A program made the translations under genes and the position numbers. Under the pieces are notes generated by a model. The model was given only the letters and a program-made list of their open reading frames with translations. It was not told the origin of the DNA and made no database searches. This document shows, piece after piece, positions 1 to 29,477 of a stretch of DNA of 29,477 nt. Source of the DNA: a virus. The DNA is taken from IMG/VR virus record IMGVR_UViG_3300009537_000121, positions 1 to 29,477 of that record; one strand, 5' to 3'. The stretch's first letter is position 1. Each line of letters starts with the position of its first letter.

Positions 1-1
1 G

Positions 2-103
2 GTCGCGGAGCTGCAGAAGGTTCTGGCAGAACTTGCGGATGCGACGGAGAAACTGCACAGGTTTAATGCCGAGCGTGAGGCGTTGAAGGCGAGGTTGGGC
101 TAA
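2..103 (+). CDS. C-terminal end of an unknown coiled-coil protein (partial)
   Basis: The frame beginning at base 2 is open from the window edge to a TAA at 101-103 and gives 33 residues. They are rich in Ala, Glu, Leu and Lys with heptad-like spacing, so this looks like the end of a coiled coil. The TAA shares its last A with the ATG of the next gene (TAATG), the junction type used repeatedly on this strand, which supports real translation. The body of the gene lies outside the window, so no function can be given. Confidence 0.6.
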   Translation, partial: VAELQKVLAELADATEKLHRFNAEREALKARLG

Positions 104-525
104 TGGCAATCGACTACACGGTACTTAAGACAGAGCTGACAACGGACCCGAATGGCTACGGCTTCGCCGCGCACGTCGCGAGTGGCACGACATGGAAGCT
201 AGCGGAGATGATGAACGAGGTGCGCGGCTCGATCAGCGTCTACCGCAGCGCGGTGCCCGCGTGGGAGATCGTCGCCAACACCGTCAAGGCTGACTACGAC
301 GCCCTGACGGCGGGCGACAAGCAACTCTACGGCATCCTCGTCTCCACCGGCACACTCGACACAACGGACGCCCGCGTGCGCTCGATGTTCGCGTCCATCT
401 TTGGCGCGGGTACGACCACGCGGACGAATCTCGTGGCGATGGCGTCCCGCAACGGCTCGCGCTCGGAACAGTTATTCAATCAGAGCGTCAGCAGCGAAGA
501 CTGCTCGAAGGCGTTGAGGAGCTAA
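103..525 (+). CDS. Hypothetical phage protein in the virion module, 140 aa
   Basis: The ATG at 103 overlaps the upstream stop as TAATG. The 140-aa product has no signal peptide or membrane segment. Its N-terminal half is mixed charged and polar; the C-terminal part is rich in Ser, Thr and Asn. I do not recognise a named domain. Small proteins of this size are common just before tail genes in podovirus-like genomes, so a minor virion or assembly role is an inference from position. The next gene starts one base after its stop, pointing to a shared transcript. Confidence 0.75.
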   Translation: MAIDYTVLKTELTTDPNGYGFAAHVASGTTWKLAEMMNEVRGSISVYRSAVPAWEIVANTVKADYDALTAGDKQLYGILVSTGTLDTTDARVRSMFASIFGAGTTTRTNLVAMASRNGSRSEQLFNQSVSSEDCSKALRS

Positions 526-526
526 C

Positions 527-973
527 ATGCCAAGCAAAATTCTGTGGGATGCCGCAGCAGCGAGTGAAGGCGATGTTCTAACAACGACGCTGGACAACTT
601 AGCGGACGCTGCGTGGTGCGCGGTTGGCGCTGAGTATGACAACAGCGCCGACCTGATCCAGTATTTCAAGGCGCGCCTGTCGGTGACGTTCGGGTCTGCC
701 CCGGGCGCTACGGGCTACGTCAGCCTGTACGCTATCACGGCGCTCGACGGCACCAACTACGAGACGCTCGATACCGACAACGACCCGCGCGCCGACAAGC
801 TTGTGGCGGTCATCAGCGTGATCGACAGTACATCGGCGCAGCTTCGCGACAGCGGCATCTTCGTGTTGCCGCCGTCCAAGGTGAAGTTCGTGCTCAAGAA
901 TAGCGCCGGTCAGGCGTTCCCTGCGTCCGGCTCGAAGGTGACCCTCTACAGCTTCTCCGACGAAGGTCAGTAG
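527..973 (+). CDS. Probable minor virion protein, 148 aa, beta-rich
   Basis: It starts at ATG 527, directly after the TAA of the preceding gene. The protein looks beta-rich: alternating hydrophobic and polar stretches (YVSLYAIT, KVKFVLKN, KVTLYSF) resemble a jelly-roll or Ig-like fold used by phage decoration or neck proteins. There is no signal peptide. The fold is my guess from composition; I cannot name a family. It sits in a packed series of virion-type genes, which supports a structural role. Confidence 0.75.
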   Translation: MPSKILWDAAAASEGDVLTTTLDNLADAAWCAVGAEYDNSADLIQYFKARLSVTFGSAPGATGYVSLYAITALDGTNYETLDTDNDPRADKLVAVISVIDSTSAQLRDSGIFVLPPSKVKFVLKNSAGQAFPASGSKVTLYSFSDEGQ

Positions 974-976
974 TTA

Positions 977-2599
977 GTGATCTACGTCAAAAAGCGGACT
1001 CCGCTGTGGCCGGACCCGAGGGTTAAACCTCCGTTCGGCGCAGCGGAGATCGACTGGGGGCATCCGCTGGCGCGGGGGTTGCGTGTTGCCTCGATTGTGT
1101 TCGACGGGACGCAGCCAATCCCCAATGATTTGGTTCGCACTGATCCTTGGGGAACAGGTGGTACAGATCCGATACCAGCGCTGTCTCGTTACGGGCAAAC
1201 GGCCTTTGCAAACAACGATGCGACGGCCTTTCTAAATCGTTCCACTGATCCATGGCTTACTGCGAGTACGACGCAGCCAATTAGCGTGTTTACGGTCTAT
1301 CAGCCCGTTGACGATAACAATGATCGCCATATTTTTAACCTTCAGGCTGGGCAGCGAGATTTCGCAGCCGTGAATGCGTGGAACTCAAACAACACCCTCG
1401 TCGGTATTGTGGATTCTGGTTTTACCGGCTATTCGGTTTCGCTCGGAGACATCGGTACATCGTCCATGCGTGCCGTTGGTGGTTCTTGGGGAGCTGCCGG
1501 GCTCAAAGGTTACCTTGATGGCGTCCTTAAGGGCACAAATACGAACCCAACGGCCCACCGACCCTGGGCGACAGGGAAAGACTTTCGTTGGCTTTCTTCT
1601 GGCGTTGGCGCGGATCGTCCACAGGGCCGCAGCCTGCTGATTTACGCCTGGGATCGTCAACTCACGGACAGCGAACAACTCCAGCTTGGCACCGGCGAGT
1701 TCTACGCCTTCCTGCGCCCGGTCGTGCGGCGCAAGTATTCCATCCCAGCACAGGTCACCATCGCCGGAGGCCATCGGCGATTCACGTCGGCGTTGTGGCC
1801 TGATAAGCACCAACAGCCGCGCTATGGCACGGCCGAGCTTGACCGTAGTCATCCGCTCATGCGAGGTATCCACCGTGTGTGGATGTATCTGCCGGGTGAT
1901 GTACCGTTTGGTCGTGACTACGCTGAGAACGGCTCGGTGACTCATAGCGGAGGTCAACCGGTCTACCCGTATGTGACGCAGGTTGGTGTCGGGCTACGAA
2001 TTGTAGCTGACACCTCTGGGCAGATCAACGTGAGTCAGAACATCTCGCCCACGACGACGTCCCCCTATTCGCATGCGATGTATGGACTTCCTTACAACAG
2101 CGGTGCGGTATGGCACGAAGTTAGTGGCCTGTATGGTGGTCGTGCGACGCGGTTCATTGCGGCCGGCAGCGCTCTCGATGCGCGCATGGCGGATTATCCA
2201 GCACAGGTCGAAGTACTGTCCATACAGCTCACGCCGTCGTTAGCACTGAATGTTCCACACCAACCCGGCTTGTCGTGGGCTGCTGGAACAGCGCGCGGAT
2301 ATTTTGATGGTGCTCTCATTGCAACCGACACCACGTCGCTCCCGACGTCGCATCATCTAACTGGCGGACTAACGAATTGCGCGATCATGTCGCAGTATGG
2401 CGCGACGCGAAACACGCCGTATTGGTTGCTGATGTGGCATCGAGAAGTGGCTGCGGAAGAATTCCGCTGGTTGTGGAATGAACCTTACGCCTTCCTCCGT
2501 CCCATCATCAGGCGACGATACTCAATTCCTGGCGCCGCTGCGCCGACATTTCAGCCCTCCTGGGCCGCTCGTTCTAACATCCTTATCGGGGTACATTAA
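977..2599 (+). CDS. Internally duplicated LamG/concanavalin A-like virion protein
   Basis: The 540-aa product starts at GTG 977, the first usable start after the stop at 971-973. It holds two tandem copies of one domain. Each copy opens with a related motif (L10-WPD with GAAEIDWGHPLARG; L273-WPD with GTAELDRSHPLMRG) and closes with YAFLRPVVRRKYSIP (from Y243) or YAFLRPIIRRRYSIP (from Y504). Between them are lectin-like beta stretches with the G-Y-x-D-G turn seen in LamG domains (LKGYLDGVLKG, ARGYFDGALIA). Single-domain relatives with an EPYAFLRP-type end are, to my knowledge, common phage virion proteins that probably bind glycans on the particle. Duplication is unusual. It ends in TAATG with the next gene. 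Confidence 0.8.
   Translation: MIYVKKRTPLWPDPRVKPPFGAAEIDWGHPLARGLRVASIVFDGTQPIPNDLVRTDPWGTGGTDPIPALSRYGQTAFANNDATAFLNRSTDPWLTASTTQPISVFTVYQPVDDNNDRHIFNLQAGQRDFAAVNAWNSNNTLVGIVDSGFTGYSVSLGDIGTSSMRAVGGSWGAAGLKGYLDGVLKGTNTNPTAHRPWATGKDFRWLSSGVGADRPQGRSLLIYAWDRQLTDSEQLQLGTGEFYAFLRPVVRRKYSIPAQVTIAGGHRRFTSALWPDKHQQPRYGTAELDRSHPLMRGIHRVWMYLPGDVPFGRDYAENGSVTHSGGQPVYPYVTQVGVGLRIVADTSGQINVSQNISPTTTSPYSHAMYGLPYNSGAVWHEVSGLYGGRATRFIAAGSALDARMADYPAQVEVLSIQLTPSLALNVPHQPGLSWAAGTARGYFDGALIATDTTSLPTSHHLTGGLTNCAIMSQYGATRNTPYWLLMWHREVAAEEFRWLWNEPYAFLRPIIRRRYSIPGAAAPTFQPSWAARSNILIGVH
1004..2530 (+). repeat. Tandem domain duplication inside the lectin-like gene
   Basis: Copy 1 runs from about 1004 to 1747 and copy 2 from about 1793 to 2530, a period of 261 to 263 codons. 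The conserved ends of the copies are easily aligned at protein level, while the middle sections have drifted strongly, so this is an old duplication rather than a recent one. Confidence 0.75.
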
Positions 2600-3297
2600 T
2601 GAAGAAAAACGTCGCTAGCCAAGTTATCGGCGCACAGATGATAACAGCGGCCGATGGCACTGCATTTACGGGCGCTGTATCGGTCGTCGTAACCATCGAC
2701 GGTGGTACACAGAGTGCGGGCGGCGGCACTGGTCCGACTCATGAAGGCAATGGGTATCATTCTTACATCCCGACGCAGCCTGAAACCAACGGAGACATTG
2801 TTGCATTTACGTTCACAGGCACGGGCGCTATTCCCGTAACTGTACAGGTATACACGACGTTCCCACAGACAGTTGACAACGCTACGAATATCGCTGCGAT
2901 CAAGACCGACACGGCGGCGATTCTCGTCGATACCGGCACGACGCTCGACGCGGCGCTAGCGGTGGTCGATGCCAACGTGGATGCGATCCTCGTCGACACG
3001 GGGACCACACTCGACGCCGCCTTGGCTGTCGTTGACGCAAACGTCGACGCGATCCTTGCCGACACCGGCACCGACGGCGTCGTCGTGGCCGCAGGTAGCA
3101 AGACTGGTTACTCGTTGGCAAACGTTGATGGTGTCGCGTTCGCCGACTACATGGAATCAATCTTGGCGGCGTTGTTTGGTGTGGCTGCGCCCTCGGGAAG
3201 TACAGTCGCCTTCAAGAAGCGTGATGGCACTACGACCAAGGTTACCGTCACTTATGGCGCCAGCGATGGCGAACGTACTGGTAGCGTCATTGCCTAA
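2599..3297 (+). CDS. Virion/adhesin-like protein with 22-residue repeats, 232 aa
   Basis: ATG 2599 overlaps the previous stop as TAATG. Residues 1 to about 95 look like an Ig-like beta domain (AVSVVVTIDGG, HSYIPTQPETNGD, VTVQVYTTFPQ). From about residue 96 a helical repeat begins: one 22-residue unit occurs twice without a single amino-acid change (residues 107-128 and 129-150), followed by a broken third copy. A C-terminal domain of about 65 residues follows. Repeats of the type ILVDTGTTLD appear in phage fibre and head-fibre proteins, where they probably form a trimeric stalk. A head or tail fibre or decoration role is an inference. It joins the next gene as TAATG. Confidence 0.75.
   Translation: MKKNVASQVIGAQMITAADGTAFTGAVSVVVTIDGGTQSAGGGTGPTHEGNGYHSYIPTQPETNGDIVAFTFTGTGAIPVTVQVYTTFPQTVDNATNIAAIKTDTAAILVDTGTTLDAALAVVDANVDAILVDTGTTLDAALAVVDANVDAILADTGTDGVVVAAGSKTGYSLANVDGVAFADYMESILAALFGVAAPSGSTVAFKKRDGTTTKVTVTYGASDGERTGSVIA
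2917..3048 (+). repeat. Two 66-bp units encoding an identical 22-residue repeat
   Basis: Units 2917-2982 and 2983-3048 encode the same 22 residues, yet 16 of the 22 codons differ by synonymous changes. A degenerate third unit starts at 3049 (AILADTGTD). Confidence 0.9.
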
Positions 3298-3677
3298 TGG
3301 CACGGAGACACTGGCATCCTAAAGATACGGTCGATGCTCATTGGTATGACAAACATTGGGCATTGGCTCTCACGCCCGCGCCAGAGAGCCATTGGGCACA
3401 AAAGCACTTTGTCGGCCAGCACTGGCATGACACGCACTGGCTTGGCACCGAACCGCCGCTTATCGATGTCGGGGCGGCGATCTCGTGGACTCGTGGTGGT
3501 GTGGTTCCTGTGAGATACCTTGTAGGCCAGACGCGGAACGTCGTTCCTGTGGAAACCGTTGGCGCGTGGGACATTGGCGTTGTCCCAGTGAAGGAATATG
3601 TTGGACCAGCTAACGTGGTGCCTGTACGCGAGGCGCCCACCGAAACGCCGCGCGTTAAAGTGGTGAAAACGCAATGA
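3297..3677 (+). CDS. His-Trp-repeat protein with four VVPV motifs, 126 aa
   Basis: The ATG at 3297 overlaps the upstream TAA. The first 50 residues contain six His-Trp dyads plus one His-Phe (HWHPKD, DAHWYDKHW, ESHWAQKHF, QHWHDTHW). The second half, about residues 67-112, repeats the motif VVPV four times, each within a context like G-VVPV-x-x-x-VG. No signal peptide or membrane segment is present. I have seen short HW-rich repeats in other phage virion-region proteins but know no assigned function. Aromatic stacking, metal binding or membrane-interface insertion are guesses. The gene overlaps the glycosyltransferase that follows by ATGA. Confidence 0.75.
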   Translation: MARRHWHPKDTVDAHWYDKHWALALTPAPESHWAQKHFVGQHWHDTHWLGTEPPLIDVGAAISWTRGGVVPVRYLVGQTRNVVPVETVGAWDIGVVPVKEYVGPANVVPVREAPTETPRVKVVKTQ

Positions 3678-4318
3678 TCGTCACTGTGAAGGTTGGTGAC
3701 AAGTACGGTCCTGAATACGTCAATAGATTGGCGCGGGCGGTACTTACGCATACGATGTCAGGCGTGGGCTTCCTTTGTTTGACGGACGATCCCAAGGGAA
3801 TCACCTGTGCAACAGCCCCAATTGAGACCAGCGATCCGGGATGGTGGGCCAAACTCGTACTTTTCAAGCCACATCCCGCGCTTGCGGGTTCCCGTGTTGT
3901 GTTCATGGACCTCGATACTGTGATCGTCGGTAACATCGACTTCTTGTTCGACTACGATGGTCCATTTGCCATTCTACGTGATTTCTACGTGCCGACTGGA
4001 TTCGGTAGCGCGATAATGTCAATCGCGCCTGGGTTTGGTCGCTCTGCTATCTGGGACGCCTTTCGCTACCGCGCACAACACTATATCAAAACGATGCATG
4101 GCGATCAGGACTTGATCCGTTGTGTGGTCCCTCGTGCTGATCTATGGCAAGACATGTTTCCCGATAAGATTGTTAGCTACAAGGTGCATTGCACAAAGAT
4201 CGTACCGGCAGGTGCTCGTATCGTGTGTTTTCATGGGGAGCCTAAGCCGCACGATCTTCCCGAGGGACACTCGTTGAGACAAGTGTGGGAGGATGGGCGT
4301 GTACCTGTTACCAACTAG
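3674..4318 (+). CDS. Glycosyltransferase, GT8-like (GT-A fold)
   Basis: The 214-aa protein carries the signs of a nucleotide-sugar glycosyltransferase close to family GT8: FMDLDTVIVGNID at residues 77-89 with the metal-binding DxD (D79, D81), HGDQD at 142-146, and a C-terminal CFHGEPKPHD at 185-194, matching the H-x-G-x-x-K end motif that contacts the diphosphate. It lacks a signal peptide and should act in the cytoplasm. ATG 3674 is coupled to the previous gene by ATGA. The substrate is unknown. Lying between virion genes, it may glycosylate a particle protein; modifying DNA or host surface sugar precursors is possible but less suggested by position. Sugar donor cannot be read from sequence. 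Confidence 0.85.
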   Translation: MIVTVKVGDKYGPEYVNRLARAVLTHTMSGVGFLCLTDDPKGITCATAPIETSDPGWWAKLVLFKPHPALAGSRVVFMDLDTVIVGNIDFLFDYDGPFAILRDFYVPTGFGSAIMSIAPGFGRSAIWDAFRYRAQHYIKTMHGDQDLIRCVVPRADLWQDMFPDKIVSYKVHCTKIVPAGARIVCFHGEPKPHDLPEGHSLRQVWEDGRVPVTN

Positions 4319-4964
4319 AGGACGCCCAGCAGGCTTAGCGAGGTTTGCGGCTGCGTATGTAAAAACCGACGCCGTCATGCGCGTTTTGGTCATCATGGAT
4401 GAAGACGATTCGACATTGCCGGAGTATCGCAAGCTTGCGCTGCCAAAGAATTGGCTTCGTCTCTACACACCATCCGAGCCACAAGGCGTCGGTCCCAAAC
4501 TAAACCATGCCTTTGCATTATTTCATCACGAGCCGTTCTACGGTTTGGTCTCGGACGATGTTGTTCCGCAAACCAATGGTTGGGATACCATACTAGCGGG
4601 CGCTGCGGGCGCCTGGAATGTGGCGTGGCCTGACGATACGATCCAGCGTGAAAAGCTGTGTACCCATCACGTTGTCGGCGGCGACCTTGCACGTGCTGTT
4701 GGCTGGTTTGCGCTACCAGGTTTGCGCGCAATCTATGGTGACAACGCGTGGATGCACATTGGCAGCGAGATTGGGCGTCTACATTACCGCGCTGATGTGG
4801 TTTACGATCACTTGCATTGGTCAGTTGGCAAAGCACCTTACGATGCAAGTTATGAGAGTCACAAGCTTTGCCGTGATGATCGGATCGTGTTTGAGACTTG
4901 GCAACAGGCGCCCGCTACGCGCGAGTGGCTAGGCGACCTGCGAGGAATGTTAAATGGCAAGTGA
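4293..4964 (+). CDS. Second glycosyltransferase-like protein (GT2-like, GT-A fold)
   Basis: The 223-aa product overlaps the preceding glycosyltransferase by 26 nt. Its N-terminus (VYLLPTRGRPAGLARF) resembles the first strand and loop of GT2-type enzymes. MDEDDS at 35-40 and LVSDDVVP at 85-92 (D88, D89 as a DxD-like metal site) follow in the expected order. NGWDTIL at 95-101 and the H-rich stretch around 125 (HHVVGGD) would line the acceptor side. There is no signal peptide or membrane segment, so it is a soluble cytoplasmic enzyme. Tight coupling with the GT8-like gene suggests they work together, for example adding two sugars in sequence. Activity and acceptor are unproven. Confidence 0.7.
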   Translation: MGVYLLPTRGRPAGLARFAAAYVKTDAVMRVLVIMDEDDSTLPEYRKLALPKNWLRLYTPSEPQGVGPKLNHAFALFHHEPFYGLVSDDVVPQTNGWDTILAGAAGAWNVAWPDDTIQREKLCTHHVVGGDLARAVGWFALPGLRAIYGDNAWMHIGSEIGRLHYRADVVYDHLHWSVGKAPYDASYESHKLCRDDRIVFETWQQAPATREWLGDLRGMLNGK

Positions 4965-5556
4965 GACAGATTTCTTGAATGACGCTCTAGGTCAGATTAG
5001 CCAACCCGCGATTGCCAGCATCGACGATGGCACGCCAAATGCGGTTTGGTGCAAAACATACTGGCCACAGTTGCGCAAAGCGTTATTGCGCGCACACCAC
5101 TGGAACTTTGCCGAAGATCGCGTCGAGCTCGCACAGGAAGCAGTAGCTCCGCTATTCGAGTTTTCCTATGCATACGCATTGCCTGCGGATCTTGTGAAGA
5201 TCAAGGTTTACAATGGCAACATTGTTGCTAACACCACGTTTGATCCGGATGCTTGGATGATCTTCCAAGGGTTTTATAAAGTCGAGGGGCGTAGTCTCTA
5301 TTCTAACGATGGGCAAGCCAAGATTGTGTACGTGAAGGACGTCGAGAATCCCAATCTATGGGATGCGCTGTTTTATCAGGCAGCGTCAGCATGGCTTGCT
5401 AGCAAGCTGGCACTGCCAATCCGTAAGGACCCAGGTTTGTCCAAAGCTCTGTTAGAGCAGGCGATGGGTCTGTTGTTGCCGTTGGCAGCGGCCGTTGACG
5501 GCCAAGAAGGTAGTGTGCTTGCATACGCGGTTGACGATCTTACGTGGGGGCGCTAA
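4954..5556 (+). CDS. Tail tubular protein A-like adaptor (T7 gp11-like)
   Basis: At 200 aa it matches the size of T7 gp11 (196 aa), the ring that joins portal to nozzle. Typical features are the N-terminal NDALGQIS helix, the LRKALLRAHHWNFA stretch at about residues 41-54 and YAYALPADLVKIKVY at about 72-86, which in this family reads as W-x-F-A followed by a tyrosine-rich Y-x-LP-x-D strand. ATG 4954 lies inside the preceding gene, an 11-nt overlap. The gene immediately downstream is tail tubular B-like, the standard gp11-gp12 order in podoviruses, which strengthens the call. Confidence 0.85.
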   Translation: MASETDFLNDALGQISQPAIASIDDGTPNAVWCKTYWPQLRKALLRAHHWNFAEDRVELAQEAVAPLFEFSYAYALPADLVKIKVYNGNIVANTTFDPDAWMIFQGFYKVEGRSLYSNDGQAKIVYVKDVENPNLWDALFYQAASAWLASKLALPIRKDPGLSKALLEQAMGLLLPLAAAVDGQEGSVLAYAVDDLTWGR

Positions 5557-7818
5557 TTGGCGACTGTTCGTAGGCTACTGACCAACTTTTCGAAAGGTGA
5601 GTTGTCGCCACTCGTTGAGGGGCGCCCTGATCTGGCGGCGTACTTCGAGGGGTGTCGTACGCTAGAGAATTGGCTTGTGCTGCGCCAAGGCGGCGCCCGG
5701 TCGCGGCCTGGCACGCGCTTTGTCGCCGAAGTCAAACATTCTACCAAAGACACAATCTTGATCCCATTCCAGGCTAGCGTTGCTGCCTCCTACATGTTGG
5801 AGTTTGGTGATACTTACATTCGCTTCTACAAGGACAAAGCGCCGATTCTGTCTGGTGGTATCCCGGTAGAGATCGCATCTCCGTACACCGAAGCCCAGCT
5901 ACGTAACATACATTTCACACAGTCTGTGGACGTGCTGTTTCTGTTCCATCCTGATGTTCCACAACAAAAGTTGTCTAGGATTTCGGATACCAGCTGGACC
6001 ATTTTGCCAGCGGTCTACGACCCACCGCCTTCGTTCGAAGACGACACAGACATTTCGGGTGGCACTGTCACCCTGACGCCCGCCGCGACTACCGGCACTA
6101 GCGTAATCTTCACTGCTTCAGCGGCGGTTTTCTTGGCGGGCGACATCGGGCGCCAAATCATCTACGGATCGTCCTATGCCACCATTGTAGCATTCGGCGC
6201 GAGCGCCGGCGATACGGCTTCGCCGAACGACCATGTTCGGGCTGATATCTTAGCCACGTTTCCAGGCACCGGTCCGATCCCGGCGGGCGATTGGCTTCTG
6301 CGTTTGTCACCACAGGTGACGCTTGATCCGGACAAAAAGGAGCCTGTGGGCACTCAAGTTACGCTTGTAGCGGGCGGCAATGCATTTCGTGCCGCAGATG
6401 TTGGTAAATTTATCACAATTTACGGTGGTCTGGTCAAAATCACACAATTTGACTCGGTTACGCAAGTCAAGGGCGAGATCAAAAGTGTGATGGCCGGCAC
6501 CGACGATGCAAATCCAGCCGCGGCGCCTGCTGGTGCGTGGACTTTGGAGATAGAATCGTGGTCTACAACCAATGGTTTCCCTGCTACCGGCGAATTTTAT
6601 CAAGGTCGTCTTGGTCAAGCGCGCACTCCGAAGCAAAAAACAAGCTTTTGGCTATCACAATCGGATAATTTCGATGGTTACGCGGTGGGCGCCGAAGCAG
6701 ATCGTGCTTTGGAGTACACAATCGCAAGTCGGGCGCTGAATCAGCTAGAATGGATCGCTGATAACATAGATATGTTCATCGGTTCCGCTGGATCGGAGCA
6801 TCGCGTGACGTCTGGGCGCGAAAATGAGCCGTTGGGCGGTGACGTCACGCCTTTGGTGACGAGAATCACGGGACATGGTAGCGCCAGCATTCAACCTGTG
6901 GTCATTGGTCGCCGAACGATCTTCGTTGATCGTAGTAGGCGCAAAGTTTTGCTCATCGGCTTTGATCTCGAAGAGGACGGGTTCGACACACCCGAGATCA
7001 CGGGGTTGGCGGAACATATCACTGCAAGTGGTATCCGGCTTGGGCCATCAGCGTTCGCTACGCGACCTGATCCTCGGATTTACTATGTACGCGAGGACGG
7101 ACAAGCGATAACGCTAACCTATTTCAAGAATGAGAAAGTTGTTGGGTTCACTAGATTGACCACTGAAGGCACGTTTGAGTCGCATGGTGTCATTCCACAA
7201 GTGGCACCTAGTCCAGATCAAGTTTGGGCGCTCGTTAAGCGGACCATAAATGGTGTTACGAAGCGTTATGTAGAAGTTTTCGACGAGGACGCGAGCGAAC
7301 TGGCAGGGCGGGCGTGGACTTCCATCGAGACAGACTGTGCCAAAGTTTACGATCTCGCGGGTACGCCAACCACGGTCTTGACCGGCTTGGGTCACCTGGA
7401 AGGCAAAACCGTGGACGTTATCACTGATGGTTCGTATCGTGGAACCAAGGTGGTGGCATCGGCACAGATAACCTTGACGGAAGCGGCGTCGGAAACCGCC
7501 GAAGTTGGCTTGCATTTCGATGGCACATTGACTACGATGCGCCCAGCCGTCGAAGGAATGATGGTCGAAGGCTTGCCGCGCTCGTGGAAGAAGCTATGGG
7601 CGCGGGTTTTGAATTCAATGGGCGGCAAGCTCAATGGCATTGAGTTGGTTTACCCAACCGTGCCGTTGACGACACGCCCACTCTACACTGGCGATGTCGA
7701 AATCACAACCTACGCGGTCACTGACACAGATGGCGCTGTCACATTGCTTCGCGACAAGCCATATCCGATGACAGTGCTAGCTTTGTTTGGTGAAGTGGAG
7801 TTTGGCACCCTTGGCTAA
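5557..7818 (+). CDS. Tail tubular protein B-like nozzle protein (T7 gp12-like)
   Basis: The 753-aa protein compares with 794 aa for T7 gp12. Its N-terminus is diagnostic: NFSKGELSPLVEGRPDLA, GCRTLENWLVLRQGGA, RSRPGTRFVAEVKH, then LIPFQ and YMLEFGDTYIRFYKD, the conserved opening of podovirus nozzle proteins. The central section is beta-rich, as expected for a six-fold beta-propeller tube. The start is a rare TTG at 5557, placed immediately after the stop of the adaptor gene; translation from it gives the expected N-terminus, and no ATG lies close. It would form the tail tip below the adaptor ring. Confidence 0.9.
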   Translation: MATVRRLLTNFSKGELSPLVEGRPDLAAYFEGCRTLENWLVLRQGGARSRPGTRFVAEVKHSTKDTILIPFQASVAASYMLEFGDTYIRFYKDKAPILSGGIPVEIASPYTEAQLRNIHFTQSVDVLFLFHPDVPQQKLSRISDTSWTILPAVYDPPPSFEDDTDISGGTVTLTPAATTGTSVIFTASAAVFLAGDIGRQIIYGSSYATIVAFGASAGDTASPNDHVRADILATFPGTGPIPAGDWLLRLSPQVTLDPDKKEPVGTQVTLVAGGNAFRAADVGKFITIYGGLVKITQFDSVTQVKGEIKSVMAGTDDANPAAAPAGAWTLEIESWSTTNGFPATGEFYQGRLGQARTPKQKTSFWLSQSDNFDGYAVGAEADRALEYTIASRALNQLEWIADNIDMFIGSAGSEHRVTSGRENEPLGGDVTPLVTRITGHGSASIQPVVIGRRTIFVDRSRRKVLLIGFDLEEDGFDTPEITGLAEHITASGIRLGPSAFATRPDPRIYYVREDGQAITLTYFKNEKVVGFTRLTTEGTFESHGVIPQVAPSPDQVWALVKRTINGVTKRYVEVFDEDASELAGRAWTSIETDCAKVYDLAGTPTTVLTGLGHLEGKTVDVITDGSYRGTKVVASAQITLTEAASETAEVGLHFDGTLTTMRPAVEGMMVEGLPRSWKKLWARVLNSMGGKLNGIELVYPTVPLTTRPLYTGDVEITTYAVTDTDGAVTLLRDKPYPMTVLALFGEVEFGTLG

Positions 7819-8245
7819 CTTGCGGCTGGCGCCTTTTCGCGCTGAACATTTGGTGGGTTTCATCCATCGTGATGCGGATTACGAAGAATCCATTCGCAGT
7901 GCAGTGGACAAGGAGCGCCGTGGCCCCGCATTCACAGCATTCTGCGATGACCGCATTATCGGGTGCGCTGGCGTCATTCTAACGTGGCCTGGTATGGGTA
8001 TCGCATGGGCTGTGTTCTCACATGATATCGAGTTGTATCCAATCTGGGTTACTAGAATGGTGCGCCATGCGTTACATGATATCATCAGAGCGTTCAAACT
8101 TCACAGAATAGAATTGGTGGTGCTCGCTGATAGCAAACGAAACGGGGCATGGGCTCGGGCGTTAGGTTTCAATCGGGAGAATGGGCGCGCCCGGTCCTAC
8201 ACGAGCGCACGCAAGGACGTCATTCGTTACGAATGGGTGAGTTAG
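7811..8245 (+). CDS. GNAT-fold virion assembly protein at the T7 gp13 position
   Basis: The 144-aa product resembles the GNAT acetyltransferase fold: an N-terminal strand-helix (LRLAPFRAEHLVGF), FTAFCDDRIIGCAGVIL as the central beta hairpin, an IAWAVFS strand, and a C-terminal RIELVVLADSKRNGAWARALGF with the usual helix after the N-A-W of GNAT enzymes. T7 gp13 (138 aa) sits at the same place between gp12 and gp14. The clear acetyl-CoA loop (Q/R-x-x-G-x-G/A) is not present, so catalysis is doubtful. No ATG exists at the 5' end: TTG 7811, about 10 nt after GGAG (7797-7800), is the best start, overlapping the nozzle gene by 8 nt; TTG 7787 or 7820 are alternatives. Confidence 0.75.
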   Translation: MANLRLAPFRAEHLVGFIHRDADYEESIRSAVDKERRGPAFTAFCDDRIIGCAGVILTWPGMGIAWAVFSHDIELYPIWVTRMVRHALHDIIRAFKLHRIELVVLADSKRNGAWARALGFNRENGRARSYTSARKDVIRYEWVS

Positions 8246-8761
8246 ATGGCGGAATACGCTGCGGCAGCTGCAGTGATCGTTGGTGTTGCAATCAGTACCT
8301 ACAGTGCTGTGCAAGCTTCTGAGCAGCAGGCACAGGCTAGTGATGCGATTCGCAAGCAACGTGAAGTCGAGGCGCAGAACGCGGAGGAAAGTGCTGCGTT
8401 TGAAGAGCGTCAACATAGGCGTCGTATAGCGTTGCTTGCTGGCAAGCAAGCGGCTATTTTCTCTGCTAGCGGTGTAGATCCATCGGTAGGTACGCCATTA
8501 GAGCAAGCCATCGACCTTGCTACGCAGGGCGAACTAGAAGCATTGAGCATTAAGCGCGCGGGCGCCACTGCCGCTGGGGCTTCGCGTTTCGAAGCTGGCA
8601 TCGCACGCTATCGTCGTGACGTGTTGCGCGCTGGCATTCCAATGCAGATCGCTGGCGGCGTTTTTAGCGCGGTTGGTGGCGGCATTGGTGCGTATCGCGC
8701 CGCCCAGCCGCGAACCGTTACCACGGTGTTGGTTAACCAACAAGCGCACCATGGGACGTGA
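8246..8761 (+). CDS. Internal virion protein B-like (T7 gp14-like), 171 aa
   Basis: ATG 8246 follows directly on the stop of the GNAT-like gene. The protein has an N-terminal hydrophobic Ala/Val-rich segment (residues 5-22), a long charged helix with Gln, Glu and Arg (25-70), GKQAAIFSASGVDPSVGTPLEQ at about 67-88 and a second glycine/alanine-rich hydrophobic segment near the C-terminus (GGVFSAVGGGIGAY). That arrangement and the size (T7 gp14 is 196 aa) fit the ejection protein that inserts in the outer membrane. The SASGVDPSVGTPL stretch is a recurrent feature of this family. Function is inferred from pattern and position. Confidence 0.8.
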   Translation: MAEYAAAAAVIVGVAISTYSAVQASEQQAQASDAIRKQREVEAQNAEESAAFEERQHRRRIALLAGKQAAIFSASGVDPSVGTPLEQAIDLATQGELEALSIKRAGATAAGASRFEAGIARYRRDVLRAGIPMQIAGGVFSAVGGGIGAYRAAQPRTVTTVLVNQQAHHGT

Positions 8762-8767
8762 GCAATA

Positions 8768-10294
8768 ATGCCTAACATAACGCAATACACAGCACAGGGA
8801 CGACAGGTTTCGTCGGGCACACCTAGCGCAATCCACGTCCCAGAGAGTACCAACATTGGTGCCGGTCTTGTGCAAGCTGGTGGTGCTATCGCACAATTCG
8901 TCGGCGATGTGGCTACGCGGCAGGCTCAAATTACGAAGCAATTGCAGTTGCAACAGGACCAGCTTGATGTTGCCAAATTTACCAGTCTCTTCAATGCTGA
9001 ACTTGCTGCGGTTCGGGTCAATCTCACTCAGAATACTAACTATGCAGAACATGAAAAATTTTTTGCGGAGCGCGGCGCTAACTTAGTTGCGCAGTTTGAG
9101 AAGTTAATGCCGAATGCTACCGTTGCCAATGCGTTCCGCAAGCATGTTTACAATGTGTTTCCAGAGGCGCAAATTGCGGTACGTGGAAGCTCCAACAAAT
9201 TATGGTTGGAGCAGCAAAAAGCTGATTTGCTCACGCAGGGCGACTTTTCAGCGCAGCGGGCGATCGACGCACCGTTGGAGTACGACGAAACCATCAACAA
9301 AGCCACTGGCAAGCCGTTTGGCTTCGCTACTGGTGTGCGTGACGTCGAGCGTCAGATGTATCATACACTTGTGGACAAATGGTTTAAGTTTGGTGCCATA
9401 TCATCTGCGGAGCAGCGCGAATTTAAGAAGAACTTCGATGACAAAGTCCTGAAAGGTAGCATGGAGAAGCTGCGTGAGCTAGGTAAACGCGATCCGGCTT
9501 ATCGCGACCAGTTGTTTGATTTGGAAGCCAAGGGCGCATGGGCCGATCTTGACACCACTGAGCGGACCAAGATTTTTAACCTCGCGAATGCGGACGCCCA
9601 CGCCGAACAAGCGCGCAACGATCAAGCCGTTCGGAAGGTAGGCGAAACTATCCTGCATAATATGCAGTCGCGTGTGCTCACGCGTGATGTTACCGTGTTG
9701 GCAGAGCTTGAAGACGTCAAACATGGGAGACATCCGTTCATTACACCGGATAAATATCCGCAATTGAAGTCGTGGTGGGACAATCCACCAAGCAGTGCAG
9801 GTAACGTAGAAGCAATGGCAATTATGGATGAATACAACAGTGCCCCACGCTCGTTCGCGCGCATTGACAAATATTGGGCGCAGATGCGGCGCTTGCGCGA
9901 CAGCTTGCCGGAGTCAAACAAACAAGTTAGTCAGTTTCTGGAGACCTTCCAGCGGCAAGAAGCTACCATGCGCGCTGAAGAACGTACATTGGACACGCAG
10001 GCAAGAGTTGCGCTACACGAAGAGATTCGTTACTTCAATAATGAGTTCGATGCTGTCAAACCGCCAGAGCCGATGTTTGAGATAAATAAGGGTACGCAAC
10101 GTAGACAGGTTGAAGCTTTCCGAAATGAGCTAATCGCTGGCATTCGCAGCAAGCGCATGAGTATCGAGGACGCTTTGAAGAAAGCCAAAGAGCGTTTTGC
10201 GCAACCAGCGACTCCAACAAAACCTGGGCAACCTACTAAGACACCGACCAAGGACAAATCTACAGCAGATAAGGTTTTGGAGCTTTTGAAATAA
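8768..10294 (+). CDS. Internal virion protein C-like (T7 gp15-like), 508 aa
   Basis: The 508-aa product is soluble and mostly helical, with long heptad-like regions (VATRQAQITKQLQLQQDQLD; the 360-420 stretch; the Lys/Pro/Thr-rich tail). It lies between the gp14-like and gp16-like genes, which is the place of gp15, the ejection protein that builds the periplasmic tube. T7 gp15 is longer (747 aa). Sequence identity to gp15 is not evident by eye, so the name rests on order, size class and composition. The last 30 residues are rich in Pro, Thr and Lys and are probably disordered. It ends in TAATG with the next gene. Confidence 0.7.
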   Translation: MPNITQYTAQGRQVSSGTPSAIHVPESTNIGAGLVQAGGAIAQFVGDVATRQAQITKQLQLQQDQLDVAKFTSLFNAELAAVRVNLTQNTNYAEHEKFFAERGANLVAQFEKLMPNATVANAFRKHVYNVFPEAQIAVRGSSNKLWLEQQKADLLTQGDFSAQRAIDAPLEYDETINKATGKPFGFATGVRDVERQMYHTLVDKWFKFGAISSAEQREFKKNFDDKVLKGSMEKLRELGKRDPAYRDQLFDLEAKGAWADLDTTERTKIFNLANADAHAEQARNDQAVRKVGETILHNMQSRVLTRDVTVLAELEDVKHGRHPFITPDKYPQLKSWWDNPPSSAGNVEAMAIMDEYNSAPRSFARIDKYWAQMRRLRDSLPESNKQVSQFLETFQRQEATMRAEERTLDTQARVALHEEIRYFNNEFDAVKPPEPMFEINKGTQRRQVEAFRNELIAGIRSKRMSIEDALKKAKERFAQPATPTKPGQPTKTPTKDKSTADKVLELLK

Positions 10295-13200
10295 TGTCTA
10301 CCGTACTTCCGTACACCGAGAAACAACGTCGCCTGCAAGAGCTGTCAGTTGATGACATCAATCAGACGTACCATGATGGTATCATCAATGGGGCGCAACG
10401 CAAACAGCTGTTGATTGAGAAGGCACACGCGACCACAGCAGGGCTGCTGGAGAAGCATGGCTACTTGAAGGCTATCTGGGCTGTGAACAGCAAGAATGTC
10501 ATGCACGGTTGGGACAACATTGTTGAGGCGGTTACATCCGACGTTGAGGATGAGGATTCTTTAAAAGAGATGTACTATGGCGGGTTGTTTTTGTTTGGCG
10601 CAGTCCAGATGTTCTTGGCGCCAATCAACGCAATTGAGGAAGTTAACGGGCAGGAAGTCGAGAACATGTTGTTGTGGGTCGGGGCGCCGCCCGGCCTAGC
10701 ACGCTTCGCTAATTTCGTTACACAACTTGGCAGCGCATTCATCCCGATGGGGACCGCTGCCAAAGGCTTCGCCAAAGGTGTGCAGAAAGCTGGCGAGCTA
10801 GTTGGTAAGGGCGTAGCCAAAGCTGAGACAGCAGTGCCAAAAGCGCAGCGTATCGCTGACTTGGTCATGTCGCGTGAGCAAGTCGTAGCACGCGATGCGT
10901 TGATCGAAGGATTGAGAGTCGAGGGCGTAGCTAACGCTGAAAGAAAGGTGTTGGATGCTGCGGAGGCCGTCGCCGCTGCGGAGCAACGTGCGGCATTGAA
11001 GGCGGAGCGAGCGGCCCGCCGCGAAGCGGAGCGGGTTAAGACTGAGGGGGTGCCGGTTGCTGAAGGCGTGTCGGACGACGTTTTTAAAGCTATGGCCAAT
11101 CGTTACTGGAAAGAGTCACAGGAACTCAAGTCTAAGATTAAAGCTTCGGCCCCAGGCTCCGCTGAAGAAGCCGCAGCGCGTGACGCCTTTGGAGAATGGC
11201 GCCAACAAGCTTGGGTGCGCGAATACGCACGATTGAAGGGCGAACGCGATACTGCGACTTACATAAAATTGTTTGATAAATCAGAGGCTAGCAAAGTGCC
11301 CGCCACCAAATTCGAGGCCGCCACCGAAGCTGGGCGGGCGTTAACTAGCGAATTCAAGCTACCAGCAAATCTTGCAGGCGCCAAGCCGCGCTACAATATT
11401 GGCGAAAAATCCTTCGAGCCGATTTTCGAGTCTGACCTCGATAAGGCATTGTACATAGTGGCGCAGACTAACAAATCGGTGCGCGATGCTGATTACATGC
11501 GGTTGCTGCAGCAACACTTTCCTGATATGACAGAAAACGCCATACGACGTTTGGGCTACGTTAATGTACGCGCCGCGCTTAAGCGTATTGCTGGTAGCGC
11601 TGAGCCTGGCATGATTAACATACCAGACCTGGGACTAGACGTCGCTAAGGCAGCGAAACCGCTAACTCAAACAGAGCTTGGCATTAGATTCGAGCGTGCC
11701 CGTGCCAAACTAATGCGTACCATATCACGGGGCCATGCTGAAGCAGAACTTCCAGACTTGCTAGCGCGATTCGGCATCGACCCAAGCATGGTCACTCGTG
11801 GTACGTTTAGCACCAAACAACTCTACGTGCATTTGAAGGCACTGGAGCCCGAGGTTGCGAAACTACATCAGCTCGCAAAAGCTGCGTTAACGGGTGACTA
11901 CGCCGACGGTGTCGCGTTCGCGAAGTATGCCACCGAGTTGTTTGGGACACATTTGCGTCATGAAGGTGCAGCACGAATTGTCTACGACAAAAAGTTTCTG
12001 GATCTACTGACCTACTGGGCGCCTGAGGCTGTCGCCCGCGGCGACATTGCCAACGCAATGAAAGTGTTCGCCGCTGACATTGTCAATCTCGCAGAGCGTG
12101 CTAAAGGCGCAGGCGAAGCTGGCACTAGCACGTTGGGCATGTTCGTGTTTGGTAATCAGCGAATGTTTACGACGCTTGGTAGCAAGGCATGGCCGGTGGC
12201 TCGCGAACTCTACGATAATTTGTTGTTAACATTCGCTTGGGCTCCCGCATTTGTTGGTAACTCCACCGCGTTAGCGGTTGAAGTATTGGAGCGCACCGCC
12301 GGAGGAATGTTTACTCTAGACAAGGCTCGCGGTGCGTTGGCTCGGGAAGGTCTTTATGAAATGAAGGGTATGGCCCTAGCGACGGGTGATGCCTTCAAAG
12401 CATTTTGGAATGTGATGAGGCATCATTTTGTACCGGGTGCTACGCGGTTCACGGAAATGGAGATGCGTAACGTTATTCCTGGGGCGTTGGGTACAACTGC
12501 GCGCACCCCGCGCGATATGACGATTGCAATGGACGAGCTTACGAAAGTCATCGCGAAGCGTGGTAACGCTTACGCTGACGCCCTTCGTGACAGCGAACGC
12601 TTGGCAAAGCCGGCCAATAAGGCGTCCTTTTTCGCGCGTCGTGTGCTCCATCCTACCGACGAAACTATGCTTCGTGGGCAACAGCTTGCTGAAACAATCG
12701 CGTTTCAGAATGCGCTTGGGCATTTTGGGAAAATTGCGACACGCGCTGCACAATGGGGACCGCTACATCTGCACTTTCCATTCTTTAAGAACATGATCAA
12801 TACCTTAAAATGGTCATGGTATCGCACACCTGGCTTGCAGCTTTTCCAGGCTAAGCTATATCGGGATATCCTAGCGGGGGGCGTTGAAGCAGATCGTGCT
12901 GTTGGCATGCTGACCATTTCCAATCTATGGGCTATGCTAGTCTACGATCTGGCTAAGGAAGGGTTCATCATGGGGCCGGGTCCAGTCGACCCCGCTTTGA
13001 ACGCGGCTTGGCGTGCCACGAATGAACCCTACGCTGTAAAGACTCCCGATGGTGGTCATATTCCTATCTCCAATATGGAGCCGGGTTCTACGCCGGTTGG
13101 TCTGATCGCCGCCTTCGTCGAAATCGCTGACTCGCTTGACGAAGCTACGCATCAGCAACTTGGCATGGCGATTCTGTACGCTGTGATGAATGCGTTTCTA

Positions 13201-14136
13201 ACGAATCAGATGTCGTTCCGAACGGGCGCCGATCTAATTGACATCGTTCAAGGTGTATCGCGTGGTGAAGATTGGACCGGACGTGGCCTCAAGACGCTGA
13301 TGAAGCCAGTAACGACTGTGGCAACGTTTGGTCCGCTAGGCACACGCATTCGGCAGGCACGCGATCCGGTGCTCCGTGGTGCCCGCTCGTTCTACGAGGA
13401 CGTTGCAGCTAAAAGTCCATGGTCCTCCAAATCAGCATTTCCGTTGCGTGATGCTTACGCTGACCCAATCATTCCACCACAGCCAGTAGGTACGTCATGG
13501 ATGGGTTTCTTCCAGCCAGCGTGGCCGCGCTATAAGCCCCCCACGACAGATAGGATCAAGTTGGAGGGCGAGCGTCTGGAAGTCAAGATGCCACGGGTGC
13601 CACCAGGTATTCGTGGTAACGTGGACCCAGATTTTGATATCTCAGCGCCACGGCCGGGCGATAGAATCCCGGTGCCGTTGACATCGGCGCAACAGGATCA
13701 GATTGCAACAGTGTTTCGCAATCTGTTCAGACATCCGGAGTTTGGCATCGAGAAGCAACTGCTCGATAAGCCAGAATATACGATGCAGCGCAGCCAGCAA
13801 GGCGTTATGGAGCGGACACCAATTCCGCAGCAGCGTGAAGTATTCGAAGGTGCGATGCACAAGTATATGAATCTGGCAACGCAAGCAGTTATCGCGGCCA
13901 CGCCAGAGCTTGCAGAACGCGTGCAACGTGCTGAGGTTGCTACTGGCATTCCCAAAGTGTTGCCAAGCGATCGCCCAGGCATGCTAGAGCAAGTTGAAAC
14001 CGACATCAATTTGTTCAAATCTCTTACGGAGCGTGAAGTCCAAAACTTGCACAAATATGGCGTGTTCGAAGGTACGGACATCGTCGATCCAACGCAGCCG
14101 TCGAAGTCTACAATAGAACTGGAGATTCGTAGATGA
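10294..14136 (+). CDS. Large ejection-type internal virion protein D-like (T7 gp16-like), 1280 aa
   Basis: The 1280-aa length is near that of T7 gp16 (1318 aa) and the gene is placed as gp16, before the tail fibre. It is mainly helical, with hydrophobic stretches (about 90-125, 645-670 and 865-890) that could cross or contact membranes and a very long Ala/Glu/Arg coiled coil at about 205-255. At about residue 830, HFPFFKNMINTLKWSW resembles the PF-x-x-N-x-x-K pattern found in large phage ejection or polyvalent proteins. The lytic transglycosylase domain that T7 gp16 carries at its N-terminus is not visible, so wall degradation at entry must lie elsewhere or not be needed. ATG 10294 overlaps the previous stop. 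Confidence 0.75.
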   Translation: MSTVLPYTEKQRRLQELSVDDINQTYHDGIINGAQRKQLLIEKAHATTAGLLEKHGYLKAIWAVNSKNVMHGWDNIVEAVTSDVEDEDSLKEMYYGGLFLFGAVQMFLAPINAIEEVNGQEVENMLLWVGAPPGLARFANFVTQLGSAFIPMGTAAKGFAKGVQKAGELVGKGVAKAETAVPKAQRIADLVMSREQVVARDALIEGLRVEGVANAERKVLDAAEAVAAAEQRAALKAERAARREAERVKTEGVPVAEGVSDDVFKAMANRYWKESQELKSKIKASAPGSAEEAAARDAFGEWRQQAWVREYARLKGERDTATYIKLFDKSEASKVPATKFEAATEAGRALTSEFKLPANLAGAKPRYNIGEKSFEPIFESDLDKALYIVAQTNKSVRDADYMRLLQQHFPDMTENAIRRLGYVNVRAALKRIAGSAEPGMINIPDLGLDVAKAAKPLTQTELGIRFERARAKLMRTISRGHAEAELPDLLARFGIDPSMVTRGTFSTKQLYVHLKALEPEVAKLHQLAKAALTGDYADGVAFAKYATELFGTHLRHEGAARIVYDKKFLDLLTYWAPEAVARGDIANAMKVFAADIVNLAERAKGAGEAGTSTLGMFVFGNQRMFTTLGSKAWPVARELYDNLLLTFAWAPAFVGNSTALAVEVLERTAGGMFTLDKARGALAREGLYEMKGMALATGDAFKAFWNVMRHHFVPGATRFTEMEMRNVIPGALGTTARTPRDMTIAMDELTKVIAKRGNAYADALRDSERLAKPANKASFFARRVLHPTDETMLRGQQLAETIAFQNALGHFGKIATRAAQWGPLHLHFPFFKNMINTLKWSWYRTPGLQLFQAKLYRDILAGGVEADRAVGMLTISNLWAMLVYDLAKEGFIMGPGPVDPALNAAWRATNEPYAVKTPDGGHIPISNMEPGSTPVGLIAAFVEIADSLDEATHQQLGMAILYAVMNAFLTNQMSFRTGADLIDIVQGVSRGEDWTGRGLKTLMKPVTTVATFGPLGTRIRQARDPVLRGARSFYEDVAAKSPWSSKSAFPLRDAYADPIIPPQPVGTSWMGFFQPAWPRYKPPTTDRIKLEGERLEVKMPRVPPGIRGNVDPDFDISAPRPGDRIPVPLTSAQQDQIATVFRNLFRHPEFGIEKQLLDKPEYTMQRSQQGVMERTPIPQQREVFEGAMHKYMNLATQAVIAATPELAERVQRAEVATGIPKVLPSDRPGMLEQVETDINLFKSLTEREVQNLHKYGVFEGTDIVDPTQPSKSTIELEIRR

Positions 14137-15590
14137 AAGTCGCAGACGTCACTCCACGGAACAACTACACTGGTAATGATTCTGTTGTCGACTTCGCCTA
14201 CGGGTTTGCCATCCTCGATCAAGACGATATCGAGGTTTTGCTGGATGGCGTAGTGCAAACGATAACTACTAACTACACGGTTAGTGGCGTTGGAAACGAG
14301 GCGGGCGGCACGGTGACCATGGTTACGGCGCCCGCCACCGGTGTCAAGGTTGCGTTGCTGCGCAAGCAACCCTTGGAGCAGCAGTCGTCGTATATAGCAG
14401 CGGAGGAGTTTCCAAACACTCGCGTTGAAAATGATTACAGCAAGGTGTGGATGCGCTTGCAGCAGCATGCAGAGTGGCTGGGGCGTTGCTTGGCGCTCGC
14501 CAAGAAATCGCTCCTGAGTACCATTGACGTTGACGATCCTACAGATGGCAAGTATATGTACTACGACAGCGCATCGGATAGTTTCAAATGGGGTACGCTG
14601 TCTAGTGCTGGCACGTTACCTGATCCGGTAACGGTTGCGAAGGGCGGTACGGGCGCTACTAGTGCGGCGGCTGCGCGCACCGCTCTTGGCGCCGCGTCCA
14701 CGTCACATAAGGACACACACAAGAGCGGTGGAACCGACGAGTTGACAGCTACTGACGTTCTGGAAGCGCCAACCAAGCGTTTACGTGAGACTGGCGGCCC
14801 AACGATACTTGCAATGGGCGCGGTTGCTGATGGTGAGCTACTGCAGCGTAATGGCACTGGTATCATTGGGGCAGCGGCGTCTGCGCTACTAACAACGAGT
14901 AGCGTCATTGGCCTTAAAGGAGTTAACACGCCCGCAACGCCAAATACGAAATATGACATCTCAGCTGACTATGTTGCGTTGCGTAATGCGGGTTTCACCA
15001 ACGTCGTTTCAAAGGTTAATACTGGTACGCTGACGTGTGACTTGGGAACAAGTGGCGCGGCCAACGGTCTTGACACTGGCGCGCAGGCATCTTCTACTTG
15101 GTATCACTTCTACTTTATCTGGAATGGCTCTACACTAGCGAGTCTGGCGAGTCTTGCGGCGCCCTTGACAGGACCGACATTGCCAAGTGGTTATACACAT
15201 TGGGCATATGCGGGGGCGGTTTACTCTAACGCATCCACGCAGCTTCTCGTAACGTACATGCGTGGTAGTAAAGAATTCTATCGTAGCGCCATCGCGGTTG
15301 TTACGAGTAGTGCTGCTACAGGACCAACGTTGATTAACGTCTCCGCGACGATTCCTCCCAACGCGCTAACAGTGTTTGGATCGTTGCATTCATTAACGGG
15401 TGTTGGCGGCGAGATAAAGAGCATTCAATTCGTTTCGGGATCTGACGCGGTTTTGGACAATGATCGTTCGTCGCTCAATCTAGCTTACGAGGTACCAAAC
15501 ATCTCGCAAACGATCTATATGAATGATTCTGGCGGACATGTCAAAGACGTGTGGGTCGAAGGCTTCTCTGTTCCCAATGGAGGCGAGTAA
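14133..15590 (+). CDS. Tail fibre with T7-type N-terminal anchor, 485 aa
   Basis: Residues 1 to about 130 match the T7 tail-fibre N-terminal domain: NNYTGNDSVVDFAYGFAILD, D-D-IEVLLDGV, NYTVSG, VALLRKQPLEQQSSY and NTRVENDYSKVWMRLQQ, the region that binds the tail. Next are two linker motifs common in phage fibres, VAKGGTGATSAAAARTALG (about 168-186) and SHKDTHKSGGTDELT (about 190-205). The C-terminal half has GLDTGAQASSTWYHFYFIWN and TGPTLPSGYTHWAYAGAVY, a beta-rich module seen at many fibre ends. It would bind the host receptor. The start is coupled to the ejection protein by ATGA. Confidence 0.9.
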   Translation: MKVADVTPRNNYTGNDSVVDFAYGFAILDQDDIEVLLDGVVQTITTNYTVSGVGNEAGGTVTMVTAPATGVKVALLRKQPLEQQSSYIAAEEFPNTRVENDYSKVWMRLQQHAEWLGRCLALAKKSLLSTIDVDDPTDGKYMYYDSASDSFKWGTLSSAGTLPDPVTVAKGGTGATSAAAARTALGAASTSHKDTHKSGGTDELTATDVLEAPTKRLRETGGPTILAMGAVADGELLQRNGTGIIGAAASALLTTSSVIGLKGVNTPATPNTKYDISADYVALRNAGFTNVVSKVNTGTLTCDLGTSGAANGLDTGAQASSTWYHFYFIWNGSTLASLASLAAPLTGPTLPSGYTHWAYAGAVYSNASTQLLVTYMRGSKEFYRSAIAVVTSSAATGPTLINVSATIPPNALTVFGSLHSLTGVGGEIKSIQFVSGSDAVLDNDRSSLNLAYEVPNISQTIYMNDSGGHVKDVWVEGFSVPNGGE

Positions 15591-15958
15591 TGGCACGTAA
15601 CTGCTTGTATCGGACCGCGGACAACGTAGTGTTGTCGCATGGTTTTGTGGCATTTACACCGGGCGCGGGCGAGGCTATCGCGCTGGTCCCCGAGGACTTC
15701 TCCATTAATAGGCGTACGGAGCGTTTCGATAGTAACGCCCAGGCGAAGAAACGATCCGCAACCGCCCAAGAGTTAACAGACTACGACAACGCAGTCGTTG
15801 AAAGCGAAGCTACGCTAGTAGCGGCGCGTAAGGAATTGCAAGCTGTCGCCCTGGCCGTGCTTGACGCGATTAACACGCTACGTGCTTTGCATAGCCTCAG
15901 TGATGTTACCGCACAGCAGATGTACAATGCTATCAAAGCAAAATATAAGACGCTATGA
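15590..15958 (+). CDS. Small protein after the tail fibre, 122 aa
   Basis: The start is taken as ATG 15590, which shares an A with the fibre stop (TAATG); a longer in-frame reading from 15551 would run back into the fibre gene without purpose. The first 50 residues are mixed (LVPEDFSINRRTERFDSNAQ), then a helical Ala-rich section (about 53-95) and a final helix ending KAKYKTL. The RFDSN-A-x-K-R-SATAQEL stretch is of a type I have seen in small proteins placed next to phage fibres. A fibre chaperone or tip-associated role is possible but not shown. Confidence 0.7.
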   Translation: MARNCLYRTADNVVLSHGFVAFTPGAGEAIALVPEDFSINRRTERFDSNAQAKKRSATAQELTDYDNAVVESEATLVAARKELQAVALAVLDAINTLRALHSLSDVTAQQMYNAIKAKYKTL

Positions 15959-15969
15959 GGTCACATTGA

Positions 15970-16350
15970 ATGACAGATAAGCCAGCTAATAATGGGTTGT
16001 TGCGCGTAGCGCTTGGAAACATCAGTGTCACGGCGACTGGATTCGTGGCGATTCTGCTGCTGTCGGTGTGCTCGATCATCGCCGCGAACCTCTACGCGGG
16101 GGTGCGAATTGAGTCCGCAATTCAGCAGCAAACGTCTGCGGTGATGTCCGAGCACGGTCTGCGCGCGAATGAGCATCGTCTGATCGTAACGAACGACACC
16201 AAGACACAGTGCGTGCTGGCGATGAGCGTCGAGGAGCGCCAGCAGTTTCGCATGAATTACCAATCCGGCTCGTGGACGAAGTGGTGTCCGTGGGTGGTCG
16301 AGGACGACACCAAGACGCTGCGTGATCGTCTGAGGGATCTCGCGCGATGA
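15970..16350 (+). CDS. Single-span membrane protein opening the lysis-type cassette, 126 aa
   Basis: ATG 15970 is preceded by GAGG nine bases upstream, formed over the stop of the last gene. A hydrophobic segment of about 22 residues (24-45; FVAILLLSVCSIIAANLY) crosses the membrane once. With few charges before it, an N-in, C-out orientation is likely, placing about 80 residues in the periplasm. Two cysteines (in TQCVLAM and TKWCPW) could pair there. I do not recognise the family; a lysis accessory or holin-associated role is inferred only from the cassette. It ends in ATGA with a 29-codon gene. Confidence 0.65.
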   Translation: MTDKPANNGLLRVALGNISVTATGFVAILLLSVCSIIAANLYAGVRIESAIQQQTSAVMSEHGLRANEHRLIVTNDTKTQCVLAMSVEERQQFRMNYQSGSWTKWCPWVVEDDTKTLRDRLRDLAR

Positions 16351-16436
16351 ACGGCGCACGCGGACTTATCCTGATCGCGATTCTGAGTGCGGTGTTCGTC
16401 GTGCTCGTCGCCGTCCTGCTTGGTCGTGGGCTATGA
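16347..16436 (+). CDS. 29-residue membrane miniprotein (holin-like)
   Basis: ATG 16347 overlaps the stop of the previous gene (ATGA) and the stop TGA 16434-16436 overlaps the ATG at 16433 in the same way, so this short frame exactly fills the space between two genes. The product is Met-Asn-Gly-Ala-Arg-Gly followed by a single run of about 19 hydrophobic residues and a short GRGL tail: a whole protein that is one membrane helix. Such miniproteins in a lysis cassette can be pinholins, holin regulators or disruptors. The function is inferred; existence is supported by both overlaps. Confidence 0.6.
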   Translation: MNGARGLILIAILSAVFVVLVAVLLGRGL

Positions 16437-16744
16437 CGCAGCGCAACGTCCTGATCGGCGCGGCCTCACTCGTCACGGCGGCGACCGTGATCGTGACCGG
16501 CGTCTTCACGGTGCTTGATAGTCGTTACTATCTAGCGGACGCAGGTGGTGCGCTTCAGCGCAGCGTCGATCAGTCGTCCGTCGACATCCTTTACGTACAG
16601 CGCATTCTCTATGATCGTGAACGTGACGAGCTGATGCGTAAGACACGACGCACAGACTACGAGAACGCTCGATTGCGTCGACTAAACGATGTCATTAATA
16701 CTTTGGACCGGCGCATCGAGACTGCGGAGAAGAAACTTAAATGA
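16433..16744 (+). CDS. Membrane-anchored coiled-coil protein (inner-membrane spanin-like candidate)
   Basis: The 103-aa protein has an N-terminal transmembrane helix (about residues 7-28) followed by SRYYLAD and a long charged coiled coil reaching the C-terminus (about 50-103, many Arg/Glu/Asp with Leu and Ile at heptad spacing). A type II topology would put the coil in the periplasm. That is the architecture of an i-spanin, and a lipoprotein gene lies two genes on. The coil is shorter than usual for Rz, and relatives of the V-x-D-S/A-RYY type are annotated only as hypothetical, so this is a candidate call. It is coupled on both sides by ATGA. Confidence 0.6.
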   Translation: MTQRNVLIGAASLVTAATVIVTGVFTVLDSRYYLADAGGALQRSVDQSSVDILYVQRILYDRERDELMRKTRRTDYENARLRRLNDVINTLDRRIETAEKKLK

Positions 16745-17061
16745 GCTTCCACTTCAAGTCCACTGTAAGGATGTCGCCTGCTCTAGCAGCTATTGTAGTC
16801 TTCAAGGTCATAAGTGACATTTGTTCGATGATGGGTTACGACGTGTGGCTTACGAGTGCGAACGATGGACAACATAAGGTCGGGAGTCTGCACTATCAAG
16901 ACAAGGCGTGGGACTTTCGTACACACCACTTGCTACCGCAAGACAAAAAGGAGATCGTTAAAGCGTTGAAGAAGAGGCTGGAACCGCAGTTTGACGTTCT
17001 CTTCGAATACGAGGGGACAGAGAATGAGCACGTTCACATTGAGTACGATCCTAAGTCTTAG
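16741..17061 (+). CDS. M15-like zinc peptidase, probable endolysin, 106 aa
   Basis: The short protein shows the M15 D-Ala-D-Ala carboxypeptidase/L-Ala-D-Glu endopeptidase signature: SLHYQDKAWDFR at 49-60 (S-x-H-x-x-x-x-A-x-D; zinc ligands H51 and D58) and NEHVHIEYDP at 95-104 (H97 or H99 as third ligand). SANDGQHK before it is the usual strand-turn in this subgroup. No signal peptide is present, so release would need a holin, consistent with the membrane genes upstream. It would cut cross-linking peptides of murein at lysis. The 106-aa length is normal for the smallest members. ATG 16741 is coupled by ATGA; the next gene starts inside its 3' end. Confidence 0.8.
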   Translation: MSFHFKSTVRMSPALAAIVVFKVISDICSMMGYDVWLTSANDGQHKVGSLHYQDKAWDFRTHHLLPQDKKEIVKALKKRLEPQFDVLFEYEGTENEHVHIEYDPKS

Positions 17062-17260
17062 CTTGCTACTCGCAAGTTGCTCCACGATTGCCGGCCCAAA
17101 GGGCGAGTACATCGGCGAGATCGCATGCAAGGGCAAAGGGACAGTCACGGTCACAGGCGGGCCAGGTTTCACAGGCACGATCATGGCCGAGTGTGACAAG
17201 GACGAGGCCAATCCTGGTTTTTCGTTCAAGCATATACGCGAGCGCAAGAGCGAAAAGTGA
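17024..17260 (+). CDS. Small lipoprotein, outer-membrane spanin candidate, 78 aa
   Basis: ATG 17024 lies 38 nt inside the peptidase gene in another frame, with GAGGGG about 9 bases before it. The product begins MSTFTLSTILSLSLLLASC, a type II signal peptide with lipobox L16-A17-S18-C19. The mature part is about 60 residues with a glycine-rich centre and a charged C-terminus (FKHIRERKSEK); there are two more cysteines. No Asp at +2 after Cys19 (Ser), so outer-membrane sorting is expected. Overlapping or nested lipoprotein genes in lysis cassettes are typical of o-spanins, but the sequence is not proline-rich as in Rz1, so this is tentative. A longer reading from 16991 would hide the signal. Confidence 0.7.
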   Translation: MSTFTLSTILSLSLLLASCSTIAGPKGEYIGEIACKGKGTVTVTGGPGFTGTIMAECDKDEANPGFSFKHIRERKSEK

Positions 17261-17757
17261 CGGCCAGCGCGTTCCTAGACACGTTTCTCGGCGAACAAGT
17301 TAGTTGGCGCGAGGGGCGCCCGGTTTGGCTTTCGCAGCGGCGCATGCGCTACCGCTCCGCGCGCATCATTGAAGTATTCGGACGCCCGTGCGAAGTCTAC
17401 ATCCCGCGCGAGTTCTACACCGACCACGCCACAGTGCCGCGCATGCCGATCATTTGGCTTGCCGTCGGTGGGCGCGGCATCCGCTCGGCAACGGTCCATG
17501 ACTTCCCCTACCAGTTCGGTTTTTGGTGGCTCCTTGTGGACGGTAACCTCGTTCGCTGGGATGTTGAAAAGCCGTTGGTGGACGAAGTGTTTCATGAGAG
17601 CTTGCTAGCTGACCCTATCAGTGGAGTCAACAAGTTTAGGGCGTGGGAGATGTATCAGGGTGTCAAGTGGGGCGGTAAAGGTTGGTGGGCCGACCAAGAG
17701 CGCGCCAAGGCATTGAATCCTATTTGGTCGGCGGGGGATTGGGCCGAAACCGCGTAG
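17257..17757 (+). CDS. DUF1353 family protein, 166 aa
   Basis: The start is GTG 17257, overlapping the lipoprotein stop as GTGA. Characteristic DUF1353 stretches are EFYTDHATVPRMPI at about 51-64 (usual form: F-x-TDFASVPR), ATVHDFPYQFGF at about 80-91 (the A-x-x-HD-x-x-Y motif), then DEVFHESLLAD and a final RAWEMYQGVKWGGKGWW, the A-x-x-MY-x-AV-x-x-x-G end. The family is common near lysis genes in phages; its biochemical role is not established, though the conserved His and Asp suggest a small hydrolase. This is the last rightward gene; its stop is one base from that of the opposite helicase gene. Confidence 0.85.
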   Translation: MTASAFLDTFLGEQVSWREGRPVWLSQRRMRYRSARIIEVFGRPCEVYIPREFYTDHATVPRMPIIWLAVGGRGIRSATVHDFPYQFGFWWLLVDGNLVRWDVEKPLVDEVFHESLLADPISGVNKFRAWEMYQGVKWGGKGWWADQERAKALNPIWSAGDWAETA

Positions 17758-17758
17758 T

Positions 17759-18946
17759 TCATTTAAGAAACTCGATAGCAGTCTCGCTACCAACCGTCTT
17801 AGTTTTCAACGTACCGTCCTGTACTAGTGTAGAAACTAGCTTGTCGAAGTCTTCCGCCCCCATGCCCATATGTTTAAGCAACACTCTACGTGTGGTCAAC
17901 CCACCAATGTTTTGCATGTAGCGAATTAGTTTCGCGCGGCTTTGTTCGTACTGCGAGCTACCGCTCCACACCACCACGCGCTTGACCTCTGGAAGTTGTA
18001 ACTCGATTAGCTTTATGGCATGGGCCATTTGTTTCGCATCGACGACTAGGTCGTCACGTTGGGCCATTGATAACAAGAGTGCGATACGGAGGGCGGTAAC
18101 ATGGCAACGATGATAGAAGGCGTCGGTTTCAGGGTCGCGGGTGTCGCGACTCGATAGCGCTTCATACCACACATCATAAAGCTGTTGCGCATCGGGCGCA
18201 ACGGTGGCTTCGCCTTGTAAATTGCCAACGCGCTGCAAGTCGTGGATTAGATATTCGCGTAGCGCCCGCCGCTGTAACGTAGCCTGGGCATGTTTCCAAC
18301 CTGGGTTGTTCTTACGTCTGGTGTTTTCGACAACCCATATCAGTCTGCCTGTGAGTCCTCCGATTGCATCCTCAGGCAAGACTTTAAGATTATGTGGATC
18401 AGTTCCGCCAAGCAACACTGGATATAGATTATGGAGGCGTACCAAAGAGTCACGCACTGTAGTATGATCGTAGACCGTCGGGCACCCGTAGGTCCGTGTA
18501 AGAAAGATAACCATTTGAGACGCTCGTGTCCGCTCGTAGCTAAATAGATTAGCGACTTCATCAGCAAAGATTGCAACATCAGAACGGAGCTCCTCAACAA
18601 TTTTGTCCTCCTTCACTATTGACACTTTATGATTTAGGATCTTTATGAGTCCCTGGCTTGTCATTGAATCACGCATGATTCGGATGTCGGGGATCGCCTC
18701 CAATAACAAATCGCGACCGTGGTCCATCGCCACAGACTTGCGAACCTTGGCGCTCTCGGCGACGATGATAACGTACAGATTGGGGAATATTAATCCATAC
18801 TCCATGTCGAGGAACACTTTGCGGCGACTAGCACAGGCGAGTAGGCAAAGTCCGATCCAGCGATGTAGGGACTCAGGCGACTCCAAATCTGCCGTATAGT
18901 CTAGGTAGCCAGCAAGCCAGTCACCTAGCAAGCGCTTTTCTGGCAT
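17759..18946 (-). CDS. DUF3987-like phage primase/helicase ATPase, 395 aa
   Basis: The protein resembles DUF3987-type replication ATPases. N-terminal LGDWLAGYLDYTADLESPESLHRWIGL leads into YVIIVAESAKVRKS (residues 58-71), the P-loop position, and VAIFADEVANLF at 124-135 gives Walker B with D129-E130. LVRLHNLYPVLLGGTDP at 168-184 and GGLTGRLIWVVE at 197-207 are sensor and arginine-type segments of this family. Residues 335-395 look like a winged helix. The P-loop is altered: glycines of GxxxxGKS are replaced, giving A-E-S-A-K-V-R-K-S. It would unwind DNA for the split polymerase encoded just before it. Its ATG 18946 abuts the polymerase stop; it is the last leftward gene. Confidence 0.75.
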   Translation of the reverse strand: MPEKRLLGDWLAGYLDYTADLESPESLHRWIGLCLLACASRRKVFLDMEYGLIFPNLYVIIVAESAKVRKSVAMDHGRDLLLEAIPDIRIMRDSMTSQGLIKILNHKVSIVKEDKIVEELRSDVAIFADEVANLFSYERTRASQMVIFLTRTYGCPTVYDHTTVRDSLVRLHNLYPVLLGGTDPHNLKVLPEDAIGGLTGRLIWVVENTRRKNNPGWKHAQATLQRRALREYLIHDLQRVGNLQGEATVAPDAQQLYDVWYEALSSRDTRDPETDAFYHRCHVTALRIALLLSMAQRDDLVVDAKQMAHAIKLIELQLPEVKRVVVWSGSSQYEQSRAKLIRYMQNIGGLTTRRVLLKHMGMGAEDFDKLVSTLVQDGTLKTKTVGSETAIEFLK

Positions 18947-19858
18947 TTATAGTTTGTAATCTTTTAAATCATCGCCGCCCCATGTTGGACCAGTCTTGAA
19001 ATCAACTGGGATTATCATTGTCTCATCCTCGCGAACCTGGATTGGAGTCTCTGCGGTAGCGCGCCACGTCGTAGCGGCCCATCGAACTAAATCCGGATCG
19101 TTAGGTATGACCATGCCTCCGGCATCATGAACGTTTAGGCGAATGTCCATGCCTGACCATTGGATTGCTTGTGGTGATCGGGCGCCCGCGTCACGTAGCG
19201 CTCGCCAGCGATCCCAATTCTCCTTTCCATACCATGTCCACCATTGATCTCGCAGCGATTCGCTAGCGTCGTCACGAAACACGTTGCCGCATTTCACGAT
19301 AGTCCTGTTAAGCATGCTTGCTACCGTGCATTGCGGGAACGTCGCGTAGGCTACGCGAAGCAGGTCGTCGTTAAGAATGTCGTAGAAAATCTTGCGGAAG
19401 CGTACGGGTTTGGGCATCCACAACATGCGATCCTTGCGAATGCATTTCTCGATCCAAGCTTGGTAGTTGGTTTTGATCTCTGGAAACAACGTGTAGTAGA
19501 TTGCCTTGATTGCTTCGGCTTGCTTCTCGGGCAGACCAGTACGCAACGCGAAACGCGACGGCCCCTCGCCATAGTTTCCAGCATGGACCGCCCGCTTCGC
19601 GATCTCTCTTTCTTCGTCGCCCTTAACATAGGCATTGGAAGCCTTGCTCCTAAACAGCGGCTTGCCACTGTCCGGATTTACAGGCATAACTATGCTAGGC
19701 GTTTTCTGCACGACATCGGCGATCAGCTCGCACACCTTCAGGTGGACATCAACGCCTTCTTGGTACCATTGCTTGAGTTTAGGGACCGGGCCGCGCCAAG
19801 CCACCACTCTAGACTCCGCTTGATTGTAGTCTGCGAAAAGCCATACATTAACGAGCAT
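18947..19858 (-). CDS. DNA polymerase family A, C-terminal piece (motifs A, B and C)
   Basis: This 303-aa protein supplies the catalytic half missing from the gene at 20806-22551. From ATG 19858 it reads MLVNVWLFADYNQAESR: motif A with catalytic D10 and E15. Motif B is REIAKRAVHAGNYGEG (R84, K88, H92, Y96; the Phe/Tyr of the O helix is His). LLRVAYATFPQCTVASML carries the conserved Gln of the palm. Motif C is LNVHDAGGMVIP at about 241-252: catalytic D245 is kept but the usual Glu after it is Ala. Upstream in-frame GTG codons at 19891, 19882 and 19870 are alternative starts; ATG 19858 overlaps mazG by 11 nt and has GAAGG close by, at poor spacing. It must act with the other piece. Confidence 0.85.
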   Translation of the reverse strand: MLVNVWLFADYNQAESRVVAWRGPVPKLKQWYQEGVDVHLKVCELIADVVQKTPSIVMPVNPDSGKPLFRSKASNAYVKGDEEREIAKRAVHAGNYGEGPSRFALRTGLPEKQAEAIKAIYYTLFPEIKTNYQAWIEKCIRKDRMLWMPKPVRFRKIFYDILNDDLLRVAYATFPQCTVASMLNRTIVKCGNVFRDDASESLRDQWWTWYGKENWDRWRALRDAGARSPQAIQWSGMDIRLNVHDAGGMVIPNDPDLVRWAATTWRATAETPIQVREDETMIIPVDFKTGPTWGGDDLKDYKL

Positions 19859-20159
19859 CGCCTTCGCCACGAAGCGTGTCACGGAGCGCACGCGATTTCA
19901 GCTTTGCCAGATTGTGCCGGGCGACTTCGTTCAGAGACACGTTCAGATCGCTAGCGATAGCGGCGACGTACCATAGGCAGTCGCCTAGCTCGTCGACTAG
20001 CGCCATGCGATCGTAATGATTGTCTCGTATGATTTTCTTGACTTTGTTACATAATTCGCCAGCTTCGCCAGCCAGCCCTAACGCGGGATAGATAATCTTG
20101 TAGTTTTCTGGATAGACAGCGGTTTTGGCAGCGGCTCCTTGGTAGTCCCATAGGTTCAT
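19848..20159 (-). CDS. MazG-like nucleoside triphosphate pyrophosphohydrolase, 103 aa
   Basis: GLAGEAGELCNKVKKIIRD at residues 28-46 and DELGDCLWYVAAIASDL at 56-72 give the MazG-type metal site (E32, E35, E57, D60). The protein is one single MazG domain, as in phage versions. It hydrolyses (d)NTPs to monophosphates and PPi; phage MazG proteins are proposed to clean non-canonical nucleotides or shift host alarmone or nucleotide pools. ATG 20159 has GGAGG at 20170-20174, ten bases away, so the start is firm. It lies between the two polymerase pieces on the same strand and its 3' end overlaps the second by 11 nt. Confidence 0.85.
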   Translation of the reverse strand: MNLWDYQGAAAKTAVYPENYKIIYPALGLAGEAGELCNKVKKIIRDNHYDRMALVDELGDCLWYVAAIASDLNVSLNEVARHNLAKLKSRALRDTLRGEGDAR

Positions 20160-20187
20160 TGCGATATTTCCTCCAGAAATACAAGGT

Positions 20188-20217
20188 TACTGCATACGAC
20201 GGGATTTCGTAGCAGTA
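20188..20217 (-). promoter_or_regulatory. Strong inverted repeat upstream of mazG
   Basis: TACTGCATACGA (20188-20199) and TCGTAGCAGTA (20207-20217) pair over 11 bp with one bulged A and a 7-base loop. It lies in one of the few non-coding gaps, after the 43-aa gene and about 13 bases before the mazG ribosome site. There is no clean U-run after it on the minus strand, so it is not a classic terminator; an RNA-processing, attenuation or operator site is possible. Confidence 0.6.
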
Positions 20218-20227
20218 GGGGCGTGTA

Positions 20228-20359
20228 TTATTCATTTCGTTTTGGCGCGTCGCGCCATCTTTCGCATAACACGTAATGGCATACCACTTGCCAAGGCGCG
20301 TATAGCAAAATGTCGAGCGAAGTTATGCGTCGGCCACAACGGCCACATATTTTTATCAT
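20228..20359 (-). CDS. 43-aa cysteine-pair (zinc-knuckle-like) miniprotein
   Basis: ATG 20359 lies four bases past the stop of the DUF1599-like gene and gives a 43-residue product beginning MIKICGRCGRRI. It has C5-x2-C8 and a second cysteine set at C27 and C32, so four cysteines could bind zinc. No convincing ribosome site is seen; reinitiation after the upstream stop is likely. The reading frame ends at TAA 20228-20230, just before the hairpin. It is too short for certainty, and the function is unknown. Confidence 0.5.
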   Translation of the reverse strand: MIKICGRCGRRITSLDILLYAPWQVVCHYVLCERWRDAPKRNE

Positions 20360-20363
20360 TGGT

Positions 20364-20909
20364 TCATTGTTTTACTGGAGTCGATCCGAAGGCAGTGCGC
20401 TCTAGGCGAGCGTGGTTGTCTGCGTTCATGCATCGGATGATGTTCATGTAGACTGCGATGTCTGCCAGGGATTCATCGGACGGGCGACGTCCAACATTAA
20501 GATCCCACATGATACGGTCGAAGTGTTTCAGCGCATATAGTATGGCGACTGCGTCTGGGCTGTAATGTGGGAAGCTAGGATACAAACGCATGATCGCGGC
20601 GCCACGTTCAAAGTTACCCAACGGATCACCACCACCAGCGTAGCCTGCATTCTTCTCCGAATGTAAGGCTAGCTGTTTCAGTGTTAGGTCCGCGAACATC
20701 GGATGTCCATGTGGGAACAGCTCACGTAACAGCTGTGGAAGTGACTCAATTGTCATTTGGTCGGATAGCTCTTCCAGCTTCCTGTGGTTTTGTGCAAGGC
20801 GTTCTTTAACCTGGAAGGAAGAGAGATCGGGCAATGCCTTGTCTTGGGAGATTCTGGAGGTTTGCGCCCGAGCCGAGGATACTTTCCGACGACGATAGCC
20901 GCGTGCCAT
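20364..20909 (-). CDS. DUF1599-like protein (nucleotide-modification-associated type), 181 aa
   Basis: Conserved-looking elements lie at residues 83-154: HSEKNAGYAGGGDPLGNFERGA (K86, N87, Y90; GDPLGNF 94-100), ALKHFDRIMW, and DESLADIAVYMNII (E147, D150, Y154). This matches the DUF1599 pattern, a family linked by comparative genomics to nucleotide or base modification in phages; its reaction is not settled. Residues 1-34 are Arg/Ser-rich and are read out of frame over the end of the polymerase N-terminal gene. The start is nonetheless firm, because a full AGGAGG precedes ATG 20909. The neighbours mazG and polymerase suggest a nucleotide-pool role. Confidence 0.7.
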   Translation of the reverse strand: MARGYRRRKVSSARAQTSRISQDKALPDLSSFQVKERLAQNHRKLEELSDQMTIESLPQLLRELFPHGHPMFADLTLKQLALHSEKNAGYAGGGDPLGNFERGAAIMRLYPSFPHYSPDAVAILYALKHFDRIMWDLNVGRRPSDESLADIAVYMNIIRCMNADNHARLERTAFGSTPVKQ

Positions 20910-22551
20910 TTGTTCCTCCTATCTTGTAGTGACAGTGAATGTGATTCTGCTCATCGAGCGGTTGCTCCAGCACATCGTTGATCAAATCTTGGAGTTGTTT
21001 CATCTTGATGAATTTGTGTAGCGTAGGATCTGCGTGCTTGGTTGCGAGCATTTGCAATGTATCTTTGTCGCCAGTGGGCTTGCCAGTTTGGCGATTTAGC
21101 CGTGGTGCGTAGCGTTTGACTTTGTAGAGGAAATGCTGGAGTTGTTGTGGTGAGGCTAGGTTTAGGACGCCCGGGCGCGGCTTTGCGCCTTTGGGAGCCT
21201 TGGTTATGACTTCCAATCCAATCATTGTTCGCAATTCTTTGCGTAGGGTGTCAATGCTAGCTAACGTGTCATCTCGTGCAGCGGCGCGCCGGGCGATGTC
21301 AATTAGCACGCCCTGCCATTCCATATACAAAGTGTGCTCAAATTGCTCTAAGTACTGCTCGACGTAGGTTTGCCACAAGTCGGTGGTTTGCAATTCGGTG
21401 CGCATCTTCATTGCGCACTCGTAAGTCACCATCACGTCCAGTGCGTTGTAACGCCAGAAAACCTCTTCACCAAATTCGGGGCGCCAATGACGCCCCTCGT
21501 CTTTGTAGAACGGCTGATCAGTGTATTGACTAACAATGAAAGCTAGGCCGTGTCCTGGATTGTCGATGTCTCGCTTGCGCTTCGACCATTCGTCGAAAAC
21601 GCCACCAAAGTCAGGGTATAGACAATGATGCATATGCATGGTGTCCATCCCAAGTGGTGTGGGATAGATCCCATAGATCCACGATTTGATCCACTCATAG
21701 CTTGCGTTCTGCGCTATCTTTTTTACCTTTGGATTTTGTAGCAGCGCGCACCACAATTTCCACAGGGCCGCCTCTTCCTCCAACGTCCAATACCGAGAGC
21801 TTCCAACACGACTCAAAGGCACACACAATGCTTCCGTAGCGCTCCAACCAACGCCGAGGCATGTTATGTGTGATCGCCCCTCGTAGTCTATAGATACTTC
21901 CTCTTGCTCGTTTGCTTCCAGCAAGTACTCTCTGGCTGTTTTGAATGATGGTCCAACTATCGCCTGACGAGGTGTCAGTGACATTGCGGGCGACAATGAT
22001 TGTGTGACAGCCCGAGGGACATCTATGTATTTGAATATCGGTAGCCATTTCCATTGGCCGCGGATGAACGAGGCTGGATGCATGGCGGCTACGCATTTTT
22101 GTTTTCTCCCTGATGGGCATGCGATTTCGAATATGGAACCGCGCCACTTTGTGATGCTCCATTTTGATGACGCCCATTTCTGCGTTCTAGACTTAAATGG
22201 CCCAACGTAACCTTCCATTAACAACACGAGAGTTTGGGCGCCCATCACAAGCAAACAATTTGGTTTTACTTCGTCGAGCTCCTGAAATACACGCTGCCTT
22301 TCAGCCTCAAGTATTTCCTTTGGAATAGCATAAAGATCGTTATCGTCCACAAAGAATTCGACGAGATTCGTAACATAGACTTGCGTACGGCCAACTTTGG
22401 CAGACGTCAATGCTTCGTTGAAAATCTTGCCAGACGGCCCAACGAATGGAATGCCATTGGCGATCTCTTGTTTTGCTGGGGCCATGCCTATGGCGGCGAG
22501 GCGCGCGTTGCGGGGGCCGCTAGCGCGGACACGTAGGTTAGTGTGGATCAT
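20806..22551 (-). CDS. DNA polymerase family A, N-terminal piece: UDG-like, 3'-5' exonuclease and first polymerase motifs
   Basis: The 581-aa protein has three parts. Residues 15-180 resemble a family 4-type uracil-DNA glycosylase (GMAPAKQE 22-29, PFVGPSG 35-41, AAMHPASFIRG 155-165), but the iron-sulphur cysteines are not evident. Residues 215-385 are a DnaQ-like proofreading exonuclease: Exo I with D222 and E224, QNASYEW at 281-287 (Glu for the usual Asp), Exo III with Y368 and D372. Residues 400-581 start the polymerase: GVLNLASPQQLQHFLY, TGDKDTLQML, TRLSSSES at 550-557 and NLQNLP at 564-569. It stops after ARSLFLPG, just before motif A, which is encoded at 18947-19858. UDG-PolA fusions are known in phages; the split is the odd feature. 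ATG 22551 is the first start after an in-frame stop. Confidence 0.88.
   Translation of the reverse strand: MIHTNLRVRASGPRNARLAAIGMAPAKQEIANGIPFVGPSGKIFNEALTSAKVGRTQVYVTNLVEFFVDDNDLYAIPKEILEAERQRVFQELDEVKPNCLLVMGAQTLVLLMEGYVGPFKSRTQKWASSKWSITKWRGSIFEIACPSGRKQKCVAAMHPASFIRGQWKWLPIFKYIDVPRAVTQSLSPAMSLTPRQAIVGPSFKTAREYLLEANEQEEVSIDYEGRSHITCLGVGWSATEALCVPLSRVGSSRYWTLEEEAALWKLWCALLQNPKVKKIAQNASYEWIKSWIYGIYPTPLGMDTMHMHHCLYPDFGGVFDEWSKRKRDIDNPGHGLAFIVSQYTDQPFYKDEGRHWRPEFGEEVFWRYNALDVMVTYECAMKMRTELQTTDLWQTYVEQYLEQFEHTLYMEWQGVLIDIARRAAARDDTLASIDTLRKELRTMIGLEVITKAPKGAKPRPGVLNLASPQQLQHFLYKVKRYAPRLNRQTGKPTGDKDTLQMLATKHADPTLHKFIKMKQLQDLINDVLEQPLDEQNHIHCHYKIGGTNGTRLSSSESILGSGANLQNLPRQGIARSLFLPG
20915..20920 (-). 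promoter_or_regulatory. Consensus ribosome site AGGAGG for the DUF1599-like gene
   Basis: AGGAGG five bases before ATG 20909. It is the best Shine-Dalgarno noticed in the window and lies inside the polymerase reading frame, which decides the start and shows the 104-nt overlap is probably real. Confidence 0.8.
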
Positions 22552-22616
22552 GCCACGGCCCGACTTTTACAACGGGCTGTACCCACAAACACGAGTAGCG
22601 TGGCACGAATCCTCAT
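22548..22616 (-). CDS. Possible 22-aa leader peptide coupled to the polymerase gene
   Basis: In the only gap before the polymerase, ATG 22616 opens a 22-codon frame whose TGA overlaps the polymerase ATG as ATGA. The peptide is MRIRATLLVF-type, partly hydrophobic then basic. The polymerase lacks a clear ribosome site, so translation through this frame could supply its ribosomes. The leader itself also has a weak site, so chance is not excluded. Confidence 0.3.
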   Translation of the reverse strand: MRIRATLLVFVGTARCKSRAVA

Positions 22617-22619
22617 AGC

Positions 22620-23093
22620 CTAGAACACGTAATCGCTGACGCCAGAGCGCTGTCGCCCACTGCCTTCGGGGAACTCTTGGTTTTTCACGGTGAACTTACC
22701 GTTGTTCCCGTAGAACGTGGCGATCCAATCCTGCCATGCCGTGCATGACTCGCTGTCGCCCAGGCGCGGGATTGGCATTGCGCCTTTGATGCCAAAGGCC
22801 CGGCAGAAACGCTCAAAGGAAACGCCCCGCGCCATCGCGCGCAGACGCTCCGCCTTTGGCATGCTCTCATCCACCGCCACTGGTAGCGGCAGATAGTTCT
22901 GCATCACAGTGAAGCCTTCGAAGTCACCTTCGAGGACTTCCACCTGGACTGCGGAGAACATGCCGCCGCGCTTGTCGAGCTTAGGCGACAGCGTTACCCG
23001 CATGAGCGACCCAGTGTAAACCTGGGACTCATCCATCGGTGGTGTGTCGATCGGTAAATCGCCGCTGCCAACTGGGATCTGGCCTTCGCTCAT
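22620..23093 (-). CDS. DUF669-like DNA-binding/recombination accessory protein, 157 aa
   Basis: MRVTLSPKLDKRGGMFSAVQVEVLEGDFEGFTV at about 31-63 and the later FERFCRAFGI resemble DUF669, a phage family encoded beside a RecA-like P-loop ATPase, as here. The likely role is a single-strand DNA-binding or annealing partner. The C-terminal tail (GSGRQRSGVSDYVF) is flexible but lacks the acidic end of classical SSB. ATG 23093 has GGAG seven bases before it. The gene ends 69 nt before the polymerase. Confidence 0.6.
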   Translation of the reverse strand: MSEGQIPVGSGDLPIDTPPMDESQVYTGSLMRVTLSPKLDKRGGMFSAVQVEVLEGDFEGFTVMQNYLPLPVAVDESMPKAERLRAMARGVSFERFCRAFGIKGAMPIPRLGDSESCTAWQDWIATFYGNNGKFTVKNQEFPEGSGRQRSGVSDYVF

Positions 23094-23126
23094 CGTCGTC
23101 TCCTGGTGTGAGTGTTAACTGCTCTG

Positions 23127-23357
23127 CTACGTGACGTCGCTTCCTCCTCTCTTGTTGGTTTGCTCGTCGAGTTCGTGTTTGATTTCCTCTCGCATGATTT
23201 CCATTGCCAGACGTAGCATTCGCTGCATCTCGATGTCGATGAATTTGGCGAGGGCGCGGGCGGCTGCGCCGGACATACGAACATTGTAGAGGCGCGTCAG
23301 CGACTCGACGATTGCTTCGCCCTCGGTTAGATTGACGTGCGGGCCGTCTTGTGTCAT
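23127..23357 (-). CDS. Small helical protein, 76 aa
   Basis: The start chosen is ATG 23357: it overlaps the stop of the ATPase gene as ATGA and has AGAAGGA about seven bases upstream; a longer reading to 23456 lies fully inside the ATPase gene. The product is helical and amphipathic, with many Met, Arg and Glu (IDIEMQRMLRLAMEIMREEI) and a Lys/Arg/Ser tail. No family is recognised. By position it may assist the ATPase and the DUF669-like protein in recombination. Confidence 0.65.
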   Translation of the reverse strand: MTQDGPHVNLTEGEAIVESLTRLYNVRMSGAAARALAKFIDIEMQRMLRLAMEIMREEIKHELDEQTNKRGGSDVT

Positions 23358-24181
23358 TTCCAAATCCTTCTGAAGTCGCAAGGATACTCGACCTCGGTTA
23401 GCATGAACGATGTGCGCAGTGCTCGACGCCCGTCCGGCTTCACCCTGCATTTCCACACAGGTTTCTTATCTTCCATTTCAACGTGTAACCAGTAGTACTC
23501 GTCCGCTTGGGCGCCGATCAAATCGCCGAAGGCGCCGTCTATCGACGCCCACACTTTCACATCCTGCGTCCCAAGGTATGTTCGCTGTTGGGCGGTGCCT
23601 TCACCACTGGCGACCATCTCCACTCTTACACCTGTGGTGCGGTCGCCAGGCTCCTCCTTAAAACGTTCATGCACTGTGACAATTAGGTCCCAATCGTTAG
23701 CGATACAAATGTCTCGCATGACGCTGAACGTGTCCATCCAGCCTATCTTCAAGGCGTTCCATTGATCGAACGTGAACTTCGAGCGTTTGGCGTCGAACAT
23801 AATCATGGATTTCAAGTGCTCGTTTAGCAACGTGGCACTATCCACGAGCACGGTGCCGAATGGCGTTGCTTTGTGAATCTCAGGCAAACGATAAAACTGT
23901 TCCGCCCATAGAACCCATCCCGAAGGGCGGGTGCTAGGACCAACCTTGGTCAAGCCAGTGGTCAAGGCGCGAATGCGTGATGTGATGTTTGAATCATCTA
24001 TAGGTTCCTGCAACTCCCACACCACCAGCTCGCCCTTGGCAAGCAAGGGCTCGGCCCACGCTGCGCTTCGCGTTTTCCTGTCAATGTCCATGACGTAGAT
24101 TGGGCGTCGTGGTGCCGTGGCGCATGCCATTAGTGACTTCCCCGACCCAGGTTCGCCTTGCAACACGACTGTCCTAGCCAT
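23354..24181 (-). CDS. RecA-like P-loop ATPase (AAA_24 type), 275 aa
   Basis: GEPGSGKS at residues 9-16 is a perfect Walker A, right at the N-terminus as in AAA_24 phage ATPases. GTVLVDSAT at 109-117 supplies Walker B (D114). VMDIDRKTRSAAW at 30-42 and VTVHERFKEE further on fit strand 3 and sensor positions of this group. Such proteins occur next to DUF669-like genes and Cas4/RecB-like nucleases in phages and are thought to work in DNA recombination or repair during replication. The gene overlaps the 76-aa gene by ATGA and is itself overlapped at its start by a 54-codon gene. Confidence 0.85.
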   Translation of the reverse strand: MARTVVLQGEPGSGKSLMACATAPRRPIYVMDIDRKTRSAAWAEPLLAKGELVVWELQEPIDDSNITSRIRALTTGLTKVGPSTRPSGWVLWAEQFYRLPEIHKATPFGTVLVDSATLLNEHLKSMIMFDAKRSKFTFDQWNALKIGWMDTFSVMRDICIANDWDLIVTVHERFKEEPGDRTTGVRVEMVASGEGTAQQRTYLGTQDVKVWASIDGAFGDLIGAQADEYYWLHVEMEDKKPVWKCRVKPDGRRALRTSFMLTEVEYPCDFRRIWK

Positions 24182-24338
24182 TGTCTACCTTTCTATGTTC
24201 GGGAAACACCTTCAATGCTTCGATCAACTGCATTGTTAGATTCATAGCAGTGGTGTAATCCCATAGGAACAATGGTTCGCGTCCAGTTAGGTTGACGATT
24301 ATTAACGGCGGTGACACATGCGCATCAATTCTATGCAC
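24174..24338 (-). CDS. 54-aa conserved-position protein between nuclease and ATPase
   Basis: This frame fills the whole gap between the nuclease and ATPase genes. It starts at GTG 24338, which overlaps the nuclease stop, has GGAAGGG eight bases upstream, and ends at TAG 24174-24176, eight bases into the ATPase gene. The product reads like a folded protein: LIIVNLTGREPLFLWDYTT as a beta section, then an amphipathic helix (AMNLTMQLIEALKVF). No family is recognised. Overlaps at both ends and the ribosome site support it as a real gene. Confidence 0.65.
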   Translation of the reverse strand: MHRIDAHVSPPLIIVNLTGREPLFLWDYTTAMNLTMQLIEALKVFPEHRKVDNG

Positions 24339-25338
24339 CGATGATTCCCTTCCATGGTTGCCATGGTTTCTCTACGAAGCGGGTTTGCAGGAATGCATCG
24401 CGTTGGGCGGCATCGTTTAGCACGCAAACATCACGGTAACGGCACCCACCAAACATGTGACAGGCGCCCGGCGCGCTTCGCGGCCACCTGATTGCGCCAG
24501 ATAGCAACCACTTTGCGTACTCATACGCATGTTCATGGGCGTCCCACAGAAACTCAGTGATGTCGCTCATGTGCCGCGTAGTTGGCTGCCGTTTGAAATC
24601 TTTGTCGATGTCAACGCCCCACATCATGAAATGCTCTTTTTCGGCGCGGCGCATATCTGCCGCGCGGTCGCTCACGAACACGCAATCCCAAATGCATTCG
24701 ATGATGTCAGGAAACATCCGACGTGCGAACACGAAGTAGCCCGTGACCTGATGATTCGGCTTACATTGCTTAATGAATTGCGACAATGCTTCGGTCGTTG
24801 TTTTGGTTTCACGCATCACAACGCGCTTAGTCATCTTGTGACGCATGATTTTGTCAATGTAGCCAACGTAGATCACAGTCCATCCTTGGAATTCGCAGAG
24901 TGGATAATGGAAGCCAACCTCGACTAGTGGGGCGCCGTGTTCATCTAGCATTGTTTCGTATGGTTCGTTGGCCCATCTAGTGATGTAGGCTTCCACCAAC
25001 GCAAGGCCTCGCGCGAGCGAGCGCCGCTCTTCGACTTCCAAGTCGATTGGCAAATCCGCGCCTTCGATGGCGAGATCGTGTAGGAATGCAGCTTTGGCTG
25101 TTAACAATGGTGGTTTCGTCGGTGGCTCCGCGATCCATGCACCGTTAGGTGCGCGGCGCCCCCCAGCGCAGGCATCATCATACGCTGCAATCGCAGCATG
25201 GAATGCGTGCCCAAAAGCAAGGGATTTGTCTGGCGTAGCCGCCCGCCAATGCGCAAGGCGTGCTTTCTCCTTGCACGATTGGAATGTTGCCAACGTGCTG
25301 TAGTCGACGTAGATTAGCTTACGATCATGGTCTATCAT
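24331..25338 (-). CDS. PD-(D/E)XK nuclease with four-cysteine cluster (Cas4/RecB-like), 335 aa
   Basis: YSTLATFQSCKEKARLAH at residues 13-30 is the entry motif of RecB/Cas4-like nucleases (C22). FGHAFHAAI at 42-50 supplies the His, GYID at 159-162 the metal-binding Asp (D162), and RETKT at 176-180 the E-x-K (E177, K179). CHMFGGCRYRDVC at 293-305 adds three cysteines, so C22, C293, C299 and C305 should hold a [4Fe-4S] cluster. It would be an exonuclease processing DNA ends for phage recombination. ATG 25338 is chosen over GTG 25407 because it is coupled by ATGA to an upstream 59-codon gene. Confidence 0.85.
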   Translation of the reverse strand: MIDHDRKLIYVDYSTLATFQSCKEKARLAHWRAATPDKSLAFGHAFHAAIAAYDDACAGGRRAPNGAWIAEPPTKPPLLTAKAAFLHDLAIEGADLPIDLEVEERRSLARGLALVEAYITRWANEPYETMLDEHGAPLVEVGFHYPLCEFQGWTVIYVGYIDKIMRHKMTKRVVMRETKTTTEALSQFIKQCKPNHQVTGYFVFARRMFPDIIECIWDCVFVSDRAADMRRAEKEHFMMWGVDIDKDFKRQPTTRHMSDITEFLWDAHEHAYEYAKWLLSGAIRWPRSAPGACHMFGGCRYRDVCVLNDAAQRDAFLQTRFVEKPWQPWKGIIGA

Positions 25339-25514
25339 TTCGCCGTCTCGGCGAGGGCGGCGGCGTGCTTCTGTTGCCACGAAGTCACGTGTGTATCGAG
25401 CATCCACACTTTATGTTTGTGAATCTCATTTATTTCGTGCAGCGCCTCTCGCAGCCGCGCGATCTCCTCCCGGGCATGGGCGAGGGCACAGCGGGCACAC
25501 TGCGCGTCAGGCAT
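25335..25514 (-). CDS. 59-aa CxxC plus coiled-coil protein
   Basis: ATG 25514 has GGAG seven bases before it, and the frame ends with TGA overlapping the nuclease ATG (ATGA). The product opens with MPDAQCARCALAH (C6-x2-C9), followed by a charged amphipathic helix (REEIARLREALHEINEIH) and a short Ala-rich tail. A single CxxC could bind zinc as a dimer. The family is unknown; coupling suggests it is made together with the nuclease. Confidence 0.65.
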   Translation of the reverse strand: MPDAQCARCALAHAREEIARLREALHEINEIHKHKVWMLDTHVTSWQQKHAAALAETAK

Positions 25515-25515
25515 C

Positions 25516-25725
25516 TTACCACTCCATCAACTTGCCAACTTCATGAACATCAACAAACAGCTTGACGCCGTTTACCAACTCTACAATACAATAGACGCCA
25601 TTGTCGTAATTCAGCGAAGGATAGATACAACGGATTTCGGGCGGATAGAAATAGTAGGTCCCTTCCAGAATGAAGTCAGTGTGGTGCTTCAACGCTTGCT
25701 GATTAATCGCTTGGCGACACATCAT
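25516..25725 (-). CDS. Small beta-rich protein, 69 aa
   Basis: Two adjacent ATG codons (25723-25725 first) are preceded by AAAGGAG, a good ribosome site. The C-terminal half alternates hydrophobic residues (GVYCIVELVNGVKLFVDVHEVG), suggesting a small beta-barrel or SH3-like fold. YYFYPPEIRCIYPSL is aromatic-rich. No family is recognised. It sits among small early proteins and overlaps its neighbour upstream by 23 nt. Confidence 0.65.
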   Translation of the reverse strand: MMCRQAINQQALKHHTDFILEGTYYFYPPEIRCIYPSLNYDNGVYCIVELVNGVKLFVDVHEVGKLMEW

Positions 25726-25942
25726 CGTCTCCTTTCATGTACTTTAGTGTTTCCAATAAGAATGGATCAGCGGCTGGCGCCCCACGAGGCGCGCGTGGCT
25801 TCGCTTCCTTTGGCATAGCTTCCTTACGTTTGGCGGCGATAGCCTCAGCGCGCAGCGCTTCGCGTTCCGCTTGCAATGTTTCAATCGCGGTGATTAATTC
25901 GTCGGCGGTCATTTCAGCGAGTGGTTTGTCACCGAGTTTCAA
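25703..25942 (-). CDS. Small charged helical protein, 79 aa
   Basis: Residues 10-45 are a charged helix (TADELITAIETLQAEREALRAE), then a Lys/Pro/Arg/Ala linker (KEAKPRAPRGAPA) and a short C-terminal helix ending DDDVSPSD. It looks like an oligomerising or nucleic-acid-contact adaptor. ATG 25942 lies 14 nt inside the ribbon-helix-helix gene. The function is unknown. Confidence 0.6.
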   Translation of the reverse strand: MKLGDKPLAEMTADELITAIETLQAEREALRAEAIAAKRKEAMPKEAKPRAPRGAPAADPFLLETLKYMKGDDDVSPSD

Positions 25943-26120
25943 TGTGCGCCTCCGACGGAACCACGATTTCGCGTTTGTGGCTTTCCGCGTACTCGATCAA
26001 GGCTTCTCGCACGATAACCCATTTGGGGACGCCCCGCGCAAGCGCTAACATACTCAAGATGTGGTTAATCATGCGCGGTAGATCCCGCACGTTCACGTTT
26101 GCATTGTAGTTTTCAGTCAT
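25929..26120 (-). CDS. Ribbon-helix-helix-type DNA-binding protein, 63 aa
   Basis: NANVNVRDLP forms the N-terminal strand, RMINHILSMLALARGVP the first helix and KWVIVREALIEYAESHKRE the second, the spacing and G-V-x-K turn of CopG/Arc-type repressors. It would bind DNA as a dimer. ATG 26120 overlaps the stop of a winged-helix gene as ATGA, so two candidate regulators are made from the same message. The target operator is not identified. Confidence 0.6.
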   Translation of the reverse strand: MTENYNANVNVRDLPRMINHILSMLALARGVPKWVIVREALIEYAESHKREIVVPSEAHIETR

Positions 26121-26383
26121 ACGATCTTCAACGCTTTGGCGTATTCGTATGTGTCAATGACGCTTGCGGCATGCGTCCATCTGACTGTGGCCCGATAGTG
26201 TTTGCCAGCGAATGCGTGTGGGCTGTGCCTCACGAGACGCAGCTTAACTAACGCTCGTAGCACACGCGTTACTGTTGACGATGAGACGCCAGTAGCATCA
26301 CGTACCTCGTGAATGGCAAACGACCCATCTGGAAATTTTTCATCGATCATCCTTATGACGATGCGATGGTTGCTATCATTCAT
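26117..26383 (-). CDS. Winged-helix DNA-binding protein, 88 aa
   Basis: AIHEVRDATGVSSSTVTRVLRALVKLRLVRH at about 23-53 is a helix-turn-helix with the recognition helix starting at SSSTVTRVL, followed by a wing (AFAGKHYRATVRW). The size fits a one-domain MarR- or replication-initiator-like regulator. It overlaps the preceding gene by 8 nt and the next by ATGA. A transcription regulator of the early region is the simplest reading. Confidence 0.65.
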   Translation of the reverse strand: MNDSNHRIVIRMIDEKFPDGSFAIHEVRDATGVSSSTVTRVLRALVKLRLVRHSPHAFAGKHYRATVRWTHAASVIDTYEYAKALKIV

Positions 26384-26585
26384 AGATCAATTCCACGGAA
26401 CGTGTACGCAATGCTCCGAGACGGAGCAACATCACTAGCAATTTCCACTCCACAAGTTGAAAGGGAAACAACCCAAGGTTAAGCCACGGCTCGCTTGGCG
26501 CCCAACGAATTTCCAAACGCCCATCAATCATAGGGCCATCCAAACCTGGACGCTGTTGCGTAGCCGTGGCTTTCACTTGGATCAT
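26376..26585 (-). CDS. Hypothetical small protein, 69 aa
   Basis: The frame runs from ATG 26585 to 26376 and overlaps the winged-helix gene by 8 nt. The product has a hydrophobic, Trp-containing centre (IRWAPSEPWLNLGLFPFQLVEWKLLVMLLRLG) that could be a short amphipathic or membrane-associated segment. The ribosome site is weak. I recognise no family; the evidence is its position in a packed series. Confidence 0.5.
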   Translation of the reverse strand: MIQVKATATQQRPGLDGPMIDGRLEIRWAPSEPWLNLGLFPFQLVEWKLLVMLLRLGALRTRSVELIYE

Positions 26586-26592
26586 GCGTCAG

Positions 26593-26817
26593 CTAGTCGG
26601 ATTCGATCTCGTCTGGTTCGTCGCCCGCGTCCTCGTCGTCGATCTCGGGCTCCAGTCCCGATAGGAAGAAACCGCCACATGAATCGCAGTCGTCGTCAGC
26701 TTCCAGATCGTTTAGCATGATCTCTGTGAAGCCTGCACGACTCTCGCCCGCTTCGAAGCACGCATCGTGAAACATCTCACCGCTTGCGTTGCGCCACACC
26801 TTTGACATTGCTGGCAT
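26593..26817 (-). CDS. Acidic protein with CxxC, 74 aa
   Basis: The start is put at ATG 26817, with AGGGGG six bases upstream; longer readings from 26823 or 26898 would place this site too near or inside. HDACFEAGES and DDDCDSCGGFF contain a Cys and a CxxC that could bind one zinc ion with the His. The C-terminal 20 residues are almost all acidic (EIDDEDAGDEPDEIESD), resembling DNA-mimic or partner-binding tails of early phage proteins. The function is unknown. Confidence 0.55.
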   Translation of the reverse strand: MPAMSKVWRNASGEMFHDACFEAGESRAGFTEIMLNDLEADDDCDSCGGFFLSGLEPEIDDEDAGDEPDEIESD

Positions 26818-27010
26818 TGGCATCCCCCTGTGGTTTATGTTGACTGCATCGAAACTCCCAATGCGCCGGCGCGATTTCGTCGCCTCCGGGCACCGCATAG
26901 GTTGATGTTTGAATGAAATACAAGGTGCGCGTCCGTCGTTGGCAACGGCGTAGGGCGTCGCGCCAGTGACTGCAACGCCCGCTGCGCTGCGTGCGCTTTG
27001 CAGCGATCAC
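26777..27010 (-). CDS. Possible small basic protein, 77 aa
   Basis: GTG 27010 overlaps the stop of the zinc-ribbon gene (GTGA) and has AAGGA six bases upstream. The product is Arg-rich at the N-terminus with C and H pairs, then TSTYAVPGGDEIAPAHWEFRC and an Asn/Lys-rich tail. Its 3' end overlaps the next gene by 41 nt. Without it, bases 26818-27006 would be non-coding. Composition is not convincing on its own. Confidence 0.45.
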   Translation of the reverse strand: MIAAKRTQRSGRCSHWRDALRRCQRRTRTLYFIQTSTYAVPGGDEIAPAHWEFRCSQHKPQGDANASNVKGVAQRKR

Positions 27011-27237
27011 GGACCATCCTTGCTGATCCTATCAGCAGTGGCGCGGTCGATCCATTCGCCCATGAACAGCGTCACATACACTGCTTTGCCACAGCCGGCG
27101 CAGAATCTGTCACGCTGCATGAGTTGCGCCCCGCACTCACAGCGCGGATTCTCTACGAGGCGGGCGCCATCCTTCGAGCAGAATTTCTCAGTGTCAATGG
27201 ACATCGTCGCGTTGTAACACTTGATGCATGTTTTCAT
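27007..27237 (-). CDS. Double zinc-ribbon protein, 76 aa
   Basis: TCIKC at residues 3-7, FC at 19-20, CECG at 33-36 and CAGCG at 46-50 supply seven cysteines for one or two zinc sites. CSKDGARLVENPRCECG followed by RFCAGCGK is a typical zinc-ribbon pair. It is coupled to the SprT-SNF2 gene by ATGA. Bacterial SprT proteins carry a zinc ribbon after the protease, which the fused gene lacks; this neighbour might act in its place, but that is only a suggestion. Confidence 0.7.
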   Translation of the reverse strand: MKTCIKCYNATMSIDTEKFCSKDGARLVENPRCECGAQLMQRDRFCAGCGKAVYVTLFMGEWIDRATADRISKDGP

Positions 27238-29114
27238 TTGTTCACCGCCTTGTCAATGGATTTTTGCTTCTTGATGGTTAGCTTGGCCTTGTACGTGTCC
27301 AAGCTATCCTCGAACACTAGATGTTGGATCAGCATTGACTTGGCGCCGGTTTCGCCGCGACCTATGCCATGCGCGCGATCTTCCGCCTGGGTCATGATGC
27401 CGGGGACCCAATCCTCTTCAACGAATATGACAGTGGAGGAACCTTGCAAGCTGTAACCTTGTGCGAGAGAAACGCCCGCAACGAACAGTCTGCAATCGTC
27501 ATCATTGTTGAAACGATCACTAGCTTGCTGCGTCGCAGACGCTTGGTCACCAGTGCCGCCAAGCAACAACACACTGTTTGGTTTGAAACGATCAGCTATC
27601 GCTGTCAGAACATCGCGATGATGTCCGAACACGATCACCTTCTCCCGTGCCTCTAGCGCATTTTCGATGTGTTCGTAGATCATCGACAACTTGGCGCGTG
27701 CGATGCGATGCGCGATCTTCGCCATTTCCTCAAACGCATAGCGTCGCGTCTGCGTTAGCTCTTCGATGATGGACTGCCAATCGAGGTCGTCGCCCGCGAC
27801 GTCGCCTTCGTTTTTGATCGCATTGATTAGCGCCACTGCCTTAGAGTCAGGCCCACCCTGCCATGTCTGGAACAGCTTCTTCTCTTCTTCGATTAACGCC
27901 CGTGTCGCATCGTCGACTTCAAACTCCACGACTTGACGACGCTTCTTAGGTAGCTCCGTCAAGACATCCTTTTTGATTCGTCGGAGCATAATAGTGCTTC
28001 GCAGAATTGAATTAAGCCGTGGAAGATTTCGTCCAAATTTTGTGTTGCCTCTAGCTCCATACGTAGCTTCGAAGCTTGCGTAGGTTGGCCAATTCTCACG
28101 GTCAAGGTAGTGAATGAGTGGGAACAACTCGTAAGGATAGTTAACAATTGGTGTACCTGTGATGATGATAGATTTGTCACCCGATATTGCATAGCAAGCT
28201 TCGCTCCGCTTCGCTGACGGATTCTTTAGGTAGTGACCTTCATCGAAAATCACCAGGCCCCAACGGCGTGTTTTTAGTGCAGCCGCCCACTTGACGGCCG
28301 CCTCATAATTCATGATAACGTAGTCGCCAAACGTGTAGAGTTTGGTGTAGGCTAGCTCTACGTCGAATGGATGCACGCAGAATTGCTCAAGATGGCGTTT
28401 CCAGATTAGCTTGGCGTTGTTTGGACACACAACCAAGATTGACTCTGGTTTGGCTACGTTAATGTAGCCCATGACTTCCACAGTCTTGCCAAGACCCATC
28501 TCATCAGCTAACAGAATGTTGCGTCCGTTGCGTAGCATCCATCGAATGCCATCTAGCTGAAATTGCATTATGTGTACTTTGTGTGCTGCGCAACCATTGT
28601 CTTGTGTGTATCCCTCGCAAGTGGGGTCGCCAACATGTGGCGGCCACGGGATTGCTAGCGCATCGTCATAAATCAAGGCTGGATTGTCATGCGCGAAGCG
28701 CTCTATCGCGTCGGTTATGGCACGGGCTATGTCTGGAGTGAAGTCACTGATTTCATACATTTGTCCAGCGGGCAACGCGCGTGTCATGCCAAGCGCGACG
28801 GCCGCCGCAGTCCAGTGTGGACCATGTTGTTGCGGCTCGGGCCCGATTAGCATGTGCGCTAGCTCATGCACCACAGTACCAGCTAGCTGCAACGCGCTCT
28901 CACGTTGTGTCACAACCATCTCATTGTCGGCGTGTCGCGCCTGCCCGCGTAGGCTAGGGTGAATCCAATCACTGTAGCGCAAGCTTGCGTTTGTCAGGCG
29001 AATGGCTGAAAACTTCTCGTCAAGTTGAATGCGCGTTACCACGGCTTGCTTGATGCAAGCGCTGAAGCGTTCGAGGTCGCCGACATTGGTGATGTTGGCT
29101 TTGTGGTTAATCAT
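27234..29114 (-). CDS. Fusion of SprT-like zinc protease domain and SNF2 helicase, 626 aa
   Basis: Residues 1 to about 125 contain VVHELAHMLIGP with the third ligand in QHGPHW: H83, E84, H87 and H97, the HExxH...HGPxW/F pattern of SprT/SPRTN proteases. Residues 180-600 are a full SNF2 ATPase: LLADEMGLGKT (201-211), LVVCPNN, FDEGHYLKN (290-298), IITGTP (317-322), VIVFGHHRDVL, GVSLAQGYSLQ and QAEDRAHGIGR (576-586). In motif VI the usual HRIGQ is HGIGR, so the second arginine is displaced. SNF2 motors move along DNA and SPRTN cuts proteins cross-linked to DNA. Joined, they could strip and degrade DNA-bound proteins. The role is inferred. Confidence 0.85.
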   Translation of the reverse strand: MINHKANITNVGDLERFSACIKQAVVTRIQLDEKFSAIRLTNASLRYSDWIHPSLRGQARHADNEMVVTQRESALQLAGTVVHELAHMLIGPEPQQHGPHWTAAAVALGMTRALPAGQMYEISDFTPDIARAITDAIERFAHDNPALIYDDALAIPWPPHVGDPTCEGYTQDNGCAAHKVHIMQFQLDGIRWMLRNGRNILLADEMGLGKTVEVMGYINVAKPESILVVCPNNAKLIWKRHLEQFCVHPFDVELAYTKLYTFGDYVIMNYEAAVKWAAALKTRRWGLVIFDEGHYLKNPSAKRSEACYAISGDKSIIITGTPIVNYPYELFPLIHYLDRENWPTYASFEATYGARGNTKFGRNLPRLNSILRSTIMLRRIKKDVLTELPKKRRQVVEFEVDDATRALIEEEKKLFQTWQGGPDSKAVALINAIKNEGDVAGDDLDWQSIIEELTQTRRYAFEEMAKIAHRIARAKLSMIYEHIENALEAREKVIVFGHHRDVLTAIADRFKPNSVLLLGGTGDQASATQQASDRFNNDDDCRLFVAGVSLAQGYSLQGSSTVIFVEEDWVPGIMTQAEDRAHGIGRGETGAKSMLIQHLVFEDSLDTYKAKLTIKKQKSIDKAVNK

Positions 29115-29477
29115 TTCTCTTCACCGTGTAGAAACTCGGCCAAGATGTCTGCCTTGGTCCGCCCGCTCGCGTCACGCACGTTTCTAAATTGTGCGTCATC
29201 GCGAACATGGCGCCCGCACTGTGGCGCCCCGGCAAACATCTCCATTGTCGCTTGCTTGCACACACAGCAGATGCGATAGCCTCGTGCTAGCTTCTCGCGT
29301 AGCGAGAGAGGTTGCTCGGCTATCACCAACGGTGTCAACATCATCCATTCCATTGACAGACGTTTGAATTCCTCGTCCAACAAGCGCAGCCTCTCGCGTA
29401 GCAATTCCATGTCTAGCGATAGCTCACGCTGACGCGATAGGATTGCCTCCCGGCGCGCAAGCGCGCTATCGACGGCG
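29111..29477 (-). CDS. Coiled-coil protein with cysteine motif (partial)
   Basis: The frame is open to the window edge, so the gene begins outside unless ATG 29410 is used; the coiled-coil composition continues unbroken upstream of it. About 55 residues of heptad-like Leu/Glu/Arg (RRE, LLRERLRLLDEEFKRL) lead to RICCVCKQAT (C-x2-C) and PQCGRHVRDD. The Cys set could bind zinc. The C-terminus (GRTKADILAEFLHGEEK) is helical. It is coupled to the SprT-SNF2 gene by ATGA. No family is recognised. Confidence 0.6.
   Translation of the reverse strand, partial: AVDSALARREAILSRQRELSLDMELLRERLRLLDEEFKRLSMEWMMLTPLVIAEQPLSLREKLARGYRICCVCKQATMEMFAGAPQCGRHVRDDAQFRNVRDASGRTKADILAEFLHGEEK

Follow-up and report, generated by a model that had tools for sequence, protein, structure and literature searches.

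A phage family A DNA polymerase probably made as two chains divided just before motif A

We analysed a 29,477-nucleotide stretch of viral DNA (the window; positions 1 to 29,477 of IMG/VR virus record IMGVR_UViG_3300009537_000121). It is highly likely that the one family A replicative polymerase of this locus is translated as two separate chains, which assemble noncovalently, with the second chain probably made by coupled translation and the division probably originating in an insertion of the homing-endonuclease type. The first chain would provide the thumb and the opening strands of the palm, in addition to the UDG-like domain and the exonuclease domain. The second, which begins just before the motif-A strand, would provide both catalytic aspartates and the fingers, and the two would associate without a covalent link to form an active enzyme. 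Both chains would be expressed from a single minus-strand gene cluster. Since the start of the second chain overlaps the stop of the gene ahead of it, translational coupling is probable. The break probably began as a homing-endonuclease-type insertion in the conserved coding region for the active site, as in ICP2-like phages, and the insert would later have been exchanged for ordinary phage genes through gene turnover. The two-chain reading is supported by the conservation of the split, translational overlaps, the lack of any intron or intein, signs of purifying selection, and splits in other phages that arose in parallel. Thus, the window pair very probably forms a genuine enzyme of two parts, and is neither a broken gene nor one interrupted by an intron.

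The two pieces and the break between them

The N-terminal chain (N-piece; 20806..22551, minus strand; 581 aa) contains a UDG-like domain, a 3′-5′ exonuclease domain, the thumb and the first part of the palm. The C-terminal chain (C-piece; 18947..19858, minus strand; ~303 aa) contains the fingers/palm with motifs A, B and C. In Pfam searches, the N-piece matched UDG (E 5.6e-15), exo1 and positions 30-133 of the DNA_pol_A profile, while the best stretch of the C-piece matched positions 204-320 of the DNA_pol_A profile. UDG_fam4 also matched the N-terminal domain (3.8e-16), and the PDB matches of the N-piece were to UDG and Klenow. Profiles and the tree both identify a UDG superfamily domain at the N-terminus fused to exonuclease and polymerase domains, which is the UDG-PolA type. 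A bacterial and archaeal genome scan with the N-piece as query found no relative. On PHROG 17 (DNA polymerase), the N-piece covered positions 479-1002 and the C-piece positions 1007-1237 of one model, indicating that the two pieces abut and that no sequence was lost. Thus, the coordinates and content of the split described in an earlier sequence-only reading hold by Pfam, PHROGs and ORFs.

The claim that every expected motif occurs once also holds, with two deviations. The C-piece contains motif A (ADYNQAESR), motif B/O-helix (R-x3-K...NYG) and motif C (VHDA) and aligns with Taq at WLLVALDYSQIELR; its invariant residues (D11, R85, K89, H245 and D246) are the family A motif set. Invariant residues of the N-piece (R551, N564, Q566 and N567) lie in the TGR/NLQN region. 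Of the exonuclease residues, D222, E224, Y368 and D372 are present; the exo II position is E286 in all four split relatives described below, which have N-x3-E instead of N-x3-D. Motif C reads HDA in the split relatives and HDS in one of them (L014). AlphaFold2 models of the separate pieces, built on alignments of four sequences, were poor (pLDDT 46 and 49).

The break is clean. The N-piece ends in NLQNLPRQGIARSLFLPG before its stop (also given as GTNGTRLSSSESILGSGANLQNLPRQGIARSLFLPG), three residues past the conserved F of LFxP, and the C-piece starts with MLVNVWLFADYNQAESR (also given as MLVNVWLFADYNQ), nine residues ahead of the motif-A Asp. When the pieces are joined, 13 residues separate this F from the Asp, compared with 12-13 in the unsplit sequences aligned (Mel-JY34, ctMlz233, LS06, L016, HTVC033P and HMO-2011); this matching spacing confirms that no part is missing. 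Directly after the C-piece is a DUF3987 primase/helicase-like gene (17759..18946, minus strand; Pfam DUF3987 3.8e-11, phrog_14296). As the same gene follows the whole polymerase in unsplit relatives (L002, L003, L004 and L016), the split happened in place. The UDG-PolA enzymes of Microcystis phage Mel-JY34, ctMlz233 and Desulfofustis phage LS06 likewise have the same domain order and the same following DUF3987 gene, but their polymerase is one gene rather than two.

The start codon of the C-piece is probably the ATG at 19858, which overlaps the stop of the preceding MazG gene by 11 nt. In-frame GTGs upstream, up to 19891, are also possible, and the longest frame opens at GTG 19891. The ribosome-binding site of the C-piece in the window is weak.

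Recurrence of the division in other phages

A search for phages with the same split, one of the checks proposed with the sequence-only reading, recovered three more in IMG/VR, all from other metagenomes (L006, L007 and L014); the L006 phage was found again in a further metagenome (L011). Because the split recurs in these independent contigs, we rejected assembly error and can rule out chance. In four independent contigs, the coding region is divided into two complete ORFs, which we infer to be translated. The four phages are 61-66% identical in the N-piece and 51-70% in the C-piece, and the break is at the same residues in all: the N-pieces end in LFLPG (window), LFLPS (L006), LFLP (L007) and LFLPS (L014), and each C-piece opens 9-12 residues ahead of the motif-A Asp. 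In all four phages, the start codon of the C-piece and the stop of the preceding gene overlap (window, ATG..TAA; L006, ATGTCATTAG; L007, ATGA; L014, GTGA). Codon-position patterns in this clade place both pieces under protein constraint (pN/pS 0.2-0.4); omega within the clade is only qualitative, as dS is saturated.

Split family A polymerases are already published: one was reported in the OM43 phages MEP401 and MEP402 (Zobellviridae), where an intron was suspected (PMC10580990), and the window break is within a few residues of theirs. The sequence-only reading, although correct about the split, was unaware of these. In MEP401/402, as in the window, the exonuclease and first polymerase part form one ORF and the remainder a second, with a small gene between. 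Their break (N-piece ending TLFLSRYGE, C-piece starting MILNAD) falls ~3-4 residues further on within the same F-to-motif-A segment. They differ from the window in lacking a UDG domain, in belonging to another major clade and in having an unrelated spacer gene. Among MEP401-type contigs drawn from the best 80 of 430 matching loci in IMG/VR, all 74 with both pieces visible are split at the same place, with spacers of 147-459 nt. Omega for the MEP401/402 pieces was 0.07-0.12. In Alcaligenes phage QDWS535, the two genes meet at TAATG with no spacer; the ctOsX528 (L020) spacer consists of a type II DHFR gene, and that of ct2os315 of 3.6 kb of other genes. The ctOsX528 C-piece has an apparent A5 homopolymer frameshift at its start, and we placed little weight on this locus.

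The four window-type sequences form a clade with 100/100 support within the UDG-PolA enzymes, which include whole genes too. The MEP401-type sequences, also grouped with 100/100 support, belong to the other main group, where the whole polymerases of HTVC033P and HMO-2011 fall outside their clade. Since the two clades are separate and each group also has whole relatives, the splits before motif A are best read as two independent events, assuming that whole genes are ancestral, as the many unsplit relatives support.

Other breaks lie nearby. The family A polymerase of ICP2-like Vibrio phages, which like that of the window would be two chains, is broken just after NLQN, ~10-15 residues earlier than in the window, and is without a UDG domain; GenBank record HQ641345 annotates a join. 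At this break, ICP2 has an HNH endonuclease gene, in a stretch that five more isolates match over its entire length; MJW has a different HNH, 47% identical to the HNH of the phiL7 polymerase gene. Four isolates (Saratov-12, Saratov-15, Rostov-5342 and ICP2_2013_A_Haiti) are free of insert. Omega for the ICP2/Haiti pieces was 0.05-0.10. The Vibrio phage VS-ABTNL-3 polymerase is also interrupted close to this NLQN loop, in its case by a 184-aa gene. Kuura and ctLwi270 are broken in or after the exonuclease domain, with an NrdR-type zinc ribbon in the ctLwi270 spacer.

Genes between the pieces

In the window, all genes between the pieces are on the minus strand. A 181-aa ORF (20364..20909) begins inside the N-piece, overlapping it by ~104 nt (its first ~35 codons), and has orthologues at the same place in L006 (47% identity) and L014 (46%). 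The protein had no match in Pfam, PHROGs, NCBIfam or PDB, leaving its earlier identification as DUF1599-like unsupported. It is followed by a 43-aa CxxC ORF (20228..20359), which has a 33-aa match (45%) located after the primase gene in L006, and by a MazG-like nucleoside triphosphate pyrophosphohydrolase (19848..20159), whose identity was confirmed (Pfam MazG 1.1e-10; phrog_229 4.9e-36). A hairpin described in this region does not stand out as a feature: it folds no more strongly than shuffled sequence (z = +0.37) and is not in the terminator list. As the sequence-only reading had stated, the window spacer contains no homing endonuclease; neither do the spacers of L006 and L007.

The layout may have been selected so that enzymes that would clean up dNTPs, MazG and the 181-aa protein, are produced between the polymerase chains and at a set ratio to them, perhaps in one complex, an idea that is compatible with a two-chain enzyme and that we consider unlikely. 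Between their pieces, L006 and L014 both have the 181-aa gene and a gene for MazG, giving the order 181-aa gene then MazG in three of four relatives, and the DHFR and zinc-ribbon genes in the spacers of ctOsX528 and ctLwi270 also speak for the idea. However, L007 has neither gene: its 281-nt spacer, 87% covered by ORFs of at least 25 aa, holds only two CxxC mini-ORFs chained by overlaps. Moreover, the two MazG versions are only 32% identical, and other spacers are empty or unrelated. Judged by what these spacers contain, the genes between the pieces are interchangeable. Thus, while the two-chain enzyme of the sequence-only reading is well supported by the conserved split, overlaps, constraint and parallels, the nucleotide-handling partners that this reading placed in the middle do not form a fixed unit, as they are replaced by mini-ORFs in L007 and elsewhere by DHFR, an unknown gene, 3.6 kb or nothing, and the link to nucleotide metabolism was drawn too strongly.

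Splicing, gene decay and the origin of the break

If the intervening stretch were a spliced RNA intron, whether of group I, of group II or of a new type, the two pieces would yield one full-length polymerase. There are indeed group I introns close to this site in phage family A polymerases, in SPO1 and in the phiL7 region, and an intron was suggested for MEP401 by its authors (PMC10580990). The SPO1 polA intron, although likewise near this region, differs in lying ~25 residues upstream, in being spliced and in being detectable by Rfam. That intron, our positive control, was found with E 0.0012, but the same search revealed no intron in the window, in L005-L007 or in MEP401-type or ICP2-type loci. 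Most of the spacer sequence is coding, and starts and stops overlap at the junctions; spacer length varies from -1 to 3598 nt, and QDWS535 has the two-gene form without a spacer. L007 has an in-frame TAG just upstream of its C-piece start. In the ICP2-like phages, splicing is strongly disfavoured because the four insert-free isolates still keep a TAA, a ribosome-binding site and an in-frame ATG, the gap being 9 nt. We therefore regard splicing as a very improbable explanation for the window.

Decay of the polymerase gene, with the phage using a host or other polymerase, has an equally small chance of being correct. The Glu at the exo II Asp position in the window clade, the HDA of motif C and the divergent O-helix of L007 are features that a broken gene might show. 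However, both pieces are open and constrained across deep divergence, and the catalytic Asp and the R and K of the O-helix are invariant. The 45-kb contigs of L006 and L007 contain no second family A or B polymerase, and both pieces are kept in 74/74 of the MEP401-type contigs from the best 80 of 430 loci. Two-chain phage replicative polymerases are known from family B gp43 (43A/43B) of T4-related phages 25 and 44RR (PMC2988022). These differ from the window in their family and in having intercistronic untranslated sequence or a Seg endonuclease at the break (PMC2988022). The split T4-type 43A and 43B are reported to co-purify and to show polymerase activity, and split NrdA is functional (PMC2988022).

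Joining of the halves after translation by a split intein, as found in the PolB of MIJ3 (PMC6892783), has a negligible chance of being correct and is excluded by sequence: with the pieces ending 3 residues after the conserved F and starting 9 before the motif-A Asp, there are no extra residues and no N- or C-intein segments, and since the broken ends abut polymerase sequence itself there is no room for intein halves.

Returning to two chains, the gene that immediately follows the C-piece in L014 is of the HNH type. Together with the ICP2 series, this makes a homing-endonuclease-type origin of the break plausible in the window clade.

A broader proposal, which we put forward tentatively and hold less likely than its negation, is that the segment before the motif-A strand is a permissive, reused division point. 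Two-subunit family A replicases would then be stable and selected, would have arisen there on at least two occasions and more often close by, and would outlast the mobile element, leaving a gap into which nucleotide-metabolism genes could slot. The question of intron versus two chains in MEP401 becomes directly testable with the spacer-free QDWS535 and with ICP2 isolates that have or lack the endonuclease. Should the pairs prove active, they would show that a family A polymerase tolerates a cut next to its active site and can still copy a phage genome. They would also be a natural source of split polymerases for engineering, as well as a way to test how a single gene is turned by mobile elements into an enzyme of two subunits.

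Motif departures in the N-terminal piece

Two motifs depart from their usual forms in the polymerases of the window and its three relatives with the same split. The usual Asp of exo II is Glu in all four, corresponding in the window to E286 of the N-terminal piece (20806-22551), and the UDG motif, usually GEAP, reads GMAP, or GMSP in the relative L014. The split polymerases may therefore differ in proofreading and glycosylase activity.

Genes and reading frames around the breaks

In phage ctLwi270 (MW202554), the UDG-PolA is broken after the exonuclease domain, and a mini-gene encoding an NrdR-type zinc ribbon (L119 1942-2139) separates the two halves. Small cysteine-rich ORFs (CxxC, 34-52 aa) immediately precede the C-terminal piece in the split relatives L007 (9755-10043) and L006 (about 10615-10715); the two sets may be related. 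In L014, the C-terminal piece overlaps at its end with a gene for an HNH endonuclease (6002-6340).

In ctOsX528 (L020), the C-terminal piece retains motif A only if the frame moves by one base within an A5 homopolymer (about 3489-3520), representing either a sequencing error or a true frameshift. In the window itself, 27234-29114 encodes an SNF2-type helicase whose N-terminal part gives a weak SprT-like match.

Insert states in ICP2-like phages

The split polymerase of ICP2-like Vibrio phages occurs in three forms: with the insert, with a different insert, and with no insert (L026, L027, L116, L117, L118, and L120). This series is a natural experiment on a split polymerase, ready to hand.

Follow-up and report, generated by a model that had tools for sequence, protein, structure and literature searches.

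The window, by which we mean the whole stretch of DNA analyzed here, has 29,477 bases, constitutes one IMG/VR record and represents a fragment of a T7-like podovirus. T7-like tail and internal virion genes lie on its plus strand, and the phage origin assumed in the first-pass annotation is supported; upstream of the tail genes are two adjoining glycosyltransferase-like genes (3674-4964, plus strand; PHROG 1962 and 14945). The minus strand carries a replication and recombination operon, headed by a gene for a 626-residue protein (27234..29114, stop included) in which an N-terminal SprT-like zincin domain is followed by an SNF2 motor. The other genes of the operon, all on the minus strand, code for an exonuclease (24331..25407; PHROG 1218), a Sak4-like ssDNA annealing ATPase (23354..24181; PHROG 124), a 157-aa protein with no function assigned (22620..23093), a UDG joined to the N-terminal piece of a family A DNA polymerase (20806..22551; PHROG 17), the C-terminal piece of that polymerase (18947..19891), and a primase/helicase-like protein (17759..18946; DUF3987, PHROG 14296).

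The fusion gene, identified from its reading frame and domain matches, occupies one stop-free frame that runs from an ATG at 29114 to a stop codon ending at 27234. A ribosome-binding-like sequence, GGTGAAGAGAA, sits before the ATG, which overlaps the stop codon of the upstream gene (29111..29477, minus strand; truncated at the edge of the window). Around the SprT/SNF2 junction, no possible start is accompanied by a comparable sequence. The two parts should therefore be made as one chain, in agreement with the earlier description of a single polypeptide. A mis-called start is ruled out by the ribosome-binding-like sequence preceding the ATG, and an assembly artefact by four related contigs that carry the same fusion at 44-47% identity in the SprT part and 61-71% in the SNF2 part. 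The fusions that we have identified fall into two lineages. Clade A proteins have the arrangement SprT-Zn ribbon (CxxC...CxH)-SNF2 and are 668-741 aa long (e.g. L109, L116 and L112), with many of the contigs being about 46 kb. Clade B consists of the window protein together with those of L221, L222, L226 and L227, which are about 610-650 aa long and have no recognizable ribbon.

Several lines of evidence indicate that residues 1-142 (28689..29114, minus strand) are an SprT-like domain. First, the segment contains HELAH at residues 83-87 (28854..28868), predicted to supply two metal ligands and the catalytic Glu, and HGPHW at residues 97-101 (28812..28826), with the predicted third ligand H97 and a conserved W101; both lie at the residue numbers originally given for them. 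Six positions (H83, E84, H87, H97, W101 and G109) are invariant in an alignment of 10 diverse phage proteins and again in 9 closer proteins, and the His triad, whose absence from homologues had been named as grounds for abandoning the assignment, is thus present throughout both alignments. Second, a leave-one-out HMM built from 9 other phage SprT-like proteins, with the window protein excluded, matches residues 69-113 at 31 bits, and PHROG 6361 matches the domain at E 1e-5. This and similar PHROG families have no function name in PHROG, and we term them SprT-type because SprT-like proteins and fusions match them. Third, when a profile of 10 phage SprT-like proteins including that of the window is compared with the PDB, 10 sequences are matched up to E 1 and all 10 are zincins, among them human SPRTN (6MDX, E 0.02), projannalysin, MJ1213 and Wss1, although every one of these matches is weak. 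Finally, when residues 1-145 were shuffled 200,000 times, the pattern HExxH-x4-12-H-x2-4-W arose in just 77 cases, and a chance motif is ruled out by these shuffles together with the leave-one-out HMM, the invariant residues and the recurrence of the motif in every distinct fusion (see below).

The Pfam family PF10263 scores 17.5 bits (E 0.0038) against the window protein, below its gathering cut-off of 25.6, a score passed by six of the seven clade A fusions scanned (up to 44.3 bits). The HMM comparison proposed in the first-pass annotation thus falls short with PF10263 and succeeds with the leave-one-out and PHROG profiles, and its SNF2 counterpart is strong; taken with the invariant residues, these matches uphold the assignment of SprT and SNF2 domains. 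No Zn ribbon is recognizable at the C-terminal end of the SprT core in the window protein, where a linker (residues 143-178; 28581..28688, minus strand) bearing a C-x8-C-x2-H element, retained by some relatives, stands instead; the aligned clade A proteins all have the CxxC...CxH ribbon, without variation. The closest relatives of the window SprT domain are standalone phage SprT proteins (L223-L225 and UOF78112).

The SNF2 motor, a member of the SF2 helicase family, spans residues 179-626 (27237..28580, minus strand) and is matched above cut-off by PF00176 (124.8 bits, E 4.6e-36) and by PF00271 (Helicase_C; 25.6 bits, E 1.5e-5), while the PHROG 62 DNA helicase family matches it at E 1e-81. Motifs I (DEMGLGKT, 28482..28505), II (DEGH, 28233..28244) and III (TGTP, 28149..28160) are readily identified. 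The full set of SNF2 motifs described earlier holds for these three, but motifs V and VI are non-canonical: motif V has the unusual form SLAQGYSLQ, and in motif VI (QAEDRAHGIGRG, 27354..27389) the second arginine is replaced by glycine (HGIGRG in the window). The replacement is common to all clade B members, in which, as in L001 (a relative discussed below), motif VI reads QAEDRxHG(I/L)GRG; both motif VI arginines are invariant in all 12 aligned clade A proteins. Because the second arginine is absent and motif V is odd, the clade B motor may be weak or regulated.

The fusion is not confined to the window. Uniqueness was suggested by IMG/VR scans with the full protein and with the N-terminal domain alone, and was overturned when an alignment of SprT domains served as the query, which gave at least 22 IMG/VR loci, mostly SprT-SNF2 fusions. 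An alignment of those loci in turn gave at least 379 stretches encoding relatives, the best 80 of which are nearly all full-length fusions. At least 99 fused ORFs are present in IMG/VR phage contigs, at least 79 of them distinct over the last 400 residues, both counts being lower bounds, and the pattern HExxH-x4-12-H-x2-4-W is kept in all 79. The two halves have near-equal median omega values in 18-19 close clade A pairs (0.083 for SprT and 0.093 for SNF2), and both are therefore under equally strong purifying selection in clade A. One clade A locus (L097, 3965-6051) has SprT and Zn ribbon-SNF2 in two overlapping frames, which could mean that the gene is split, that a frameshift site is present or that the sequence contains an error.

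Searches of GenBank phages, plasmids and GTDB returned no fused gene, and the GenBank and genome searches are of a kind that could miss diverged fusions. Two clade A fusions compared by tblastn with 50,697 GenBank phage records matched none over 80% of the query; a clade B query matched three records to that extent, the best of which, Thermus phage MN1, was read and lacks HExxH. A scan of 84,980 bacterial and archaeal genomes for the clade A pattern yielded no fusion and one relative, on a Pacearchaeota MAG contig (L199, JACPXY010000055.1, 439-2049), which combines SNF2 with a Zn ribbon of the SprT type and lacks a protease domain; it is the only clade A relative found in the genome collection, and its contig is possibly viral. 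No long SprT frame was found in 279 archaeal genomes of one phylum. Of two plasmid matches considered as candidate SprT fusions, one (H99) is an ordinary SNF2 protein without HExxH and the other (H290) is an unannotated SNF2-like stretch adjoining a SWIM-finger gene. Standalone SprT-like genes are present in more than 1000 GenBank phage records, and most SNF2-bearing phages lack the fusion. The open-access literature, to which our search was confined, yielded a single paper on SprT with SNF2 (PMC7824862), which reports standalone SprT in jumbo phages and phage SNF2 proteins and appears to describe no fusion. The first-pass annotation knew of no described phage system of this design, and the open literature searched agrees; it is nonetheless no one-off, and the survey of phages that the annotation suggested reveals a recurrent gene of at least two lineages in IMG/VR. 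The domains are known, and it is their recurrent combination that is new.

The two lineages do not share a single fusion event. In the SNF2 tree, clade B groups with the proteins of Thermus phages phiLo and MN1 and with three plasmid proteins, apart from clade A, and a single fused clade is rejected (p-AU 4.7e-7); this is a quick tree, whose support values are taken with care. In the SprT tree, built on 127 columns, clade B groups with standalone PHROG 6361-type proteins with support of 100/99, and a single fused clade is again rejected (p-AU 0.0024). One common origin of all fusions is ruled out by both domain trees, and since each of them rejects one fused clade, the simplest reading is that SprT and SNF2 were joined at least twice independently. 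The SprT domain can also be lost. In one phage closely related to that of the window and nested within clade B (L203/L001; IMGVR_UViG_3300036861_000286), the SNF2 gene still precedes the exonuclease but contains neither an SprT domain nor a remnant of one, which we interpret as a natural loss.

The order SprT-SNF2, exonuclease, Sak4, UDG/PolA, primase is conserved in 10 genomes, namely the window, clade A genomes G002, G003, G004 and G006-G010, and clade B genome G012, which also keeps the gene for the 157-aa protein. Differently derived clade A and clade B fusions therefore occupy the same position, before the same four replication genes, and this shared position together with the repeated fusion provides the strongest argument for cooperation between the two activities in DNA replication or recombination. 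The UDG/family A polymerase gene of the window (18947-22551, minus strand) is split in two just before polymerase motif A, with a MazG-like ORF (19848-20159) and a 181-aa ORF (20364-20909) between the pieces. In G012 the split falls in the same place and leaves a gap of 281 nt (L250:11862-13619 and 13901-14794), in G002 the polymerase is a single ORF, and in G009 it is apparently in two pieces (L217, 12992-16300), with the break lying elsewhere (G2 polymerase residues 540/541). A group I intron was considered as the cause of the split and discarded, there being no Rfam match.

The protein shares with SPRTN/Spartan, Wss1 and GCNA the zincin core of HExxH and a third His, and DNA-bound substrates are likewise predicted; relative to these proteases the SprT Zn ribbon is missing in the window and present in clade A. 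The same SprT domain occurs in the standalone phage SprT-like proteases (PHROG 6361, 6445, 1006 and 3768; e.g. UOF78112, an actinobacteriophage SprT-like protease), with clade B closest to the PHROG 6361 proteins, but these are short, several have their own Zn ribbon, and none has an SNF2 motor. Conversely, the PHROG 62 phage SNF2 helicases (those of Thermus phages phiLo and MN1, Rhodothermus phage RM378 and Caulobacter phages) have the motor without SprT. Those of phiLo and MN1, at about 35% identity, are among the nearest to the window SNF2 outside clade B, and they and the Azospirillum protein carry at the N terminus a short domain that we read as putatively HARP-like. ArdC, a mobile-element protein, resembles the fusion in combining a zincin domain with DNA binding, but its DNA-binding domain binds ssDNA, it has no motor, and its third ligand is Glu.

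The closest functional precedent is in human cells, where the helicase FANCJ and SPRTN are two separate proteins; FANCJ is loaded onto DNA, moves along it into a crosslinked protein and, by unfolding that protein, enables its cleavage by SPRTN (PMC12279946). In the phage proteins a motor is part of the same chain as the protease, and from this precedent our preferred reading is that proteins crosslinked to phage DNA, or bound to it very tightly, are removed. The SNF2 translocase would carry the SPRTN-type metalloprotease along duplex DNA until it met proteins crosslinked to, or tightly held on, replicating or recombining phage DNA. It would then remodel or partly unfold them and deliver them to the active site of the attached SprT domain, where H83, H87 and H97 would surround the metal and E84 would act as the base. 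There the proteins would be degraded to peptides, opening the way for polymerase and recombinases. Translocation, proteolysis and the nature of the substrates are all what we infer from anatomy, conserved catalytic residues, repeated independent fusion and operon context, with which a roadblock-clearing machine fits. We put the chance that the fusion is a translocase-coupled protease removing such proteins from phage DNA at about even. Counted against it are the odd motifs V and VI of clade B, the absence of a Zn ribbon in the window, the many phages in which SNF2 or SprT-like genes occur unfused, and the loss in L001, which keeps its SNF2 gene at the same place without SprT, so that proteolysis by the fusion appears not to be indispensable.

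The main rival, which we nevertheless regard as unlikely, is that the fusion serves counter-defense or host take-over, patrolling incoming or replicating DNA and cutting host nucleoid, restriction or DNA-scanning defense proteins. Because standalone SprT-like proteases are patchily distributed among phages, it has been proposed that they cut host proteins (PMC7824862), and the metalloprotease domain of the plasmid antirestriction protein ArdC can be superposed on the SprT domain of Spartan (PMC7213743). Yet the gene heads a conserved replication and recombination module in 10 genomes rather than lying in a variable anti-defense region, and its SprT part is as conserved as its motor. The exonuclease, Sak4-type, UDG/PolA and primase context likewise favors repair of the phage's own DNA or fork maintenance over the host nucleoid proteins and restriction enzymes suggested as targets in the first-pass annotation. 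A narrower form of the motor-protease explanation, quite unlikely in so specific a shape, is that the phage UDG makes AP sites at which proteins become crosslinked and that the fusion clears these adducts; UDG-PolA shares the operon with the fusion in the window and, judged by homology, in each of the other genomes checked, and HMCES adducts formed in vitro at AP sites that a UDG has generated are cleaved by SPRTN acting with FANCJ (PMC12279946). This is co-occurrence only, however, and UDG-PolA may exist in phages without the fusion.

Two further explanations were considered. SNF2 might act on RNA polymerase or in branch migration in the manner of RapA, UvsW or SMARCAL1, with SprT as a regulator that cuts the fusion itself or a partner. 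Jumbo-phage SNF2 proteins have been proposed as UvsW substitutes or RapA equivalents (PMC7824862), and no SprT is present in the SNF2 proteins that, outside clade B, are closest to that of the window (phiLo, MN1 and the plasmid proteins), but the twofold joining of the same unusual partner is left unexplained, and we judge this reading distinctly improbable. We give very little credence to the SprT domain being a non-catalytic DNA- or protein-binding module: the zincin domain of ArdC can indeed be dispensable as a protease, its proteolytic activity not being needed for antirestriction (PMC7213743), but the metal ligands and catalytic Glu are kept in 79 of 79 distinct fusions.

In the fullest form of the motor-protease reading, which we hold more tentatively and at somewhat less than an even chance, the fusion is a self-contained motor-protease for removing crosslinks or roadblocks, which phages put together on at least two occasions in the leading position of a single replication module; it would be a one-chain counterpart of FANCJ-SPRTN and, to our knowledge, the first dedicated phage crosslink-repair protease. 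A gene made at least twice, strongly selected and placed in a replication operon makes it a testable question whether phages clear DNA-bound protein obstacles by proteolysis. It also offers a compact single-chain enzyme for the study of motor-assisted proteolysis, should the predicted proteolysis be confirmed, and a possible tool for stripping protein adducts off DNA. That the fusion was apparently made at least twice, and is found in many uncultivated bacterial viruses, suggests that these viruses have a dedicated tool for clearing stuck proteins from their DNA.
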